DNA of 64,000 bases from Synechococcus sp. MEDNS5 (GTDB lineage Bacteria; Cyanobacteriota; Cyanobacteriia; PCC-6307; Cyanobiaceae), in contig NZ_CP047952.1 in NCBI RefSeq assembly GCF_014279875.1, forward strand, positions 1,550,001 through 1,614,000, read 5' to 3'. Position numbers and translations under genes: made by a program. The notes under the pieces were generated by a model. The model was given only the letters and a program-made list of their open reading frames with translations, did not search any database and had not been told where the DNA came from. Shown one piece after another: positions 1 through 64,000 of this stretch; within the stretch, counting starts at the first letter, position 1, and each line of letters starts with the position of its first letter.

Positions 1-549
1 AACACACTCAACGGGCAAAACGGTAACGATTGGCTTTACGGCAACCTCGGCAACGACACCATCAACGGCGGCTCAGGACATGACACCGCTCAGTTCTCTT
101 CACGTTCCAATCGCATCAATCTCAACACCACCCGCTGGCAAAACACACGCGACGGGCGTGACCGACTTATCTCCATTGAAAACGTCAATGCTGGCTCCGG
201 TAGCGATGTGATTACTGGCAACCGGGCGAGCAACACCCTTAACGGGCAAGCCGGCAATGACCGCCTCTACGGAGAAGGTGGCAACGATCTCCTCATCGGT
301 GGTGGCGGCAAAGACCGCGTCTGGGGTCAGGGTGGTCGGGACACCTTCCGCATTCAGCGGGGTGACGGCTACACCATCATTGAAGACTTCAACAACGGCC
401 AAGACCGCATTCAACTTGGTACAGGTGCATCAGGGCTCAGGATGCGTAACCGAGGTGATGACGTCTTCCTCTACCAACGTGGTGACCTCATGGCCATCGT
501 TGAAGACGCAGCTGGTGACCTGCAAAGGAGTGATAATTACTTGGTCTGA
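1..549 (+). CDS. RTX (hemolysin-type calcium-binding repeat) protein, C-terminal part
   Basis: The reading frame is open from the first base, so the start lies outside the window. The visible 182 residues contain nonapeptide repeats of the form GGxGNDxLxG, for example NGQAGNDRLYGEGGNDLLIGG near residues 81-100. A final section with IIEDFNNGQDRIQL follows, typical of the end of RTX proteins. In this family the repeats bind Ca2+ outside the cell and the C-terminus carries the type I secretion signal, so an exported surface or secreted protein is expected. What the missing N-terminal part does cannot be said. The gene is followed at once by a structured terminator element. Confidence 0.85.
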   Translation, partial: NTLNGQNGNDWLYGNLGNDTINGGSGHDTAQFSSRSNRINLNTTRWQNTRDGRDRLISIENVNAGSGSDVITGNRASNTLNGQAGNDRLYGEGGNDLLIGGGGKDRVWGQGGRDTFRIQRGDGYTIIEDFNNGQDRIQLGTGASGLRMRNRGDDVFLYQRGDLMAIVEDAAGDLQRSDNYLV

Positions 550-555
550 TCACCT

Positions 556-681
556 GTCGGGAAGCCTGAAGCCTGAGGGCTGAAAGCTATACAAGACCCG
601 ACAGGGGAAAGCAGGGGGCGTGGTTGTCGCTATCGAACTCCCGACAAAACATTCACCCCGTCAGCAATGGCGGGGTTTTTT
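556..681 (+). ncRNA. structured repeat element with terminator, copy 1 of 6
   Basis: The element starts with GTCGGGAAGCC and later has CTCCCGAC, which can pair with the start and close a domain of about 95 bases. The interior contains GGCTGAAAGC and an AGACCCG...GGGGAAAGC section. It ends with an intrinsic terminator, CCCCG TCAGCAATGG CGGGG plus a T-run (656-681). Five further copies lie at 2172, 7460, 26190, 27530 and 29192. Here it also serves the convergent LuxR gene, whose stop codon sits in the T-run. The RNA function is inferred from repeated sequence and pairing only. Confidence 0.6.
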
Positions 682-1363
682 AAATACCAGCTTTAATCGC
701 TTTAATCACTGCCTGGGTGCGGTCTTTGACGCCCATCTTTCCAATGATGGAACTGACGTGAGTTTTCACTGTCTCTGCGCTCACAAACAAAGTGTCAGCA
801 ATCTCCTTGTTGGTCATCCCGCAGGAGAGCACTTTCAGTACCTCCATCTCTCGATCAGACAATTCAGGCAAAAGCTGAGTGCCCTCATAGCCCGCCGCCG
901 TCTGAACGGCCTTTGGGTAGTAGTTACCGCCTTCGGCAATGGCTGCAAGAGACCGAAAGAAGTCACCGTCGACCCCTTTTCCCAAAGAGCTGACAAACAT
1001 CACACCCTCAGCGAAGGCATCGAGTGCTTCTCTCACAACGGCCTGCGTCTCTCGGTGAAGGAACACCAAGGTTCTTGTCTTAGGGCTGTACTCCTTGACG
1101 TGTCTAGCAAGGCTGAGACCGTAGCCCTGCTCAAGGCTTTCAGTGACGAACAAGAGGTCAGGGCTTTTCTGATGGCAAGCATCAGCTGCCTCATCTTGAG
1201 TGGTGTAAGCCCCTATCAAGGTTTCGCTGATGACAGGAACAAGACTGAAAGAAGCAAGGGTCAGGAGGTCACCCATACAAGCCACTGCCGTCTTTCCAGC
1301 CAAGAGAGGCTTGCCCTGGTCAAAGGCTGAGCGGATCTGAGCGGATCGAAGCGAAAACTCCAT
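680..1363 (-). CDS. LuxR/NarL-family regulator with degenerate receiver
   Basis: The protein has 227 residues. The C-terminal 60 or so form a clear LuxR-type helix-turn-helix, with LSDREMEVLKVLSCGMTNKE followed by an AETVKTHVSSIIGKMGVKDR-type recognition region. The N-terminal 150 residues look like a receiver fold. At the expected phospho-acceptor position the sequence reads PDLLFVTESL, with no Asp, so classical phosphorylation is unlikely (inference). The start is the ATG at 1363. The gene diverges from a small secreted-protein gene across a region with the island's CCCCCA...TTTTGGG box. It may therefore control the island's repeated boxes and itself, which is inference from position only. 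It ends within a terminator shared with the RTX gene. Confidence 0.88.
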   Translation of the reverse strand: MEFSLRSAQIRSAFDQGKPLLAGKTAVACMGDLLTLASFSLVPVISETLIGAYTTQDEAADACHQKSPDLLFVTESLEQGYGLSLARHVKEYSPKTRTLVFLHRETQAVVREALDAFAEGVMFVSSLGKGVDGDFFRSLAAIAEGGNYYPKAVQTAAGYEGTQLLPELSDREMEVLKVLSCGMTNKEIADTLFVSAETVKTHVSSIIGKMGVKDRTQAVIKAIKAGI

Positions 1364-1378
1364 ACCAGCACTTGTGTC

Positions 1379-1425
1379 TCCCCCATTGTGACCAGTGCAT
1401 TGGCTTCAGGACAGCACTTTTGGGT
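1379..1425 (+). promoter_or_regulatory. conserved upstream box pair, copy A
   Basis: CTCCCCCATTGTGACCAGTG and, after about 15 bases, CACTTTTGGG are shared almost base for base with 7053-7103, upstream of another MKLFNAIA-type secreted protein. The conserved block lies between the divergent LuxR gene and the gene at 1499, about 75 bases before that start codon. A promoter or operator role is inferred from conservation and place. Confidence 0.5.
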
Positions 1426-1498
1426 GATGTGGATGGAGGGGTGGAACGGCGATGGTGAAGAGGTCCAGGAGGGAGACCTCCACAACACCAAAACTCAA

Positions 1499-1789
1499 AT
1501 GAAACTCTTCAACGCAATCGCAAGTGCAGCTCTCATTGGCGCTTCATTTGTTGCCATCAATCCTGCCGAGGCACGCACTCATTGCACCACCAATCGCCAC
1601 GGAGCAAAAGTATGCTTTAAATGGCTTGGGGGCCGAAAAGCAAGTGTTGTTGTCGACGATAAGTTCAATAATACCGGCTACATCATGTGGGTTGATTGCA
1701 ATTCTGGAACATGGAGAGTCAGAGCGAATGATGGCTATTCTCGGGCTGACTTAAATCACGAAGCCAGAAAAGCCTGCACGCTGATCTGA
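1499..1789 (+). CDS. small secreted protein, MKLFNAIA signal peptide family
   Basis: The gene encodes 96 residues. I chose the ATG at 1499 because it begins MKLFNAIASAALIGASFVAI followed by NPAEA, a standard Sec signal peptide with likely cleavage after AEA. The same signal start recurs at 7170 and 28958. An in-frame start at 1388 would add an unlikely N-terminal tail over the regulatory box. The mature part, about 72 residues, has four Cys (near CTTNRHGAKVCF, WVDCN and KACTL), which would allow two disulfides in the periplasm or outside. No known family is recognised. Confidence 0.7.
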   Translation: MKLFNAIASAALIGASFVAINPAEARTHCTTNRHGAKVCFKWLGGRKASVVVDDKFNNTGYIMWVDCNSGTWRVRANDGYSRADLNHEARKACTLI

Positions 1790-1826
1790 ATTCTCGCTAA
1801 AGCATTTACATCCAATCCTCTGCATC

Positions 1827-2162
1827 ATGAACAAAATCATTACCTCATCCGCACTAGTATTTGTCAGCTTGGCAGCATTGATGAATGCGCCCGCAAAAGC
1901 AGGGACATGCTGGGCATGGAAACCAAGCTCGTCGCGCACAGTTCAAGGTGAATATTGCAGGGTGAGCAAAAGAGTCAACGCCAATGGCCACACAGTTATT
2001 GATATTGACTCGGGAACCGTTGTCATCTGGGATGACAATACCGCCGAGGTTCTTCACAAGAATATTCCTTACCAGAAGCGTTGGTTTAGCTGGAGTATTG
2101 ACAAACAGGGGGATTATCAACTCCATGGCGCACCCGGCTACTCGTTTTCATTCCGCTTTTGA
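1827..2162 (+). CDS. small secreted protein, paralogue of the gene at 4820
   Basis: The gene encodes 111 residues with a Sec signal peptide (MNKIITSSALVFVSLAALMN then APAKA). The mature part starts GTCWAW and has GEYCRVSKRVNANGHTVIDI followed by TVVIWDDNTAEVL. The same order of Cys, N-x-x-GH-x-V and V-I-V-L-W-x-x-x-x-AEV is seen in the protein at 4820-5287, so the two are paralogues. No named domain is recognised. It lies 37 bases after the preceding secreted-protein gene and is followed by RNA-like element copy 2, so the two secreted genes probably share one transcript. Confidence 0.7.
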   Translation: MNKIITSSALVFVSLAALMNAPAKAGTCWAWKPSSSRTVQGEYCRVSKRVNANGHTVIDIDSGTVVIWDDNTAEVLHKNIPYQKRWFSWSIDKQGDYQLHGAPGYSFSFRF

Positions 2163-2171
2163 CAACTAAGT

Positions 2172-2312
2172 GTCGGGAAGCCTGATGCCTAACGGCTGAA
2201 AGCAATACAAGACCCGCAAGGGAAAAGCAGGGGGCGTTGTGATTGTCGCTATCCATCTCCCGACAAACACACACACACACACTCCACCCCGTCAGCAATG
2301 GCGGGGTTTTTT
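2172..2312 (+). ncRNA. structured repeat element with terminator, copy 2
   Basis: This is the best-formed copy. GTCGGGAAGCC (2172) can pair with CTCCCGAC near 2256-2263. The interior has GGCTGAAAGC, ATACAAGACCCGCAAGGG (a CCC-GCAA-GGG hairpin) and GCAGGGGGCG. A CA-dinucleotide tract of about 14 bases follows, then the terminator CCCCG TCAGCAATGG CGGGG with a T-run at 2287-2312. It begins 10 bases after the stop of the secreted-protein gene. Confidence 0.6.
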
Positions 2313-2358
2313 GTTGCCATCTATAGCGGGGAATGCTTTAAGCAGTTGCACCTGAACC

Positions 2359-2577
2359 ATGACCCTCGACACCCAGATGACGCTGGCGCTGCTGCAGGAA
2401 CTGCTCCTGTCGCTACGTGCCAACGACCCTTATTGCTTCAAAGGCTGGCTGGCTGAAGGCGTCCATGAGCTTGGTGAGCCTGCTGTGATTGAGCTGATGC
2501 TCGACGGGCTGAACCCAATCCTCACGACAGACGAAGCGGACAGGTTGGTGGGCTGGCACCTAGGGGTAAGCCTCTAA
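2359..2577 (+). CDS. 72-residue hypothetical protein, repeated family copy 1
   Basis: The gene encodes an acidic, Leu-rich, probably all-helical protein without signal peptide or membrane segment. It is nearly identical to the 72-residue protein at 6518-6736, differing at position 2 and in NDPYC versus NDPDG. A truncated copy at 25126 keeps only the last 48 or so codons. The family is not recognised. Conservation of the copies to the stop codon, with mostly synonymous changes, supports a real protein. It lies directly upstream of the Nif11 peptide gene. Confidence 0.65.
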   Translation: MTLDTQMTLALLQELLLSLRANDPYCFKGWLAEGVHELGEPAVIELMLDGLNPILTTDEADRLVGWHLGVSL

Positions 2578-2617
2578 TAATTTTGCTAGAGAGGGCATGG
2601 TGTCCTAGTCCTCTCCT

Positions 2618-2878
2618 ATGTCAGAAGAGCAACTCAAAGCCTTCCTGGAAGCCGTTAAGGCAGACGCCTCACTGCAAGAGAAACTCAAAGCCGCTAGTGA
2701 TGCCGATGCCGTTATCGCCATTGCCAAGGCTGCGGGTTTTGCCATTTCAGCTGATGACCTCAAGAAAGCTCAATCAGAGATCTCGGACGTAGAGCTGGAA
2801 GGCGTGGCTGGTGGTGGTCGGGGTTGCTCCCAAGTTTGTATTGGGGCTGCTGCTGGTGGTATTGATGTTTCCTACTAA
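2618..2878 (+). CDS. Nif11-type leader peptide, prochlorosin-like lanthipeptide precursor
   Basis: The gene encodes 86 residues. Residues 1-66 are a Nif11-type leader starting MSEEQLKAFLEAV and ending ELEGVAGG, the double-Gly-type cleavage site of ProcA precursors. The 20-residue core has two Cys (70, 74) and two Ser (71, 85). In this family a LanM enzyme dehydrates Ser/Thr and joins them to Cys as lanthionines, and a peptidase/ABC exporter removes the leader. No LanM or exporter is in the window; picocyanobacterial precursors are often encoded far from the enzyme. Two Ser and two Cys would allow at most two rings (inference). A terminator follows at 2933. Confidence 0.88.
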   Translation: MSEEQLKAFLEAVKADASLQEKLKAASDADAVIAIAKAAGFAISADDLKKAQSEISDVELEGVAGGGRGCSQVCIGAAAGGIDVSY

Positions 2879-2932
2879 CTAACTAACTTGCTATTCTCCC
2901 CTCCTGCTCTACTACCCCCTAATCCCGCCAAG

Positions 2933-2956
2933 CCCCTGTTGCCACAGGGGTTTTTT
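2933..2956 (+). terminator. intrinsic terminator after the Nif11 gene
   Basis: CCCCTG TTGCCA CAGGGG forms a 6-bp perfect stem and is followed by TTTTTT, 55 bases after the Nif11 stop codon. Confidence 0.85.
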
Positions 2957-3022
2957 ATTTCCTCAACCAACCCACAAAAAGTCCCAAACGGTTTCCGATA
3001 CCTGGCACTAATGAATACTTAG

Positions 3023-3049
3023 CCCCGTCAGTAATTGCGGGGTTTTTAT
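3023..3049 (+). terminator. terminator hairpin of the island type, without the upstream domain
   Basis: CCCCG TCAGTAATTG CGGGG TTTTT matches the terminator end of the six structured elements (loop TCAGCAATGG there). The preceding 100 bases lack the GTCGGGAAGC domain. It may be a decayed copy or a separate terminator. Confidence 0.65.
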
Positions 3050-3086
3050 TGCATACCCAGTTAGGGGAGAAGGTTGCCTAAAAAAA

Positions 3087-3102
3087 TCCCTCAGTTGGGG
3101 GA
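3087..3102 (+). promoter_or_regulatory. palindromic G-rich box upstream of 3150
   Basis: TCCCTCAGTTGGGGGA is one of the recurrent inverted repeats of the island (compare 8861, 25321, 26354, 28541). It ends 47 bases before the ATG at 3150. An operator or promoter role is inferred from repetition and position. Confidence 0.5.
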
Positions 3103-3149
3103 TGTGTTCCCGTTCGATTGGGGTGAGATTCGAATCAATTGAGTGACCG

Positions 3150-4484
3150 ATGTACGACTTAAACAGTGCGCTGATCACCAACAAGACACCTTTCGATGAA
3201 CTGGGTCAGCCCTTCAAGCTCTTCACCCCTGGGTTGGTGCAGATCCTCCTAGATGAAGGCACACGGGAACCCTCACGGATCCAGATGACCCAGCCGATGG
3301 CGTTCCAGATCAAGAACAAGGACTTCACCCCTTGGCTGCACTTCATCCCTTCACGCAAGGCATACGACCAAGGTTGCTTGCTTTATTTGGTCGAAGCCGA
3401 CCCCCTCGGCACCGGTGACACCCTGCTGAAAGTTGGTCTAACGCTGGAGTCCGATCCCATGCGGCGAGACCCCAAAGCTTTCAAGCGTGTCCTCAGCCAG
3501 TTCCAAGTGCCTGCTGGCATCAACCCAATGCTGGTGGAAAAGCTGACTCGCCTTTGCTGTAGTCGTGTCGGAGTTTCTGCAGAACACGCCAATTCCTTAA
3601 TCGAGGGGATCGTTAATCAGGAAAAGCGATGGGGCGGATGGACTGAGCTCGTCCATTCAAAAGATCCAGTCGTTGCCACCACTTTCGACTCCATAGCTCC
3701 ACGCATCTGTGACTACCTGCAGGAGCACCCAGAGACAGCAGCTCTGCAGGAGTGGAACCTGCTTGTGCACCTCTGGAAGGCGAAATACAAAAACTTCAGA
3801 AACAAGGTCCCATATAGCTGTGGCAACGATCCTTACTTCGACTTTGCGATCGAAGCGAAGGGTCCAGCACGGACTGCCATTGGACGTCGGATCACCAAGC
3901 AGCTGCAACCAATCACTGACCAGTTCCCGACCAAGGAGCGCAAGTCCTATCGCCAGATGGCGTTGGAACGAATTAAGGAAAACTTCGAGGGCCGCAAAGC
4001 TGTGGGGCTCTACGAGCAGGGGTATTACTACCGAGAAACTGGTATCAATCTCAGTGGCAGGCCCAAAGGCGTTCACCCAAATTTTCCTGCGCTAGAGCCG
4101 ATGGACAAAAGCACTATCAAGTGGGTGCTGCAGCAACTCGACGATGACCCAGATGCACTGCGGATAGCTATGTATGGCGTCCCAGGCACGTCAGGCTCTG
4201 TTCCTTGTCAGTTCCTTGATGGACAGGCAACCGAAGCTTGCGTCACTTCTGTTTACACAGATCCACCAGCCACGCGGTTTAACCAGGGTCTGCAACACCA
4301 AACCGGTCATCAACCAACCGACGACCACGAGCCTGCATTGCCCAAGGTCTGCAGCCAATTAATTTTTCAGTATGTGGGCGCAATAGGCACGTACTCCGTT
4401 AAGCCAACCCTCGGTAGGGATCTGCTCGACAACGCGGGCTTCTGCTTCGGCACGAGTTTGCTTCGGATGATATCCGTGGAGTGA
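3150..4484 (+). CDS. hypothetical protein with possible GIY-YIG/T5orf172-like segment
   Basis: The gene encodes 444 residues with no signal peptide or membrane segment. Residues 77-115 read LLYLVEADP...LLKVGLTLESDPMRR, which resembles the YLV...KVGxT...R pattern of GIY-YIG/T5orf172-like domains. I hold this weakly because catalytic residues cannot be confirmed. The rest is unrecognised. The last 42 or so codons lie antisense to the end of the convergent gene at 4359, a 126-bp overlap. The C-terminus also becomes low-complexity (QHQTGHQPTDDHEP), so the original 3' end may have been replaced by a rearrangement. A palindrome box at 3087 precedes it. Confidence 0.65.
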   Translation: MYDLNSALITNKTPFDELGQPFKLFTPGLVQILLDEGTREPSRIQMTQPMAFQIKNKDFTPWLHFIPSRKAYDQGCLLYLVEADPLGTGDTLLKVGLTLESDPMRRDPKAFKRVLSQFQVPAGINPMLVEKLTRLCCSRVGVSAEHANSLIEGIVNQEKRWGGWTELVHSKDPVVATTFDSIAPRICDYLQEHPETAALQEWNLLVHLWKAKYKNFRNKVPYSCGNDPYFDFAIEAKGPARTAIGRRITKQLQPITDQFPTKERKSYRQMALERIKENFEGRKAVGLYEQGYYYRETGINLSGRPKGVHPNFPALEPMDKSTIKWVLQQLDDDPDALRIAMYGVPGTSGSVPCQFLDGQATEACVTSVYTDPPATRFNQGLQHQTGHQPTDDHEPALPKVCSQLIFQYVGAIGTYSVKPTLGRDLLDNAGFCFGTSLLRMISVE

Positions 4485-4832
4485 CCTTTTATCTCGTGGC
4501 TTTAGGTGCTGCCTTATTTGATCATCGCGAAGAGCTGCTCGACCGTCGTTGCATTTTTTCTGCACAACATGCCAGCCTTCATGCTTTAGCGTGCCAAGAA
4601 GCTCTTGATAATCTCCTCTATCGTGATTCTCTTGGCAAATGAAAACTATATCGTCTCTTGGAACATAAGCACCAAACAGGCCCTGTCGACATAACGGGTG
4701 GGACATTGCCCACTTAACAGGAGTTCCAAGATTTTCGATTTGCCTTTCTATTTCCTGTAGCTCAACAGTAAATGCAGATGCGGGACCGCCGCATAGCAAA
4801 AAGAATATTGTCGCTCCGATTACCTTTTCCAT
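4359..4832 (-). CDS. secreted HExxH metallopeptidase-like protein
   Basis: The gene encodes 157 residues: an N-terminal signal peptide (MEKVIGATIFFLLCGG then PASA) and a mature domain of about 137. TLKHEGWHVVQKKC at about residues 80-93 matches the zinc-binding HExxH motif (HEGWH). EAEARVVE about 45 residues later could supply a third ligand. Four Cys (near HPLCRQG, VFICQE, KKCND and AYCAH) fit an exported, disulfide-bonded enzyme. Activity is inferred from the motif alone. Its start overlaps the end of the upstream secreted-protein gene by 13 bases, so the two are co-transcribed; its 3' end overlaps the convergent gene at 3150. Confidence 0.75.
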   Translation of the reverse strand: MEKVIGATIFFLLCGGPASAFTVELQEIERQIENLGTPVKWAMSHPLCRQGLFGAYVPRDDIVFICQENHDRGDYQELLGTLKHEGWHVVQKKCNDGRAALRDDQIRQHLKPRDKRSLHGYHPKQTRAEAEARVVEQIPTEGWLNGVRAYCAHILKN

Positions 4833-5287
4833 TGAAAGGGGGTGTCGGACATTGTGTCGTAAAGCGTTGGAGCTCTTCCGCTAGATGCTCTGGGGCGTGG
4901 GCGGGCTGTTCTTGAAACATCTTTTGGAAGTCGAAAAGCGAAACTCCCGCCGTCAACCCTCACCCAAATATCTTGCTCACTATCAATGTCCCAAACGCCT
5001 TTATATACTTTGCCGAGCAGTATCACCTCTGCCTCTTTGCCCTCCCAAAGTACAATTACTCTTTCATAGCCACCATTTTTTTCTACAACGTCAAAGACCA
5101 AATGGCCCTTTGAGTTATATCTTGAAGAGACATAGCAAGGCGCTGGCTTGAGCCGATTTGCGCCCCATGTCATTTGCCACCAGCATGTAGAAAGAGCTGC
5201 CTTTGCAGGCATCGGCATGGAGATTGTTGTCGCTGTCAGTGCGATGCCAGACATCACTCCAGCAATAAGCGCTGATAGTCGCTTCAT
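4820..5287 (-). CDS. secreted protein, paralogue of the gene at 1827
   Basis: The gene encodes 155 residues with signal peptide MKRLSALIAGVMSGIALTAT and likely cleavage after MPAKA. The mature part has CWWQMTW, CYVSSRYNSKGHLVFDV and RVIVLWEGKEAEVILLG. These align with CWAW, CRVSKRVNANGHTVIDI and TVVIWDDNTAEVLH of the protein at 1827. The C-terminal 35 residues (RPRPRASSGRAP...) are basic and probably disordered and have no counterpart in the paralogue. It is the first gene of a two-gene unit with the metallopeptidase-like gene. Function unknown. Confidence 0.75.
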   Translation of the reverse strand: MKRLSALIAGVMSGIALTATTISMPMPAKAALSTCWWQMTWGANRLKPAPCYVSSRYNSKGHLVFDVVEKNGGYERVIVLWEGKEAEVILLGKVYKGVWDIDSEQDIWVRVDGGSFAFRLPKDVSRTARPRPRASSGRAPTLYDTMSDTPFQWKR

Positions 5288-5355
5288 TCGTCTGCTGTTC
5301 TCTCTAGATCTGTAGCAAGAGACAAGCAGAAATGCAGTCGGTGTTGCTTTAAGTC

Positions 5356-5511
5356 TTAAGCCAGCAATTGCCCAATAACGAAACCGGCAGTGCCCCCACT
5401 ACCGGCAGCAGGGTCGGATCCGTTGATGTCCTGACTCCGCCCACCGGGGACAGAAACATCAATAAAGGGGGGCGCGCCCGACCCGACGTTGCTGTGCTGT
5501 TCAATCGACAT
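5356..5511 (-). CDS. 51-residue small protein of a GC-rich phage-like cluster
   Basis: The gene starts MSIEQHSNVGSGAPPF and ends GFVIGQLLA. The ATG at 5511 has a good Shine-Dalgarno (AGGAG, 7 bases upstream) and overlaps the end of the gene at 5501 by 11 bases, as in phage operons. Gly/Ser-rich, without signal peptide or membrane helix. No family is recognised. Higher GC than the neighbouring secreted genes suggests separate origin. Confidence 0.5.
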   Translation of the reverse strand: MSIEQHSNVGSGAPPFIDVSVPGGRSQDINGSDPAAGSGGTAGFVIGQLLA

Positions 5512-5731
5512 AACGGTCTCCTGAGGTAAGCCGGCCCCAGGCCGCCGCCATCCGCTCGGGCAGTGACATTGGCTTGGGAGCCGGTGTTGTGGTGGGCGAC
5601 AGCGGTCTTTGCCGCTGAACCCGTGGCTTTGGTCTTGGCTTTGGTTTCGGCTTTGGCTTTGACGTGCAGCGATACCCAACAGGCGGCAGGTTTTCCCGAC
5701 GCTTCCTTTCCCGTTCGTTGATCAATGCCAA
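5501..5731 (-). CDS. small phage-like protein with Lys/Pro linker; N-terminus uncertain
   Basis: The frame reads LALINERERKRRENLPPVGY, then a KPKPKPKPRPKPR linker, then MSLPERMAAAWGRLTSGDRY, a compact end that looks like a phage morphogenesis-type peptide (impression, no family named). The only start is a TTG at 5731. Upstream residues in the same frame (WPRRSWEEQ) look coding and would join the frame IDLRGRPLATRSLDDIQR seen one register away at about 5760-5830. The gene may therefore be longer and broken by a frameshift near 5755. Confidence 0.45.
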   Translation of the reverse strand: MALINERERKRRENLPPVGYRCTSKPKPKPKPRPKPRVQRQRPLSPTTTPAPKPMSLPERMAAAWGRLTSGDRYVD

Positions 5732-5806
5732 CTGCTCTTCCCAGCTCCGCCGTGGCCACGTTGAATGTCATCGAGGCTGCGGGTAGCAAGAGGGCGGCCT
5801 CTTAGA

Positions 5807-5986
5807 TCAATTCTCGGCGGCGGTCCTTCCGTGATGGATCCGGGTTGCATCAGCCTCAGGCGGCATCCGCGGTGGCCGTCGCCCCTCCAGCAGGGCCATG
5901 CTCCACTCGCCCAGCCACCGCATCGCCTCAACCTCGCCAACCCTGGCCACCAGGGACTCGATCAGCTGAGGGCTAGGGCTGGGCAT
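5807..5986 (-). CDS. 59-residue small protein of the phage-like cluster
   Basis: The product starts MPSPSPQLIESLVARVGEVE and continues MRWLGEWSMALLEGRRPP, a helical protein without membrane segment. I chose the ATG at 5986, inside the end of the preceding gene (14-base overlap); a GTG at 6010 is the alternative. Short overlapping same-strand genes are typical of phage structural or packaging operons. No family is recognised. Confidence 0.45.
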   Translation of the reverse strand: MPSPSPQLIESLVARVGEVEAMRWLGEWSMALLEGRRPPRMPPEADATRIHHGRTAAEN

Positions 5987-6140
5987 GGGACGGCCAGGGC
6001 TGCGGGTCACTCGGTAGGGGCAGGCCGCACATCAGCGCGTGGTCTTGGTCGCGCTGCCACTGCTCCAGCTCTTTGCGTTGCCAAGGTTGCAGGTGCGGCC
6101 ATGCTGCGGCTCTTTCCTCTGGGGTCATTGCTGGTCCCAT
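5973..6140 (-). CDS. 55-residue Trp-rich small protein of the phage-like cluster
   Basis: The ATG at 6140 has GGAGG four bases upstream. The product starts MGPAMTPEERAAAWPHLQPW and continues QRKELEQWQRDQDHALM, a well-formed amphipathic helical sequence ending in a TAG at 5973. It overlaps the 3' part of the frame at 6007-6336 in another register and reads more protein-like than that frame here. The upstream gene may really end nearby or be frameshifted. No family is recognised. Confidence 0.5.
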   Translation of the reverse strand: MGPAMTPEERAAAWPHLQPWQRKELEQWQRDQDHALMCGLPLPSDPQPWPSHAQP

Positions 6141-6336
6141 CACACCTCCAGCCCAGGGCGAACGCAGTCACGGCGAGGGCTGAGGCTGTCGGGCACACAA
6201 GGCACCCGAGCGCAGCCCCAGCGCCAGCAATGCGGTCCAGGGGGGCGATTTCTTTGAGTTCCCTGCCGTGGAAGCGCTCCACGGCTTGGCGCAGACGGTC
6301 CCCCACCAGATCGACATCAGCGGAGAGGGTGCCCAT
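6007..6336 (-). CDS. small membrane protein of the phage-like cluster
   Basis: The frame codes for 109 residues. The N-terminal 65 read as a real protein: MGTLSADVDLVGDRLRQAVE, then RFHGRELKEIAPLD, then a hydrophobic stretch GCLVCPTASALAVTAFALGW that may span the membrane. The remaining 45 residues are Arg/Ala/Pro-rich and overlap the gene at 5973 in another frame, so the C-terminus is doubtful. The start ATG overlaps the previous stop codon as TAATG. The layout resembles a phage operon; function unknown. Confidence 0.45.
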   Translation of the reverse strand: MGTLSADVDLVGDRLRQAVERFHGRELKEIAPLDRIAGAGAALGCLVCPTASALAVTAFALGWRCDGTSNDPRGKSRSMAAPATLATQRAGAVAARPRPRADVRPAPTE

Positions 6337-6499
6337 TAGGCGTCCTCCACCAGGCCAATCTCCTGGCCGTAGGCGATGGCGGCTTGCGCCGCCTCGAGCA
6401 CCAGCTTCGCCCGGGCCCGCGTGTCTGCAGGGCCGCGGCCGCGGCGAGGTAGCCCACAGAACCGAGCTTCCGTGAACCGATCAAGCGGGGAACACTCAC
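6336..6499 (-). pseudogene. frameshifted first gene of the phage-like cluster
   Basis: From the ATG at 6499 the frame gives MSVPRLIGSRKLGSVGYLAA and then becomes Arg/Pro-rich. One register away the sequence continues as ADTRARAKLVLEAAQAAIAY and GQEIGLVEDA, ending in TAA at 6336, which overlaps the next ATG. Joined, the halves make a sensible 53-residue or so protein. The break lies in a GCGGCCGCGGCC stretch at about 6430. Either the gene is decayed or this GC-rich repeat was misread. Confidence 0.45.
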
Positions 6500-6517
6500 G
6501 GCAGTTGTCTCCTCCCA

Positions 6518-6736
6518 ATGCCCCTCGACACTCAGATGACGCTGGCTCTGCTGCAGGAGCTGCTCCTATCGCTACGTGCCAACGACCCAGATGGCTTCAA
6601 AGGCTGGCTAGCTGAAGGCGTCCATGAGCTTGGTGAGCCAGCCGTGATTGAGCTGATGCTCGACGGGCTGAACCCAATCCTCACCACAGACGAAGCTGAC
6701 AGGCTGGTGGGGTGGCACTTGGGGGTGAGCCTCTAA
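6518..6736 (+). CDS. 72-residue hypothetical protein, repeated family copy 2
   Basis: Nearly identical to the protein at 2359 (MPLDTQMTLALLQELLLSLR start, then GVHELGEPAVIELMLDGLNP and a VGWHLGVSL end). It has no Nif11 gene behind it. The coding sequence differs from copy 1 at scattered, mostly third, positions, as expected for a maintained protein. Acidic, helical, soluble. Function unknown. It is followed by a 430-base stretch in which I see no convincing gene, only the box pair at 7053. Confidence 0.65.
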   Translation: MPLDTQMTLALLQELLLSLRANDPDGFKGWLAEGVHELGEPAVIELMLDGLNPILTTDEADRLVGWHLGVSL

Positions 6737-7052
6737 ATCTCTGTTGCTGCAGGTTCCTGCCCCCTATGTCCAAGATCACAGCAACAATTCAGCCAAGTCA
6801 GCAATAGCCGCTGCCGGGAAGAAAGAATCAGCAGTGAATCCCGTTGGGTCCATCCAGTCGGCTGAGACCTTGCTCTGGGCGGATTAGGCAAGTCGGAGTT
6901 AGGGGTAGTTGTGGTGAGCAGGGTGAGGCTACGAGCAACGCTGGAGGCCAAGGGCGGTTGACACATACTGCCGCCGCGATGAACAGGAAAACTTGCATGA
7001 CCTCCTCTATGCGTGAACCCTTCCACAATGCGAGGTCTTTTGTTTCGGCACA

Positions 7053-7103
7053 TCCCCCATTGTGACCAGTGAACTGGCTTCAAGTCACCACTTTTGGGGG
7101 AGG
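7053..7103 (+). promoter_or_regulatory. conserved upstream box pair, copy B
   Basis: TCCCCCATTGTGACCAGTG followed by CACTTTTGGGGGAGG matches 1379-1425 across about 45 bases. It is 67 bases upstream of the MKLFNAIA gene at 7170. Immediately downstream is GGCGATGGTGAATACATCGG, shared with 28579-28598 before the secreted gene at 28625. Confidence 0.5.
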
Positions 7104-7169
7104 TGCTTTCCGACGAGAACGGCGATGGTGAATACATCGGGGGGACGACCTCCACAACACCTAACTCAA

Positions 7170-7442
7170 ATGAAACTCTTCAACGCAATCGCTGCCGCCA
7201 CTGTTATCGGCACTTCGTTTATTGTTTCTTCTCCCGCCAAAGCTTATACATGCTACCCACACGCTGCGGCTGGAATCCTTGAAAGGATGTTGGCGTCAGG
7301 TGCCACTTTAGAAATGGCAATGGAGCAGGCATGGAATAGAGGTCAAGTTAGGGATAAAGGATGCTTACTTGAAACAATGGGAGTCATGAAGCAGTACCCA
7401 TACTCATACCCAATGATGCACAAAACAATGAACAGTCGTTGA
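7170..7442 (+). CDS. small secreted protein, MKLFNAIA signal peptide family
   Basis: The gene encodes 90 residues: signal peptide MKLFNAIAAATVIGTSFIVS then SPAKA, and a mature part starting YTCYPHAAAGILERMLASGA, with EMAMEQAWNRGQ. The 75-residue protein at 28958 has the same signal, CYP at the mature N-terminus and a GxxxEQxWEAAR-like helix, so the two are homologues with diverged ends. Two mature Cys could form one disulfide. The ATG at 7170 was preferred to an upstream in-frame start because the signal peptide begins there. Confidence 0.7.
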   Translation: MKLFNAIAAATVIGTSFIVSSPAKAYTCYPHAAAGILERMLASGATLEMAMEQAWNRGQVRDKGCLLETMGVMKQYPYSYPMMHKTMNSR

Positions 7443-7459
7443 ACACTACCGTATGTTTA

Positions 7460-7609
7460 GTCGGGAAGCCTGATGCCGCTGATCAAAGTTGGTTGGCTGA
7501 AAGCTATACAAAACCCGCAAGGGAAAAGCAGGGGGCGTTGTGATTGTCGCTATCCATCTCCCGACAAACACACACACACCATCCCGTCAGCAATGGCGGG
7601 TTTTTTTTC
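7460..7609 (+). ncRNA. structured repeat element with terminator, copy 3
   Basis: GTCGGGAAGCCTGATGCCGC opens the element. CTCCCGAC (about 7557-7564) closes it. GGCTGAAAGCTATACAAAAC and CCCGCAAGGGAAAAGC are present inside. A CA repeat and the terminator CCCG TCAGCAATGG CGGG TTTTTTTT follow. It is longer than copy 1 because of an insertion shared with copy 6 (GCTGATnnAAGTTGG). Confidence 0.6.
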
Positions 7610-7642
7610 TTGCAAGTCCATCACCATGGCTACCTTCCAAGG

Positions 7643-8245
7643 ATGAAGCAAATAGTCCGCCTACTTCCAATACCACTGCTAATCACAGCATTCCCACCTG
7701 CTTATCCACACGGCGGCGGGTTGGACTCCAATGGCTGTCACACAAACTCCAAGACAGGAGAGCGGCACTGCCATCGGGGGAATGGATCCACCACCAAGTT
7801 GAAAAGTGGAATGGTCACTGGTCCTGTCACTCTCGTATCGGTGGGAGATGGCGATACCGTTCGGATCACTGACAAGGCAGGCAACAAGGTCACCATCCGT
7901 CTGGCATGCAGCGATGCCCCAGAAACCAGCCAAGGAAACAGCGGCAAATGGTCTACCGAGACCTTGAAGGGACTGATTCAGGGCAAGCCCATCTCTCTAA
8001 AGCCACAGGTCAAAGACCGTTATGGACGCACCGTGGCTGAGATCTATCAAGGCTCGACCAACGTCAACCTACAAATGGTCAAGCGCGGTGCTGCCTTCGC
8101 GTATCGCAGGTACCTGAAACAGTGCGATTCGGATGCATATCTCTCAGCTGAAACTACTGCTATGAACAGGAAGCTCGGGGTGTGGGGTCGATACAAGGAG
8201 GACCTAAAGCCCTGGGACTACCGCCGTTCCCGCCGAAGGAAATGA
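7643..8245 (+). CDS. secreted thermonuclease (SNase-like) with CHxN/HCH motif, copy 1
   Basis: The gene encodes 200 residues from the ATG at 7643 (AAGG just upstream), giving signal peptide MKQIVRLLPIPLLITAFPPA. A short metal-binding-like segment GCHTNSKTGERHCHRG follows, then an SNase fold. The expected nuclease residues are visible: Asp in VGDGDTVRI, Arg in TIRLAC, Asp and Glu in SDAPE, and Arg in DRYGRTVAE. The family cleaves DNA and RNA using Ca2+. Compared with copy 2, LACIDAPE has become LACSDAPE, an Ile to Ser change beside the Ca2+-binding Asp that may weaken the enzyme (inference). The stop overlaps the next start as ATGA. Confidence 0.88.
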   Translation: MKQIVRLLPIPLLITAFPPAYPHGGGLDSNGCHTNSKTGERHCHRGNGSTTKLKSGMVTGPVTLVSVGDGDTVRITDKAGNKVTIRLACSDAPETSQGNSGKWSTETLKGLIQGKPISLKPQVKDRYGRTVAEIYQGSTNVNLQMVKRGAAFAYRRYLKQCDSDAYLSAETTAMNRKLGVWGRYKEDLKPWDYRRSRRRK

Positions 8246-8466
8246 TTCGCCTCGTCGCTCCCGTCTTGATGATCGGGTCTCTTCTGGTTCCAGTCACTCC
8301 TGTCTCTGCTGCTGTTCTGGCAGAAGGAAAGGTGAGCAATGGGTACTACTGGCAAAAGACCAGCAGCAGCTCAGGTTCCATTCGTTGGTTATGCCGTTCC
8401 ACTAGCTCTTCCAAGTTCCAAAAGCACCAGAAGTGCAAGGACGCAGGGGCGGTCAAGCCCAACTGA
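8242..8466 (+). CDS. small secreted Ser/Lys-rich protein, copy 1
   Basis: The gene encodes 74 residues. The ATG at 8242 overlaps the nuclease stop (ATGA), so the two are translationally coupled. Signal peptide MIRLVAPVLMIGSLLVPVTP then VSA; mature part about 50 residues with YYWQKTSSSSGSIRWLC and KHQKCKD, two Cys, basic. The second copy at 28275 appears identical in protein sequence. Coupling to a secreted nuclease suggests an accessory or protective role, but nothing in the sequence proves it. Confidence 0.7.
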   Translation: MIRLVAPVLMIGSLLVPVTPVSAAVLAEGKVSNGYYWQKTSSSSGSIRWLCRSTSSSKFQKHQKCKDAGAVKPN

Positions 8467-8860
8467 CCCAATTGGGGGAGGCAGACGGCTGAAATCGGGC
8501 AAATAAATCCCCCTGTCTTGAAAGTATGTTCCGGGCTTGCCTGCCATCAAAGAATACCTCAGATCGACTGGTGTAACTAGTCCCCGCAAGCGATATCAGG
8601 GGATGAGGGCAGGAAGAACTACTGCTATAACTTTGCTATAACAAAGCACTAAGAGCAGGGTCCGGCCATTGAGCAGCCTAATCCAGCACTGGGTTCTCGA
8701 CTGAGTGCTTGAAAGTTGCAGCGTTATTGCAGACCCCCCTGATTCGTTCAAGCAAGGCCGCGCTCAACTCCCGCAAAAAGCGAACGCACTTAGGGCAAGG
8801 GATCAAACGGGCGCAGGCAGAAGTCCTTGGTCTTCCATGACAGGCAGTTGGAAGCGCCAC

Positions 8861-8876
8861 TCCCTCAACTGAGGGA
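8861..8876 (+). promoter_or_regulatory. perfect palindrome box
   Basis: TCCCTCA AC TGAGGGA is a perfect 7-2-7 inverted repeat and the cleanest example of the island's G-rich boxes. It is 40 bases before an ATG with a strong Shine-Dalgarno at 8917. Confidence 0.5.
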
Positions 8877-8916
8877 GGCAATCCGCAGAGACTCAAATCA
8901 CACTGACGGAAGGAAG

Positions 8917-9189
8917 ATGATCGAAGGACCAGTACCGCTCAACGGACGCAAACGAACTGGGCGATCTACTTCTTGAGGTACTGCCGCCTAACGGGAGGCC
9001 TCTGGGGGACCTGTCAGCAAGGCAGCAAGTGAAGAAGTCTCCGACGAACAGTTCCAGCGAGATAACGCGGAAAAACGCCATCAGTTCTAACTTGCAAAAA
9101 ATTCTGCTGAATGACCAGCAGATTGCAGTAAAACAAGATCAACTCAACAAAGGGGTACTAGAGCGTGCATCGTTACTGACTTTGATATA
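8917..9189 (+). pseudogene. possible decayed gene
   Basis: An ATG at 8917 follows GGAAGGAAG and gives MIEGPVPLNGRKRTGRSTS before a stop. One register on, an open frame of about 89 codons (8921-9187) without a good start reads LLEVLPPNGRPLGDLSARQQ and later LQKILLNDQQIAVKQDQLNK. A strong ribosome site joined to a broken frame, behind a palindrome box, suggests a former gene. The protein family is not recognised and the whole call is tentative. Confidence 0.25.
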
Positions 9190-9625
9190 AAAGCATGTCG
9201 CGCCTAGACTACTAAAAGCCTATTAAGCAGACACAGATTGGCTTCTCTTGGCCACAGAGGACATACGCCGTAGCCGCCTGGGCTTATTAGTTCATCGAGC
9301 AGGTTTGCCGCATGAACCTCAAAAATACGGAAGCAGAGTTAACAAAGCAGGCAAAGGAAGAGAAGCAAAATGTCAACCACAAACCGTTTGGAATAGTAGC
9401 CTGAAAAATAACTCAAGGGACAGATTCGCAACAACAATTCAACATGGAACGAAACAGGAGGAGGAGTAATTTCATTGAGTCAAAACCATGAAGTTATAGA
9501 AGCCAAAAGCGGGAAGTTAGCAAAATAAATTCATACACCAAAAAAATAATCAATGAAGCCTTATCACTCGACTGGGGGATGCGACAGGAAACACCCGCGA
9601 TATACAATAGAGAATATCTACAAGA

Positions 9626-11302
9626 ATGCTGCAGCTCAAGGCGACAGCAGCACTACATCCCCAGGAGCTCAATGTGTTCTACCAAGCAATTGATCAATGG
9701 ACAGAAACAGCGATATGGATATTATTTAGCATAGCCGTGATAGCAGCATTAACGCTAGCAAGAAAACTAAAACCGATAATGTACGAGATAGAACGGTGCG
9801 GGCGGCTAAAGACAACTGAAATAAGAACACTTGAACTGAATACATTCCTAAGCAGAGTAGAAGAGAAATATTTAGAATTAGTTTCCAAAGTAGATAGCAT
9901 CAATGCCGACCATTTTTGCAGCTCAGAAGTCTGTTCATTGCGCATTAAAATTCTATTTATCAATGTATCTGCAGCAAAGATCCAGGACTTTGTAGCGCAA
10001 TCGCCATCACTGCTGATTTCACTTGGCCTACTTGGTACATTTGCTGGACTAACGGGTGGGCTTGGCGAAATACAAAATGTCTTGAAACCTGACATATCAG
10101 CACAAGAGGCGGCAACAGGACTCACAGAAGTCATTGCACCAATGTCTCTGGCATTCCGAACAAGCCTATTGGGCTTAATATTAAGTTTAACTCTCTCTAT
10201 TATTTATCAGCTAACTGGATGGCGCAATCTACTAGGTACTTGCCAGGGTTTGTTAACTGGTTGGCTAGAAACAATTGTCCCGATTCGAGTGGGCGAAAGA
10301 GTCATAACGCCGCTAAAGTCATCGATTGATTCATTAAATAAAACAGCAGCTGAATTACCAAATGTAATCGCAGATCAAACAAACAAAGCAATAAATAGCG
10401 CCTTTGGCGATAAACTAAAGCAATTTTTTGACTTATATGCGAATCTAGCGAGTGAAACAAAACGCATTACGTACTCGTTAACGAATTTGACAAACTCATT
10501 TCAAGAAAGCGGAAGTGACTTCTTAACAGCTTCCGAAATCCTATCAACATCAAGTTTCGCAAAAGATTTAGGAGATGCGGCTTATAGCTTAGGACAATCT
10601 AAACAAGATTTGGTGGGAGCGAGTCGAATGCTATGTGAACGTTTCGCTACATTTAGAGAAGGATTACAATCAACCCAGTTAGATATACAGTTACTGAATA
10701 ATTTGTCAGCCATAGAACTAAAGAAAGCAAATAAATTGATTGACATTACTGAAAAACAGCAAGGGGAGGTGCAGGCATTAATACAGTCCAATATAAACAG
10801 AGGAGAGGAAGTCGTTAGTGCGACCAAAGAATTGCGAAGTACCCGTCTATCCTGCGGGAAAGACTCAAAGAACTTTCAAAAAACAGCTGAGGCATTGCAG
10901 ATTCGCTTGAAATCAGACGAAGAGCTTACTAATTCATGCGAGACGTTTTTAACAAAACTAAATGAGAATCTGAATAATTGGTACGACACATCAGGAAAAG
11001 TATTTACTACATTTGAGGAAACCATCCAAAAATCAAGTGTATATCTGCGGTCACTTACTGATGAGTACAAAGAGGAGATAGGAACCCAATCGACAGCATC
11101 AAAAGAGCTACTGGTTTCGCACAAAACAGAGCTAGAAAGACTAATCGACAAAAAACAAGAACTTACAAAGCTTATTGGGGATCAATACCTAGTAATTCAG
11201 AAAATAACGCAATCGCTCGCAGAGCAACAAAAAAGTATCAATAATATCTTAGCAACGAACAAAAAGAACCATCCAAATAGCCAGGGTGATATAAATGGTT
11301 AA
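9626..11302 (+). CDS. MotA/TolQ/ExbB-like channel protein with long coiled-coil tail
   Basis: The gene encodes 558 residues. Membrane segments lie at about 27-45, 127-147 (LLISLGLLGTFAGLTGGLG) and 173-197 (LAFRTSLLGLILSLTLSII); the last two match the proton-channel helices of MotA/ExbB proteins. Residues 220-550 are a long, mostly helical coiled-coil tail, as in ZorA-type and other anti-phage or flagellar-like motor proteins. It would form the stator-like inner membrane pentamer with the OmpA-domain protein next door (family knowledge). The stop overlaps the start of that gene by 8 bases. The coding sequence is AT-rich, unlike the downstream minus-strand operon. Confidence 0.85.
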   Translation: MLQLKATAALHPQELNVFYQAIDQWTETAIWILFSIAVIAALTLARKLKPIMYEIERCGRLKTTEIRTLELNTFLSRVEEKYLELVSKVDSINADHFCSSEVCSLRIKILFINVSAAKIQDFVAQSPSLLISLGLLGTFAGLTGGLGEIQNVLKPDISAQEAATGLTEVIAPMSLAFRTSLLGLILSLTLSIIYQLTGWRNLLGTCQGLLTGWLETIVPIRVGERVITPLKSSIDSLNKTAAELPNVIADQTNKAINSAFGDKLKQFFDLYANLASETKRITYSLTNLTNSFQESGSDFLTASEILSTSSFAKDLGDAAYSLGQSKQDLVGASRMLCERFATFREGLQSTQLDIQLLNNLSAIELKKANKLIDITEKQQGEVQALIQSNINRGEEVVSATKELRSTRLSCGKDSKNFQKTAEALQIRLKSDEELTNSCETFLTKLNENLNNWYDTSGKVFTTFEETIQKSSVYLRSLTDEYKEEIGTQSTASKELLVSHKTELERLIDKKQELTKLIGDQYLVIQKITQSLAEQQKSINNILATNKKNHPNSQGDING

Positions 11303-11903
11303 ATCAAATCAGTCGAGTGAACAACAGCTCCGCCAATGGATGGGCTATACCGATATTCTCGCCAGCAGCTTTTTAATCCTAATGCTTGTTACAGTGGTAT
11401 CTTCACTAAACAATGCAACCAACCAAAAGCCTCCGTTAATTAAACTAACTGAAGCCCAGTCCTTTAAATTCGAAACCGGTAGCTACAAGCTCTCTCAAGA
11501 ATTCAAGAATAGATTAAATAGAGTAACAACAAATATGGTTAGTGACATAACAAAATATCGCATTGACACAATTGAAGTTATAGGTCATACAGACGGACAA
11601 CCGTCACCTGGCATAAGTAATTTAGATATCAAGCTGCAAAACCAATTTGAAAATGGTGGAGAACTAATTGATGGATTATTAACAGGATCAAATGTTGATT
11701 TGGGCTTGCTGAGAGCATTATCAGTAGCAGCTTTCCTGAGGGAAAAATTAAAACACAAAGAAGTGGTGATGCCCACGATTCTTGCTTACTCAGCTTCAAG
11801 CCTTATTGATTCAAACGGGAAATATCAACCTGCTGATCCGTCGCCTCAAAGCCAAAGGCGACGGATTGAAATTCGTTTCACACGTAACCAAGATTTAAAA
11901 TGA
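11295..11903 (+). CDS. MotB/OmpA-like stator partner
   Basis: The gene encodes 202 residues. One N-terminal membrane helix (about 20-38, ILASSFLILMLVTVVSSL) is preceded by Asp20 in GYTDIL, the position of the proton-carrying Asp of MotB/ZorB proteins. The C-terminal part is an OmpA-like peptidoglycan-binding domain: IEVIGHTDG (about 93-101), VDLGLLRALSVAAFL (134-148) and QRRRIEIRF (187-195). With the preceding channel protein it should form an ion-driven complex anchored to peptidoglycan. It overlaps both neighbours, by 8 and 4 bases, so the three genes form one operon. Confidence 0.87.
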   Translation: MVKSNQSSEQQLRQWMGYTDILASSFLILMLVTVVSSLNNATNQKPPLIKLTEAQSFKFETGSYKLSQEFKNRLNRVTTNMVSDITKYRIDTIEVIGHTDGQPSPGISNLDIKLQNQFENGGELIDGLLTGSNVDLGLLRALSVAAFLREKLKHKEVVMPTILAYSASSLIDSNGKYQPADPSPQSQRRRIEIRFTRNQDLK

Positions 11904-12577
11904 CCGACCAAACAACGCCACTTGAGAGACTGAACGCGCTTGAAAGCTTAGTAGCCAAACTCCAGAATGAAAAATACGGAGTTTTAAGCGAAGACCTGTA
12001 TCCTAAAAGATTGCATGACTTACCCGTATGGAGAGGTGGTGAACACCTTTTACTACGTTGTTATAAACGCACACCTATTGTTTTATCTGAGTATATGCTT
12101 CCAGTTGAAATGCAAAGCGACAGCAAAGGGCAAGTGGAAATTAATATAGTTAATCAGCAAACGCTTTACACAGCAATAATACTCGATTGCGGAAATGCGG
12201 CTTTACTTGTTGATTGGCAAATGGCGCAGAAAAAGGGGATGAAGGTATCAAGTTTTAGCGACATTTTTGACCTGAATGACTACAATGCAGATGAAATTAA
12301 GCCATGGACGATTACGAGTTTACCTTATTTTTGCCCAATTGAATATGGACGTCGGTGGATATTAAATATGTCTGGTCGACTAGACAATGGTCTAATTGCT
12401 GAGCCCATGAAGGAACAGGAAAGAAACCGCGGACAATTGCAAGAAGAGATAGTAAGGAAATTGGCACTTGATCAACGAGAGCTATCATTTGAATTACGTA
12501 CCCTGAAAGCTGACATATCCGAACTGACAAGACAAATCAATGATCTATCGCATTTGATCAAAGCAAACACAGCTTAA
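11900..12577 (+). CDS. unknown protein sharing a domain with 13350 and 15405
   Basis: The gene encodes 225 soluble residues. Residues 48-165 contain VEINIVNQQTLYTAIIL, LLVDWQM, SDIFDL and IEYGRRWILNMSGRL. By eye these align with ELEIFAQGTTWVIET, WVLVPRPGM, GRLFEI and IEHGRRWYLKHKGEV of the protein at 13350, and with the C-terminus of 15405. Residues 170-218 are a predicted coiled coil. The start overlaps the OmpA-type gene by 4 bases (ATGA). It is not a known Zorya effector (no helicase, HNH or SNF2 motif). It probably couples the channel to the other operons (inference). Confidence 0.7.
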   Translation: MTDQTTPLERLNALESLVAKLQNEKYGVLSEDLYPKRLHDLPVWRGGEHLLLRCYKRTPIVLSEYMLPVEMQSDSKGQVEINIVNQQTLYTAIILDCGNAALLVDWQMAQKKGMKVSSFSDIFDLNDYNADEIKPWTITSLPYFCPIEYGRRWILNMSGRLDNGLIAEPMKEQERNRGQLQEEIVRKLALDQRELSFELRTLKADISELTRQINDLSHLIKANTA

Positions 12578-12619
12578 AAGACACCTAAATTAAGGTAAAT
12601 CAAAGCCAAAAACACATGC

Positions 12620-12640
12620 GCCGCTCGACTTCAGAGCGGC
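12620..12640 (+). terminator. hairpin after the channel operon
   Basis: GCCGCTC GACTTCA GAGCGGC is a perfect 7-bp stem 42 bases after the stop at 12577. There is no T-run, so it may slow rather than end transcription. Confidence 0.4.
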
Positions 12641-12798
12641 AGCAGCGCAAGATGCACAGTCATACCAGGATGTTCAGATGACTAAAGGGAAGGAAGTCGA
12701 CATAGTCCCTATGTCACCAACACGGAAAATGAAGGGGGTTGACCTAGTGCTAATCACAAAGCCGAGCTCATGATCTGCTGCTGACGATTAGACCGGCT

Positions 12799-12963
12799 AT
12801 GACCATCACTGCTGAAACGTATGAAGGTGGAACTGACCAACTGTCAGATGCAGATAGTGGTGGCGCGCTAACACAAGTTGTGGTGCAGGAGTCAATACAA
12901 GGCTTTACCGGTTTCTCCCTCTATAGTTCGATCGTGTCTATAGCTTGGACCTTTGTCGCCTGA
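12799..12963 (+). CDS. possible 54-residue peptide before the TM2 gene
   Basis: The ATG at 12799 gives MTITAETYEGGTDQLSDADS followed by a more hydrophobic end, GFTGFSLYSSIVSIAWTFVA. It overlaps the TTG start of the TM2 gene by 11 bases, like other genes here. No ribosome site or homologue is visible, so this may be chance. The rest of 12641-12798 shows nothing clear. Confidence 0.25.
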   Translation: MTITAETYEGGTDQLSDADSGGALTQVVVQESIQGFTGFSLYSSIVSIAWTFVA

Positions 12964-13360
12964 GCAAGAGAAGAAAGAAACTCCCTTGGCATATGCCACA
13001 TGGTTGCTGTGTCTTGTTGGTATGTGTGGCATGCACAGGCTTTATCTCAACCAAACAGGACTGGGCCTGGCGATGCTGTTCACGTTTGGCTTTTGTGGAA
13101 TTGGTCAGTTTCTTGACATCTTCCTGATCCCTCATGAAGTTGAGCAAGCCAACAAGCAGAAAGAAGATCAAGCATTACCCAAGCGGTCGGCTAAAATCGA
13201 ACCAAGAGTGTTGAACAAATCAGCATCATCACCATCGCAGGCATCTCCATCCACCAATTTGGATAAGGCTTCCATGGATGAGTTAGATAACCTGATGAAG
13301 GAAGCTGAAAACGCTCTCGAGCAAACACAATCGAAACCGAACGATCACCATGGAAGCTGA
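12953..13360 (+). CDS. TM2-domain membrane protein
   Basis: The gene encodes 135 residues starting at a TTG (no ATG is available in frame upstream). Residues 12-62 form a TM2 domain: two helices around LCLVGMCGMHRLYLNQTGLG and GFCGIGQFLDIFLIP, with the family's G-x-HR-x-Y turn and the final D. The C-terminal half is polar, low in structure and ends in a short acidic helix (MDELDNLMKEAENALE). TM2 proteins sit in the inner membrane; their role is mostly unknown. It overlaps the next gene by 11 bases, so it begins a three-gene unit. Confidence 0.75.
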   Translation: MSPEQEKKETPLAYATWLLCLVGMCGMHRLYLNQTGLGLAMLFTFGFCGIGQFLDIFLIPHEVEQANKQKEDQALPKRSAKIEPRVLNKSASSPSQASPSTNLDKASMDELDNLMKEAENALEQTQSKPNDHHGS

Positions 13361-14072
13361 CAAGCTTGTTGAATCCGTCAAGTTTCTGCTCCGAAGTGTC
13401 CGCGATCTCAGTGATCGATTCGTTGAATCCAATAAAGGAATTTCCAATACATTTGAGTCTGTCTACGATGACATTCGAACCGTCCAGGAGCAACTCGATG
13501 AGGTCAAGCTAGCTGTTGATAATGCTATTGATGAGCAGCTCTTGTCATCTGCCGGAAACCAGACCAACAAGGAGCTCCCTGTTAAAGACGACGATCAGCG
13601 ACATCGTATTCCAACCCTCAACATGCCCTTGGAAGGTTTATTGGACGTCTACAGAAACTCCCCTGCTCTGCTTCAGCCCTTTGCGCGTCCATGCAGCATC
13701 AGTGGCAAAACGCTCAGCGGTGAGATCTCAGAAATTGAGTTGGAAATATTCGCCCAGGGAACAACATGGGTGATCGAAACCCAAGACGGAGAATGGGTGC
13801 TTGTTCCAAGGCCTGGCATGCTTCAGCGCCAAAAACAGGTGGAAGGACTGGGACGATTATTTGAGATTTCCGTTGATGGCGTTCTCCCCGCTGAGGTTGA
13901 GCTCTTAAAAGCGGGTACAGCAACAGTGATCGAACATGGTCGCCGTTGGTATTTGAAGCACAAAGGGGAAGTCGGTATCCAAGCTGATCCCCTGCAACGC
14001 AGCATTGAGAACCGTTTGCTTCGTCTTGAACAAAAGTTGGAGGCATTTGAACAATCCACAACAATAAACTAA
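13350..14072 (+). CDS. coiled-coil protein sharing a domain with 11900 and 15405
   Basis: The gene encodes 240 soluble residues. Residues 1-60 are helical (LVESVKFLLRSVRDLSDRFV...). Residues 92-212 hold the shared domain, with LLDVYRNSPALLQPFARPCS, IELEIFAQGTTWVIET, WVLVPRPGM and VIEHGRRWYLKHKGEVGI. A short coiled coil closes the protein. The shared domain starts with a Leu-rich helix and then appears beta-rich. It overlaps the TM2 gene by 11 bases and the next gene by one base (TAATG), giving a tight operon. No catalytic motif is seen; a scaffold or adaptor role is plausible. Confidence 0.7.
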   Translation: MEADKLVESVKFLLRSVRDLSDRFVESNKGISNTFESVYDDIRTVQEQLDEVKLAVDNAIDEQLLSSAGNQTNKELPVKDDDQRHRIPTLNMPLEGLLDVYRNSPALLQPFARPCSISGKTLSGEISEIELEIFAQGTTWVIETQDGEWVLVPRPGMLQRQKQVEGLGRLFEISVDGVLPAEVELLKAGTATVIEHGRRWYLKHKGEVGIQADPLQRSIENRLLRLEQKLEAFEQSTTIN

Positions 14073-14878
14073 TGAATAAAAACTATAAATCCGACGAAAA
14101 CCTTGATCAAGTTCAAAGAACTGCTGAAGAAGCCGAAAGGCTTTTGGGGGAACTCGATGATCACAACACCGCCAAAGACTCCCTGACCAATTCATTTAAA
14201 CGGCCGGACAAACCTGAGACTAAAGATAACAATTCAGAAGAACATCCGAAGGGCAATGCATTTGGACCAATTCTCTTGTTGACACTACTCATTGGAGTTC
14301 CAATGTTAATCGGAGTATTAGTTGAATCTCAGAAAGATAAAGTACAACCTCGTTCAGAAACTGAAAAATCAGTAAATAAGCCTAAGCCCATTACTCCGAA
14401 GGTGCGGCGCTATATGAATACTAGTGAAAGAGATTATTATGAAAAAACCCTGAAGAATGCCAGCGATGCAGTCCTTAAAGCCGAGCACGAATCAGCTATA
14501 TATGCTCTTAAGACATTAAAAAGGGGCAAGTACCGGGAATATAGTGATGTTGATCAAGGCTTAGTAAATAATAAAATCATACAAGGACAGAAAAAGATTA
14601 AATTCTTGGATCAGCCGGGAAAACATAAATATTGGGAGACTTCTGAATATGGTGCACAATGGTTTGACAACAGTCCCGACAATCAATTTAAAATCTTTGT
14701 TGCACATTCTAGAAAATGTAAGAACCCATCAATAGTTTTTGGTTTTCTCAACAAACAAAATGGCCCAATATTGAAGAGATATACAGTTAGGCTCAATTCC
14801 ACAATGTCTACTGTTCTTGTGCCAATGCAACTAGACGGACAACAGTGGATCAGAGTAGATGAATTCAGGTGCAACTAA
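14072..14878 (+). CDS. single-pass membrane protein with extracytoplasmic domain
   Basis: The gene encodes 268 residues: a polar N-terminal 65 (helical VQRTAEEAERLLGELDDH), one membrane helix at about 68-86 (FGPILLLTLLIGVPMLIGVL), then a lysine-rich extracytoplasmic domain of about 180 residues with two Cys (SRKCKN, EFRCN). No family is recognised. The start codon overlaps the previous stop (TAATG). The N-terminus resembles the acidic helix at the end of the TM2 protein (LDNLMKEAENALE versus VQRTAEEAERLLGE), possibly a common docking helix (inference). More AT-rich than the minus-strand operon it faces. Confidence 0.7.
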   Translation: MNKNYKSDENLDQVQRTAEEAERLLGELDDHNTAKDSLTNSFKRPDKPETKDNNSEEHPKGNAFGPILLLTLLIGVPMLIGVLVESQKDKVQPRSETEKSVNKPKPITPKVRRYMNTSERDYYEKTLKNASDAVLKAEHESAIYALKTLKRGKYREYSDVDQGLVNNKIIQGQKKIKFLDQPGKHKYWETSEYGAQWFDNSPDNQFKIFVAHSRKCKNPSIVFGFLNKQNGPILKRYTVRLNSTMSTVLVPMQLDGQQWIRVDEFRCN

Positions 14879-14928
14879 AACGACTTCAAATCATGCAACC
14901 TATAAAACCAGTGCTTAAGACTCTGGAA

Positions 14929-15408
14929 TTAATTATCAATAAGGAAAGATTCAATGACCATTGAAGGGACAATGGAAGCAAATGATAGAAGAAGCCCAAA
15001 TACGATTGATTGGAAAACAGTATACTCTTGTCGATTCTCTTTGAATGCCAGATACCTTAGATATGGAAACCAATAACCGTAGACAATGAAAAAACCTAAT
15101 GCTGCAACACTTGACAAGTCTTTACCAGTGATGACATAAATCCATGTTGTGAGAATATAAATAGAAGCTTGGATTGCAAAAAAACTAAATTCACGTATTT
15201 GTGTCGATACTGCGAAAGGAAAAAAGAAGGCAATCCATGAAAAGCCTGATCCCTTGGGCCCTCGGCAGGCCAGAGGCTTCGTGCTGTCGTTGCTGTTGCT
15301 TTTCAGAATCGGGTAAAACCCGTAGAGCTTCTCAACTCTGAGATTGTGCTCTTTCAAATGTGCATCGATCTTGTCGAGCCTTACCTGCATCGCTGCTGAT
15401 ACGGTCAT
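14929..15408 (-). CDS. multi-pass membrane protein, possibly DUF2628-like
   Basis: The gene encodes 159 residues. The ATG at 15408 overlaps the stop of the upstream gene as ATGA and is preferred to an in-frame start at 15444. An N-terminal helical part (MQVRLDKIDAHLKEHNLRVE) precedes about four hydrophobic segments: FSWIAFFFPFAVS, FFAIQASIYILTTWIYVI, LGFFIVYGYWFPYLRYLAF and FGLLLSFASIVPSMVI. The F-x-W-x-A-F-F-F-P-F start of the membrane part recalls DUF2628 proteins; I hold this weakly. Last gene of the minus-strand operon that carries the SrfB-like and tubulin-like genes. Confidence 0.7.
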   Translation of the reverse strand: MTVSAAMQVRLDKIDAHLKEHNLRVEKLYGFYPILKSNSNDSTKPLACRGPKGSGFSWIAFFFPFAVSTQIREFSFFAIQASIYILTTWIYVITGKDLSSVAALGFFIVYGYWFPYLRYLAFKENRQEYTVFQSIVFGLLLSFASIVPSMVIESFLIDN

Positions 15409-16439
15409 GGAATGGCGACTCTCCCCTTCTGAATGACACGCCATACTAGACCACTTTTCTCCAACACGGCAGGTTCGATGATTTCAGCGTTTGCAATACT
15501 CTGCTGTACATAGCTGTAAAGACCGTTGCTGGGCTGTGTCGTTGAGAAACTGCGCAGCGTGCGATCTGTTGGAAACAGAAGCATTCTCCGCTCCAGAGAG
15601 ACCAGCAAGTAGCTGCCACCAGCAGACACTTCTTCCAGCTCAGTGGCCTGGCTCATTCCCATCAGAATGCTATTTTCTGATGAGCTGGTGATGTTGAGTT
15701 CTGCTGTTGTGGCCTCACGCAAAGCTTGTCGGTCGCCAGAGTTGATGGCTTGAATCAAGCTTCCAACGGTGAGTTTTGGTGGAGAATTCTCAGGAATGTT
15801 GCTCACCATCGCAGTTGTGGGTGGCGAACTGGACGTTGCTGCCTGGAATGGCGACGGCTGGCTTTTCAACGCTGAGCTGGCTTCGAAGAAAGCCTGCTTT
15901 TTCTGCACCGATTGAACATCGGCTTTCATTTGTGCTAGGCGTCTTTCCTGCTCTGTTTCCAGACCTCCAAATTTCAATGCTATTTGGTTCTCAAAGTTCT
16001 TGACAGATGCCTTGATTCGTCTCAAGTCATTGTCAAGGGATTGAAAAAGACGCCAGAACAGCAGGATCGAAACAACACTTGCCAACAAGGCTGCTGAGGC
16101 AAGGATGATCTCAAGTCTTATACCAAATGGGGCCGGCGTCTCTGTAGCTGTTTTGAGTTCTGCTTGAAGCTGGTTAAGGTCATCCCGGAGGCTTTCAATT
16201 GTGTCTTGTGCCTCAAGACCTGCATCAGTTGATAACTTCTCTTGGCCATCCCTCGCCTCAGCATCGCCAGATTTATTGCCTGCATTAAGCTCCGATGGCT
16301 GGGGTTGGGGAGCTTGCTTCTCTGACTGGCCGAGGAGAACGCTTTCGGGGGCAGAGTGAACGATCGTGCTGGGAACAAGGCTGAAGGACATCACCAACAG
16401 CGCAAGAAACACAAGGTGTTTGAAAGAGATTCGTTTCAT
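15405..16439 (-). CDS. membrane-anchored coiled-coil protein with the shared C-terminal domain
   Basis: The gene encodes 344 residues: signal peptide or first helix (3-24), coiled coil about 72-100, membrane helix about 109-131, coiled coil about 135-185, a Ser/Pro linker, then the domain at 223-344. That domain reads ELEEVSAGGSYLLVS, MLLFPTDRTL, LYSYVQQ and VWRVIQKGRVAIP. It aligns by eye with LEIFAQGTTWVIE, WVLVPRPGM, GRLFEI and RRWYLKHKGEVGI of the protein at 13350. It thus links this operon to the plus-strand operons. It starts 11 bases after the SrfB-like stop codon. Likely position: inner membrane, with the shared domain on one side. Confidence 0.75.
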   Translation of the reverse strand: MKRISFKHLVFLALLVMSFSLVPSTIVHSAPESVLLGQSEKQAPQPQPSELNAGNKSGDAEARDGQEKLSTDAGLEAQDTIESLRDDLNQLQAELKTATETPAPFGIRLEIILASAALLASVVSILLFWRLFQSLDNDLRRIKASVKNFENQIALKFGGLETEQERRLAQMKADVQSVQKKQAFFEASSALKSQPSPFQAATSSSPPTTAMVSNIPENSPPKLTVGSLIQAINSGDRQALREATTAELNITSSSENSILMGMSQATELEEVSAGGSYLLVSLERRMLLFPTDRTLRSFSTTQPSNGLYSYVQQSIANAEIIEPAVLEKSGLVWRVIQKGRVAIP

Positions 16440-16450
16440 GATTCGTAACC

Positions 16451-19400
16451 TCAGAAGCGCTCAGCCCAAAGACGGCCGAGGGTATTGGAAAGAGCCCGCA
16501 GTCCGAGAATAAAGCCAGGTTCCGGTTCAAGATCACTAGCCTCTTGACCGACTTTCGTCAGGCAAAGTGCACGCACTTCTGTTTCGACCTCACCCCACAG
16601 GGCGTCGATATCGCACAACTGGCGGATGGGCAATAGCGATCGAATTCTCAACTCAGCAATACTGTTGTCGTAATGCTCTACGAATTGTTTGATATCGTTC
16701 AGATCTGGTAGTGCATAGCTCGTGATCTTTTCCATGGTGTGAGGCAACTCCACCCGTTCACCAGAGCTGAACACCAGATCATTGATGCACAGATTTGCAC
16801 CAGAAACCATGAAATCCAAACTTGGATCAAAATTACCTTTGAGATTCACACCGGTGCTAATCAATCCACAGCAGGTTTCATCCTTGTAGGCATCGGACAT
16901 CGTTGTGGAGCCATTGCCCTGCTCACAGCCAGCTGCTTTCACCTGCAATAATTCCATCAATTGGTCGGGATCCCCACCGCGTTGGAAACTTAAACTGGCA
17001 TCGATCCAATTGATCAAACGGCCTCCATTGCCGCCGAGGTATACCGGGGTTGGACTTGTTTTGATGAGTTTTCCTTCCTGGCGAAGCACCTGATGAACTT
17101 GCCCCAAGTAATGGTACAACCCTCCAAAACTGATCGAAATCAAACTGAGGAATTGCTGCAGTGGCTGCTGAATGGCAGAGTCTTGATTGACCAGCATATC
17201 CAGGCGACCCGCCAGCAACTCCGTTGAGCCGTAGCGCATGATGTTGTCGAGTCGGCTTGTGAAATTGCGATCTTGCCGTGCCTTTGCTTCGTCATCGCTG
17301 ATTTCAGCTGTGAGGCTTGGTGGAAACAACTCCTTCAGAAACTTTGGTTTGCGTTGCAGCAACTGTGAGCTGATATCACGACCGGCAAATGGCACGGACA
17401 CCTGATGAATCAGCTGGTTTTCCTGCCAGATGGAGATATCAGTGGTGCCACCGCCGACATCCAGGCAAGAGGTATGCACCATTTGCTTGCTCTGGAAGTT
17501 GCCGAAGTAACTTGCAAAGGCAACAGCTTCAGTTTGTAATCCGGTGTCACTCGAACCCTTGAGGGCATGCTTTAAGCCGGTTAGATCATTAAGGCTTTCG
17601 CAGAGTTCCTTCCACACCCGTCGATAGCGGGCCATTTCATTTCTTGAAAAGGCGCTGGGGAACGACACAGCCCAATCAATCTCGAGGGCACCGGATGCCG
17701 CTGCATTGGCACTGATCAACAGTGCCAGTTCTTTCAGAAACGGTTTTTGATATTGCATCTGCTCCCACTTGAAACCCGTTCGCAACTCCGCACCACCAAA
17801 TTCGCCCGGGCTTGGCACGCGCAACCTGGCTTCATGAAACAGCTCAGGAACTTGCCCGGTGACCTCCTGCCAGCCGCGAACACTGAGGGCTGTTGCCGTG
17901 GGTGGGTTGCCTCCATTTGCTTCGTTGGGAAGCATCTCCTCAGGGATGAAATATTGATTCAAAAGATTTTGTCGCGATTGCTTTTGTGAAAAGGTCAGCG
18001 ACTTCACTCGGGTGTCGAGGTGTTTGCGACTGGGGCCGGCACCATCGTCAATGTAGAAGTTTGTGAATGATGTGCCGAAGTCGATTCCAACTTTCCACTG
18101 AGCACCGTCGTTTGAACTGTGCACTGGGGGACTGACGGGCAGAAGCCCACAATCCCTGCCGCGTTCACTAAGTCGCACCAGATCGGGAAAATAATTTGTG
18201 GTGAAATATTTCACTTCCTGTTGGCCATCACGGCTGATTTTGCGGTCGTAGTCCGCAAATCCATCCACGGTGAGATTGGTAGGGCTCTCTTCGCAGAAGA
18301 TGTAGTAAAGGCTCCAATGATCATCATGCACATAGGGCCAGAGGCTGATCACCGGAAGATCATCAGCCACGATGTTCTGCTCTTTCAGCGGATAGGTCTT
18401 TGAAATGGAGTACCCATCACGCATCCCTTGCAAGGGCAGCGTTAGCCGCACTTCCAATTCACTGCTCATGCTGGTTTGCATGACGCGCAGCTCACAGCGG
18501 CCTTCCAATTCGCGACTGCTGAACAGTTCCCTCACATCAGGGCTCAGAGGCAGCAGGGGGGTGACGGGTTGGCCGTTCACAATCGGCGATCCCTCGAGGC
18601 GGTTGGCAAGCCACGATTCAGTAAAGGCTTCCTTGCCAGGCACCAGGTAGAGCTGATCCAGAAAAATCTGTTCTGGCGTAATCACCTTGATTTCGTTGCC
18701 GTATTGACGCTCCAGTTGATGCGGATCAAAGCCAATCGATTCCAGGGTGGCTGCTTTGTACAAGCAGATGTCGGCAGCGCTTAGCCCGAGCTTGCTTGGC
18801 ATCTCGGCATCCACCAACACCACCGGAGTTGATGGCGTTTTGGGCAGCGGCTTGCGACGCCGTTCTCCCAACTCCAGCGTGGCTTGGCTAGCGCTGGCTC
18901 CACCTTTGGCAGGTCGTCCCAGCAGCGATAAAGCCACGGGATTCGCTGGGAGGTTGGGAATGCGGACTGTGTCGGAAAGAGTGGGTGTCCCGAGTCGCCC
19001 TCCCGTCAACTGGCCGATGAAGCCATCGAGCACCTCGGCCATCTGCCCTGCCATGGTTTGACTGTTCAGATCTGGGGCATTGAGCATTCCTGAGCGCACG
19101 TAGCTGAACCAATCAGCCAGAGCTTGCCGTTGTGAGCCGCTGAGGGAAGACACGGGATCACTGAATCGTCCCCCCTGGGTCCATGCCATGCCCTGAATTG
19201 GCTGCGCTAAGTGCACAGCAGGGCAGAACATGGTGCTGGGGGAACTGAATCCGATGACGGAACCTTGGAGCGTAAACACATAAATCACCTTCCACGGATT
19301 GCGTCGTTCCGGGTCTTGCGACAAGGCTGTACTTCCGTCAGGAATAGCACTCGACAAACTTCGTGAGAATGGCCCGACCGCATCGTCATCTCGACTCGAA

Positions 19401-19738
19401 AAATCATCCAAAGCCACGCGTTGCGCATCCATGCGCAGGCCAAACATGTCCCAGAGGCCGAGGCAGGCCATGCCACCAAACAACTCTTCAAGTAGAGAGT
19501 CGCGCGTGGGGTAGCGATTGTTCAGAACAGCTTGTTCAAATTGCAGAGCCCTCGACCAAGGAGACGGCAGCGAATTAACCCGTGTGGTGGCCACCTCATA
19601 AACAAGGCTCTTAGCGATCACACCAAGGCTTTGCTGATCGCGTCCTTGCCACTCACCGGCCTGGGCTCCGCCGGCCAGTGGAGGGTCGGTTTTCGGGAAC
19701 CAAGGAATCTGAACGATGTCTTGTGCTGATGAGGTCAT
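16451..19738 (-). CDS. SrfB-like protein with Hsp70/actin-fold ATPase domain
   Basis: The gene encodes 1095 residues. The first 540 or so are a family-specific region without recognised motifs. From about 550 an actin/Hsp70-type nucleotide-binding fold is clear: phosphate-1 loop VGIDFGTSFTNFYIDD (550-565), AVSFPSAFSR near 690, phosphate-2 loop LDVGGGTTDISIW (759-771) and adenosine loop YLGGNGGRLINW (900-911). These are all the elements needed to bind ATP. Length and order match virulence factor SrfB-type proteins, whose molecular function is not established. It stands between the tubulin-like gene (40 bases upstream) and the shared-domain membrane protein (11 bases downstream), so an ATPase partner of a tubulin-like filament is a reasonable inference. 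Confidence 0.85.
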   Translation of the reverse strand: MTSSAQDIVQIPWFPKTDPPLAGGAQAGEWQGRDQQSLGVIAKSLVYEVATTRVNSLPSPWSRALQFEQAVLNNRYPTRDSLLEELFGGMACLGLWDMFGLRMDAQRVALDDFSSRDDDAVGPFSRSLSSAIPDGSTALSQDPERRNPWKVIYVFTLQGSVIGFSSPSTMFCPAVHLAQPIQGMAWTQGGRFSDPVSSLSGSQRQALADWFSYVRSGMLNAPDLNSQTMAGQMAEVLDGFIGQLTGGRLGTPTLSDTVRIPNLPANPVALSLLGRPAKGGASASQATLELGERRRKPLPKTPSTPVVLVDAEMPSKLGLSAADICLYKAATLESIGFDPHQLERQYGNEIKVITPEQIFLDQLYLVPGKEAFTESWLANRLEGSPIVNGQPVTPLLPLSPDVRELFSSRELEGRCELRVMQTSMSSELEVRLTLPLQGMRDGYSISKTYPLKEQNIVADDLPVISLWPYVHDDHWSLYYIFCEESPTNLTVDGFADYDRKISRDGQQEVKYFTTNYFPDLVRLSERGRDCGLLPVSPPVHSSNDGAQWKVGIDFGTSFTNFYIDDGAGPSRKHLDTRVKSLTFSQKQSRQNLLNQYFIPEEMLPNEANGGNPPTATALSVRGWQEVTGQVPELFHEARLRVPSPGEFGGAELRTGFKWEQMQYQKPFLKELALLISANAAASGALEIDWAVSFPSAFSRNEMARYRRVWKELCESLNDLTGLKHALKGSSDTGLQTEAVAFASYFGNFQSKQMVHTSCLDVGGGTTDISIWQENQLIHQVSVPFAGRDISSQLLQRKPKFLKELFPPSLTAEISDDEAKARQDRNFTSRLDNIMRYGSTELLAGRLDMLVNQDSAIQQPLQQFLSLISISFGGLYHYLGQVHQVLRQEGKLIKTSPTPVYLGGNGGRLINWIDASLSFQRGGDPDQLMELLQVKAAGCEQGNGSTTMSDAYKDETCCGLISTGVNLKGNFDPSLDFMVSGANLCINDLVFSSGERVELPHTMEKITSYALPDLNDIKQFVEHYDNSIAELRIRSLLPIRQLCDIDALWGEVETEVRALCLTKVGQEASDLEPEPGFILGLRALSNTLGRLWAERF

Positions 19739-19778
19739 GGCTGAAAAGTGCTATTGGTTGATTAATAAAAAGAGACAA

Positions 19779-21278
19779 TCAGGCCACTAACGTCCACAGG
19801 CAATCCGCCAATCCGGCCATGCCCCGATGGTTGATTCGTTCGGCACTGAGGCCATCCATCTTCACCTTGATTGCTTCCACGGTGTCGTTGTTGGCGGGGC
19901 GTCGAGGACGTGCCTTGCCCATCACCACGCGGCTGAGATTGTTCTCAAACCGATCGCTTGGCACAAGCAGCTGTGCGCTGAGTAATTCTTGTTTGAAGCC
20001 TGTGCCGAGATTGCTGCTGATTTGGTTGAGCCATTGCAGCAGCGTGTCGCAGTACTGATCGATTGCGGTTTGCACGGTGAGTTGCTCACGATCTCGGATA
20101 GCCGGACGCCCACCTCGGCTTGTGCTGGCGCCGGCCGGATGGAAGAACCGCCTCGCCCAGGGCGCCCCTGAGAGAAAGGTTTTCATCGAAACTTTTTGAG
20201 CGTCTGCAATCTCGTGGCTGACATTGTTTCGCCAAGCCACCGCGAAACGCGCACCCCTCGCCAAGGCTTCGCCAACGCGCTCATCGTCGGGTAGGTCGTC
20301 CCATCGGATGCAGGCATGATCGCTTCGGCTCAACACATTGGCGTAGCGAGTGGTGCCGGTGAGTGGATGGCGAACGCCAAGAGCAGCCAGCAATTCAACG
20401 AGATGGGCAGCGTTGGTTTGGGATGTGCCCCCGATGCTGAAGCCGTAGCGAGCTTTGATATCACTCCCCACGAGAAACACGCGGTCAAAACAGGCTTTGC
20501 CACTGGTGCGCAGGTATTGCAGTGCAGCGTCGGTGTTCAGCTGGAAATTGCGCGACTCGGCATGCACGCCCGTATCGTCATCGGCGACCCCTTCGAAATC
20601 GAAGTAAGGCAGCAACAGTGAGGCTTGAACCTGCACGCTGCTGAGGCTCTGGCTCTTCAGCCAGTTCTTTAGAAGTTGGCCGAGGGTAGGAACACCAGAG
20701 GCTCCCGTGCCACCGAAGACACTGCCGAACAGATGAATCAAGGGCGGTTCCCCGCTGCCTGCAGCCGTTTGAATATCGCTGAGCATCTGCTGCCACTGCC
20801 CCACCTGGGCCTCTTTCTGCAAATTGATGCGACTCATTACGGCGGAGCCAATCGGTGGGCGTCCGCGAAAACCAACCTCGAGATCGGCTTGCTGCTCTTC
20901 AGGAGGGAAGAGACAGTCGAACAAGGCAGCAACACCTGGTGCCTGGGTCCGCAACACCGCCTTTGGGAAAACTTGATCGAGTGAAATGGACCCGGATGAT
21001 GTGGTTAACGGACTCCACTGGCCGTAGTCCCGCAGTTCAGCCCGAGCGAAGCTGTCGCTGTTGCGGCCCACGGCAACTTTGAGAGCGCGATAACGGTTGA
21101 TCGCTGTTTGTGCCCGCGTGAGCAGTGCACTTTGTTGGTCAGGTTCTACCAAAAACACCCCCAACCGAGCAGGCGTACCGTCGTCGCCAGCCAAGAGCCC
21201 ACAGGCATGCAGATGAACCAGGGCTTCGATGCACTTTGCGCCCGTACCACCAACGCCGATCGCAAAAATCTGTTTCAT
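19779..21278 (-). CDS. tubulin/FtsZ-like GTPase family protein
   Basis: The gene encodes 499 residues from the ATG at 21278, with GGGAG nine bases upstream and only one base after the previous stop. The N-terminus MKQIFAIGVGGTGAKCIEAL has the nucleotide-binding start of the tubulin fold, and HLFGSVFGGTGASGVPTLGQ at about 183-202 is the tubulin signature loop (GGGTGTG-like). The protein is longer than FtsZ and belongs with the tubulin-like proteins found in multi-gene clusters rather than with division FtsZ. It should bind GTP and may polymerise (family knowledge); activity here is not proven. Second of the four core genes of the minus-strand operon. Confidence 0.85.
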   Translation of the reverse strand: MKQIFAIGVGGTGAKCIEALVHLHACGLLAGDDGTPARLGVFLVEPDQQSALLTRAQTAINRYRALKVAVGRNSDSFARAELRDYGQWSPLTTSSGSISLDQVFPKAVLRTQAPGVAALFDCLFPPEEQQADLEVGFRGRPPIGSAVMSRINLQKEAQVGQWQQMLSDIQTAAGSGEPPLIHLFGSVFGGTGASGVPTLGQLLKNWLKSQSLSSVQVQASLLLPYFDFEGVADDDTGVHAESRNFQLNTDAALQYLRTSGKACFDRVFLVGSDIKARYGFSIGGTSQTNAAHLVELLAALGVRHPLTGTTRYANVLSRSDHACIRWDDLPDDERVGEALARGARFAVAWRNNVSHEIADAQKVSMKTFLSGAPWARRFFHPAGASTSRGGRPAIRDREQLTVQTAIDQYCDTLLQWLNQISSNLGTGFKQELLSAQLLVPSDRFENNLSRVVMGKARPRRPANNDTVEAIKVKMDGLSAERINHRGMAGLADCLWTLVA

Positions 21279-21279
21279 C

Positions 21280-21810
21280 TCAACGACTCCCAAGAAATGT
21301 GACGGCACCAGGCACCACGAACCGATAGGTGCGTGGTGATGCCAGCAGGGTTGGAACCCAGAACAGAAGCATCACATCAAGAACCACAAATCCCATCAGA
21401 ACGATCCAGCCACCGGCTGGAACGGGATAGGAAGTCATCCCGGCAGAGGGTGAAGTACCCGTAACCGACCAGACAAAAACAGTGAACCATGCCAGGCAGA
21501 GCCATCCAAAGACGGTGAGAACCACAGCGGCGATCCACCACATCGGTTGCATCTGGCGGGTTTGTTTGGAACTCCGTGGTTTGCCAGACAGCGTTTGAGC
21601 GATCCAGATCAACATCGCTGAAAAACAGCCAGCCCACAAAACCGTAAAAGCAGGGCTGCTACCGGTTTGCAGATAGTTGTTGAGGTTCAATCCCGGCCCC
21701 ACAAGCAGTCCGGCAAACAAGTTAAGAAAGATCCAGTTTTGAATAAAGTGAACCCAGATAATGCCCAAAGCCACTGAGGCTCCAAGCAAAATCAATTGGT
21801 GACTACGCAT
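21280..21810 (-). CDS. multi-pass inner-membrane protein of the tubulin/SrfB operon
   Basis: The gene encodes 176 residues with about four hydrophobic segments: LILLGASVALGIIWVHFI, TVLWAGCFSAMLIWIA, MWWIAAVVLTVFGWLCLAWF and WIVLMGFVVLDVMLLFWV. No known family or catalytic motif. It ends one base before the tubulin-like gene and begins 21 bases after the VWA lipoprotein gene, so it is certainly in that operon. It may anchor the tubulin-like protein at the membrane (inference). Confidence 0.75.
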   Translation of the reverse strand: MRSHQLILLGASVALGIIWVHFIQNWIFLNLFAGLLVGPGLNLNNYLQTGSSPAFTVLWAGCFSAMLIWIAQTLSGKPRSSKQTRQMQPMWWIAAVVLTVFGWLCLAWFTVFVWSVTGTSPSAGMTSYPVPAGGWIVLMGFVVLDVMLLFWVPTLLASPRTYRFVVPGAVTFLGSR

Positions 21811-21831
21811 GGTGTTAATCGTTGATAAGTG

Positions 21832-23160
21832 TTAATTGGAATACATCAAGCAAAGTGAAGCTGCTGGAGTTGAGCCTGGTTCAACAAGCATTTTACTGAG
21901 ATTACTCATTAGTAGCAACAAGCCATCTGTGAGTTGCTTGGAATTGGGGTTTTCAGGATCACGTCGATCCCAGTCCACCCACCATTGTTGAGGCAAAGCA
22001 CCACGCGGAACAGTAACCCGCAATGCGTTGCCGATTGTTGGGTTTGGCAACGCGATTTGAACAACCAATTGATTGTTGATAATCGCTTCACCAGTAATCG
22101 ACTCCCCATTAAGAGGCGTAGCAGGATCGATACTTTCCAATTTGGCAAGGCCTAATTGGGTTGTGTTGATGCCAGTGACACTGATACCTTGTTTGGTTGC
22201 CATCGCAACACCTTTGGCCTTGGGGAACAGCCTCACCAGGGCAAAGTCATTCCCGGGCCTGTAGGTGACTCCATTCAGGCGAATAGGTAAGCCTGAAGCG
22301 ACACTGGCTGTCGGCATCCCCTCAACAATCTCAACCGTTTGTGTGGGTGATGTGGTGATTCGATCAAGATATGAAATTTGAATTGAATCAGCTTCTATGC
22401 CCGAGATCGAGGCATTTGATTTGATCTCATCCAATAACTTATGGACTTGCCGTTGTGGACCCGTCGCCAACAAATAAATCGGCCGCTCTGTTTTGCCCTT
22501 GAAGATCACCTCAGCATTGGAGTTGTACACACTGCCGTTGAAAGGAAGTTTGAGGGCCATAACACCGATTACGGCCCCCTGAGCCACATGCTGCTTGATT
22601 ACGGCGGTGAGCTTTGTGATATCACCATTATTGGCTTCCAGATCTGTGATGGTGAGCCTTAATGGAACTTTTTCCTGAGCACCCTTACCCTTGGTCGCTT
22701 TGGTGAGGCCAGGGCGTTGCCAAACGGTATCCAAGCTTGAAGACACGGGTGGGTAGGCACCACATCCTTGATAAAAACAAGGTTTCGTTGCTTCTTGCCA
22801 CGACGACAGAGGTTTGATAGTTCCACTACCCACACGAAAGGTTTCAACACCAAGATTGGTGGAGGCTGCGGAGAGCGTGACTGCCTTGATCAATTTCTGC
22901 CAGTTGCTGGAAGGCGCTCCTGCTGAGGTGAACCCCAACATCGAGCCACTGCCATCAATGGCGAGTTCCAGAGATGTTGCATCCGGGACGCTTTCCCAGA
23001 GCGTTTGTAGTGTGTTTGATGGTGGAGGTGTCCCGACGACACAGGCCGAGGGTGGTGGCGGGGGAGGACAGCCCGTTAACAACAAGAGTGAGCCTGCAGC
23101 ACTCACAAACGTTGCGAGATAACGCTGTAGTAGCAGACGATTATGGGATGAATAAGTCAT
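21832..23160 (-). CDS. lipoprotein with von Willebrand A domain
   Basis: The gene encodes 442 residues. The signal peptide ends in a lipobox, LLLLTGC near residue 31, followed by a PPPPPP linker. The VWA part starts SLELAIDGSGSMLGF (about 63-77), where DGSGS is the DxSxS metal-ion-dependent adhesion motif; further acidic residues in RLTITDLEANN probably complete the site. VWA domains bind protein partners through Mg2+. The protein would be anchored on the periplasmic face of a membrane. First gene of the four-gene block VWA, membrane protein, tubulin-like, SrfB-like. Its upstream region holds the tandem repeat at 23298. Confidence 0.82.
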   Translation of the reverse strand: MTYSSHNRLLLQRYLATFVSAAGSLLLLTGCPPPPPPSACVVGTPPPSNTLQTLWESVPDATSLELAIDGSGSMLGFTSAGAPSSNWQKLIKAVTLSAASTNLGVETFRVGSGTIKPLSSWQEATKPCFYQGCGAYPPVSSSLDTVWQRPGLTKATKGKGAQEKVPLRLTITDLEANNGDITKLTAVIKQHVAQGAVIGVMALKLPFNGSVYNSNAEVIFKGKTERPIYLLATGPQRQVHKLLDEIKSNASISGIEADSIQISYLDRITTSPTQTVEIVEGMPTASVASGLPIRLNGVTYRPGNDFALVRLFPKAKGVAMATKQGISVTGINTTQLGLAKLESIDPATPLNGESITGEAIINNQLVVQIALPNPTIGNALRVTVPRGALPQQWWVDWDRRDPENPNSKQLTDGLLLLMSNLSKMLVEPGSTPAASLCLMYSN

Positions 23161-23297
23161 TGACGAGCGAGTTGCACTGTTAAGAAATGTTCATTCGCTG
23201 CTAAAGGAAAAAAATGTCTCGCTTCTTGGGAGATGTACATGGATGGAACACCCAAAGACCAGGATGCTGATGTTCCCCACCATCATCACCCTGAGTG

Positions 23298-23464
23298 AGG
23301 TAGTCCGCATCCCTCGAATGGGGAATGAACCCTTCACGGGGCACTGGGCTGTATGGCTTGACGCTCTCAGAACTCGCCCTTAATCAAGGTAGACCGCATC
23401 CCCCGGATGAGGGATGCACCTTTCTCGACGTTCTGGGCTGTATGGCTTGACGTTCTCAGAACTC
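23298..23464 (-). repeat. two tandem copies of a 78-base hairpin repeat
   Basis: Units at 23298-23375 and 23387-23464 share AGGTAGnCCGCATCCC at one end and CTGGGCTGTATGGCTTGACG and TCTCAGAACTC at the other. Inside each is a palindrome: CATCCCTCGAATGGGGAATG and CATCCCCCGGATGAGGGATG. The second unit includes the stop codon of the peptidase gene (23456), so the first looks like a duplication of that gene's 3' end. The palindromes are close to the island's G-rich boxes and lie upstream of the VWA-tubulin-SrfB operon, so they could be terminator, operator or both. Confidence 0.6.
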
Positions 23465-24262
23465 ATCCTCACCGGCTCGATTCACCATCATCACGATGGT
23501 CGCAACCATGATCACGGTCATGATCCCTGCGAGACCCAGGCCAAGCACTGGTATGGGTGGCGCCGCAGCACCCGCTGGGTTTGAGCTGGGTGGAACAGAA
23601 GGCTGTGATGCCGGCGGAGTAACGCTGGGTTCAGGGGCTTGGCGAGGCGTTTCTTGCCGGTCCCCAGGCAGGCGAAAACCTTTCAGATAGCCGTCGTTGA
23701 ATGCTTGGCGCCGCTCCATTGGAGTGCCGTGATGATCATTGTGATACACCTCATAATCTCCAACGGCTTCAAAGGTGGCGCGGGCTTCGTCTAAATCTCC
23801 TGCTTCCAACAGCCCTTTGGCTTCGACATAACGAGCAAAGCCCCCAGCGAAGGCATCAGCGGCGAGTTCACCATCCTTCCCTGGTGGATGAGCGTTGTTT
23901 TCAAACAAATAGGCGTGTCCGAATTCATGAGCAATAATGGAGAGGGCTCCAAAGTCTCCAAATTTCTCAGCTACGGCATTACCGAGCGTGATTTCCAGAT
24001 AAACCGTGTGATCACCTGGGCAGTAAGCCGGAGAATCAATGCCTGACTGTGGACATGCCCGCGAGAAGGCTTGGCCTTGATATAGAAACAAGCGGGGCAA
24101 CTCCACGGTGTCTCCCCCTGGAAGGGTTCTGATGTAGTCGCCAAGAAGGTCTTCAACAGCCCCTGCGTGCTCAATGTCCCATCCCGCCTGAACAGCGACT
24201 GTGCATAAAAGGTCAATCAGGACGGCAGAAAGAGCAAGGCTTGCAGTAGCTGTGGGTAACAT
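23456..24262 (-). CDS. exported zinc metallopeptidase (YpfJ/PF04228-like) with C-terminal membrane anchor
   Basis: The gene encodes 268 residues. A signal peptide (1-26, ending AVQA) is followed by the peptidase domain: SGIDSPAYCPGDHTVYLEI (about 74-92) and IIAHEFGHAY (109-118) with the HExxH zinc site, then DGELAADAFAGGFA (130-143) supplying the third ligand. This order matches putative neutral zinc metallopeptidases. A Pro/Ser linker and one helix (VLGLGLAGIMTVIMVATIVMM) anchor the C-terminus. It lies upstream of the VWA operon, separated by the tandem repeat, and is divergent from the split membrane-protein gene at 24330. Confidence 0.82.
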   Translation of the reverse strand: MLPTATASLALSAVLIDLLCTVAVQAGWDIEHAGAVEDLLGDYIRTLPGGDTVELPRLFLYQGQAFSRACPQSGIDSPAYCPGDHTVYLEITLGNAVAEKFGDFGALSIIAHEFGHAYLFENNAHPPGKDGELAADAFAGGFARYVEAKGLLEAGDLDEARATFEAVGDYEVYHNDHHGTPMERRQAFNDGYLKGFRLPGDRQETPRQAPEPSVTPPASQPSVPPSSNPAGAAAPPIPVLGLGLAGIMTVIMVATIVMMVNRAGEDEF

Positions 24263-24329
24263 CTGATGTCGTCTGCGAGCTTGGAGATATTGGAACGGTT
24301 TAGGGTGTGTAAAGAATATTATTACTGCG

Positions 24330-24997
24330 GTGGAGCGTGGTTTTAGCGCCGGATCAGCTTTTCAGCAGGGATGGAGTGGCTTCAGCAAGAACGCCGGAAA
24401 ACTGGTTGGCTTTACGATTCTGGCCGCCATTGTATGGGGAATCATCAATGCACTTCAAGTGGCGTTGCTTCAGGAGTACATCGATAAACCTGACGTCAGC
24501 AGCGGCCCCGTCGTTCTTTTCGTAGGCCTTGTACTCCTTCAGACGTTACTTGGTCTGATCATATCGGTCGCACTTTTTGATGGAGGATTGCAGGCTGCAC
24601 GTGGTGCCACCGTCACCATTCCAGAACTTTTAAAAAACTCACTCAGATTCCAAACTTAATCGGCATTCAAGTGTTTGGCGGTTTAGCAATCATGCTTGGA
24701 TTATTAACATTTGCTGTTCCGGGCATCTACCTCGCTGTGGCATATATTTTCTCTGGCATGGCGATGGTGGACCGGCCACAGTCCTTTGTTGATGCCTTGA
24801 ATCAAAGTCGTCGATTGGTGACACCACACTGGTTTGATATCGGTTTGTTTCTGCTTGCCGTTGTTGGCATTGTGCTACTCGGCTACCTGGCCTGCTTGGT
24901 TGGTGGTTTTGTATCAGTTCCTGTTGGATTCTGCATGATCGGAGCTGCATACGATCAGTTATTGAAACTTTCAGAAGCCACCTCGAGTGAGGCGTAA
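24330..24997 (+). CDS. membrane protein read across a -1 frameshift (or a broken gene)
   Basis: Two frames, 24330-24659 (109 residues, GTG start) and a downstream frame open from about 24634 to 24997, make one protein of about 222 residues when joined. The first part has GFTILAAIVWGIINALQVAL and VVLFVGLVLLQTLLGLII; the second has GLAIMLGLLTFAVPGIYLAV and a last helix near GLFLLAVVGIVLLGYLACLV. The switch falls exactly on A AAA AAC (24632-24638), a classical -1 slippery heptamer in the right phase; slipping there reads ELLKN-LTQIPNLIGIQVFGG. A lost A in this run would give the same picture. The gene diverges from the peptidase gene, and may belong to the same system. Confidence 0.6.
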
Positions 24998-25125
24998 ACA
25001 GTCCATATTTTTATTAATGCATCTTCATCCCACATGCTGAATATTCAACATCGTCATGCAGGCTTCACGAATCAGCGGGCACTTCTACTGCTACTGATTT
25101 GTTTCCCTGTCGGATTGATCTTTTT

Positions 25126-25278
25126 GAGCCTGATGGCTTCAAGAGCTGGCTGGCTGAAGGCGTCCATGAGCTTGGTGAGCCAGCAGTGATTGAGCTGATG
25201 CTCGACGGGCTGAATCCAATCCTCACGACAGACGAAGCCGACAGGCTGGTGGGCTGGCACCTAGGGGTGAGCCTCTAG
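25126..25278 (+). pseudogene. 5'-truncated copy of the 72-residue family
   Basis: The last 48 or so codons of the genes at 2359 and 6518 are present and intact (DGFKSWLAEGVHELGEPAVI ... VGWHLGVSL, stop at 25278). The first 24 codons are replaced by unrelated sequence and no in-frame ATG precedes it. The break marks a rearrangement point at the right edge of the central system. Confidence 0.7.
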
Positions 25279-25280
25279 CT

Positions 25281-25337
25281 CAACTGGGGGATCGCACTTA
25301 AAGAAATTTCCACAAAAATCTCCCCCAAATGGGGGAG
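25281..25337 (+). promoter_or_regulatory. pair of G-rich boxes upstream of 25394
   Basis: CAACTGGGGGATCGC (25281) and CTCCCCCAAATGGGGGAG (25320-25337), the second a long near-perfect inverted repeat, are followed by GGTGTACCCGTGCAAAAATG. This arrangement of two boxes about 40 bases apart recurs at 26309 and 28500. Confidence 0.5.
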
Positions 25338-25393
25338 GGTGTACCCGTGCAAAAATGGGAAGGTGTATTCAAGGCCCGAGACCGCGCAATCAG

Positions 25394-25675
25394 ATGAAAA
25401 CAACTCCACTTTTACTTGCCTTAGCCTCAGCGATCGGTGGACTGGTTGCCATGGCACCCGCTGCCAATGCAGCAACTACATATTTGGTGTTGGGTACTTA
25501 CCAACAAGCTGGTGGCGGCAAGCCGAAAGTCGCCCAATACAGCAGTCCATCATTACAAATTCTGCCTATGGAATCAATCGAGCAGTGTGAAGCGGCTGGC
25601 CGTCAAATCACCGCAAAGATTTATAAGCCTATTTGGGACTTCGATGGTCGTTGGACTTGCGTAGAGGGCAAATGA
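25394..25675 (+). CDS. small secreted protein
   Basis: The gene encodes 93 residues. Signal peptide MKTTPLLLALASAIGGLVAM then APAANA; mature part starts ATTYLVLGTYQQAGGGKPKV and has two Cys (EQCEAAG, RWTCVEG). The ATG at 25394 was chosen because the signal peptide starts there, 57 bases after the palindrome box. The stop overlaps the next start (ATGA). No family is recognised. Confidence 0.7.
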   Translation: MKTTPLLLALASAIGGLVAMAPAANAATTYLVLGTYQQAGGGKPKVAQYSSPSLQILPMESIEQCEAAGRQITAKIYKPIWDFDGRWTCVEGK

Positions 25676-26208
25676 TTCGGATCATCCCATTGGTTTTGTC
25701 AATATGTCTTGCCTCACCATCTATTGCAGGAAGCATGGCCGAGTGTCTAGCCCTTCGAGAATTATCAGAAGATATGATCTCGAAAGCGAGGAGAGCCGAA
25801 TCTTTACTGGCTAATGAAAAATGTCCTGAAGATAAATTCAGAACAAAGCTGAACTCTGTTTCCGATTGGGCATGGGAGACAAATACGGGCGCGCGACAAC
25901 TATGCCGTGAAAGATGGAAAGAAAATACTGACTATTCATATAAGGACCTTTTTGGTAATGGGTATCGTTCAGCGCAAGGAATCAAGATTGCAAAAGATTT
26001 GGAAGTATTGGGTTTAGAGCTGTCGAGAGGAAGCTGCCCTGTTGCAGATTTGACATGGCAGCCAGAAAATGAAATTCGACCTAAAAAGACCATGTTTCGC
26101 ATGAGCTGGGAAGAGAAGTTAAACGCCAATCCTTCACTGCAGCTTTGGGCTCAGAAACACCCAAATCTTGCTGAAATTCAACGTCAGATTTGGGAGAGAA
26201 TTAAGTAG
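25672..26208 (+). CDS. secreted Cys-containing protein
   Basis: The gene encodes 178 residues from the ATG that overlaps the preceding stop. Signal peptide MIRIIPLVLSICLASPSIAG; mature part mainly helical (ALRELSEDMISKARRAESLL) with four Cys in the mature part (AECLAL, NEKCPED, RQLCRER, RGSCPV). The last codons overlap the structured RNA-like element copy 4. No family is recognised; co-transcribed with the gene at 25394. Confidence 0.68.
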   Translation: MIRIIPLVLSICLASPSIAGSMAECLALRELSEDMISKARRAESLLANEKCPEDKFRTKLNSVSDWAWETNTGARQLCRERWKENTDYSYKDLFGNGYRSAQGIKIAKDLEVLGLELSRGSCPVADLTWQPENEIRPKKTMFRMSWEEKLNANPSLQLWAQKHPNLAEIQRQIWERIK

Positions 26209-26304
26209 CAATACAAGACCCGCAAGGGGAAAGCAGGGGGCGTGGTTGTTGCCATCAATCTCCCGGCAAAACATTCAACCCCGTCAGCAATGGCGGGGTT
26301 TTTT
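26190..26304 (+). ncRNA. structured repeat element with terminator, copy 4 (shortened)
   Basis: The outer strand here is TGGGAGAGAATTAAG, which includes the end of the coding sequence and can pair with CTCCCGGCA (about 26270). The conserved core ATACAAGACCCGCAAGGGGA and AAGCAGGGGGCG, and the terminator CCCCG TCAGCAATGG CGGGG TTTTTT, are intact. The GTCGGGAAGCC start is missing. Confidence 0.5.
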
Positions 26305-26308
26305 ATTG

Positions 26309-26369
26309 CTCCCTCAGTTTGGGGAGAGAGAAGGCTGAGATCAGGCAAATAAATCCCTCATTTGGGGGA
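26309..26369 (+). promoter_or_regulatory. pair of palindromic boxes upstream of 26447
   Basis: CTCCCTCAGTTTGGGGAG (26309-26326) and TCCCTCATTTGGGGGA (26354-26369) are joined by GGCTGAGATCAGGCAAATAA. After the second box comes GGGTGTAACGATGCAAAAGT and GCGATGGTGA, the same as at 28554-28590. The terminator of the previous unit ends only a few bases earlier. Confidence 0.5.
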
Positions 26370-26446
26370 GGGTGTAACGATGCAAAAGTGCGATGGTGAG
26401 TTCACAAGGAGAGATCCCGACCACCTACCGCCGAGAGGCACCCACC

Positions 26447-27085
26447 ATGAAACTCCGTAACCTCATCATCGCTGGCGCTATCGCTGGCTCCGCACTGACT
26501 GGCCTCAGCATGCTTGGCGGCAACGCAGAAGTTAGCCGCGAAGCTAATCAGAAATATGCAGAAACTTGCATCAGAATCCTCAACTCAGATGTAATCAAGG
26601 GCAAGCCGTCAGCATGCGGCAAGGTCAACCTTCAAGCACTTCCTGAAGAAAAGCAAGCTGAATTTGCAACTGCAGAAGCCAAGTACAAAAAGGAAAAAGC
26701 AGAAGCAGACGCCAAGCAAAAAGCCAAGCAAGAAGCTGAGCGCAAAGCCGCTGCTGCTGCTCAAGCCAAATTTGAAGCTGAAGGCTGGTTTGAGCTTTCT
26801 AAAGGTATTTATGGTCGCTGGTGTACCAACACCTGCAACAAGGCAGAAGTTATTGGCAACTCTTCTTATTGGCTAATGGAGGTTTGGGCGAAGGACCGTG
26901 CCGCTGGCGACATCTACGCTCAGATCAACATCATGCAGAACGGCGTTGTTACTGGCTGGACTAATGACACTGCATTCTTAGACAAGGGTCAGCGTGGTGT
27001 TTTGACGTTCCAGAAATATGGTCTTAGCAACGGTGCTGCTTATCAGGCACAACTTACTAAGTTCAATGCACGGGGTTCTTGGTGA
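26447..27085 (+). CDS. exported protein with Lys/Ala/Glu coiled-coil linker
   Basis: The gene encodes 212 residues. An N-terminal signal or anchor (MKLRNLIIAGAIAGSALTGL) is followed by a domain with CIRILNSD and SACGK. Then comes a charged helix of about 50 residues rich in K, A and E (KQKAKQEAERKAAAAAQAKF) and a C-terminal domain with GRWCTNTCNKAEVIG and VWAKDRAAGDIYAQINI. The sequence CACCTACCGCCGAGAGGCAC just before the ATG is repeated before the next gene (27123), so both use the same ribosome site. No family is recognised. Confidence 0.7.
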   Translation: MKLRNLIIAGAIAGSALTGLSMLGGNAEVSREANQKYAETCIRILNSDVIKGKPSACGKVNLQALPEEKQAEFATAEAKYKKEKAEADAKQKAKQEAERKAAAAAQAKFEAEGWFELSKGIYGRWCTNTCNKAEVIGNSSYWLMEVWAKDRAAGDIYAQINIMQNGVVTGWTNDTAFLDKGQRGVLTFQKYGLSNGAAYQAQLTKFNARGSW

Positions 27086-27122
27086 CCCAACCTGCTTCAC
27101 CTACCGCCGAGAGGCACTCACT

Positions 27123-27515
27123 ATGAAACTCATCACAGCACTCGCAGCACTCACTCTCATCGCTGCTCCTGTTCAGGCTGGCAATCAAGCCGATTATCAA
27201 AACTGCCTCAAACTTAAAGCTGAAGTCAACGCCATTCAGGCAGGTCTTGGCGACAAGACATACGACTGTAAGCGTGTCAAAAACTGGAAATCGCCAGCAG
27301 ATCGCATCAAAGCAGTAGGCGGTAAAACCGCACTGATTCGCAAATGCGAAGCCATCTGGAAGCCACAGTTGAAAGATCAACGCAGCTATCGCTATCAAAA
27401 CGCCCAAGTAATTGCTACTGATGCTAAGACTTTCAAAGTCAACGTTCAGTACACAGCCACGAACAGTTTTGGTGGTCGCGTACCTGGTAAGTTCTCTTGT
27501 AATTTTGGAGCTTGA
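27123..27515 (+). CDS. small secreted protein
   Basis: The gene encodes 130 residues. Signal peptide MKLITALAALTLIAAPVQAG; mature part with four Cys (YQNCLKLK, YDCKRVK, IRKCEAIW, KFSCNFGA) and SYRYQNAQVIATDAKTFKVN. The ATG at 27123 has GAGAGG upstream in a leader identical to that of the gene at 26447. An in-frame start at 27018 would run through the previous gene. No family is recognised. It ends just before RNA-like element copy 5. Confidence 0.72.
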   Translation: MKLITALAALTLIAAPVQAGNQADYQNCLKLKAEVNAIQAGLGDKTYDCKRVKNWKSPADRIKAVGGKTALIRKCEAIWKPQLKDQRSYRYQNAQVIATDAKTFKVNVQYTATNSFGGRVPGKFSCNFGA

Positions 27516-27529
27516 CCTAAACTGCTTCA

Positions 27530-27641
27530 GCCGGGAAGCCTGCAATACAACAGCGGCGATGCCGTAAATACAGGGCACGTAGTGGCGTGATCTAGATCCC
27601 GACAAAACCTTCAGCCCCGTCAGCAATGGCGGGTTTTTTTT
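27530..27641 (+). ncRNA. structured repeat element with terminator, copy 5 (divergent)
   Basis: It starts GCCGGGAAGCC and is closed by ATCCCGAC (27595-27602), keeping the outer pairing with one change. The interior differs from the others (GCGGCGATGCCGTAAATACA, GGGCACGTAGTGGCG). The terminator CCCCG TCAGCAATGG CGGG TTTTTTTT is intact. Same frame with a different filling supports a selected outer structure. Confidence 0.5.
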
Positions 27642-27675
27642 CTTGCAAGTCCATCACCATGGCTACCTTCCAAGG

Positions 27676-28278
27676 ATGAAGCAAATAGTCCGCCTACTTC
27701 CAATACCACTGCTAATCGCAGCATTCCCACCTGCTTATCCACACGGCGGCGGGTTGGACTCCAATGGCTGTCACACAAACTCCAAGACAGGAGAGCGGCA
27801 CTGCCATCGGGGGAATGGATCCACCACCAAGTTGAAAAGTGGAATGGTCACTGGTCCTGTCACTCTCGTATCGGTGGGAGATGGCGATACCGTTCGGATC
27901 ACTGACAAGGCAGGCAACAAGGTCACCATCCGTCTGGCATGCATCGATGCCCCAGAAACCAGCCAAGGAAACAGCGGCAAATGGTCGACCGAGACCTTGA
28001 AGGGACTGATTCAGGGCAAGCCCATCTCTCTAAAGCCACAGATCAAAGACCGTTATGGACGCACCGTGGCTGAGATCTATCAAGGCTCGACCAACGTCAA
28101 CCTACAAATGGTCAAGCGCGGTGCTGCCTTCGCGTATCGCAGGTACCTGAAACAGTGCGATTCGGATGCATATCTCTCAGCTGAAACTACTGCTATGAAC
28201 AGGAAGCTCGGGGTGTGGGGTCCATACAAGGTGGACCTAAAGCCCTGGGACTACCGCCGTTCCCGCCGAAGGAAATGA
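27676..28278 (+). CDS. secreted thermonuclease (SNase-like) with CHxN/HCH motif, copy 2
   Basis: The gene encodes 200 residues, almost identical to the protein at 7643. Visible differences are LACIDAPE (Ser in copy 1), PQIKDRYG (Val in copy 1), WGPYK (Arg) and KVDLK (Glu). This copy has the family consensus RLxxIDAPE around the Ca2+-binding Asp, so it is probably the fully active form. Signal peptide, GCHTNSKTGERHCH segment and the nuclease residues are as in copy 1. The stop overlaps the next gene (ATGA). Confidence 0.88.
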   Translation: MKQIVRLLPIPLLIAAFPPAYPHGGGLDSNGCHTNSKTGERHCHRGNGSTTKLKSGMVTGPVTLVSVGDGDTVRITDKAGNKVTIRLACIDAPETSQGNSGKWSTETLKGLIQGKPISLKPQIKDRYGRTVAEIYQGSTNVNLQMVKRGAAFAYRRYLKQCDSDAYLSAETTAMNRKLGVWGPYKVDLKPWDYRRSRRRK

Positions 28279-28499
28279 TTCGCCTCGTCGCTCCCGTCTT
28301 GATGATCGGGTCTCTTCTGGTTCCAGTCACTCCTGTCTCTGCTGCTGTTCTGGCAGAAGGAAAGGTGAGCAATGGGTACTACTGGCAAAAGACCAGCAGC
28401 AGCTCAGGTTCCATTCGTTGGTTATGCCGTTCCACTAGCTCTTCCAAGTTCCAAAAGCACCAGAAGTGCAAGGACGCAGGGGCGGTCAAGCCCAACTGA
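28275..28499 (+). CDS. small secreted Ser/Lys-rich protein, copy 2
   Basis: The gene encodes 74 residues that appear identical to the protein at 8242; translation is coupled to the nuclease by ATGA. Signal peptide MIRLVAPVLMIGSLLVPVTP; mature part with two Cys and a Ser-rich stretch. Preservation of both genes in both copies suggests they work as a pair. Confidence 0.7.
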   Translation: MIRLVAPVLMIGSLLVPVTPVSAAVLAEGKVSNGYYWQKTSSSSGSIRWLCRSTSSSKFQKHQKCKDAGAVKPN

Positions 28500-28557
28500 C
28501 CCAATTGGGGGAGAGAAACGGATGAAATCGGGAAAATAAACCCCCCAGTTGGGGGAG
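28500..28557 (+). promoter_or_regulatory. pair of palindromic boxes upstream of 28625
   Basis: CCCAATTGGGGG (28500-28511) and CCCCCCAGTTGGGGGAG (28541-28557), joined by ATGAAATCGGGAAAATAAA. Downstream is GGGTGTAACGATGCAAAAGT, identical to the region after 26369. Confidence 0.5.
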
Positions 28558-28624
28558 GGTGTAACGATGCAAAAGTGCGATGGTGAATACATCGGAGGGA
28601 CGACCTTCACAACACCTAACTCAA

Positions 28625-28888
28625 ATGAAACTTTTCTCTTCCATCGCTGCTGTTTCAATCGCTGCCTCAGCACTCTTTGGTCTATCAACATTGGAAGCCA
28701 AGGCTGATTATGCCTATTGCAATTCTTATGGCGGCATGACCAACTGTTATGGATCCGACGGAAGTTCTTATAGCAGCTACGGGATTGGAGACAACTACGA
28801 GTCCTATTCGGGAACTGACTCAAACGGCGACTATTACTCAGGAAGCTGCACTCGTATTGGTACATATGTGAGCTGCAATACATATTGA
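28625..28888 (+). CDS. small secreted Tyr/Ser/Gly-rich protein
   Basis: The gene encodes 87 residues. Signal peptide MKLFSSIAAVSIAASALFGL then STLEAKA; mature part rich in Tyr, Ser, Gly and Asp (NSYGGMTNCYGSDGSSYSSY) with four Cys, likely disordered or adhesive. The ATG follows the leader ACAACACCTAACTCAA shared with the gene at 7170. No family is recognised. Confidence 0.7.
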   Translation: MKLFSSIAAVSIAASALFGLSTLEAKADYAYCNSYGGMTNCYGSDGSSYSSYGIGDNYESYSGTDSNGDYYSGSCTRIGTYVSCNTY

Positions 28889-28957
28889 TTCGGCTAGCCC
28901 CATCTTTTCTGAGGCTTAAGTCTTCGAAAGCAAGAGCTTAGTTACACACCAAAAACA

Positions 28958-29185
28958 ATGAAACTCTTCAACGCAATCGCTGCCGCTGCTATTATTGGTG
29001 GTTCGTCAATGATCGCCTCACCTGCTAATGCCGGAGGCTGTTATCCAGCCTTAGCTTCTATAACTATCAAACAAGTGGTAAATGGTGGGGGCTCTGCGCA
29101 GCAAGGATGGGAAGCTGCTAGACAGGAAGGTTACTGGGATGGCAGTGAAGTCTGCACTTACAGGGTTCGTTCGTTTTTGAGGTAA
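28958..29185 (+). CDS. small secreted protein, MKLFNAIA signal peptide family
   Basis: The gene encodes 75 residues. Signal peptide MKLFNAIAAAAIIGGSSMIA then SPANA; mature part starts GGCYPALASITIKQVVNGGG and has QQGWEAARQEGYW. It aligns with the protein at 7170 (CYP, then GA.LEMAMEQAWNRG). Two mature Cys. Followed six bases later by RNA-like element copy 6. Confidence 0.7.
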   Translation: MKLFNAIAAAAIIGGSSMIASPANAGGCYPALASITIKQVVNGGGSAQQGWEAARQEGYWDGSEVCTYRVRSFLR

Positions 29186-29191
29186 TCCCTT

Positions 29192-29332
29192 GTCGGGAAG
29201 CCTGATGTCGCTGATGGAAGTTGGTCGGCTGAAAGCTATACAAGACCCGCAAGGGAAAAGCAGGGGGCGTGTGTGTCGCTATCGATCTCCCGACTAAAAA
29301 TTCAACCCCCGTCAGCAATGGCGGGGGTTTTT
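29192..29332 (+). ncRNA. structured repeat element with terminator, copy 6
   Basis: GTCGGGAAGCCTGATGTCGC opens and CTCCCGAC (about 29288-29295) closes the domain. The core GGCTGAAAGCTATACAAGAC, CCGCAAGGGAAAAGC and AGGGGGCG is present. The terminator is CCCCCG TCAGCAATGG CGGGGG TTTTT; its stem is one pair longer on both sides than in the other copies, a compensated change that supports real pairing. Confidence 0.6.
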
Positions 29333-29352
29333 ATTGGCAATAAACTGATGGT

Positions 29353-29670
29353 ATGGCTCGTATCACGAAGGCTGAGAAACTCAAACGCGTGAACATGGTG
29401 CGTGCAATCCTTTCACGCGGCGGGACTCGCTCAGAATGCCTTGAGTTTGCGGCAACGGAATGGGGACTGAAACCCCGTTCGGCCGACTTCTACATCCATG
29501 AAGCCAATCAGCAGATCGTTCAAGATTTCGACATCGACCGCAAGGAATACACCGCTCAGTTGCTGCAGGTGCTTCACAACGTGATGGAGAAGGGGGCCAA
29601 GACCAACCAGATGGGTGCTGTCACTGCAGCAGTAGCTCAGGCCATGAAGCTGGCTCGACTCGACCGCTGA
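29353..29670 (+). CDS. phage terminase small-subunit-like protein
   Basis: The gene encodes 105 residues. The first half reads as a DNA-binding helix-turn-helix of the type found in small terminases (KAEKLKRVNMVRAILSRGG, then CLEFAATEWGLKPRSADFYI). The second half is helical, as in the oligomerisation region (DRKEYTAQLLQVLHNVMEKG). The family recognises phage DNA for packaging. No large subunit is nearby, so this is a remnant or a captured regulator. It is the last island gene before tRNA-Ala. The 208 bases between it and the tRNA show nothing else. Confidence 0.55.
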   Translation: MARITKAEKLKRVNMVRAILSRGGTRSECLEFAATEWGLKPRSADFYIHEANQQIVQDFDIDRKEYTAQLLQVLHNVMEKGAKTNQMGAVTAAVAQAMKLARLDR

Positions 29671-29878
29671 GCGCCCCCTGCAGCTACTCGAATCACGATC
29701 TTTGGGAAAGGTGCAAAAGGAGCCTCACCTCCAGGCCGAAGCATCTCAACCCTCCTCTGAAATCGCCAAAAGATTTGCGCATCATTTTGCGCACCAATGA
29801 TGAGAATAATCAGCAGAGAGCCGTCGAAGGCCACACCTAGAAACGAGAACAGCCAGTCAATGACAAGACTTTAAAGAA

Positions 29879-29951
29879 TGGAGCCAAGCGGATTCGAACC
29901 GCTGACCCCCTGCATGCCATGCAGGTGCTCTACCAGCTGAGCTATGGCCCC
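29879..29951 (-). tRNA. tRNA-Ala (anticodon GGC)
   Basis: The 73-base minus-strand sequence folds as a tRNA: acceptor GGGGCCA with TGGCTCC, D-arm GCTCAGCTGGTAGAGC, anticodon stem CCTGC/GCAGG around ATGGCAT (anticodon GGC, Ala) and T-loop GGTTCGAATCC. The 3' CCA is not encoded. Its 3' end faces the island to the left, the usual side for integration into tRNA genes. Confidence 0.95.
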
Positions 29952-30026
29952 AATCCGGCAAGAAGGCCTTAGCCGTCTCTCCGTCGTGTCGAAGCTTACA
30001 ACGCCGAGCCGCTTGCAGCGCTCAAA

Positions 30027-30650
30027 TCACACCTGCCGCCACACGGCAGCCAGCTTTCCTTGCACCTGCACCTGATCAGCGGGCAGCTCGATCGGCTCAT
30101 AAGCAGGATTGGCCGCCTCCAGACGAACCACAGCACCATCACGGTGGAAATGCTTGAGGGTGGTTCCGCTTCCCGGCACCAACGCACTCACAATCGTTCC
30201 TTCCCGCAAACGGGAGGGCTCGGTGACGGGCTCCATCAGCACCACATCACCATCGGCGATGTGCGCATCCACCATCGAGTCGCCGTTCACCGTGAGGGCA
30301 AACAAACCGCGGGTTTCCAGCACGGGTGCCAGGTCCAGCCGCTCCTGCACGTCATCAAAGGTTTCCACCAGTCCGCCGGCAGCGACAGCCCCCAGCACGG
30401 GAATCCCCGACACGACACCTCCCAACAGCTGCAGGGTGCGCGCCTGGCCTTCTTGCCAGGTGATCCATCCTTTCTGTTGAAGGTGGCGCAGCCTGCTCTG
30501 GACCGGCGCAGGCGAGCGCAGACCCATGGCCTGCATCATCTGACGGATCGAGGGACTGTGGTGATGACTGCCGATGTAGTCAGCAAGCCATTCGTACAAC
30601 TCCTGTTGAGCAGACGTGAGCGGCTCGGGGGATCCTGCGGGCACCAGCAA
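30027..30650 (-). CDS. lexA: LexA repressor
   Basis: The gene encodes 207 residues. N-terminal winged helix-turn-helix (LTSAQQELYEWLADYIGSHH, SPSIRQMMQAMGLRSPAPVQ) binds DNA. The autoproteolysis site is Ala91-Gly92 in GAVAAGG; catalytic Ser125 lies in NGDSMVD and Lys166 in TTLKHF. All residues needed for RecA-assisted self-cleavage are present. In cyanobacteria LexA may also control genes outside SOS repair (family knowledge). It ends 76 bases from the tRNA-Ala gene. A half-palindromic ATACATGTGTAC lies just upstream of the start. Confidence 0.95.
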   Translation of the reverse strand: MLVPAGSPEPLTSAQQELYEWLADYIGSHHHSPSIRQMMQAMGLRSPAPVQSRLRHLQQKGWITWQEGQARTLQLLGGVVSGIPVLGAVAAGGLVETFDDVQERLDLAPVLETRGLFALTVNGDSMVDAHIADGDVVLMEPVTEPSRLREGTIVSALVPGSGTTLKHFHRDGAVVRLEAANPAYEPIELPADQVQVQGKLAAVWRQV

Positions 30651-30665
30651 TGCAAATGTTCGTCA

Positions 30666-30677
30666 ATACATGTGTAC
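30666..30677 (-). promoter_or_regulatory. possible LexA box upstream of lexA
   Basis: ATACATGTGTAC resembles the cyanobacterial LexA site (GTAC-N4-GTWC type) with mismatches, 16 bases before the lexA start. Self-repression is usual for lexA. Weak evidence. Confidence 0.3.
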
Positions 30678-30703
30678 CGGTGGTAAGCGGATCGCGCAAG
30701 TGT

Positions 30704-31141
30704 TTAACCAGGCTTCCCCAGCCTGCAGATCCACTGTGCTTTCGCAGACGTGCCATCACGGCCGACGTAATCCACCCAATTCCCCTGGGCAGAGAAACGC
30801 TGCAACCGTTGCTGATTGCAGAGAGCACGCATTCTCACCAGACGAACCGTCCAGTTGTCAGCGTCTTTTTTCTGGATCAGCAGCGCGCCATCAAACTCCA
30901 CCCCCATGCGGGTGCGCGTCGGATCAGCGAGATACTCCCCAGCACGAAGCGCAGGGGAGTGAAGTCCCTCCATGAACAGCCAGGTTCTCGCAGGTAGATC
31001 GCCGGACTGCGTGAGCTGTTCGCGTGTTTTCGCCCACATCGGCGATTCCGTCTGAGGCTGCCAGGTTTCAGCTGGTGCTGGTGCACCAAGAGCCAGCGCT
31101 GCCACCAGAGACGCGCCACCAACACGCAACATCCGCAGCAT
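30704..31141 (-). CDS. secreted protein of unknown function
   Basis: The gene encodes 145 residues from the ATG at 31141, which overlaps the upstream stop as TGATG. Signal peptide MLRMLRVGGASLVAALALGA then PAPAE; mature part with TWLFMEGLHSPALRAGEYLA, LLIQKKDADNWTVRL and MRALCNQQRLQRFSAQGNWV. Two Cys. The layout (signal, W..D..GTSAKAQWIC end) looks like a small cyanobacterial periplasmic protein. Last gene of a three-gene operon (31541 to 30704). Confidence 0.75.
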   Translation of the reverse strand: MLRMLRVGGASLVAALALGAPAPAETWQPQTESPMWAKTREQLTQSGDLPARTWLFMEGLHSPALRAGEYLADPTRTRMGVEFDGALLIQKKDADNWTVRLVRMRALCNQQRLQRFSAQGNWVDYVGRDGTSAKAQWICRLGKPG

Positions 31142-31398
31142 CACGACACCTCCTCGTCCGGAGCGGACTCGGTGCGTTGACGAATCAGCTCTGCCAACAT
31201 TTTGAGTTTGGCGTTTTCCGATTCCGAAGCCCGCGACGCCATCCAGGAACTGGCAGCTTTGAGCTGGGCGAGCTTCTGCAACAAGGAAAGAGCGGTTTCG
31301 CGCAGGGTTTCGAGGTCGTTGCACTCCCGAATGAAGCGGCCCCATTTCTCTGTTTCAAAGGACTGCTCCAGTCCACGCTCGAGGGGATCAATGCTCAT
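31141..31398 (-). CDS. conserved-looking helical protein
   Basis: The gene encodes 85 soluble, charged, all-helical residues (LERGLEQSFETEKWGRFIRE, CNDLETLRETALSLLQKLAQ). It overlaps both neighbours, by 4 bases upstream (ATGA) and 1 base downstream. The family is not recognised; the coupling suggests a subunit or adaptor made with its neighbours. Confidence 0.75.
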   Translation of the reverse strand: MSIDPLERGLEQSFETEKWGRFIRECNDLETLRETALSLLQKLAQLKAASSWMASRASESENAKLKMLAELIRQRTESAPDEEVS

Positions 31399-31541
31399 GA
31401 CGGCGACTCCATCTCCACCATTGGATCAGGCTCTCCCTCACTGATGGCTTTCGCCCGACGGTAGAAGGCGCTTTCCGTATCACCGGAGGCTGCCAACGCT
31501 TCCATGATTCGCTTCCAGTTGTCCCGTTCCTGCTGATCCAT
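31395..31541 (-). CDS. 48-residue conserved-looking small protein
   Basis: The product starts MDQQERDNWKRIMEALAASG, continues FYRRAKAISEG and ends in an acidic tail. I chose the ATG at 31541; a longer frame to 31661 adds a basic, unlikely N-terminus. The stop overlaps the next start (ATGA). It heads the three-gene operon. Function unknown. Confidence 0.6.
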   Translation of the reverse strand: MDQQERDNWKRIMEALAASGDTESAFYRRAKAISEGEPDPMVEMESPS

Positions 31542-31771
31542 CACGAGCGCAGAGACTGTCCAGACCCTAAGCCGAATCAGGCGGGGAGCCCTGAGGATTT
31601 CGTCCCGTTCTTTGAGGTTCATTGGTGACGGTGTTCCATGGCCTGCGGCACCCATCCGCACTCCCCAGGTCGGACCTGGTCTTTTGTGTGTTGACTCGCA
31701 AGGCTTGCCGATGCGGATCCGTTGCCTTCTCGATCAGAGGCAGCAGAATTAGTCAACCTGTTCCATATGTA

Positions 31772-32452
31772 ATGTTCGTCACTGTTTTCGGCCAGAAGGG
31801 TGGTGTCGCCAAAACCTGCACAAGTGTGCACATTGCAGCGAGCTGGAGTCTTAAACAGAAGCGTGTTGTTTTGGTCGACGCCGATCGCAATCGATCGGCA
31901 ACTGCTTATGGAGCAAGGGGTCTGCTGCCTTGCCCAGTTGTTCCGATTGAAGCTGCAGCGAAGGCAACGCGATCGGCCGAGATTGTCGTGACCGATGGGC
32001 AAGCCAGCAGCAACGATGACGAGATTAAAAACCTGGTTGAAGGCGCTGACTTCATTCTTCTGCCAACAACGACACAAAGCCGTTCGATCGAGTTGACCGT
32101 TGAGATGTCTCAGATGCTAAGGAAGTACAAGGTCCCGTATGCCGCACTTCTGGTCAAGGTTGATGCACGCAAGGGAGCCAGTGCTGACCAAGCGTCAGAA
32201 CTACTCCAACAGTTCGATATCAAAGTATTGAAAGCGCGTATTCCTCTGCTGAGCGCCTTTGAGCATGCTGAAACTGAAGGGGTAACGGTTGATCAAGCCA
32301 TCGACAATCGTGGTCGCGCCAACCCCCGCCGCATGACAGGTTGGTCCGCTTATGAAGATGCATGCCAGGAGATTGAAGATCTTTACAACGAACACAGCGA
32401 CGCAAGTCAGATTGTGTCCCCGATTGTGTCCCCAATTGAATGGGCTGCATAA
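31772..32452 (+). CDS. ParA/Soj-family ATPase
   Basis: The gene encodes 226 residues from the ATG at 31772 (MFVTVFGQKGGVAKTCTSVH), giving the deviant Walker A motif KGGVAKT at residues 9-15. VVLVDADRNRSATAYG supplies the second P-loop element with the Asp, and DFILLPTTTQSRSIELTVEM the third. Such ATPases separate plasmids or chromosomes or place protein complexes. No ParB gene is adjacent, so it may be an orphan, perhaps from a mobile element. The longer frame upstream (31622) lacks protein character. The tail IVSPIVSPIEWAA carries a small duplication. Confidence 0.85.
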   Translation: MFVTVFGQKGGVAKTCTSVHIAASWSLKQKRVVLVDADRNRSATAYGARGLLPCPVVPIEAAAKATRSAEIVVTDGQASSNDDEIKNLVEGADFILLPTTTQSRSIELTVEMSQMLRKYKVPYAALLVKVDARKGASADQASELLQQFDIKVLKARIPLLSAFEHAETEGVTVDQAIDNRGRANPRRMTGWSAYEDACQEIEDLYNEHSDASQIVSPIVSPIEWAA

Positions 32453-32545
32453 AAGCAGTAACAACACAGCGGTTGCCAGGGCCTAACGGCTCTTCGTGAA
32501 TGAGGTGGAGATGGGATGCCGCGAGCAGACTGATCGAGCGACCAA

Positions 32546-33289
32546 CTAATCACCAAGACGCCTGATGAACTCTGCGGTCACAGCGGCCACGGTTCGCCAT
32601 TCAGCGTCTGTGGTGATCAGGTGACCGCTGTTTTCTAGCCACTGCAGCTCCACATACGGAGAGCTGACCTGCTGGCGCAAACGGTTCACCCCGCGCGGCG
32701 TGATCACCCGGTCGAGACGACTGGCCATCACCAGCAAGGGCTTCGTCACCTCCGCCAGTTGGCGGCGGGTGTCGGCGATCAGCTCCAGCACCTTCACGCT
32801 GCAGCGACTCGGCCAGCGGGTGTAGGTCCAGATGCGCTCAGCGGTCGTGGGATCAACGAAGTCATCAGCTGGCCGTGGAACCGAAGCCAGAACCTTGGCC
32901 AGCAGCGGTGCGATTAGAGCACGCGGATCACCGCTGATAACCGGTGGTGAATAGGTGATCACCCCTTGGATGGAGGGTCGCCGCCGCGCCACCTGCAACG
33001 CCAGGATCGCCCCCAACGACAAACCACCCACCACCACGCTCTGGCCTTGGTGCTGCAAGCGATCGACCACAGCCTCGAGCTGCTTGAGCCATTGATCGGG
33101 CTCCAGAGGCATCAGATCCTCGAGGCAGGTGCCATGCCCAGCCAGCAAGGGGCACTCCACCCCATAGCCCTCATGCTGCAAAGAGTCGGCAAGCAGAGCC
33201 ATCTCAGCAGGCGATCCGGTGTAGCCATGAATCAACACCACGGTGGTGGACCCACCGGGCAGAACAATCGGATCGGGTGAGGCGCTCAC
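32546..33289 (-). CDS. alpha/beta hydrolase (carboxylesterase-like)
   Basis: The gene encodes 247 residues from a GTG at 33289, five bases after the argF stop; a longer start at 33337 would overlap argF. Motifs: oxyanion region VVLIHGYTGSPAE, nucleophile elbow GGLSLGA (Ser), acid Asp in MASRLDRVITP and His in ENSGHLITTD. The His-Gly and GHGTCLEDL segments resemble carboxylesterase/monoglyceride lipase proteins. The substrate cannot be told. It is downstream of argF and probably co-transcribed. Confidence 0.88.
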   Translation of the reverse strand: MSASPDPIVLPGGSTTVVLIHGYTGSPAEMALLADSLQHEGYGVECPLLAGHGTCLEDLMPLEPDQWLKQLEAVVDRLQHQGQSVVVGGLSLGAILALQVARRRPSIQGVITYSPPVISGDPRALIAPLLAKVLASVPRPADDFVDPTTAERIWTYTRWPSRCSVKVLELIADTRRQLAEVTKPLLVMASRLDRVITPRGVNRLRQQVSSPYVELQWLENSGHLITTDAEWRTVAAVTAEFIRRLGD

Positions 33290-33293
33290 GCCT

Positions 33294-34208
33294 TCAGAGC
33301 CCGCCCAGCAGGGCCGCCAATAGGGACTGCTGGGCATGCAAACGGTTTTCGGCCTGATCGAAGATTCGGCTTGAGGGCCCCTCCATCACACCGGCACTGA
33401 TCTCCTCGCCGCGGTGCGCTGGCAGGCAGTGCAACACGATGGCGCGGGGATCGGCCTCCGCCAATAGCTCCTCGTTGAGGCAGAAACCCTGAAAGGCCCG
33501 CTCGCGCTCGGCCTGTTCCTGCTCCTGACCCATGGAAGCCCACACATCGGTGTAAAGCGCCTGCGCCCCACGCACAGCCTCCACTGGATCAGTGATCACG
33601 CTGATTTGGGCACCATTCACCGCCAGGGAGCGCGCCTGGTCCACGACACCGGGAAGCGGCTCAAATCCCTCCGGGCAACCGATACGCACATTCACGCCAA
33701 GCAGCGCTCCAAAGAGCATCAGCGAGTGGGCCACATTGTTTCCATCACCCACATAGGCCAGCGTCTGACCCTGCAGATCCCCGAAAGCTTCCTGCATCGT
33801 GAGGAAATCAGCGAGGGCCTGGCAGGGATGCTCCAGATCGGTGAGGGCATTGATCACCGGGATGGAAGCCCAGTGGGCGTAATCCGCCAATTCCTGCTGG
33901 GCGAAGGTGCGGATCGCCAGCGCATCACAAAAGCGGCTCAGCACGCGAGCCGTGTCCTCCAAGGGCTCCCCACGACCGAGTTGGGTGACCTGGGGATTGA
34001 GGTCAACGGTCTGACCGCCGAGGCGCGCCATCGCCACCTGAAAGCTCACCCGAGTGCGCGTTGACGCTTTGGTGAAGATCAGACCGAGCACCCGGTTGCC
34101 CAGATCGATGCGACGATCACCTTGTTTCAGCTGAGTTGCCAACTGCAGCAACGCCGCGGTCTGTTCTGCAGTGATATCGGCCGACGAGAGGAAGTCGCTG
34201 CCGCTCAT
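33294..34208 (-). CDS. argF: ornithine carbamoyltransferase
   Basis: The gene encodes 304 residues from the ATG at 34208 (MSGSDFLSSADITAEQ); an in-frame ATG at 34250 adds 14 unlikely residues. The carbamoyl-phosphate motif STRTRVSF, the HPCQALADFLT segment and HCLPAHRGEEI mark OTCase. It makes citrulline from ornithine and carbamoyl phosphate in arginine synthesis. It lies 94 bases after ftsH on the same strand. All active-site motifs appear intact. Confidence 0.95.
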   Translation of the reverse strand: MSGSDFLSSADITAEQTAALLQLATQLKQGDRRIDLGNRVLGLIFTKASTRTRVSFQVAMARLGGQTVDLNPQVTQLGRGEPLEDTARVLSRFCDALAIRTFAQQELADYAHWASIPVINALTDLEHPCQALADFLTMQEAFGDLQGQTLAYVGDGNNVAHSLMLFGALLGVNVRIGCPEGFEPLPGVVDQARSLAVNGAQISVITDPVEAVRGAQALYTDVWASMGQEQEQAERERAFQGFCLNEELLAEADPRAIVLHCLPAHRGEEISAGVMEGPSSRIFDQAENRLHAQQSLLAALLGGL

Positions 34209-34302
34209 CGCAATGAGAACGGCGGCGACACTGGTGGTAGCGAACGCCATGGCTGGACTTCAAACAGTTGTTATCAGGGACAAGTGGTGGATCCGTCAAG
34301 CC

Positions 34303-36180
34303 TCAGGCCGCAACGGCCTCTGGCAACACGCAGGCAGCCAGCATCTCCTTGAGGTCGTCGCCTTCGATCACTTCCTTCTCAAGGATCTTCTGAGCGATGG
34401 TTTCGAGAAGAGCCATGTTCTGACGAAGGATCGCCAGGGCCTGCTCATGAGCGTTATCCACCAGGGCCCGAACTTCCCGATCGATCGCCTGCGCTGTGGC
34501 ATCGCTCACCGTACGGCGAGGGTTGTTGCCACCGCCGAGGAAGCGTCCGCCACCCTGCTTGTCGTAAGCCAGAGGTCCGAGGGTGTCACTCATGCCGTAG
34601 GTGCCCACCATCTGCTCGGCGATATCCGTCGCCCGCTGGAGGTCGTTGGCCGCTCCGGTGGTGATTTTGCCGAACACAATTTCCTCGGCTGATCGGCCAC
34701 CCAGCAAGGTGGCGATCTGTCCTTCCAGATCTTCGCGGGAATTGAGGAAACGCTCTTCAGTAGGGAGTTGAAGGGTGTAGCCCAACGCGCTCATGCCGCG
34801 GGGAACGATGGAGATTTTGGCCACCTTGCTGCCGCCTGGCATCAAATGGCCAACGATGGCGTGACCGACCTCGTGGTACGCCACAACTTTCTTCTCATCG
34901 TCTTGCAGCACCCTGCTCTTCTTCTCAAGACCAGCGACGACGCGCTCGATCGCCTCATTGAGATCCCCTTGCTGTACAGACGTCTGCTTATTGCGAGCTG
35001 CCAACAAGGCAGCTTCATTCACCAAGTTGGCCAGATCAGCACCGGCGAATCCACTGGTGGCCTGGGCGATGCGGTCGAGATCGACACCCTCAGCCAGCTT
35101 CACCTTTTTGGCGTAGATCTCGAGAATCGTTTTACGACCGGACAGATCCGGGCGATCCACGAGCACCTGGCGGTCAAAACGTCCGGGACGCAGCAGTGCC
35201 GCATCAAGAACCTCCGGCTGATTGGTGGCAGCCAGCACGATTACAGGCTTGTCTTTGGAGGCGAAGCCATCCATTTCTGTGAGCAGCTGGTTGAGGGTCT
35301 GCTCCCGCTCGTCGTTGCCACCGACAACGCCCATCGAGCCTGAGCGACTCTTACCAATCGCATCCAGCTCATCGATGAAGATGATGCAGGGTGCGTTCTT
35401 TTTGGCCTGCTCGAATAGATCACGCACCCGGGCCGCGCCAGCGCCCACGAAGAGCTCAACGAATTCCGAGCCGCTGATGATGAAGAAGGGCACACCGGCT
35501 TCGCCAGCGACGGCTTTCGACAGCAGCGTTTTGCCCGTTCCTGGAGGACCAACCAACAACACACCCTTCGGAATCCGTGCCCCGATCTCCGCATAACGCT
35601 CGGGGGTCTTGAGGAAATCGACGATTTCAGTGAGCTCATCCTTGGCCTCATCCACGCCAGCCACATCGCCGAAGGTCACCCGGGATTGCTCATCCGGCAC
35701 GTACACCTTGGCTTTGCTCTTGGTGAAGTTGAGCGCTCCCTGAGCTCCACCTGCGCCCATGGAACGGCGGGCGAAAAACTGCAGCACCAGGATGAAGATC
35801 AGCGGGGGAACCACCCAGCTGAGGATCGTGGTGAAGATGTTGGGTTTCTTCGGCGGTGCCGCTGCGAATTCCACGCCCTTGGTCTCCAGGCGCTGAGGGA
35901 GATCCATGTCGAAAATCGGCGTGGTCGCCAGCACGGAAGGAGCACCCTCCTCGGCTTCGGCCAGCTCGTAGCGGATCTGATCCTGGGTGATGTATGCGCG
36001 CTTCACAGCGCCATCGTTCACCTGATCGATGAACAGGGAATAGGGAACCCGGGGGACCTGCTGCATGCCCTGATTGGGCAGGAAACTGCTGACCAGCAGA
36101 AGCACCCCGAAGCCGATCAACACAAGGTTGATAATTCCAAAGCGACGGTTGGGGCGATTGTCGTCCTCGCGGATCGGCAT
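34303..36180 (-). CDS. ftsH: ATP-dependent zinc metalloprotease FtsH
   Basis: The gene encodes 625 residues. Two membrane helices (about 16-34 and 117-136) flank a lumenal or periplasmic domain. The AAA+ domain has Walker A GPPGTGKT (211-218), Walker [13 protein letters not shown] and the second region [13 protein letters not shown]. The protease site is HEVGHA with a downstream Asp in TDIAEQM. FtsH forms membrane hexamers that degrade damaged membrane proteins, such as photosystem II D1 in cyanobacteria. Which of the cyanobacterial FtsH paralogues this is cannot be decided by eye. Confidence 0.96.
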
Positions 36181-36330
36181 GTTTCGGGTCCCGATGATGC
36201 AACCAAACTAAGGCTCACATTGGATGAGCGTTCATCCGAGTGGGGGGGAGAACCGAACGAGGGATGAGCGACAGAGGCTCGCCTACACACGCGATTCGAG
36301 CCATTCTCGACCTGAGTAACCCCAGGCACG

Positions 36331-37077
36331 ATGCGATCGGAATGGCGGAGCAAGCGACGCAGGGAACGACTTTATGAATTGCTGTTGGGACTCTGCCTGC
36401 TGGTGCTGGCCAGCTTCGCGTTTCCCAGGGTCACCTGGCTGGGAAGCCTCGGGTATGCCCTGATCGCCCTGCTGCTCACCCAATTGGTGATGATCCGCAA
36501 GCAGGTACTCAGCCTGCAGGATCGTCTGTATCAAGCGCTTGGAATCGTGGCGCTGTTGGCCCAGCTGCTATGGCTGCTCACCCCGGTGCGCTGGGAGAGC
36601 AGTGGCGTGCCGCTGGTGTTGAGCTGGAGTGTGCTGGTGGGCTGGAGCGTGATCCGCCTGGTGGAACGCTTGGCCAGCGAACGACGGGTGACTGCAGGCA
36701 TGCTGATGGGAGCAGCCGCGGGCTATCTGCTGCTGGGGCTCACGGCTGGGCTGGTGATGAGCGGCGTGGAAACCATCCAGCCAGGCAGCTTCGAGCCCCT
36801 CGACATCCCGCTCACGGATGCTGCAGGCCAGAACAACACGGTGCTCGTCTCAGCGCCGGTGTTTGCCCAGATCAATTACTTCGCCTTCATCTGCCTCACC
36901 ACCGTTGGTTTTGGAGACATCAACCCCGAGCTTCCCCTCGCCAGGATGCTGGCCGTGAGCACAGGCATTGCCGGACCGCTCTACCTGGCCGTGGTGATGG
37001 GGGTGCTGATCGGGCGTTACTCCGGTGATCGTGAGATCGAAGAACGCTTAGAGCAACACAATCCCGATCGACGTTGA
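36331..37077 (+). CDS. two-pore-type potassium channel family protein, copy 1
   Basis: The gene encodes 248 residues with about six hydrophobic segments. The C-terminal part has a pore loop CLTTVGFGDINPELPLARML, where TVGFGD is the K+ selectivity filter, followed by a last helix GPLYLAVVMGVLIGRYSGD. This is the Ion_trans_2 family. The protein at 37127 is a close paralogue. It diverges from ftsH across a 150-base region. The usual start ATG at 36331 gives a basic N-terminus (MRSEWRSKRRRERL), cytoplasmic by the positive-inside rule. Confidence 0.88.
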   Translation: MRSEWRSKRRRERLYELLLGLCLLVLASFAFPRVTWLGSLGYALIALLLTQLVMIRKQVLSLQDRLYQALGIVALLAQLLWLLTPVRWESSGVPLVLSWSVLVGWSVIRLVERLASERRVTAGMLMGAAAGYLLLGLTAGLVMSGVETIQPGSFEPLDIPLTDAAGQNNTVLVSAPVFAQINYFAFICLTTVGFGDINPELPLARMLAVSTGIAGPLYLAVVMGVLIGRYSGDREIEERLEQHNPDRR

Positions 37078-37126
37078 AGACAAACGCCTGCGCTGTGGTG
37101 AGACTTCCAGAAGACCGACGCCGAAC

Positions 37127-37852
37127 GTGCCGAGCTTTCCGTCTTTTCTTCTGCAACAACGCAATGGCCCCGGCCAAAGGGATTACAGGGTGCTGCTGGC
37201 TCTTACCCTGCTGGTGCTAATCAGTTTTGCGTTTCCGCCACTGAACTGGCTCGGCGCTCCCTGCTACTCGCTGATCGCTCTCTGGTTCACGCGGGTGCTG
37301 GGCACCAGCGGCAACGCCCACCCCTGGAGCGACCGGCTTTATCAAGCGCTGGGGCTGTTCGCGGTGGTGTCGCAGTGGATGTGGCTGATTACACCGGTGA
37401 AGCTGGAGAGCAGCGGCATCCCCCTGGTCACCAGCTGGTGCCTACTGGTGGGCTGGAGTGTGATTCGGCTGGTGCGGGCCCTGGCCAGCGAAACCAAGGT
37501 GAACGAACGGGTGCTGATGGGGGCCGCCGCGGGATACCTGCATCTGGGCCTCACCGCCGGCCTGGTGATGGGGGCAGTGGAAACGATTCAGCACGGCAGC
37601 TTCAGGCCGCTGACCATGGCCTCAATGATGGAACTCAGCTCCGACAGCGTGCTGATGGTGAGCAGCTCGTTTGCTGAGATCAACTACTACGCCTTCGTGT
37701 GTCTCACCACTGTGGGCTACGGGGACATCAATCCCGTTCTGCCGCTGGCCCGGATGCTGAGCATCGCCACAAGCATCATTGGCCCCCTGTATCTGGCCGT
37801 GGTGATGGGCGTGCTGATCGGCCGCTTCAGCACGGATCTGAAAGGCGACTGA
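37127..37852 (+). CDS. potassium channel family protein, copy 2
   Basis: The gene encodes 241 residues from a GTG start. It follows copy 1 by 50 bases and shares its layout: LLALTLLVLISFAFPPLNWL, then WLITPVKLESSGIPLVTSWC and the filter CLTTVGYGDINPVLPLARML. Here the filter is TVGYGD, the classical K+ channel form, versus TVGFGD in copy 1. The two may form a heteromeric channel or serve different conditions. The 3' end overlaps the convergent ribD gene by 26 bases. Confidence 0.87.
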   Translation: MPSFPSFLLQQRNGPGQRDYRVLLALTLLVLISFAFPPLNWLGAPCYSLIALWFTRVLGTSGNAHPWSDRLYQALGLFAVVSQWMWLITPVKLESSGIPLVTSWCLLVGWSVIRLVRALASETKVNERVLMGAAAGYLHLGLTAGLVMGAVETIQHGSFRPLTMASMMELSSDSVLMVSSSFAEINYYAFVCLTTVGYGDINPVLPLARMLSIATSIIGPLYLAVVMGVLIGRFSTDLKGD

Positions 37853-38945
37853 GGGTCGCCTGCAGCAACAGATCGTCGGCGAGGCGCTGCTGACGCAGCC
37901 CCTGCAGAACCACCACCTCGTCCATGGTCTGGAAACCCAGAAGCCCCAGAGGTGTGCGCGCCGACTCCCCGCCAAGCAGCTTGGGGGCCACCACCGCAGC
38001 CAACTCCTGCACACAGGCCTGCTGCAGTGCGGCAGCAGCTAGCCCCGGGCCGCACTCCCAGAGCACCCGGTTGCAGCCCCGCTGGGCCAGGACGGCCAGC
38101 AAAGAGTCCGGATCACAGGCCTGCAGCACCACCCGTTGCAACCCCAGCGCATCGAAACGGTCCTGCGCTTCCACCGGCGCGTCCTGGCCATGCACCAAGA
38201 GGGTGGGAGCGACGGATTGATCCCAGAGCTGAGCCTGAACAGGCAGATCCAGGCTTCGGCTAAGCAGCACCCGCAGCGGTTCGGGGCTGCGCAAGCCCCT
38301 GCTGGTGAGCAGAGGATCGTCGGCGCGCACGGTGCCACCACCGACGATCACGGCATCGCACTGGGCCCGCAGACGATGCACCCAGGTGCGTGCGCTGGGT
38401 CCGCTGATCCATTGGCTCGCTCCATTGGGCAAGGCCGTGCGGCCATCCAGGCTCATCGCCCACTTGAGAAGGCCCCAGGGCCGACCGGTGCGCACGCGGT
38501 GCAAGAAGGCGCGGTTCTGGTGGGCCGCTTCTGCCTCCAGCACTCCGGCGATCACCTCCACACCGGCATCCCGCAGCCGTTGCAAACCACCGCCGGCAAC
38601 ACGGGGATCGGGATCGGTGAGCGCCACCACCACCCGAGCGATCCCTGCCTTGATCAAGGCATCCGTGCAGGGAGGGGTGCGGCCGTGATGACAGCAGGGC
38701 TCCAGAGTGACGATGATCGTGCCGCCTCGGGCGGCATCAGCGGCCTGGGCCAAGGCCCCCACTTCGGCATGGGGGTTACCGGCCCGGGCATGAAACCCCT
38801 CACCCACCAGCGCGCCGGAGGAATCGAGCACCACCGCGCCCACCAGGGGATTGGGGCTGGCGTGGCCATCGGCCAAGGCCGCCAGCGCCAAGGCCCGACG
38901 CATCCAGGGAATCCAGTGCTGCTCAGCGTCAGCGACCGCCCTCAT
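37827..38945 (-). CDS. ribD: riboflavin biosynthesis deaminase/reductase RibD
   Basis: The gene encodes 372 residues. The N-terminal deaminase has the zinc motif HAEVGAL (about 59) and PCCHHGRTPPC (about 83-93). The C-terminal reductase has LLKWAMSLDGRTAL, VIVGGGTVRADDPLLT and GPGLAAALLQQ-like motifs. It performs two steps from the GTP-derived pyrimidine towards riboflavin. Its start overlaps the stop of the DUF3122-type gene as ATGA. Confidence 0.95.
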   Translation of the reverse strand: MRAVADAEQHWIPWMRRALALAALADGHASPNPLVGAVVLDSSGALVGEGFHARAGNPHAEVGALAQAADAARGGTIIVTLEPCCHHGRTPPCTDALIKAGIARVVVALTDPDPRVAGGGLQRLRDAGVEVIAGVLEAEAAHQNRAFLHRVRTGRPWGLLKWAMSLDGRTALPNGASQWISGPSARTWVHRLRAQCDAVIVGGGTVRADDPLLTSRGLRSPEPLRVLLSRSLDLPVQAQLWDQSVAPTLLVHGQDAPVEAQDRFDALGLQRVVLQACDPDSLLAVLAQRGCNRVLWECGPGLAAAALQQACVQELAAVVAPKLLGGESARTPLGLLGFQTMDEVVVLQGLRQQRLADDLLLQATLSRLSDPC

Positions 38946-39442
38946 GAACTGAGAGGCTCCGTCTGCACCTCACGCCACTCCCCCACCACATAGGGGGGAA
39001 CAGGCATTTCGTTGAACACACCGGGAAGGTACAAGCGCAGCGGGCGGTTGTTGCTGAGATCGTTGAGCAGGGGGTCGAGGGCGAACTCAGCGGCCGCCTC
39101 CCGGCCATCACTGGCCAGAACGGGATTCTCAAGAGTGATGTCGTCGAGCTGCCACTCCTTCACGCCGGCCTGCACGAGCAGGGGGGAAGGGTGTTCGAGG
39201 CGGAGTTTGCCGGGGTAGCCCACGATGCGCAGCACCACAGGGTTACCCGGCTTGCCGGTGCGATAAGCCACCGCCTGCCAACTCTGGTAATCCAGATCTC
39301 GCAGGCTTTCGAGGCTGCGCAGCATCGGTGCACCGTTTTCATCCTGGTGTTCATGCACCTGCGCGCTCACGGCCATGGGGGTGAGCAGCAAGAGCGTTAC
39401 GGCAACCAGCAGTGTGCAAAGCAGACGACGCAACGCGAGCAT
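38942..39442 (-). CDS. DUF3122-type exported protein
   Basis: The gene encodes 166 residues with a signal peptide (LLCTLLVAVTLLLLTPMAVS then AQ). The mature part has SLRDLDYQSWQAVAYRTGKP, VLRIVGYPGKLRLEHPSPLL and VVGEWREVQ, the pattern of cyanobacterial DUF3122 proteins. Function unknown; periplasmic or lumenal position expected. Translationally coupled to ribD. Confidence 0.85.
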   Translation of the reverse strand: MLALRRLLCTLLVAVTLLLLTPMAVSAQVHEHQDENGAPMLRSLESLRDLDYQSWQAVAYRTGKPGNPVVLRIVGYPGKLRLEHPSPLLVQAGVKEWQLDDITLENPVLASDGREAAAEFALDPLLNDLSNNRPLRLYLPGVFNEMPVPPYVVGEWREVQTEPLSS

Positions 39443-39466
39443 GAATCAAGCGCGAACAGTGCTCCC

Positions 39467-39946
39467 ATGATCGAACATCAGCCCCTGCATGCGGGGTCCC
39501 TGCTGGACCCCCGCCTTGAAGCCTGTGGCACCGCCTTGCGCGAGGTGGACGACATGACCCCGCCCGGGGAACAGGACGCGGAGCTGAGCTTCGGGCCAGG
39601 GACGCTGCGGTACTACGTAATGCGCATCCCCCGCAGACCCCTGCGGATCACGGCAATGACCCGTCACCTGAACGCCACCCAATGCCTGAGTTCCGCAGAA
39701 GCACGCCCCTTCTGGCTGCTGCTGGCACCGCCAGAGATCGAAGGGCCTGTGCTCGATGCCTCAGCGGTTTGGCTGCTGCGAATTGAAGCCGGAGAGGGCA
39801 TCAAATTGCATCTGGGCACCTGGCATGCCGGGCCTTTGTTTGATGCCGACTCCGCCTCCTTTTTCAATCTGGAGCTGAGCGACACCAACCAGAACGATCA
39901 TGAAACCCTTGCTCTCAGTCGGCCCTTACAGGTGACGTTGCGCTGA
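39467..39946 (+). CDS. ureidoglycolate lyase-like (AllA-type) protein
   Basis: The gene encodes 159 residues from the ATG at 39467. The cupin-like motif HLGTWHAGPLF with the preceding EGIKLH is characteristic of ureidoglycolate lyase/hydrolase proteins, which split ureidoglycolate into glyoxylate and urea. FGPGTLRYYVMRIPRRPL and ITAMTRHLNATQCL fit the family's barrel. In picocyanobacteria the substrate may differ, since no other allantoin genes are near. The longer frame from 39191 is not supported. It meets the convergent GH116 gene with no spacer. Confidence 0.8.
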   Translation: MIEHQPLHAGSLLDPRLEACGTALREVDDMTPPGEQDAELSFGPGTLRYYVMRIPRRPLRITAMTRHLNATQCLSSAEARPFWLLLAPPEIEGPVLDASAVWLLRIEAGEGIKLHLGTWHAGPLFDADSASFFNLELSDTNQNDHETLALSRPLQVTLR

Positions 39947-42493
39947 CTAGCCCCTCTCAGCACCGGGAATCCGTTGCCAGTCGGTGTGCGTCGCCCACAG
40001 CCCCCAGATCGCCATCGCCCGCAGGTAGTGACACGCCCGGAAAGTGTTCACCGCTGTGATCGCCTCCGGCGTGCGGAACTGCAGACCACCGCCATACACC
40101 TGATGTACCACCGCTGAGCAGATCGCTTCTGCGGTTTGCCCTTCGCCCATCAAGCGGTAATAGCTGGCGATGCCGAAGTTGATGCCCGTCCACACCTCCA
40201 GCGGATGGGTGCCATTGGGATCCAAGGGCGTGCCATCCCGGCGCAGGCCATTGGCGACACCGAGGCTGCCGCCCTGGAACTTCTCAAAGCAGCTCTCCTT
40301 CACCGCATTGAGCGTGCTGCGGCTGTTGGCCTCACTCACCACCGGCTCCAGCCCCAGCAGGCGGGCATAGAAGTCCCCGCAGAGCTGATCGGCCATCACC
40401 ACCGGCGTGCCGCTCTCGGCATCGATGTCGTAGTACTCGCCATTCCAGAGCAAACGATCAAAGTTGATGCGCGACTGCTCAAGCCAGGCGCTGAAGGTGT
40501 GCTGATCGCTGCCCGTGTCCAGCCCCAGCTCCTGCTGCAGCCTTTGGGCCATGGCCAGAGCGGCTTCAAGCGCGGCGATCCACAACGCCCCGCAATAAGC
40601 ACTCACCCCCTTCAGAGGCCAGTCGTCGAATGTCTGGTCGGGAGCACCTCCGTTGTCGGGTAAGCCGTCGTTGTTGACATCAAAACGCTTCAGGTAGTGC
40701 AAGGCCTGCACTGCCGCAGGCCAGCAGTCAGCCAGAAACGTGAGGTCTTCGCCGGTGGGTGCGAGCTTGAAGGTGCGCCACACCTGCAGCACAAAATCAC
40801 TGGCGAGGTCTTTCCAGAGATTGCAATCCTGATACGCCGTGTAGTTGGTGGCATCAAAGGGCACCTCATTGGGAGCCCCCAGGTCATGCGGCGTGGCCCC
40901 CTCCACTTTGCGATCGGCTTCCACGCGGCCGCGCCCCTGGGTGAAATACCAACCGATCGGCCGCTGGGTGGCATCCGCCGCCGGGATCGCTCGAGCAAAA
41001 CTGCGCAACACGGCCTTGTCGAGTTCTGGCCAGAGCTGCAGCAAGGCAAAGGAGCCATACAGCCGCACATCCAAACTTTCATACCAGGCGTAGTCGAGAC
41101 ACTCGAGCACCCCGAAGCGACCGTGGGGATCCTTGCCCGATGCCGCGGTCCAGAGACTTCCGCCACTGGCCAGGTCGTAAAGCTCATTGAAAAGAGCCAT
41201 ACGCAACGCTTCCGGCAGCTCCTTGCGCGCCAGCACCGGTGCCTGCCAGGCATCGATCTGCTCACGCCAATGGCGCCAGTCGCGCAGCGCTTCCGTTGCC
41301 AACGCCGCAGCATTGCAACCATCGGCTCCAAAAAAGTCGGTGTAGCGGCGCAGATCACGCACACCAGTCGCGAAGGCGGTGACCGGCAGATCCCAGCTCA
41401 TCACAATCGGGATGTCGCGGGATTCCCCGGGAGCCAGGGTGAACGTGAGGGCGATCGCTGCACTGGCCTGCTCACCCGCACGGCTGGAGCGGTCGTTGTT
41501 GCTGTTGGGAATGCGGCCCTCCGCAGCGAACGGTTGCCAGAGCTCCTGGCCATCGCCCGTGGGGTCCCAGCGGCTGCAGCGCATTACTTCAACGCCCTCC
41601 AGCGTGTCCGGCACCGCCAGACACCACTGCCCCTGCCCCTCGCCGATGGGCTCACTGCGCTGGCCCTCCAGCACGATGCCGCGCACACCCTCTTGATCCA
41701 ACCAACGGTTGCGCTGTCCTTCGCCCTGGCCGATCGCCGGCGCGTAGTTGTGCTCAGGGCTGCCGTCGTCGCGGAAGTGCACCTCTGCCGAGGGGTCGGT
41801 GTTGAAAAACCATCCCACGGTGTTGCGCCAAGTCAGCAGCAACGACAGATCCAACGGTTGATCGGTGGGATTGCGCAGGGTCCAGCGGAACACGGCCACC
41901 GGATAACTGGTGCGTTGGTAGTCGCCTGGAAGGATTGGGCTGAAGGCCTCGCAGCTCACCTCGGCGTCGTACACGCCCTCATAACGGGTCCAGCTCAGGG
42001 GATAGCGGGCGGCATAGGTGCCGGTGCTGAGCTCAGGCGTGCTGGCGGGATACCAATCCCAGGCAGCCAGGGGCTCACCGCTGTTGGGGCGTGAGGCATC
42101 CGCCTCGGGCTTCACGGCCAAAGCGTGGGCCCGTTTGCTGCTGCCGTTGCTTTCGAACAGGGCGAATTGGCAGTCGGGGATCGTGCCATACCAGTGCTCT
42201 CCACCATCGAGGTGCCAGAGGTTGAAGTCACCGCGGGAGCTGCGGCCGATGCAGCCAGCACCAAAGCCCCCGAGGGGCATGCCGTGCCATGGGCCGTCAT
42301 CAAGATTGCTGGCGTAACGCACCGTGTAGGGCTGATCCCAGCCCAAACCGAACGGCCGGCTCCAACTGGCCTCAGGCGGCGTCCAGGCCTGCGGCCGGGA
42401 ACTGCGGCGCAGGAGCGAGCGCAGGGCAGACAGACCAAGGGGAGCCATGGGACGGCGGAAAGTCGCCCCAGATTGCCAGACATTGCCAGACAA
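39947..42493 (-). CDS. GH116-family beta-glucosidase (GBA2-type glucosylceramidase-like)
   Basis: The gene encodes 848 residues. The N-terminal beta-rich domain has PLGGFGAGCIGRSSRGDFNL, typical of GBA2/GH116 proteins. The C-terminal catalytic (alpha/alpha)6 part has GAPDQTFDDWPLKGVSAYCG, which by family knowledge contains the acid/base Asp, and WTAASGKDPHGRFGVLECLD. No signal peptide is evident, so a cytoplasmic enzyme acting on beta-glucosides such as glucosylglycerol-type solutes or glycolipids is possible; the substrate is not shown by the sequence. An internal Met at residue 16 is an alternative start. Confidence 0.9.
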   Translation of the reverse strand: MSGNVWQSGATFRRPMAPLGLSALRSLLRRSSRPQAWTPPEASWSRPFGLGWDQPYTVRYASNLDDGPWHGMPLGGFGAGCIGRSSRGDFNLWHLDGGEHWYGTIPDCQFALFESNGSSKRAHALAVKPEADASRPNSGEPLAAWDWYPASTPELSTGTYAARYPLSWTRYEGVYDAEVSCEAFSPILPGDYQRTSYPVAVFRWTLRNPTDQPLDLSLLLTWRNTVGWFFNTDPSAEVHFRDDGSPEHNYAPAIGQGEGQRNRWLDQEGVRGIVLEGQRSEPIGEGQGQWCLAVPDTLEGVEVMRCSRWDPTGDGQELWQPFAAEGRIPNSNNDRSSRAGEQASAAIALTFTLAPGESRDIPIVMSWDLPVTAFATGVRDLRRYTDFFGADGCNAAALATEALRDWRHWREQIDAWQAPVLARKELPEALRMALFNELYDLASGGSLWTAASGKDPHGRFGVLECLDYAWYESLDVRLYGSFALLQLWPELDKAVLRSFARAIPAADATQRPIGWYFTQGRGRVEADRKVEGATPHDLGAPNEVPFDATNYTAYQDCNLWKDLASDFVLQVWRTFKLAPTGEDLTFLADCWPAAVQALHYLKRFDVNNDGLPDNGGAPDQTFDDWPLKGVSAYCGALWIAALEAALAMAQRLQQELGLDTGSDQHTFSAWLEQSRINFDRLLWNGEYYDIDAESGTPVVMADQLCGDFYARLLGLEPVVSEANSRSTLNAVKESCFEKFQGGSLGVANGLRRDGTPLDPNGTHPLEVWTGINFGIASYYRLMGEGQTAEAICSAVVHQVYGGGLQFRTPEAITAVNTFRACHYLRAMAIWGLWATHTDWQRIPGAERG

Positions 42494-42534
42494 GCCAGGG
42501 GATGGCCAACTGCAGCCTCAAGACCGTGGCGGGC

Positions 42535-42810
42535 CTAGGCCTCAGAAGAATCCGACCGCTGCTCATCATCGAGCAGCGCGTCGAGGGTGACTGCCGTGCG
42601 CACCAGAGCCTGATACTTCTGAAACACCCGCTGGTTGCGCTCCAACCAGCGGGCCGCCACAACGGCACCTTCACCTGTTGCCGAGCCAGCCAGTCCTGCA
42701 GGCCCTTCTCCATCCATGAGCTCGAGGTCGTCCTCCCGGGCGATCAAGGCCAGCAGCAATTCATGCAGACGCTGACGGCGCGAAGGCTGCCGTGAATCAA
42801 TCCCAGTCAT
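42535..42810 (-). CDS. small helical hypothetical protein
   Basis: The gene encodes 91 residues from the ATG at 42810, inside the end of the upstream gene (14-base overlap); a frame to 42882 is less likely. The product has SRRQRLHELLLALIAREDDL and VAARWLERNQRVFQKYQALV, soluble and acidic at the end. Family not recognised. Part of a two-gene unit with 42797. Confidence 0.65.
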   Translation of the reverse strand: MTGIDSRQPSRRQRLHELLLALIAREDDLELMDGEGPAGLAGSATGEGAVVAARWLERNQRVFQKYQALVRTAVTLDALLDDEQRSDSSEA

Positions 42811-43162
42811 TACCGCATTGATTGCGCACATAATCCTCCCGCAGCTCGCGAAAATCCTTGGATTGGCGCGCCAGGAGCGCACTGGCCTCCTCAGCCTGCT
42901 GCGGATTTTCCCCTGAAGCCTGAGACGAAGCGATCAGCATGCGGTTGCGCGCCATCGAAGCGCCAAGCGTGTTCATCAACCGCTTGATCAGGCCGCAGTC
43001 ATCCACCGCTCGCGCTGGCGTCGGCACCAGCAAAGACAACACCACTGCAAGGGCAAAGGACTGGACCACAACCTTGTTGACGTCTGGGCGCCAACGTACC
43101 GCCGCCAGGCGCATTGATCCCACCTGTGCAGAACTGCTGCCATCAACAGGATCGATTGTCAT
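42797..43162 (-). CDS. small exported hypothetical protein
   Basis: The gene encodes 121 residues; an internal ATG at residue 17 would give the cleaner signal peptide (VVVQSFALAVVLSLLVPTPA then RAV). The mature part is helical: DCGLIKRLMNTLGASMARNR and RQSKDFRELREDYVRNQCGN, with two Cys that could form one disulfide. Family not recognised. Divergent from the secreted gene at 43208. Confidence 0.7.
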   Translation of the reverse strand: MTIDPVDGSSSAQVGSMRLAAVRWRPDVNKVVVQSFALAVVLSLLVPTPARAVDDCGLIKRLMNTLGASMARNRMLIASSQASGENPQQAEEASALLARQSKDFRELREDYVRNQCGNDWD

Positions 43163-43207
43163 GGTGACGTCATGGAGGCGTTAACACCTCCACCCCCCCC
43201 CACACCC

Positions 43208-43705
43208 ATGCCCAATCAGCGTCGCGCTGCGGTGCTGGCAGGCCTGACAGTCCTGCTTGGCAGTCTCAGCACCCCCGTGATGAAAGCCGAAGAGCTTTAC
43301 AGCCTGAACACCACCTGCAGAACCGGCGATCGATCCTTTAGCTGTCGCGTGCAGGCAGTCGACGTTGACGACAGCACCGAATATCGCCATCAGTTCGGCT
43401 CGCGCACCGTGAGCTATCGCGTGATCGAAGATCCCTACGTGCGCATTGAAGGCCGGGGAAGCAACGCCAAGCCCTGGATCTCGGTGAAGAACGCGTTGAT
43501 CAACTTCAAAACAGAGGAGTTGTGCTTTAACGATGAGGCCTTCTGCGTGAAGAACCCCTCGTTCCTGGCCGACGTTCTGATCAACAGCGGTGATGCCATA
43601 CAGGGCCGAACCCGAGTGGGCATGGCCTTCGGTCCCAACGGACGCGTGGCTGTGGCCTGTTTTGACAACGGTTGTGATCGCCTCAAGGAGGCCATCAAGC
43701 AATGA
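43208..43705 (+). CDS. exported Cys-containing hypothetical protein
   Basis: The gene encodes 165 residues from the ATG at 43208 (MPNQRRAAVLAGLTVLLGSL then STPVMKAE), which starts the signal peptide; an ATG at 43172 adds a Pro-rich tail. The mature part has YSLNTTCRTGDRSFSCRVQA, ELCFNDEAFCVKN and ACFDNGCDRL, six Cys, likely three disulfides. Its stop overlaps the next start (ATGA), so they work together. Family not recognised. Confidence 0.75.
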   Translation: MPNQRRAAVLAGLTVLLGSLSTPVMKAEELYSLNTTCRTGDRSFSCRVQAVDVDDSTEYRHQFGSRTVSYRVIEDPYVRIEGRGSNAKPWISVKNALINFKTEELCFNDEAFCVKNPSFLADVLINSGDAIQGRTRVGMAFGPNGRVAVACFDNGCDRLKEAIKQ

Positions 43706-44550
43706 CACCCCCCATCAAGAACCGCTGCACACGACGGATCGCAGGATGCCTCGGCCTGCTCCTCTCCCTGCAGCCCGCGGCCAGCCTGGCCGCTCTCTCC
43801 AGCCACGACACCATCCGCCAGGAATCCTCGCAGGAACAGCTCCTGGCCCAGCGCCGCGGCGGTGGATCCCGAGGCGGTGGTTCCAGAGGCGGTGGATCAC
43901 GCAGCAGCGGTCGAACGGGCTTCAGCTCTTACAGCGGCAGTCGTCAGACCACCCGTCAAACCACCCGCGGCAACCGCCAAAACACTCGTCAGGGCAACCG
44001 CGATAACCGCCAGACCACTCGCGGCAGCAACATCGATGCCCGCCAGCAGGGTCGGACGGACCGCACCAGCAGCCGCCAGAACAACCGCACGGATCGCGTC
44101 GATACAAGGGCCGATACCCGCCGTGATGTGGTCAACAACTGGGATCGCTATGGCAATGGTTGGTACAGCAACAACAATTGGACCAGCAGCCGACCCTGGA
44201 GTTATGGATGGTACGGAAGCTCCTACTACAACAACTGGGGGTGGTACCCCGGTCAGGCTGCAGCGTGGGGCCTGGCTGGCCTGGCCACCTTTGGCGTGAT
44301 CAACAGCCTCGTGACATCAGCGCAAAGCAATGAGGTGAGCTACATCGAAGTTCCCGACTCCGACTATTACCTCTATTACCCAAGCGTGACCGCTACGGGC
44401 GATGTGGTGACCTTTGAGGTGAATGACGGGAGAAGCACGCTGCGCTTCAGTGCCGACTGCCGCCAGGGGACATTCAACGGCGCCTCACCTCGTGATGCCC
44501 ATGAAGCACAACTGCTGAACGCCGCGTGCCAAGTGGCCTTTGGTCAATAA
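43702..44550 (+). CDS. exported repeat-rich protein (GGGSR and RQTTR repeats)
   Basis: The gene encodes 282 residues. Signal peptide (RRIAGCLGLLLSLQPAASLA); then GGGSRGGGSRGGGSRSSGR, then about 70 residues of Arg/Gln/Asn/Thr repeats (RQTTRQTTRGNRQNTRQGNR). A Tyr/Trp/Asn-rich block follows (WYSNNNWTSSRPWSYGWYGS), then a hydrophobic segment AAWGLAGLATFGVINSLV and a C-terminal domain with YIEVPDSDYYLYYPS. The basic disordered section suggests binding to polysaccharide, nucleic acid or cell wall; not proven. Coupled by ATGA to the preceding gene. Confidence 0.75.
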   Translation: MTPPIKNRCTRRIAGCLGLLLSLQPAASLAALSSHDTIRQESSQEQLLAQRRGGGSRGGGSRGGGSRSSGRTGFSSYSGSRQTTRQTTRGNRQNTRQGNRDNRQTTRGSNIDARQQGRTDRTSSRQNNRTDRVDTRADTRRDVVNNWDRYGNGWYSNNNWTSSRPWSYGWYGSSYYNNWGWYPGQAAAWGLAGLATFGVINSLVTSAQSNEVSYIEVPDSDYYLYYPSVTATGDVVTFEVNDGRSTLRFSADCRQGTFNGASPRDAHEAQLLNAACQVAFGQ

Positions 44551-44554
44551 CTGT

Positions 44555-45640
44555 TCAGGAATGCGGCGGTTGTTGGGCGATCAGCTCCTGCAACCGCTGC
44601 TCCGCCGCGGGATTCAACTGCACGGGGGAGGGGCGATAGTTCACCGCCTGGGCCACTCGCGCCTGAATTGAAGATCGGGCCTGCTGCCAGCCAGCGATTC
44701 CAAGGTCTCGATAAATCCTCTCAACGGTTGTGATGGGTGATGCCATCAGATCGGTGTAGGCCACCTCCACCAACTGCCCAGGAGGGATCTGCGCGCGGGA
44801 CGCCTCAAAGGCGGCCATCAGCTCGGCGTGGGCGGCCACGGTTTCCTCAACCTGTTGCACCTGATCAGGCACAGCCTGAAACCCCATCAGCCCCCCCAAG
44901 CGCTGCTTCACCTGCACCAGGGAGCGAATCGACGCGATTGGATCGCGCTTGAGCAACACAAAACGAGCATTGGGATACAACTGCAAGAGCAAGGGAACAC
45001 GCGCTGTATGGGCTGAATTTTTAATCACGAGATGGGTCTTCCCAGCCCCGTCATGCAGCCAGGTGAGCTTGGTGAACCGCGCAAGCTCACGCTTGAAGGC
45101 TGCCGTGGAGGCCAGCACATAACGGCGAAAACACCTGGGGTAACAACGTGGGAACGCCACTCCGGCCATGTTGGTGTCCAACGTGAGTCGGACCAAACCG
45201 AGTTCGTCCTCCTGTGGATCCAGCGCCGACCAAGGCACCGCATCGATTGGACGATGCACGCTCATGACCCGATTCAAGAAGCCCACGATCAAAGGCTTCA
45301 AAAGGAGGGCCACCTGCGGAGCCACAGTGAACGCATTCCTCGCCGTGGCCGCAGCCGGATCCGACGCCAGCAGCTGATGCAGGTAGGTGGTACCACTGCG
45401 CCAATGTCCGATCACAACAACAGGATCATTCGGAGGCTGAATCTGCGCTAATCGCCTGGCATACAGTGCAGCCTGGAGCCATGCCAAAGGCTCGAGCACC
45501 AATCCAGAGAGAACGGGGATCACACCATTCAACCCACAACGCCAGTGGGGCTCATAGAGACGGAGCGCCTGGATCAGGACCGAAGGCCTGATGCATCCCC
45601 CGGCAACAAGCTGATCGGAACAACGCTGGAAAGGGTGCAT
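44555..45640 (-). CDS. sulfotransferase family protein
   Basis: The gene encodes 361 residues. The PAPS 5'-phosphosulfate loop is VVVIGHWRSGTTYLHQLLAS (about 74-93), and the 3'-phosphate site is RFVLLKRDPIASIRSLVQVK. Such enzymes move sulfate from PAPS to hydroxyls of sugars, lipids or proteins; the acceptor is unknown. An N-terminal hydrophobic part may bind a membrane. It diverges from the AraC gene at 45719 across 78 bases that contain TTGACA (45654) and ATTATGCATAAAT. Confidence 0.85.
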   Translation of the reverse strand: MHPFQRCSDQLVAGGCIRPSVLIQALRLYEPHWRCGLNGVIPVLSGLVLEPLAWLQAALYARRLAQIQPPNDPVVVIGHWRSGTTYLHQLLASDPAAATARNAFTVAPQVALLLKPLIVGFLNRVMSVHRPIDAVPWSALDPQEDELGLVRLTLDTNMAGVAFPRCYPRCFRRYVLASTAAFKRELARFTKLTWLHDGAGKTHLVIKNSAHTARVPLLLQLYPNARFVLLKRDPIASIRSLVQVKQRLGGLMGFQAVPDQVQQVEETVAAHAELMAAFEASRAQIPPGQLVEVAYTDLMASPITTVERIYRDLGIAGWQQARSSIQARVAQAVNYRPSPVQLNPAAEQRLQELIAQQPPHS

Positions 45641-45718
45641 TCAAAAAATTGACACTCCAGCCGGAGAGCAGGCTTAAAAGTAGATAAATTATGCATAAAT
45701 CTAACAAACGGCGAGCAA

Positions 45719-46726
45719 ATGAGCCGTAAGGGACAGATCGCGAAGGCCATAGGCTTCCCGCGACATCAATCGTTTGCCTGGTCTGCCTCCTTCCGATCAG
45801 CAAGCGAACTGGCCTCCCACTTGAAGCGCCTCGGCAAAGCCTATGAGGCAATTCAACTGAGCCAAGGGCGATTAGCGGGCCGAATCAGTTGCACCAATTT
45901 CAATTCGATCACCATTCTTGAAATCAGCAGCAATCAATGCTTGCTGCTGAATGGAGATCGCGGGCCCGATTTCATGAGCTTCTGCCTGGAATCATCAGGA
46001 GTGGCCGACGACCACAAAACACATGCCGTAGCCGTACCCAAATACTCAATTAACGGATTCAAAGCAAACCTAAAGGAGTCACATTTTCAACTTACAGCAA
46101 ATTCAACAACTTATTTCGTAATCACGTCAGCCAACAGAATCAATTCCATTCTAAAGCAATGCGATGCAGAACAACTAAGAGAACAATTCCTACTTTGCAA
46201 CAGTGCTCAAATCGGCCCAAGCCAACATCATAAACTCAAAATCTTGCTTCAGCAGTCAATCAACAATACAGCATCAAATCTATCCAATCCACAACAAACC
46301 GGAAATTCAATAATCAGCCATTTTCTTGACTCACTTGCGAGCACAAAAGATACTAACTATCATCCACTTGCACTAACTCAACGCCAATTACTTGTTAAAA
46401 ATTTCATCCAACTTGGATTTGATCGTGGAAATGAAAACCTAAGACTAGACGACATCAGCAAACAACTTTTTTGCTCAAGACGTACTCTAATCCAAGGCAC
46501 AAAAGACACCTTCGACATGGGTCCAATGGAGCTCTTCAAAACCATCCGCCTCGAACAAGCGAATTGGATGCTGCGCAACAAAGAAGCAAGAGCCGAGGCT
46601 TCACTTCAGAGCGTTTCAGATATCGCTAAACATTTTAATTTTTATAGTCGCGGACATTTCGCCAGGGCCTATCAAAATCTCTTCCATGAAAACCCTAGGC
46701 AAACATTGCAAGAGAATGCAACTTGA
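45719..46726 (+). CDS. AraC-family transcription regulator
   Basis: The gene encodes 335 residues. The C-terminal 100 hold two helix-turn-helix motifs of the AraC type: LRLDDISKQLFCSRRTLIQG and SVSDIAKHFNFYSRGHFARA, followed by the conserved YQNLFHENPRQTL end. The N-terminal 230 residues are a ligand-sensing type domain (SFRSASELASHLKRLGKAYE) without metal motifs. From about 46,020 to 46,700 the gene is AT-rich, unlike its neighbours, a sign of transfer. It ends exactly at the stop of the convergent barrel gene. It may control the sulfotransferase or the barrels around it. Confidence 0.88.
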   Translation: MSRKGQIAKAIGFPRHQSFAWSASFRSASELASHLKRLGKAYEAIQLSQGRLAGRISCTNFNSITILEISSNQCLLLNGDRGPDFMSFCLESSGVADDHKTHAVAVPKYSINGFKANLKESHFQLTANSTTYFVITSANRINSILKQCDAEQLREQFLLCNSAQIGPSQHHKLKILLQQSINNTASNLSNPQQTGNSIISHFLDSLASTKDTNYHPLALTQRQLLVKNFIQLGFDRGNENLRLDDISKQLFCSRRTLIQGTKDTFDMGPMELFKTIRLEQANWMLRNKEARAEASLQSVSDIAKHFNFYSRGHFARAYQNLFHENPRQTLQENAT

Positions 46727-47773
46727 TCACCCTCCCGCTGGGAAAAGGAATTGAACCTGAGCGCGGAATGTCCAATCTCCAATGAGAGTTTGTCCAGCTA
46801 CCTCAGGCTTGACTGCATTGTAATAGGCACTCAGCGATGCATTCACAGGTTGCGTCCCTAAAACGAAAACACGACCAACACCAGCCCCGACCGGAACAGT
46901 CCAACCTTTGTTTTCAGCTTGATTCCAGTTGGCAGTAATGATGGGAGAGCTGGTGAGGTACCAACCCTTCGGTAGGTTGTAATTCAGAAAAGGTTGAATC
47001 AACATCTTATTCACATCGCGACCAGCTTCTCCTGAAAACGACCAAATATTATTGATCAAACCACCGGCAACAATTGGCCCCTTTGTATAAACAAGAACAC
47101 CTGTCGGCCCCGCACTCCAACGCTTCGAGCTAAGGCGATTGTCAGTTGCCGATGGAATCACCATCGTTGGCCCAACGCCAACGGTGAAATTACCCTTCAG
47201 GGTTGGCACGAAGAAGACAGAGGGATTGATATCCCCCAATGACTGAATGGATGTACCCCGAGCCCATGGCTGAGAGATGAAGGGAACAATCGTGCGTGTC
47301 ACCAGCGTCAACCCCTCACTCACCTTGAAGGGAATGACAGGCTGCACATTGACAACATTTTGCGTTTGATTCGCCTTGAAGTTGGTGCGATAGGGGGGAA
47401 GAGAAGGATCAGGAGATGGGATTGTGACATTTGGAGCCCACTGGGTTGAAGGCGTGGAATTCCATTGAATCGGAAGACTGATCAAGCTCGCAATTGGATT
47501 CTGCGCTGCCTTGGCGAGAGACCCTTCTTCCTTCGCCTTCGATTCTCCAGGCGTCACAGAGACAGGCTCATTTCCTGTACCAGACTGAGACTGATCCGCA
47601 CCATTCTGAGCAATGGTTGCTTCGGTCAGAAGCAGGGGAGTGAAATCAAAATCCGCCGGATCGGCGACGAGAGGCTGGTCAGTGACCTGTGCGCTGACAG
47701 AAGGACCCAGCAACGCTCCTGCCACGAGCCAGCAGAGAGGCGAGAACGCCAAAACCTTCAATGCCGCCATCAC
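46727..47773 (-). CDS. outer-membrane beta-barrel (MetA/phenol-degradation-type transporter-like)
   Basis: The gene encodes 348 residues with a signal peptide (LAFSPLCWLVAGALLGPSVS then AQ), a 75-residue polar linker, and a barrel-like domain with alternating hydrophobic strands: ISLPIQWNSTPSTQWAPN, VVNVQPVIPFKVSEGLTLVT, FTVGVGPTMVIPS and WTFRAQVQFLFPAGG at the C-terminus. The FTVGVGP and SLGDINPSVFFVP segments are typical of this barrel family, often labelled neuromedin-U by error. It probably lets small hydrophobic compounds cross the outer membrane. Confidence 0.75.
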   Translation of the reverse strand: MMAALKVLAFSPLCWLVAGALLGPSVSAQVTDQPLVADPADFDFTPLLLTEATIAQNGADQSQSGTGNEPVSVTPGESKAKEEGSLAKAAQNPIASLISLPIQWNSTPSTQWAPNVTIPSPDPSLPPYRTNFKANQTQNVVNVQPVIPFKVSEGLTLVTRTIVPFISQPWARGTSIQSLGDINPSVFFVPTLKGNFTVGVGPTMVIPSATDNRLSSKRWSAGPTGVLVYTKGPIVAGGLINNIWSFSGEAGRDVNKMLIQPFLNYNLPKGWYLTSSPIITANWNQAENKGWTVPVGAGVGRVFVLGTQPVNASLSAYYNAVKPEVAGQTLIGDWTFRAQVQFLFPAGG

Positions 47774-47915
47774 GATCGTTTTGTAAGTACGGCGAGTTCT
47801 AGATCAATGGCCTCAAGGAATGGGTCGTACAGCACCATAGTCTGCACAAACGGGATCACCGGAGCAGGCCGCTCTTGCCAGGAATCCCTAAGTTAAGACC
47901 TGTAATTTTGAGTTG

Positions 47916-48953
47916 ATGCGCAGATTCATACTTCCTCTAATTGCATTGATTGCAATCCCTGAATTGCGCGCTGCTGCTGAGCCCATGCCAGCGCCAATGC
48001 CCTCACCAACGCAAGAGTCGGAGATCGGCTCGATGCCCATGGCGCCATTGGTCCTGAGCCAGAGCATCGACGAGGAGAGCGGTGAAGAGAGCGATGAAGA
48101 GCAGAATCTTGAAGATGCTTGGCGGGTGTATCTCGATCTCTACGCCTTCTTGGTGCCCACCACCTACACAACCACAGAGGTGAATGGCAACAGAACGAAC
48201 TCAGCGCTTCCACTGTCGGATGTCATCAACACACTGGATGAGGCACTCACCTTTAAAGCCCAGGTGGAGTACGGCCGCATCGGATTCATGGCCGGTGTGT
48301 ACCACGGCAGCCTGTCAGACAGCCAATCTGCTTCCTTCTACAACGAAACCAGCAACCCCTTACGCAACCGACTGGATCTTCCGAGTCGCCTTCGAAAACG
48401 CACTCTGCGCGTCGAAGGCGATCTGGATTTGGAGGTTGATGCCAATCAAACAGTCGTCGATCTGGCCTTCCGGTACCGGGGAGGAGCGATTCAAAAACCA
48501 CGAATGGAGAAAGGCAGCAGCAGTTTCATTGGCCTGGTGGGAGCCCGAATCATCGATGCCAACATTCGCACCAACTTCACGCTGAACAACGAATCAACCC
48601 TCTCCGTAGAGGGACGACGCGTCAACAGAGAGCTAACCCGTGAGCTGAAGAAATCCTCAAGTGAAAGTTACGGCAACACCTGGGCGCAACCACTGATTGG
48701 TGTCTTTGGCACCTATGCCATCAGTGAAGACTGGCAAGCCTTTGCCTACCTCGATGCAGGCGGATTCGGTCTGAGCGGAGAGCAGGATCTGAGTGGAACC
48801 GCCCAGGCAGGCATTGCCTATGCCCTGGGGAACTCAGCTCAGATCTCTCTTTCCTACAAGTATTTCGGCCTCGATTACGCCGGAGGCGGTGGCAACTCCT
48901 ACAGCGTTGATCAAAGCGGCGTGAACCTAGGCCTGCGCTGGCTATTTGATTGA
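47916..48953 (+). CDS. outer-membrane beta-barrel protein
   Basis: The gene encodes 345 residues from the ATG at 47916 (a TTG directly before is less likely). Signal peptide MRRFILPLIALIAIPELRAA, an acidic linker (DEESGEESDEEQNLED), then a barrel with strands such as VYLDLYAFLVPTTYTTTEV, FKAQVEYGRIGFMAGVYHGS, IGVFGTYAISEDWQAFAYLD and ISLSYKYFGLDYAG. The C-terminal Phe before the last Asp (LRWLFD) resembles a barrel assembly signal. Its 3' end overlaps the convergent amine oxidase gene by 12 bases. Confidence 0.75.
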   Translation: MRRFILPLIALIAIPELRAAAEPMPAPMPSPTQESEIGSMPMAPLVLSQSIDEESGEESDEEQNLEDAWRVYLDLYAFLVPTTYTTTEVNGNRTNSALPLSDVINTLDEALTFKAQVEYGRIGFMAGVYHGSLSDSQSASFYNETSNPLRNRLDLPSRLRKRTLRVEGDLDLEVDANQTVVDLAFRYRGGAIQKPRMEKGSSSFIGLVGARIIDANIRTNFTLNNESTLSVEGRRVNRELTRELKKSSSESYGNTWAQPLIGVFGTYAISEDWQAFAYLDAGGFGLSGEQDLSGTAQAGIAYALGNSAQISLSYKYFGLDYAGGGGNSYSVDQSGVNLGLRWLFD

Positions 48954-50240
48954 TTCAGCCACCGTCACAGCCGTGCGGGAGCCACTGGCAATGGCTCCTT
49001 CAATGAATCCGCGCCATCCCTGGGCATGGTCGCCAGAGGCAAAGAAGACATGGCCTTCCTGACGCGGCAGCTCGTCTGAAAAACGAGCAATTGTTCCTGG
49101 CCGGTAGGTCGCCCAACTCCCTTGGGACAGATTATCTGCTCCCCAGTCGTGACCAAAGGTGGACAGCAACTGCACGCCGGGGATGAACTCCTCCAGCACC
49201 ACTTGCCACTCCTGAACCGACTTGTCCAGAGCTCCAGGTTCCAGACTGAAACCAGCCAGCACGGAGTGCTGTTCTCCTCGTTTGTAGGTAAAGCTGCCGA
49301 TGAGCGGTGAATCAGTGGAACGCGACAAGGTCATCACCGCACCAGGATCACCTTCCACTTCAAAAAACACTTTGTATCCACCGCCAACGTGCTTAAGCCG
49401 GGAGGCTTCCAACTTCACATCAGAAAGAGGTGGTTCAAACTCCACGCTGTGCAGCACATTCAACGGAATGGTCACCACGGCGCGTTTGGCCATCACCTGT
49501 TCCCCCGACTCTGTGGTGACACAAACGCCCTCACTGGATTGCTGAACGGATCTGACAGGCGTATTCAAGGCCACATCAAACCCACCGTCAGCAACCATCG
49601 CCTCCACCAGAGCACCCGTGCCATGCGTGAACTTGTAACGGGCGGCGGTGTCGTTGAACAGCTCGTAATTCCAACCGGTGAGCGACCAGCAGCGCATCAT
49701 CTCCACATAGGAGCCATTCTGCGGTTGATTCATGCAGAGGATCTCCAGAAATCCGCCAATGCTGGTGCGCTGCAGGGGCGTGAGATCAAGTGCGTTCAGA
49801 CGATCAGCAACGGTCAGGCCATCACGTTCACACACCGCATCCCAGCAATGGTGCACGTCGTAGGGACGCTCCCAAACGCCCTTCGCTTCAGCGAAAAAGC
49901 GTTCAAAACCCTCCACGAATTCACCCAACTGCGCCTCCTGCAGCTCCTGAACCTGGCCGTCAATCTTGATCGCCACCCGCTCAGCAACACAGCCTGGAGT
50001 CTCCTGCACCTCGAGGCCATAACGCACCTTCTCGGCCCATACGAAGGGTTGGGTCCAATGCACCCAGGTGCCGCCAAGCTCGACATGAAAGCCATTGCGA
50101 TCGGCACTCCAGGTGCGCCCACCCAAGCGGTCACGCGCTTCCAAGACGAGCACATTGAAACCCCGTTTTTGCAGATCACGGGCTGCTGTGATTCCGGCGA
50201 AACCACCGCCAACCACAACCACATCAACAGATCGAGCCAT
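48942..50240 (-). CDS. FAD-dependent amine oxidase
   Basis: The gene encodes 432 residues. The N-terminal dinucleotide fold is VVVVGGGFAGITAARDLQKR with LEARDRLGGRTW, the FAD signature of monoamine oxidases. The C-terminal FAD motif is VFFASGDHAQGWRGFIEGAI. The family oxidises amines such as polyamines or amino acids, giving H2O2. No signal peptide, so cytoplasmic. It lies beside four DUF1254/DUF1214 genes on the same strand; a shared pathway is possible but unproven. Confidence 0.9.
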   Translation of the reverse strand: MARSVDVVVVGGGFAGITAARDLQKRGFNVLVLEARDRLGGRTWSADRNGFHVELGGTWVHWTQPFVWAEKVRYGLEVQETPGCVAERVAIKIDGQVQELQEAQLGEFVEGFERFFAEAKGVWERPYDVHHCWDAVCERDGLTVADRLNALDLTPLQRTSIGGFLEILCMNQPQNGSYVEMMRCWSLTGWNYELFNDTAARYKFTHGTGALVEAMVADGGFDVALNTPVRSVQQSSEGVCVTTESGEQVMAKRAVVTIPLNVLHSVEFEPPLSDVKLEASRLKHVGGGYKVFFEVEGDPGAVMTLSRSTDSPLIGSFTYKRGEQHSVLAGFSLEPGALDKSVQEWQVVLEEFIPGVQLLSTFGHDWGADNLSQGSWATYRPGTIARFSDELPRQEGHVFFASGDHAQGWRGFIEGAIASGSRTAVTVAESIK

Positions 50241-50317
50241 AGGACATTGCGTTGGATAAGTGTGCGAAACAGTCAGAGCGTGAGCATGACGTCAGTGGAG
50301 AGCCATGCCTGCCATGG

Positions 50318-51871
50318 TCAGGTTTTTTCAATCGCTCCCAGCTTCCAGGAGCGGTCAAACCACTCCTGACCTGGGCCGTAAAGACGGAAGATGCCGAACC
50401 AACCCTTTCCTGGGACCGTCTTCACCCAGTTGGCCTCTTTCCCAGCAGGGGCTTCAGGGCCGAAATACAGATCAATGCTGCCGTCGGCATTCTTGGCCAT
50501 CTCGGGATTGCGCTTGTTGTTTTTGCTGGGGTAGGGCATTTCCTTGCTCTGCAACATGGAGCGGGTTTGCGGGTCGTAAACAACAAACGACCAGAACCTC
50601 TTCGCAGGGGGATTGGCAGGAATGTTGAGTTTGTAGTTTTTGGAACCATCCAGATAGGCACCACTACTGTCCCGAGAACTGAAGGCGTACTGCGAACCCA
50701 CACCAGGAAGTTCCAGCACCATCGCCGGAGTATTCACTGTGGCGAGATAGAAGAACAGGCTGCGTCCATCCATGTCACGCCCACCTTTGCCGCCATTAAC
50801 GACATAGTCATGGTTTCCGCCTGGGAAGCCGGTTTGCCAGTAGCCGGCTTTACCGGGATAGATATAGGCCTTGGGATCCTGCGGAGCAAACAGAATCGAA
50901 CGTGCCGTGGCATTACCGATGGCAACTGCTTCAGTCAGCAGTGCTTTTTGTTCCTTCGATGGCTTAAACAGCTTCCCTTTCTGAATACCGATTGCTGAAG
51001 CCATCCCCAGGAGTTCAGGAGAGAACACCTCCGAGGGCTCACGCTGGATCACATCATTGAGTTCTTCGTAGAACTTGAAGTCATTGGCATGGATCGTGTT
51101 CACGTCTGAACCGGTAAGGTTCGTGAACGTGTTGGCAGGAGGGTTGTTCCTTTCAGCGAAGCGATACACCTTGAGGCCATTCATGAATGCCGCTTTTGCT
51201 GTATCGGGCTTGCCTTGCTGATCGAGGAAGCCCCGAAGGATCAGCCAGTTGATCTTGCTCGGGGTTCTGGCCACGAAATAGCCCTCCGTGCTAGCCGGAG
51301 CTTCCTGACCAGGGCCAAGGATCAAATACTTGCCGCCCTTGCCTTTATCTGGACCAGGGCCGCCCATATCAACAACAAAACGGAAGAAGGCATCATTGAC
51401 AGTTCCAGGCCCTGTACCCGGGGGAACTTCAACCACAACAGGACCTTCACTGAGATCCAAAAAGGCTGAGGCGTACACCGTGTCGGTGTTCCCAGTGAGC
51501 CAGAGGGATGTGGAGCTCATCAGCTCTTCGAACAACCCGATGTCTCGATTCGGCTTCAAGCCATAGCCATCACGGTGACCGACGTAGAGCATCTCGAGGG
51601 ATGCTGCAGGAATGAAGTTCAGGAATGTCTGAACACCACGACCAAGGTCGACCTGACGGCGTGCCTTGCGCATGGTTTCATCATCGGGGAAACCATCGAA
51701 ATAATTGAATGTGCCGATTCGGGTTTGAACCGAATCCGGCGTCAACACATCCCCAGGGATTGGCGTGTTGTAGCCCTTGGGAATGAGGCTGTTGGCTTTG
51801 AGAACAACCCCACTTCCGGCTACGAGCAGAGCGGAAGCGAGAACAAGCTGAAGGCGGGTGAAGCGTTTCAT
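50318..51871 (-). CDS. exported DUF1254/DUF1214 protein, long form 1
   Basis: The gene encodes 517 residues from the ATG at 51871 (signal MKRFTRLQLVLASALLVAGS); the frame to 51961 is not supported. The DUF1254 part has TFLNFIPAASLEMLYVGHRD, SLWLTGNTDTVYASAFLDLS and GPVVVEVPPGTGPGTVNDAF. The DUF1214 part has RFWSFVVYDPQTRSMLQS and WVKTVPGKGWFGIFRLYGPG. Closely related to the protein at 51913, 41 bases away. Function of the family is not established. Confidence 0.88.
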   Translation of the reverse strand: MKRFTRLQLVLASALLVAGSGVVLKANSLIPKGYNTPIPGDVLTPDSVQTRIGTFNYFDGFPDDETMRKARRQVDLGRGVQTFLNFIPAASLEMLYVGHRDGYGLKPNRDIGLFEELMSSTSLWLTGNTDTVYASAFLDLSEGPVVVEVPPGTGPGTVNDAFFRFVVDMGGPGPDKGKGGKYLILGPGQEAPASTEGYFVARTPSKINWLILRGFLDQQGKPDTAKAAFMNGLKVYRFAERNNPPANTFTNLTGSDVNTIHANDFKFYEELNDVIQREPSEVFSPELLGMASAIGIQKGKLFKPSKEQKALLTEAVAIGNATARSILFAPQDPKAYIYPGKAGYWQTGFPGGNHDYVVNGGKGGRDMDGRSLFFYLATVNTPAMVLELPGVGSQYAFSSRDSSGAYLDGSKNYKLNIPANPPAKRFWSFVVYDPQTRSMLQSKEMPYPSKNNKRNPEMAKNADGSIDLYFGPEAPAGKEANWVKTVPGKGWFGIFRLYGPGQEWFDRSWKLGAIEKT

Positions 51872-51912
51872 GGGAGAGCGAAAGGTGGGAAAAATTTCAG
51901 GAATGACAGGGC

Positions 51913-53502
51913 TCACTTGACCTGCTCGATGTCGTTGAGCTGCCAAGTTTTGTCGAACCAAGGTTGAAGCGGGCCATAGAGACGGAAGACAGCGAACCAG
52001 CCCTTACCAGGAACCGTTTGAATCCAATTCGCTTCCATACCTTTCGGCGCTGAGGGGCCGAAATAGAGATCAGTGGTTCCGTCAGCATTCACAACCATGT
52101 CTTGATTGCGCTTGCTGTTCTTGCTGGGAAGAAGCTGATCGGTCTGCAGCTCAGACCGGGTCTGAGGGTCATAAACAACCATCGACCAGAAATCCCTCGC
52201 CGGAACATCGGCCTCAACCGTTAATTTGTAGGTCTTGCTGCCATCGAGATAGGCGCCAGTGGAATCTGTAGCCACCACCCCGTACTGGGAGCCAACACCC
52301 ACCATCTTCAGCACCATCGCTGGCGTGTTGACGGTGTATCCCCAGAAGAAATTATTGCGAGCGTCGAGATTCCGACCTCCTTTACCGCCATCAATCAACC
52401 ATTCGTAGCTCCCACCACCAAACGGTGTGAACCACTGCTTACCTTCGTAGAAATAAACCTCGGGGTTGCGGGGTTTGCCCATGTCAGCGCGCACATAAGC
52501 CACTCCCACCTGTACCGCCTCCTCCAGGAGTTCTCGATCCTGTGCGCTGGGTGCAAAAGGCTTGCCTTTTTCCAGACCAATCGATGACGCCAAACCTCTT
52601 AATTCAGGATCAAGCAAGTTGATCGGCTCCCGCTGAATCACAGTGTCAAGCTCTTCAAAGAAGTGGAAATTATTCGCATGAACCGTATTAAATACACCTT
52701 CACCTCCTTGAATAAAGGTCATTGCTGGAGGGTCATCTTTCTGCGAAAGCGGGTAGAGCCTTAGGCCTTTCTTATAGTTCGCAACAGCCTGATCTGGCTT
52801 ACCCTCATCATCGAGAAAAGCTCTTAAAATCAACCAGTTGGAGTAACTGGGAGAGCGAAAAACGAAATAACCATCGGTATTCTCAGGCTCCTTATCGTCA
52901 GGGCCGAGGATCAGATATTTACCACCTTTGCCCTTGTCCGGCCCGGGAGCCCCGGTATCAGCCACGAAGCGGAAGAATGCATCATTGATGGTGCCAGGAC
53001 CAAGACCTGCCGGAATCTCGATCACCAACGGCCCTGTATTCTTCAAATTGAAGAAGGTAGACCCATACACCGTATCGGTGTTACCCGTGAGAAAGAGGGG
53101 GTTGGAATTCAGTGGGGCCATCAACATGACCTTGGTGTGATCCGTCACTCCCTGAGAGGCATGCCCAGCCCGCAACATCTCGATGCTGGCCGCGGGCATC
53201 AAGGTAAGGAACGTCTCATAAGCCCTGATGAACTTGAGGTTGTCGAAGCTGGCCTTGGCAGTGGCCGCATCGGGCATGCCATCAAAGAAGTTGAACGTAC
53301 CGGCACTGGTTTTCACCGTATCCGGCGTCATCAGCTCCTTCGGAATAGGCGATGTATACCCCTTAGGGACATCACCGCTGCCTTTGTTCAAAGACTGATT
53401 GCCTCCACCAGACTTACTGGAACAGCCCACAGCGAGCAAAGCAGCAAGGGTGACAGTGGAGAGTCCTTTGAAAACCGGACTCAGCCGACGCGTCATGGTC
53501 AT
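51913..53502 (-). CDS. DUF1254/DUF1214 lipoprotein, long form 2
   Basis: The gene encodes 529 residues. Signal peptide with lipobox LLAVGC (Cys near 27) followed by a Ser/Gly linker. Motifs match the neighbour: LTLMPAASIEMLRAGHAS, LFLTGNTDTVYGSTFFNL, VIEIPAGLGPGTINDAFFRF, DFWSMVVYDPQTRSELQT and WIQTVPGKGWFAVFRLYGPL. Tandem duplication with 50318 followed by a change in anchoring (lipid here, simple signal there). A membrane-attached periplasmic role is likely. Confidence 0.88.
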   Translation of the reverse strand: MTMTRRLSPVFKGLSTVTLAALLAVGCSSKSGGGNQSLNKGSGDVPKGYTSPIPKELMTPDTVKTSAGTFNFFDGMPDAATAKASFDNLKFIRAYETFLTLMPAASIEMLRAGHASQGVTDHTKVMLMAPLNSNPLFLTGNTDTVYGSTFFNLKNTGPLVIEIPAGLGPGTINDAFFRFVADTGAPGPDKGKGGKYLILGPDDKEPENTDGYFVFRSPSYSNWLILRAFLDDEGKPDQAVANYKKGLRLYPLSQKDDPPAMTFIQGGEGVFNTVHANNFHFFEELDTVIQREPINLLDPELRGLASSIGLEKGKPFAPSAQDRELLEEAVQVGVAYVRADMGKPRNPEVYFYEGKQWFTPFGGGSYEWLIDGGKGGRNLDARNNFFWGYTVNTPAMVLKMVGVGSQYGVVATDSTGAYLDGSKTYKLTVEADVPARDFWSMVVYDPQTRSELQTDQLLPSKNSKRNQDMVVNADGTTDLYFGPSAPKGMEANWIQTVPGKGWFAVFRLYGPLQPWFDKTWQLNDIEQVK

Positions 53503-53736
53503 CCGAAGACAGAATTCACTATTTGGAAGCTAGGGACAACTTCCAGAGGCGTCAGTCAAGGAACGTTTAATCATGATCCCATTCGGGCAATGGTTTAAAA
53601 GGAAAGCTCTGTTGTTCCATCTGTTCAATCTGTGCAGCTCAACCAGTGCAGACAAAAATCGCAAGTTTTCCCAAACAAGACCAGCGCAAACTGTTCAGCG
53701 CGAGCAAACTGAGCCTAAGAAGTACTTCTCTTCATC

Positions 53737-54129
53737 ATGAAAGGAACCCAAGCAATGGCCTATGCCATGGGAGCTATCTTCATCCTTGGCGAGACTGCAC
53801 GTCGAGGCCTCGACTATTTCGCCATCAACGCCACAACGATGCTTGAGGACTATGGCTCAGGCATTTTGTTACTTCTGGCTGCCGCGGCCTGCACGGCCAA
53901 ACGAAGCCAATCCTCCATGTATCTCGCTGGGGCATGGGGATACAGCGCAGGCGGAATGTTTGTCCCCTTCTTTGCTCATCTGGAGGCCTACTTCAGAGGC
54001 GCTACCTTTAGGCCTGATCACCCGATTGAAGACGTTAGTGGGATCATCGTGAAAGGAGTGATCTGGGGCATCTGTGTTGTCGCCTTCACTGCAAGCCTGC
54101 GCGACCGATCAGCAACATTCAAGTCCTGA
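53737..54129 (+). CDS. small multi-pass membrane protein
   Basis: The gene encodes 130 residues with about four hydrophobic segments: MAYAMGAIFILGETARRG, GSGILLLLAAAACTAK, SMYLAGAWGYSAGGMFVPFF and IIVKGVIWGICVVAFTASL. No family is recognised. Flanked by DUF1254 genes on the other strand. The 234 bases before it hold the divergent promoter region, in which I see no clear site. Confidence 0.7.
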   Translation: MKGTQAMAYAMGAIFILGETARRGLDYFAINATTMLEDYGSGILLLLAAAACTAKRSQSSMYLAGAWGYSAGGMFVPFFAHLEAYFRGATFRPDHPIEDVSGIIVKGVIWGICVVAFTASLRDRSATFKS

Positions 54130-54133
54130 TGCT

Positions 54134-54158
54134 GAGGGCCCTATCAAGAGGGGCCCTC
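54134..54158. terminator. hairpin between convergent genes
   Basis: GAGGGCCC TATCAAGA (G) GGGCCCTC forms an 8-bp GC-rich stem between the stops at 54129 and 54180. T-runs are weak on both sides. Confidence 0.5.
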
Positions 54159-54179
54159 AACCAAAACGAAACCAGCCCG

Positions 54180-55331
54180 CTACTGAGCTAACTTCAATTC
54201 AGGCCGCTCCCAACTGCCGTCGAAATAGGCAGGCTTGGGTTTGTAGATGCGCAAGGTGGCATTCCATCCTGGATAGATTGCAAGATAGTTGTCTTGGTTT
54301 TTATCACCACCAAAGTGAACAACAACCTCACCTTGGTCATTCATTTTCGCAAAGGCACTGTTCAAATTGAACGGCTCACCCGTGGGGAAGCCCTCCTTGT
54401 CGTACACAGTCAACGACCAGAAGGCATTATCACCATTAGGAACATCTTTAAGGGTGAGTGTCTGTGGGTCCGTTGATGTGGGTGTGTAGAAGAGGTAAAC
54501 CGCTCCCTCTTTGGGAAGTCCACCAATGCCAACGGCGACTCCCATATTGTTCTGCTCAGGAGAAACGACTCCCTTCCGCCCATACAAGGCCTCCGACTGG
54601 ATCCCCTTCTCGTTGCGCTCGTTGTTGTAGTCGGCGCGCAGGGCAAGCATTTGCTCCTTATTCCATTGGTTGGGCTGAATGAAGGTCCCTTTTTGTGCCT
54701 GCTTCACCGCAAGCTTGGCCTGCAAGGCCTGCGCCTTCGCAACATCAGCTGGGTCCTGAATGTTCACACCGGTACGGAAGGCCACCGTTGCATAGCGACT
54801 GCCAACGGCCTCCTTGGTGAGCTTGTATTCACCGGGATCTTGATGCACATAGGTATATCCTTCATCATTCACAACCATGGCGCTCTGATAACGACCACCC
54901 GTTTCAGGCAATGTGATCGTGGCTGGGCTGTTGAGATCAAGAACCAACCAGGAATAGAGGGTATCGAAATTAATCCGGATCACCGTTCGATCCTTGGGAT
55001 CAGCAGCCTTGCTGTCGTTCCACAACACCCCAACACCTCCACTGCAGGTGGCCTTGGCAATTTTGCCCACATAAGCGGCCATCACGGTTTGGGTTTCTGC
55101 TGCGGCGTAGTTGGCCTTGGTAACGGGCACAACCTCTTCACTTTGGATCTCAACGGCAGGCTTCGGGCAATCCCCCAGCTTGAGCACTTGCGATGGAGAT
55201 GATGCTTTTGCTGTTGCATCAGATTGTGCATCAGAGGATGCATCGGGAGCTTTGGTCTGAGCGCATCCACCGGCGATCAGAGCGACACCAAGCAGGGCCG
55301 CAGCTGCGGAATTGGGAAAATTTTTGATCAT
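54180..55331 (-). CDS. DUF1254/DUF1214 lipoprotein, short form 1
   Basis: The gene encodes 383 residues. Signal peptide with lipobox LIAGGC (Cys near 23). DUF1254 segments: KANYAAAETQTVMAAYVGKI, FDTLYSWLVLDLNSPATITL and RYATVAFRTGVNIQDPADVA. C-terminal DUF1214 segments: NAFWSLTVYDKEGFPTGEPF and YLAIYPGWNATLRIYKPKPA. Paralogue of 55379. Exported and lipid-anchored; function not established. Confidence 0.85.
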   Translation of the reverse strand: MIKNFPNSAAAALLGVALIAGGCAQTKAPDASSDAQSDATAKASSPSQVLKLGDCPKPAVEIQSEEVVPVTKANYAAAETQTVMAAYVGKIAKATCSGGVGVLWNDSKAADPKDRTVIRINFDTLYSWLVLDLNSPATITLPETGGRYQSAMVVNDEGYTYVHQDPGEYKLTKEAVGSRYATVAFRTGVNIQDPADVAKAQALQAKLAVKQAQKGTFIQPNQWNKEQMLALRADYNNERNEKGIQSEALYGRKGVVSPEQNNMGVAVGIGGLPKEGAVYLFYTPTSTDPQTLTLKDVPNGDNAFWSLTVYDKEGFPTGEPFNLNSAFAKMNDQGEVVVHFGGDKNQDNYLAIYPGWNATLRIYKPKPAYFDGSWERPELKLAQ

Positions 55332-55378
55332 GAATTCAAGGCAATGAAAAGCTCAAAAATACATATCAAAGCAATGAA

Positions 55379-56503
55379 TTACTTTGCAGGCTCAAGCTGA
55401 GGTGGTGTCCAACTTCCATCAAAATAAGCCTCGGTCGGCGAGTAAATCCGCAGAGCAACATTCCAACCTGGATAGATATCAAGGTAATTGTCCTGGCTCT
55501 TATCTCCACCCAAGTGAATCACATATTCTCCATTCTCATTCTTTTTGGCAAACGCACTGTTAATATTATAGCTTTCACCGGTTGAAAACCCCTTCTGGTC
55601 ATAGACAGTCACTGACCAGAAGGCACGGGGATCACTAGGAACATCTTTCAAAGTGAGCGTGTGAGGCTCAGTTGAATTGACCACTTTGGGGAAGGGATAA
55701 ACGGCTCCCTCTTTGGGAAGGCCGCCCCAGCCAACAGCAACACCAAAGTTACGCAATTCCTCTGTCAATTCACCCTTCTTTCCGAACGCCATCTCTGACT
55801 TCACACCTTCAGGTTCCCGACGCTTGTTGTAATCCTCACGCAAGGCAAGGATCTCCTTCATGTCGTATTTCTTTTTGGAGACAAATTCACCTTTCTTGGC
55901 TTGCTCAAGCTTGATCCCATCCTGCGCAGCAGCTGCTTTCTTGAGATCCTCTGGATCTTGCACATTCACCTGCGTACGTACGAAAGCAAAGGCATAGCGA
56001 CTGCCAACTGACTCCTTGGTCAACTCATAACGGCCTGGTTTGTCACTGATCAGTGGAATCCAATGCTCTTCATCGATGACTTCGAGAATCTGGTAGCGAT
56101 CCGTATCAGGCAGGACCACGGTGGCGGGGCTCTCGAGATCGAGCACCGCGAAGGAATAGAGGGTGTCGAAATTGGGGCGCAGGATGGTGCGCTCCTTTGG
56201 ATCCATGGCTGCGCGCTGGTGGAGGAACACACCAACGCCAGCGCTGCAGGTGCCCTTGGCGATCTTGCGGACATAATCCGCCAGAATCACTTCGGTTTCC
56301 GCCACGGCGTAATTGGCTTTAGTCACCGGAGTCACCGTGGTGCCCTCCTGAACCACCGCTGCCTTCGGACAGTCGCTGCCAGTCGAAGCCGTCTTGCTCT
56401 CCTCCGACTTGCCGCAGGACGTCACCAAAACACCTGCCGTGATGGCCGAGGCCAAGAGTGCAAGGGAGCCGCGACGGACGATAGGGCGCACTGGCATTGC
56501 CAA
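55379..56503 (-). CDS. DUF1254/DUF1214 lipoprotein, short form 2
   Basis: The gene encodes 374 residues. Signal peptide with Cys in VLVTSCGKSEES (near 30), a lipobox with less usual residues. KANYAVAETEVILADYVRKI, FDTLYSFAVLDLESPATVVL and RAFWSVTVYDQKGFSTGESY match the neighbour at 54180 segment for segment. It starts the minus-strand pair; the 47-base gap before 54180 suggests one transcript. Confidence 0.85.
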   Translation of the reverse strand: MAMPVRPIVRRGSLALLASAITAGVLVTSCGKSEESKTASTGSDCPKAAVVQEGTTVTPVTKANYAVAETEVILADYVRKIAKGTCSAGVGVFLHQRAAMDPKERTILRPNFDTLYSFAVLDLESPATVVLPDTDRYQILEVIDEEHWIPLISDKPGRYELTKESVGSRYAFAFVRTQVNVQDPEDLKKAAAAQDGIKLEQAKKGEFVSKKKYDMKEILALREDYNKRREPEGVKSEMAFGKKGELTEELRNFGVAVGWGGLPKEGAVYPFPKVVNSTEPHTLTLKDVPSDPRAFWSVTVYDQKGFSTGESYNINSAFAKKNENGEYVIHLGGDKSQDNYLDIYPGWNVALRIYSPTEAYFDGSWTPPQLEPAK

Positions 56504-56627
56504 AGTTCAAGACAATTCTTGTTTAGCCAGCCCTTGAAAACGAGTCCGGTGAACGCAGGACTTTGCACATGAGGTTTGCCCGATCGGGACCAGCGTCACC
56601 AGGGCAAGGCTTCAGCACAATGAGGTC

Positions 56628-57881
56628 ATGATCGATGTGATCGGAACCGACGCCGGCGCCCCTGCGTCCCTACCTCCGATGCACCAAAGCCTGGTGCAGA
56701 ACGCTGACCTGGTGGCAGCGCCAAAACGCTTGCTGCCCCAGCTTGTGGATTGGCTCGGCAGTCGCGCCGACGACCAGCAGCGCTTGGTCAGCGATGACCC
56801 GATTGCCCTCAGTGACGCCCTCGGCCCCCTGGCGCCAACCCTGCGGATTGTGGTGCTGGCCAGTGGCGATCCTCTCTGGTTCGGGATTGGTCGTGTGTTG
56901 ATTGAGCGGCTGGGCAGCGAGCGGCTGCGTTTCCACCCAGCGCCCTCCTCCATGCAGCTGGCCTTCGCCCGCCTGGGCAGACCCTGGCAGGGAGCCGAAT
57001 GGATCAGCCTGCACGGCCGTGATCCCAGCTCTCTTGCCCAGCGGTTGCAGAAACGGCCAGCCTCCCTGGCGGTGCTCACCGATCCAGGCCGAGGAGGAGT
57101 GGAGGATGTCCGCGCGACTCTGCGCGGCAGCGGACTCGAATCGAGCTACAGCCTCTGGCTGTGTGAAGCCCTCGGTCACCGCGACGAACGCGTGCAGTGC
57201 CTCGAAGCAAACCAGCCTTGCCCAGATGACCTTCATCCTCTGCACCTGGTTGTGCTGCTGGCCCAACCTCCCATTCCATCCTCGCCAGAGGCTCTTCCAT
57301 TGTTTGGGATTGAGGATGGCGACTACCTGCAGCACGACGACCGCCCCGGGCTGATGACCAAACGGGAGGTGCGCATTCAGCTGCTCGCGGATCTCGACCT
57401 ACCGATGCAAGGCGTGCTCTGGGATCTGGGGGCTGGAACAGGGAGTGTGGGCCTGGAAGCCCTGCGCCTGCGCCCGCGGCTGCAGCTGATGGCGATCGAA
57501 CGCAGAAGCGGCGGCGGGGCCTTGATCCAGGCCAATGCCCGCCGCCTCGGCGTTGCGCCGACCTCCGTGCTGGAAGGGGATGCTCTGACGCTGCTGCCTC
57601 AGCTTCCGGATCCTGATCGCGTGCTGGTGGGAGGAGGCGGACGCCAACGGGCAGCCCTGCTGAAGGCGGTGGTCGCTCGCCTCAAGCCCGGCGGCGTGGT
57701 GGTGATCCCTCTGGCCACCGTGGAAGCTCTTGCCGAACTGCGGCCTGTGCTCGAACAGGCTGGGCTGCAGCTGCGCATAGGCCAACAACAGGCCTGGCGC
57801 GGTCAGCCTCTGGCCGAAGGCACCCGCCTGGCGCCGATGAATCCCGTTCTGATCCTCAAGGGCACGAAACCGGGGCCCTGA
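56628..57881 (+). CDS. cobL: precorrin-6Y methyltransferase/decarboxylase (CbiE-CbiT fusion)
   Basis: The gene encodes 417 residues. The N-terminal CbiE part has MIDVIGTDAGAPASLP and VVLASGDPLWFGIGRVLIER (SAM-binding loop GDP). The C-terminal CbiT part starts near 250, with MTKREVRIQLLADLDLP and the SAM site LWDLGAGTGSVGLEALRL. It methylates C5 and C15 and decarboxylates C12 side chain in the corrin ring. Its presence shows that the organism makes a cobamide. Confidence 0.93.
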   Translation: MIDVIGTDAGAPASLPPMHQSLVQNADLVAAPKRLLPQLVDWLGSRADDQQRLVSDDPIALSDALGPLAPTLRIVVLASGDPLWFGIGRVLIERLGSERLRFHPAPSSMQLAFARLGRPWQGAEWISLHGRDPSSLAQRLQKRPASLAVLTDPGRGGVEDVRATLRGSGLESSYSLWLCEALGHRDERVQCLEANQPCPDDLHPLHLVVLLAQPPIPSSPEALPLFGIEDGDYLQHDDRPGLMTKREVRIQLLADLDLPMQGVLWDLGAGTGSVGLEALRLRPRLQLMAIERRSGGGALIQANARRLGVAPTSVLEGDALTLLPQLPDPDRVLVGGGGRQRAALLKAVVARLKPGGVVVIPLATVEALAELRPVLEQAGLQLRIGQQQAWRGQPLAEGTRLAPMNPVLILKGTKPGP

Positions 57882-57916
57882 GCCTCAGAATCAGGCCGAG
57901 AACAGCGTCAGCCGTC

Positions 57917-58039
57917 ATGTCGATTCAGAAAAACAAACAGGTTTCGCCGATACGAATGAAGATCACCGTGCTGATCGCCGGCTTCGGGCCGTTGCTGGCC
58001 ATCGGCCTGTTCCTGCAATCCAAAGGGTTCTTCGGTTAA
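57917..58039 (+). CDS. 40-residue single-helix membrane protein
   Basis: The ATG at 57917 gives MSIQKNKQVSPIRMKITVLI and continues as AGFGPLLAIGLFLQSKGFFG: a basic start, one membrane helix and a Gly end, typical of small cyanobacterial membrane proteins. It follows cobL by 35 bases. No ribosome site is obvious. Family not recognised. Confidence 0.5.
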   Translation: MSIQKNKQVSPIRMKITVLIAGFGPLLAIGLFLQSKGFFG

Positions 58040-58070
58040 GAGCAGAAGAATCCTGGAGACAGCAGCGCTT

Positions 58071-58430
58071 TCATTGATCTCGACGCAGGAAGGCGATGCC
58101 GCCAACGCCCTGGCTGCCATCGGGGAGCTGCACGGGAAATTTGCGGTCTTCGAAGGCCAACCGTTCTCCGTTCACCACGATCTCAGTGAGCAAAACCTCT
58201 GGCTCACCAGTGGCGAGCACCCGTTGATCGGCTTCGCGAAACGGAGAAGCCGATTCCTTATCAACAAAATCGACATCGGCCTTGCCGATCATCTGCTCAG
58301 GAGTCGTGTGCAATGTACGAGCCACAGCCGCGTTGCCGTACACGAAATGAAAGCTGGAGTCCTTGACGTACACATGGGCATCGGTACCGGCAAGCACCGA
58401 CCCCATCAGAGCTGAAAGATTGGCCATCAC
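58071..58430 (-). CDS. stand-alone PAS-domain protein
   Basis: The gene encodes 119 residues that form one PAS domain: AHVYVKDSSFHFVYGNAAVA, MIGKADVDFVDKESASPFRE and RKFPVQLPDGSQGVGGIAF. No output domain is attached. PAS domains sense light, redox or small ligands and bind partner kinases. The 211 bases upstream show no further gene. Start Met1 or Met2. Confidence 0.8.
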   Translation of the reverse strand: MMANLSALMGSVLAGTDAHVYVKDSSFHFVYGNAAVARTLHTTPEQMIGKADVDFVDKESASPFREADQRVLATGEPEVLLTEIVVNGERLAFEDRKFPVQLPDGSQGVGGIAFLRRDQ

Positions 58431-58641
58431 GTTGAACGCTGCACTGCAACGCTTCGAGAGTGTTCTTGCACAGTGACGCGCTGAACGGAGGCCAACACAC
58501 CAGCCAACGGACTTTTCAGCTGATGCTCAGCTGCGACCAAGACATCTGAGCAACCAGACAACACCAAAAGCTCTCAACGAGACGGATCCGTGTCCATTGC
58601 GTAACGCATTTGACGCGAGAATGTTCAACAAGGGCAACCAC

Positions 58642-59070
58642 TTACGGGTCTTCAATCACAACGGGGTCGCCGATCGTGATCCCCAGGCGCGCCGCTTCGC
58701 CAGCGCCGATCTCGATCACTCCATCGGCGAAATCCGCCCGCCCATTGCCATCGGCATCTGCCCCGTAGGACGGACAGGGAAGCGATGGACAGACGGGCAC
58801 ATCAGCGACGATGTCGAGCACCTGTCCGTCCCGCACGAACACCAGATCGAGAGGGGCGAGGGTGTTCAACATCCAGAAGCGCATGGGGCGGGGCGGGCTG
58901 GCCGGAAACCACATGCCTCGCAGCGGCGGCAGCGCCGGACGTTGCATCAGTCCGAGCTGCTGTTCCCTGGGCGTATCGGCCACCTCAAGATTGATGCAGC
59001 TGGATTCGCGCAACTGCAGGCACCAACGGGCCTCGATCGGCAGGATTTGCGGTGGTGGTGGCAGCTCCAT
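58642..59070 (-). CDS. DUF192 protein
   Basis: The gene encodes 142 residues. EVADTPREQQLGLMQRPALP, MRFWMLNTLAPLDLVFVRDG and VIEIGAGEAARLGITIGDPV are the core DUF192 motifs. The family is small and beta-rich; function not established. The start overlaps the response-regulator stop by one base (TGATG), so nadK, the regulator and this gene form one operon. Confidence 0.88.
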   Translation of the reverse strand: MELPPPPQILPIEARWCLQLRESSCINLEVADTPREQQLGLMQRPALPPLRGMWFPASPPRPMRFWMLNTLAPLDLVFVRDGQVLDIVADVPVCPSLPCPSYGADADGNGRADFADGVIEIGAGEAARLGITIGDPVVIEDP

Positions 59071-59768
59071 CAGCTGGGGTCGAGTCTTGGCGCCCCATCG
59101 TTGAGGCAGTAGCCACGGCCGCGAATCGTATGGATCAGCCGCGACTCCCCCCCCTCCTCCAGCTTCTGACGCAGGTAGCGCACATACACCTCGATCACAT
59201 TGCTGGAGGATCCCTGCTCGTCCTTCCAGACCTCACGCAGGATCCGGTCGCGGCCCACCACAGTGCCGCGCTCCTCCATCAGCAACATCAGCAGGGCATA
59301 TTCACGGGCCGTGAGGCCAACGGGCCTTTGACCACGCCGAACCTGCCGGCAGCTGATGTCCACACTGAGATCGCCCACCTTCAACAAAGGACGGCGCATC
59401 TGGCTGCGCTCCTGAATCGCCAGGTGCAAGCGCAGCCTCTGCAACAGATCGCTTGGCCCACTCGTGGTGAACCAGAAATCGTCTGCACCGGAGCTGAAAC
59501 AAGCCTCACGGGCCTCAATCGTGTCTTCGCTGACGCCGATCAGGATCGGCATCGATCCAAAGCGATCCCTGAGCGCCTCCACTTGCTCGATCGCATCCGT
59601 TCCCACCAGGGCCGCCGCCGGCATTGCACTGTCCAAACCAACAGCCCCGTCGTGTGTCTGGTAGCCGGAGGCCATAAGCCGATCCGCCAGAGACAGCGCC
59701 TCCTGGCCAAGGAGCAACACCAAAGGGCCTTGTGCGCCGCTGGAGGGCAGAACTTTTTGCACAGTCAT
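59070..59768 (-). CDS. OmpR-type winged-helix regulator with degenerate receiver
   Basis: The gene encodes 232 residues from the ATG at 59768, which overlaps the nadK stop (ATGA). The C-terminal winged helix is clear: [48 protein letters not shown] and [11 protein letters not shown]. The N-terminal receiver-like part ([20 protein letters not shown]) lacks a convincing phospho-acceptor Asp and the conserved Lys, so it may respond to a ligand or protein. Its genes are not told by the sequence. Confidence 0.88.
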
Positions 59769-60697
59769 AGACGATCGGGCTTGGCCACATGGGGAAGACC
59801 CCAACCAAGTTTGTTGCGCAGCACCTGGAAGAATTCATGGTCTGTCAGACGCACAAACCGAACGGGATGGTCGCTGCGCCGGATCAACACCCGATCTTCA
59901 GGCCACACGTAACAGCCGGCGCTGCCATCCACCACCATCATCAGACGTTCCGGCGTGGCGGGAAACACGGTCACGGGCTCCTGGTCACTGAACACCAGGG
60001 CCCGTGAAGCCAGCGAGTGAGGCGCGATCGGCGTCAGCTGCAGCACCGGACAGTCCGGCGTGATCACCGGTCCTCCGGCACTGAGTGCGTAGGCCGTTGA
60101 TCCTGTGGGCGTGGAAAGGATCACACCATCCGCCGAGATGTCCACCGGTGCATGACGGCCGATGGCGATCTCGAAGTGACACATGCTCGTGAGTGGTTCA
60201 CGATGCAGAGCCATTTCATTGAGCGACAGAGCTTCCCAGCGGCGCTGATCGCCGCGCATCACACTTACCACGAGATTGGCGCGCTCCTCAATCGTCCACT
60301 GCTCTGTCAGCACCTGATCCAGGGCCCGATCAAGATCATCGAGGTAAGCCTCAGCCAAGAAACCGAGATGCCCCGTGTTGATCGTGAGAATCGGCACGCC
60401 CACCGGCGCTGTCTGACGCGCAGCCGAGAGCACTGTGCCATCGCCCCCCAGCACGATCGCCAGGGCCATCGATGGATCAAAGCCTTCGGGAACACAGGCG
60501 TTGTATCCGAGCATGCGCAGGTGCTGATCGGGATTGGCGAAGCCCACCATCCCGCCGGAGCTGCTCACCCTCACCACCTCATGGCCGCCGCGTTCCAGGC
60601 GCGCCTGAATGGTGGCAGCGGTCTCGACCGCCAAATGCTTGCCGTCATTGACGATCAGTCCGACCCGGGGCACCGATCGCATCAAGCAACAGCGCAA
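59765..60697 (-). CDS. nadK: NAD kinase
   Basis: The gene encodes 310 residues; an internal ATG at residue 6 ([19 protein letters not shown]) is a likely true start. Motifs: [14 protein letters not shown] (GGDGT ATP/NAD site), [11 protein letters not shown] and [17 protein letters not shown]. The enzyme makes NADP from NAD. First gene of the operon with the winged-helix regulator and DUF192. Confidence 0.95.
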
Positions 60698-60761
60698 TCA
60701 GTTTATGAGAAAGCTCAGCTGAATGGTCCCAGGTCCAAACCTTTGTTGAGCAGTCCTGCCC

Positions 60762-61769
60762 TCAGAACTGCTCGAGGAAGCGCAGATCGCTGGTGTAGAG
60801 CCGGCGGATGTCGTCAATGCCATGGCGGACCATGCAGAAACGTTCCACCCCGAGACCAGCGGCAAAACCACTCCAGCGCTCCGGATCAAGCCCCAGGCCT
60901 TCGAGCACCGCTGGGTCCACCATGCCGCAACCCATCACTTCAAGCCAGCGACCCCGCCACTGCACATCCACCTCAGCGGAAGGTTCGGTGAACGGGAAGT
61001 AACTGGCACGGAAACGCACCGGCAGATCGCCGAAAAAGGCCTTGAGGAATGCCATCACCGTGCCGCGCAGGTGACTGAAATCCAAGCCTTCGTCGATGGC
61101 CAGCACCTCCACCTGATGGAACACCGGGGAATGGGTGGCATCCACAGCATCCCGGCGGTAGACGCGCCCGGGGGCCACGATGCGCACCGGCGGTGGATTG
61201 GTTTCCAGATGCCGGATCTGCACCGGTGAGGTGTGCGTGCGCAACAGCAGGTTGTCCTTCAGATAAAAGGTGTCCTGCATGTCCCGCGCCGGGTGCTCCG
61301 GGGGAATGTTGAGGGCGGTGAAATTGTGATGGTCGGTCTCCACCTCGGGGCCCTCCTCCACCTGATAACCAAGACCACAGAACAGATCTACGATCTCCTC
61401 AGTGGTGCTGATCAAGGGGTGGCGATGCCCCATGGGAACGCCCACCGGAGGAGCCGTGACATCCAGAGTCTCCTCTGCAATGCGAGCCTCCATCGCGGCC
61501 TGTTTCACGGCCAGGAGGCGCTCTCCCAGGAGCGTCTGCACCTGGGTTTTCAACACATTGGCGCGCTGACCCACCAGCGGCCGCTCGTTGCCGGGCAATT
61601 TGCCCATAGCTCCGAGCACGCCGGAGAGACGACCTTTCTTGCCCAGCAATCCCACCCGCAACTGCTCGAGGGCATCGGCATCAGCAGCGGCGGCGATGGC
61701 CTCAGCCGCTTCGGCCTCAAGGGCCTCCAGCTGATCGGTGAGCTGCTGCAGGGTGACGGTGGCGCTCAC
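60762..61769 (-). CDS. pheS: phenylalanyl-tRNA synthetase alpha subunit
   Basis: The gene encodes 335 residues. The N-terminal coiled coil ([20 protein letters not shown]) is followed by the class II core: [20 protein letters not shown] (motif 2 area) and [20 protein letters not shown] (motif 3). It acts with PheT (not in the window) to charge tRNA-Phe. Intact and of usual length. Confidence 0.96.
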
Positions 61770-61840
61770 GGCTTTGACAAGACGGCAGCTGACTGTAAGC
61801 AGTGATCACGACTAGGTTCGCCCCATCGGCTTTTGATTCC

Positions 61841-62650
61841 ATGGCCCCCTTGCGGATCCTGATCAGCAATGACGACGGGGTATTCGCCGACGGCATCCGT
61901 GCTCTGGCGGCTGCCGCGGCAGCAGCAGGGCACCAGGTGACCGTGGTTTGCCCCGATCGAGAGCGATCCGCAACCGGCCATGGACTCACCCTCCAAACCC
62001 CGATTCGAGCCGAAAAAGCCGACAGCCTGTTCGATGCGGGCATCAGCGCCTGGGCCTGCAGCGGCACACCCGCCGACTGCATGAAACTGGCTCTATTCGA
62101 ACTGATGGACACGGCGCCGGACCTGGTGCTGAGCGGCATCAATCACGGCCCGAATCTGGGGACCGATGTGTTCTGCTCCGGCACCGTGGCCGCGGCGATG
62201 GAAGGAACCCTCGAGGGGCTGCCGTCGATGGCCATCAGCAGTGCCTGTTTCCAGTGGCGCGACTTCCAGGGTGCTGCCGCCCTGGCGGTGGAGGTGGCCA
62301 CAGCCGCACTTCGTGATCAATGGCCTGAAAATCTGCTGCTCAACCTGAACATCCCCCCCTGCCGCCCTGAGGTGATGGGTCCTCTGCGCTGGACGCGCCT
62401 GTCCATCCGCCGCTACGACGAGCAATTCAGCCCTCGCAAGGATCCGCGCGGCCGCACCTACTACTGGCTTGCAGGTGAAGTGGTGGAAGACCTGGAATCC
62501 GGCGGGGATGGCCCGCGGGACTGGCCCACGGATGTGGCTCAGATTGAAGCCAACAGTCCGTCGCTCACACCAATCCAACCGGAGCTGTTCTGGCGTGGCC
62601 CCCTCGGAGGCCTTCCCCGCTTAGAGCTCCACGGTCAGCGGGTTCGGTAG
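61841..62650 (+). CDS. surE: 5'-nucleotidase SurE
   Basis: The gene encodes 269 residues from the ATG at 61841 ([20 protein letters not shown]); a GTG at 61802 is a weaker alternative. The metal site is ISNDDG, with further ligands in [12 protein letters not shown] and [20 protein letters not shown]. SurE removes phosphate from nucleotides and is linked to stress survival. The 3' end overlaps the convergent gene by 16 bases. Divergent from pheS. Confidence 0.95.
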
Positions 62651-63195
62651 ATCCGCTGCAGCAGCCAGAGCGAAAACAGCAATCCGATCAGGTGGGCGAA
62701 CAACACCTGCGTATTGCTTAAGACAGAGAGCATCTCCAGCGAGGTGATCGCCAGGTTCTCAGCAGCACCCTGGCTGCCGATCGCAATTCCTGGAGTCTGC
62801 GAGGAAGCCTGCACAAACAAGGCTCCAGCCAGCGACTGATAGCCAACCGCCGCCAGCACAAGCCCGAGGAGATCCGCAAAGATTCCACGCTTGATCAAAC
62901 GGCTGGCTTCTGCGCGACTCGGGCGCACACCACTCGCGAGTGCACGCCCCAGGCGCACGATCAGCCAGCCTTGCCAAAGGCTGAACAGCAACACAAAGAA
63001 CGACAGGGTGGTCAGGGACAGGCCTGGACTCAGTCCCACCGCACGATCTGCATTCCTGGAGAGGCTGCCGCCGATGTTGTTGAAGAGCAGCACCCCGACC
63101 ACCACCACACCGAGGACGGTTTGGATCCAGAAGCGAATCCAGGCCGTCCGCTTCAGGCCAAGGGCCAGTAGCTGGAAATCGAGCCGGTCGGCCAT
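62635..63195 (-). CDS. DUF3611-type membrane protein
   Basis: The gene encodes 186 residues from the ATG at 63195 ([20 protein letters not shown]); the frame to 63273 overlaps ribF and is less likely. Four or five hydrophobic segments: [57 protein letters not shown] and [15 protein letters not shown]. The pattern matches cyanobacterial DUF3611 proteins of unknown role. Confidence 0.85.
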
Positions 63196-63254
63196 GCGGG
63201 CTTGGTCGTCTGTCGTCCAAACTTGCCACCAACCACCGCACTGTGCACGGCCCG

Positions 63255-64000
63255 TTGATCCCTCTCTGCTCACCTCAGCAGGCCCGCACGCCCACTGCGC
63301 TCGCCCTCGGCAGTTTTGATGGTCTCCATGCCGGGCACCGGCGTGTGATCGACGCCATCACCACAGACCCTGCAGGCGGGCATCCCACCGTGGTGAGTTT
63401 CTGGCCTCACCCTCGCGAGGTTCTGCACGGAGAGCCACGCCTGCGCCTGGATCTCCCGGATGAAAAGCTGCACCTGCTCGAACCCCTGGGGATTGAACAG
63501 CTGGTTCTGGTGCCCTTCACCAAGCAGCTGGCACAACTGAGCGCCGCCGACTTCGTGGATCAAGTGCTGCTGGCCACTCTGCAGGCGCGTCACATTGCCG
63601 TTGGGGCCAACTTCCGTTTCGGCCGCGGCCGAGAGGGCGACACCAACACCCTGGCCCGCCTGGCCTCAGCAGCTGGCGTGAAAGTCAGCGTCGTCCCGAT
63701 CCTGGAGGATGAGGAAGGGCGAATGAGCAGCAGCCGCATCCGCGCGGCGCTCAGCGCCGGAGATTTGCACAGAGCGGCCACGCTGCTGGGCCGTGCCTAT
63801 CGCTTCCAGGGAGAGGTGGTGCGCGGGCGGGGGCTGGGTCGCGGTTTGGGATGGCCGACGGCCAATCTGCAGGTGGATGGCCGCAAATTTCTGCCCGGGC
63901 TTGGGGTATACGCGGCCTGGGCTTGGGTGGATGGCCATGGCACGAGGCTGCCGGCGGTGATGAATCTCGGCCCCCAACCCACCGTTGACCCCGGATCCCC
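63255..64000 (+). CDS. ribF: riboflavin kinase/FAD synthetase, N-terminal part
   Basis: About 248 codons are in the window; the frame continues beyond the end. I chose the TTG at 63255 (MIPLCSPQQARTPTALALGS); a GTG at 63243 is possible. The FAD synthetase domain has SFDGLHAGHRRVID (nucleotidyltransferase HxGH), NFRFGRGREGDT and SSSRIRAALSAGD. The riboflavin kinase domain starts at GRGLGRGLGWPTANLQVDGR. It turns riboflavin into FMN and FAD. Riboflavin genes are split here, with ribD 25 kb away. Confidence 0.93.
   Translation, partial: MIPLCSPQQARTPTALALGSFDGLHAGHRRVIDAITTDPAGGHPTVVSFWPHPREVLHGEPRLRLDLPDEKLHLLEPLGIEQLVLVPFTKQLAQLSAADFVDQVLLATLQARHIAVGANFRFGRGREGDTNTLARLASAAGVKVSVVPILEDEEGRMSSSRIRAALSAGDLHRAATLLGRAYRFQGEVVRGRGLGRGLGWPTANLQVDGRKFLPGLGVYAAWAWVDGHGTRLPAVMNLGPQPTVDPGS

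What the first reader, a model, noticed from the sequence alone, without database searches (positions are those of the whole stretch)
24630..24660. Canonical -1 slippery heptamer joins two halves of a membrane protein
At 24632-24638 the sequence A AAA AAC stands in the exact phase needed for -1 frameshifting. The 0 frame stops 19 bases later, giving a 109-residue form; after a -1 slip the frame runs on for another 110 or so residues with good membrane helices. The same heptamer is used by known frameshifting genes. A simple loss of one A would look alike.
Basis: partly seen in the sequence, partly recalled or inferred. Interest (0 to 1): 0.58.

Follow-up and report, generated by a model that had tools for sequence, protein, structure and literature searches.

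The report
Frameshifted membrane-protein gene at an A-run
A membrane-protein gene in this marine cyanobacterium is broken by a one-base shift in a run of A's; relatives carry the same gene unbroken and without the slippery motif, so this is most likely an ordinary recent mutation and not a built-in frameshift signal.

Summary
A AAA AAC lies at 24632-24638 in canonical phase; the 0 frame (24330-24659) gives 109 aa and the -1 frame runs on to 24997. Both halves belong to one membrane protein. But four distinct close orthologues (59-64% identity: Synechococcus UW140 and Cruz-7E5, Cyanobacteria bin.51, a Cyanobium MAG) and 13 more distant homologues (38-45%) read straight through the junction and carry no heptamer. 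No Shine-Dalgarno-like motif lies upstream, and downstream folding is average (z = -0.44). The phase is not independent evidence: a one-base contraction of an A-run in that register leaves exactly this heptamer. The half after the shift is not relaxed and has no further stops, so the shift is recent, or a sequencing error, or leaks enough product to matter; without reads or sister strains I cannot separate these. Best reading: a nascent pseudogene of an accessory YciC-like membrane protein, with at most a trace of full-length product from unstimulated slippage. Low interest.

The parts
24330..24659 (+). 0-frame ORF, GTG start, 109 aa: N-terminal half of a YciC-like membrane protein plus a short out-of-frame tail (SLRFQT)
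   Evidence: N-half 49-51% identical to the four close orthologues
24632..24638 (+). A AAA AAC heptamer in canonical -1 phase; the junction of the two frames; part of a six-A run
   Evidence: orthologues read CTG TTT GCC AAG GTG, CTA TTC ACC AAG GTG or TTG TTC GCC AAG GTA here
24638..24997 (+). -1 frame continuation, 119 residues: C-terminal half of the same membrane protein
   Evidence: 67-75% identical to the four close orthologues
24321..24323 (+). ATT codon that aligns with the ATG start of the Cruz-7E5 and bin.51 orthologues; the first usable start in the window is GTG 24330, without an obvious Shine-Dalgarno motif in the 30 nt before it. Possible second lesion
24650..24678 (+). Weak 6-bp inverted repeat CCAAAC/GTTTGG, 17 nt between arms, 11 nt after the heptamer; not convincing as a stimulator
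23456..24262 (-). Divergent neighbour: neutral zinc metallopeptidase (Pfam Zn_peptidase), intact here; the same divergent pair occurs in Cruz-7E5

Best explanation
The gene is an accessory YciC/UPF0259-like multi-pass membrane protein that has recently lost one base inside a run of A's, probably by slippage during DNA replication. Most ribosomes stop after 109 residues, leaving a truncated membrane protein. Because of the register of the run, the shortened run automatically reads as A AAA AAC in canonical phase, so a trace of full-length product may still be made by spontaneous, unstimulated slippage. Shown: the two halves, the location of the shift, uninterrupted relatives without the heptamer. 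Inferred: that the loss is real in the cell, recent, and largely inactivating.
For: Uninterrupted frame and no heptamer in 4 of 4 distinct close orthologues and 13 of 13 more distant homologues aligned at the site (loci). Between conserved flanking codons the window has 8 bases (TTA AAA AA) where the close orthologues have 9, that is, three codons ending in a conserved AAG Lys. No Shine-Dalgarno-like motif 5' and average folding 3'. The register argument: a six-A run followed by C is a canonical heptamer only when it starts at codon position 3, and this follows from where the run lies. The gene is dispensable in the genus: only the window genome and UW140 of 31 carry it at high similarity. A more distant paralogue (31% over the matched part, open frame 277 aa) is intact elsewhere in the same genome. 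The start codon position of the Cruz-7E5 and bin.51 orthologues is ATT here.
Against: The half after the shift shows no relaxation: identity to orthologues is 67-75% against 49-51% for the first half, dN 0.19-0.24 against 0.43-0.46, no other stop in 119 codons. That fits a recent shift, but also continued translation or an error in the sequence. A AAA AAC is among the heptamers measured above 0.10% in E. coli without a stimulator (PMC4066793, section 20 read).
Confidence: 0.68

Rival explanations
1. Lineage-specific programmed or corrective -1 ribosomal frameshifting: tRNA-Lys and tRNA-Asn slip on A AAA AAC and a useful amount of 222-aa protein is made, rescuing the indel.
For: Canonical heptamer in the right phase exactly at the junction; downstream half not relaxed; A AAA AAC shifts above 0.10% without stimulator in E. 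coli, and one IS cluster with this heptamer is a proven case without an established stimulator (PMC4066793); corrective frameshifting is a described class (PMC5009743 passages).
Against: The heptamer is absent from all 17 homologues aligned at the site; no stimulator; [quoted passage not shown] coli (PMC5009743 passage); a ribosomal slip would insert Asn where the close orthologues have a conserved Lys.
Confidence: 0.13
2. Sequencing or assembly error: the cell's gene is intact and the record has one base too few in the A-run.
For: The rest of the gene is clean and conserved in the second half; the lesion sits in a homopolymer.
Against: The genome is a single contig, 99.98% complete; six bases is a short run for modern reads (general knowledge); the four neighbouring conserved genes at 19779-24262 are full-length in single frames against their homologues.
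Confidence: 0.13
3. Split gene: the second half is made separately by reinitiation at GTG 24671 or ATG further on, and the two halves assemble.
For: The stop (24657-24659) is 11 nt before GTG 24671 in the -1 frame.
Against: No obvious Shine-Dalgarno motif in the 30 nt before GTG 24671 (sequence printed); the homologues aligned at the site are single-chain.
Confidence: 0.04
4. Transcriptional slippage on the A-run, or phase variation by run-length change in the population.
For: The shift lies in a homopolymer.
Against: Six A's is short: the survey of transcriptional slippage in bacteria that I looked at worked with runs of nine A or T when it sought used cases (PMC1088944 passages); the relatives have no run here.
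Confidence: 0.02

Closest known systems
Frameshift pseudogenes arising by indels in homopolymer runs
   Same: Single one-base shift in an A-run; intact orthologues; rest of the gene still clean
   Different: No reads or sister strains available to show that the lesion is real or fixed
Programmed -1 frameshifting at X XXY YYZ heptamers (dnaX, IS elements)
   Same: Canonical A AAA AAC in phase, overlapping -1 frame that extends the product
   Different: Heptamer not conserved in any homologue; no downstream structure or upstream Shine-Dalgarno found
phr4/phr5 of Cyanobium and marine Synechococcus (PMC9426592; passages seen)
   Same: A picocyanobacterial gene split by a frame change at a homopolymer, with ribosomal frameshifting discussed
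   Different: There the seven-G-C junction is stated to be present in all strains that have the pair; here the junction is unique to one genome
YciC family / UPF0259 membrane proteins (Pfam PF06790, NCBIfam NF002774)
   Same: Weak profile matches of the Cruz-7E5 orthologue (E 3.3e-5 and 3.5e-5) and weaker ones of UW140 and of the C-half
   Different: All scores are below the curated cut-offs, so only a likely distant relation

Membership tests
Programmed -1 ribosomal frameshifting | X XXY YYZ heptamer in the 0-frame phase, before the 0-frame stop, within the overlap | tested here: met
Programmed -1 ribosomal frameshifting | Heptamer and frame change conserved among orthologues | tested here: not met
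   0 of 4 close and 0 of 13 more distant homologues
Programmed -1 ribosomal frameshifting | Downstream stimulatory structure | tested here: not met
   z = -0.44 for 100 nt; best 40-nt fold -8.0 kcal/mol, equalled or exceeded at 68.5% of 400 random window positions; only a 6-bp inverted repeat. Pseudoknots were not tested
Programmed -1 ribosomal frameshifting | Upstream Shine-Dalgarno-like stimulator | tested here: not met
   none of eight SD-like strings in the 25 nt upstream
Programmed -1 ribosomal frameshifting | Fused product observed | not testable with these tools
   needs mass spectrometry, ribosome profiling or a reporter
Frameshift pseudogene | Intact orthologues, lesion specific to this lineage | tested here: met
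Frameshift pseudogene | Relaxed selection or further lesions after the shift | tested here: inconclusive
   no relaxation of the C-half, no further stops; possible loss of the orthologues' start codon
YciC / UPF0259 | Score above the curated cut-off | tested here: not met
   Cruz-7E5 orthologue 24.2 bits against 31.4 (Pfam) and 23.6 against 227 (NCBIfam)

The most novel reading that the evidence does not exclude
A one-base loss created its own rescue signal. The shortened A-run is a slippery heptamer, so the gene drops from full to low-level expression of the complete membrane protein by unstimulated -1 slippage, and this reduced level has been kept by selection, which would explain the unrelaxed second half.
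Probability: 0.1. Interest if true: 0.45.

Novelty: new member of a known kind. Interest (0 to 1): 0.12.

Why it matters
It shows that a textbook heptamer at the junction of two halves is weak evidence for programmed frameshifting on its own. A one-base contraction of an A-run in the right register must leave such a heptamer, so conservation in orthologues is the test that counts. If corrective slippage were shown here, it would be a clean case of an indel that carries its own partial remedy in a free-living bacterium.

Tried and rejected
Mobile-element or phage origin: no relative in the viral contig scan or in phages; one 26% partial match among plasmids.

Downstream stimulator: folding and inverted repeats gave nothing beyond chance.

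Ancient shift with heptamer lost elsewhere: rejected, because close and more distant homologues all share the uninterrupted form and the gene keeps its place beside the zinc peptidase in Cruz-7E5.

dN/dS by half: dS is saturated or undefined, so only dN, identity and branch lengths were used.

More orthologues: three further genus searches (9, 4 and 16 genomes) added no new one. The family search drew 400 genomes from a larger group.

Mistakes: the orthologue part read the wrong strand of L002 and is discarded, including its heptamer scan; one search replaces it. In one search, matches spanning fewer than 100 query residues (except L041) and very distant homologues (22-30%) were not counted at the site.

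Full report
What is there. The window lies in a 2.44-Mb single-contig genome; the relatives found are picocyanobacteria (Synechococcus, Cyanobium). A AAA AAC stands at 24632-24638 with its first A at codon position 3 of the frame that opens at GTG 24330 and ends at TAA 24657-24659, 109 aa. The -1 frame from 24638 runs 119 residues to 24997. The two frames overlap over 76 nt, 24581-24656.

Two halves of one protein. Thirteen further homologues at 38-45% (L030-L042; L041 is cut by a contig end) also read straight through. At the junction the close orthologues read CTG/CTA/TTG TTC-or-TTT GCC/ACC AAG GTG/GTA, with no A-run and no heptamer; 0 of 17 homologues have it. Upstream of the run the 0 frame aligns, and downstream the -1 frame aligns, so the shift is placed within the run. 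The window is one base short there relative to the relatives.

Context. In Cruz-7E5 the orthologue lies divergently beside the same cluster as in the window: a zinc peptidase, a 442-aa protein without a Pfam match, a 176-aa protein and a tubulin-like protein (window 19779-24262). So the window gene is the orthologue in its old place and not a fragment acquired separately. Two genus relatives (G005, G019) have the cluster with the zinc peptidase, but no match to this gene in the stretches fetched around it. Of 31 genomes in the genus only the window genome and UW140 carry the gene at E <= 1e-12, so it is accessory. A more distant paralogue (open frame 277 aa) is intact elsewhere in the window's genome.

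Is it programmed? Nothing beyond the heptamer says so. The 100 nt downstream fold at z = -0.44 (59 of 200 shuffles as good). The best local 40-nt fold is matched or bettered at 68.5% of 400 random window positions. There is a 6-bp inverted repeat with a 17-nt gap. No Shine-Dalgarno-like string lies in the 25 nt before the heptamer. Pseudoknots were not tested. In E. [quoted passage not shown]

Why the phase is not independent evidence. A run of six A's followed by C is a canonical heptamer if and only if the run starts at codon position 3. A one-base contraction in that register therefore leaves the heptamer by necessity. By random placement, AAAAAAC in the right phase would fall in a 76-nt stretch about 0.2% of the time, and a homopolymer of six or more about 4.6%. 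Homopolymers are indel hotspots (general knowledge), so the placement does not favour programming over mutation by anything like that factor.

Selection. The half after the shift is well kept: identity to the close orthologues is 67-75% (first half 49-51%), dN 0.19-0.24 (first half 0.43-0.46), and the window's branch is 0.25 in the second half against 0.58 in the first. For comparison, UW140 against the other three has 76-78% in the second half and 59-61% in the first. There is no further stop in 119 codons. This rules out an old pseudogene. It does not separate a recent lesion, a sequencing error and continued translation. One hint of further decay: the position of the ATG of the Cruz-7E5 and bin.51 orthologues is ATT here.

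Verdict. Most likely a recently frameshifted accessory gene for a YciC-like membrane protein (family assignment weak: below cut-offs). Sequencing error and corrective slippage remain open at about 13% each. A search for papers holding both 'marine Synechococcus' and 'ribosomal frameshifting' gave 5 papers; the one I looked into (PMC9426592, passages) discusses a different split gene, phr4/phr5, whose junction is stated to be present in all strains with the pair, which is the pattern that is missing here.

Noticed in passing
window 25126-25354, 26207-26369, 28499-28654, 29190-29336: Dispersed repeats of roughly 100-230 bp with many copies (mostly 72-93% identity) in this genome and in most genomes of the genus, lying among short genes.
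   Followed up: no
window 7583-8516 and 27616-28549: A 934-bp stretch present twice in the window at 99% identity; the second copy covers a staphylococcal-nuclease-like gene, 27643-28278.
   Followed up: no
L070 9440-11060 (Cruz-7E5): The zinc-peptidase gene next to the orthologue appears interrupted in Cruz-7E5 by a transposase-like insertion that is itself in two ORFs (9665-10339 and 10522-10863); the transposase reading is by eye, not by a family search.
   Followed up: partly
window 16451-24262, minus strand: Gene cluster with a 1096-aa ORF, a tubulin-like protein (Pfam Tubulin_2), two proteins without a Pfam match and a zinc metallopeptidase; seen (the 1096-aa ORF region in part) in G005, G019 and Cruz-7E5, and with long DNA matches in only G005 and G019 of the 30 other genus genomes searched.
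   Followed up: partly
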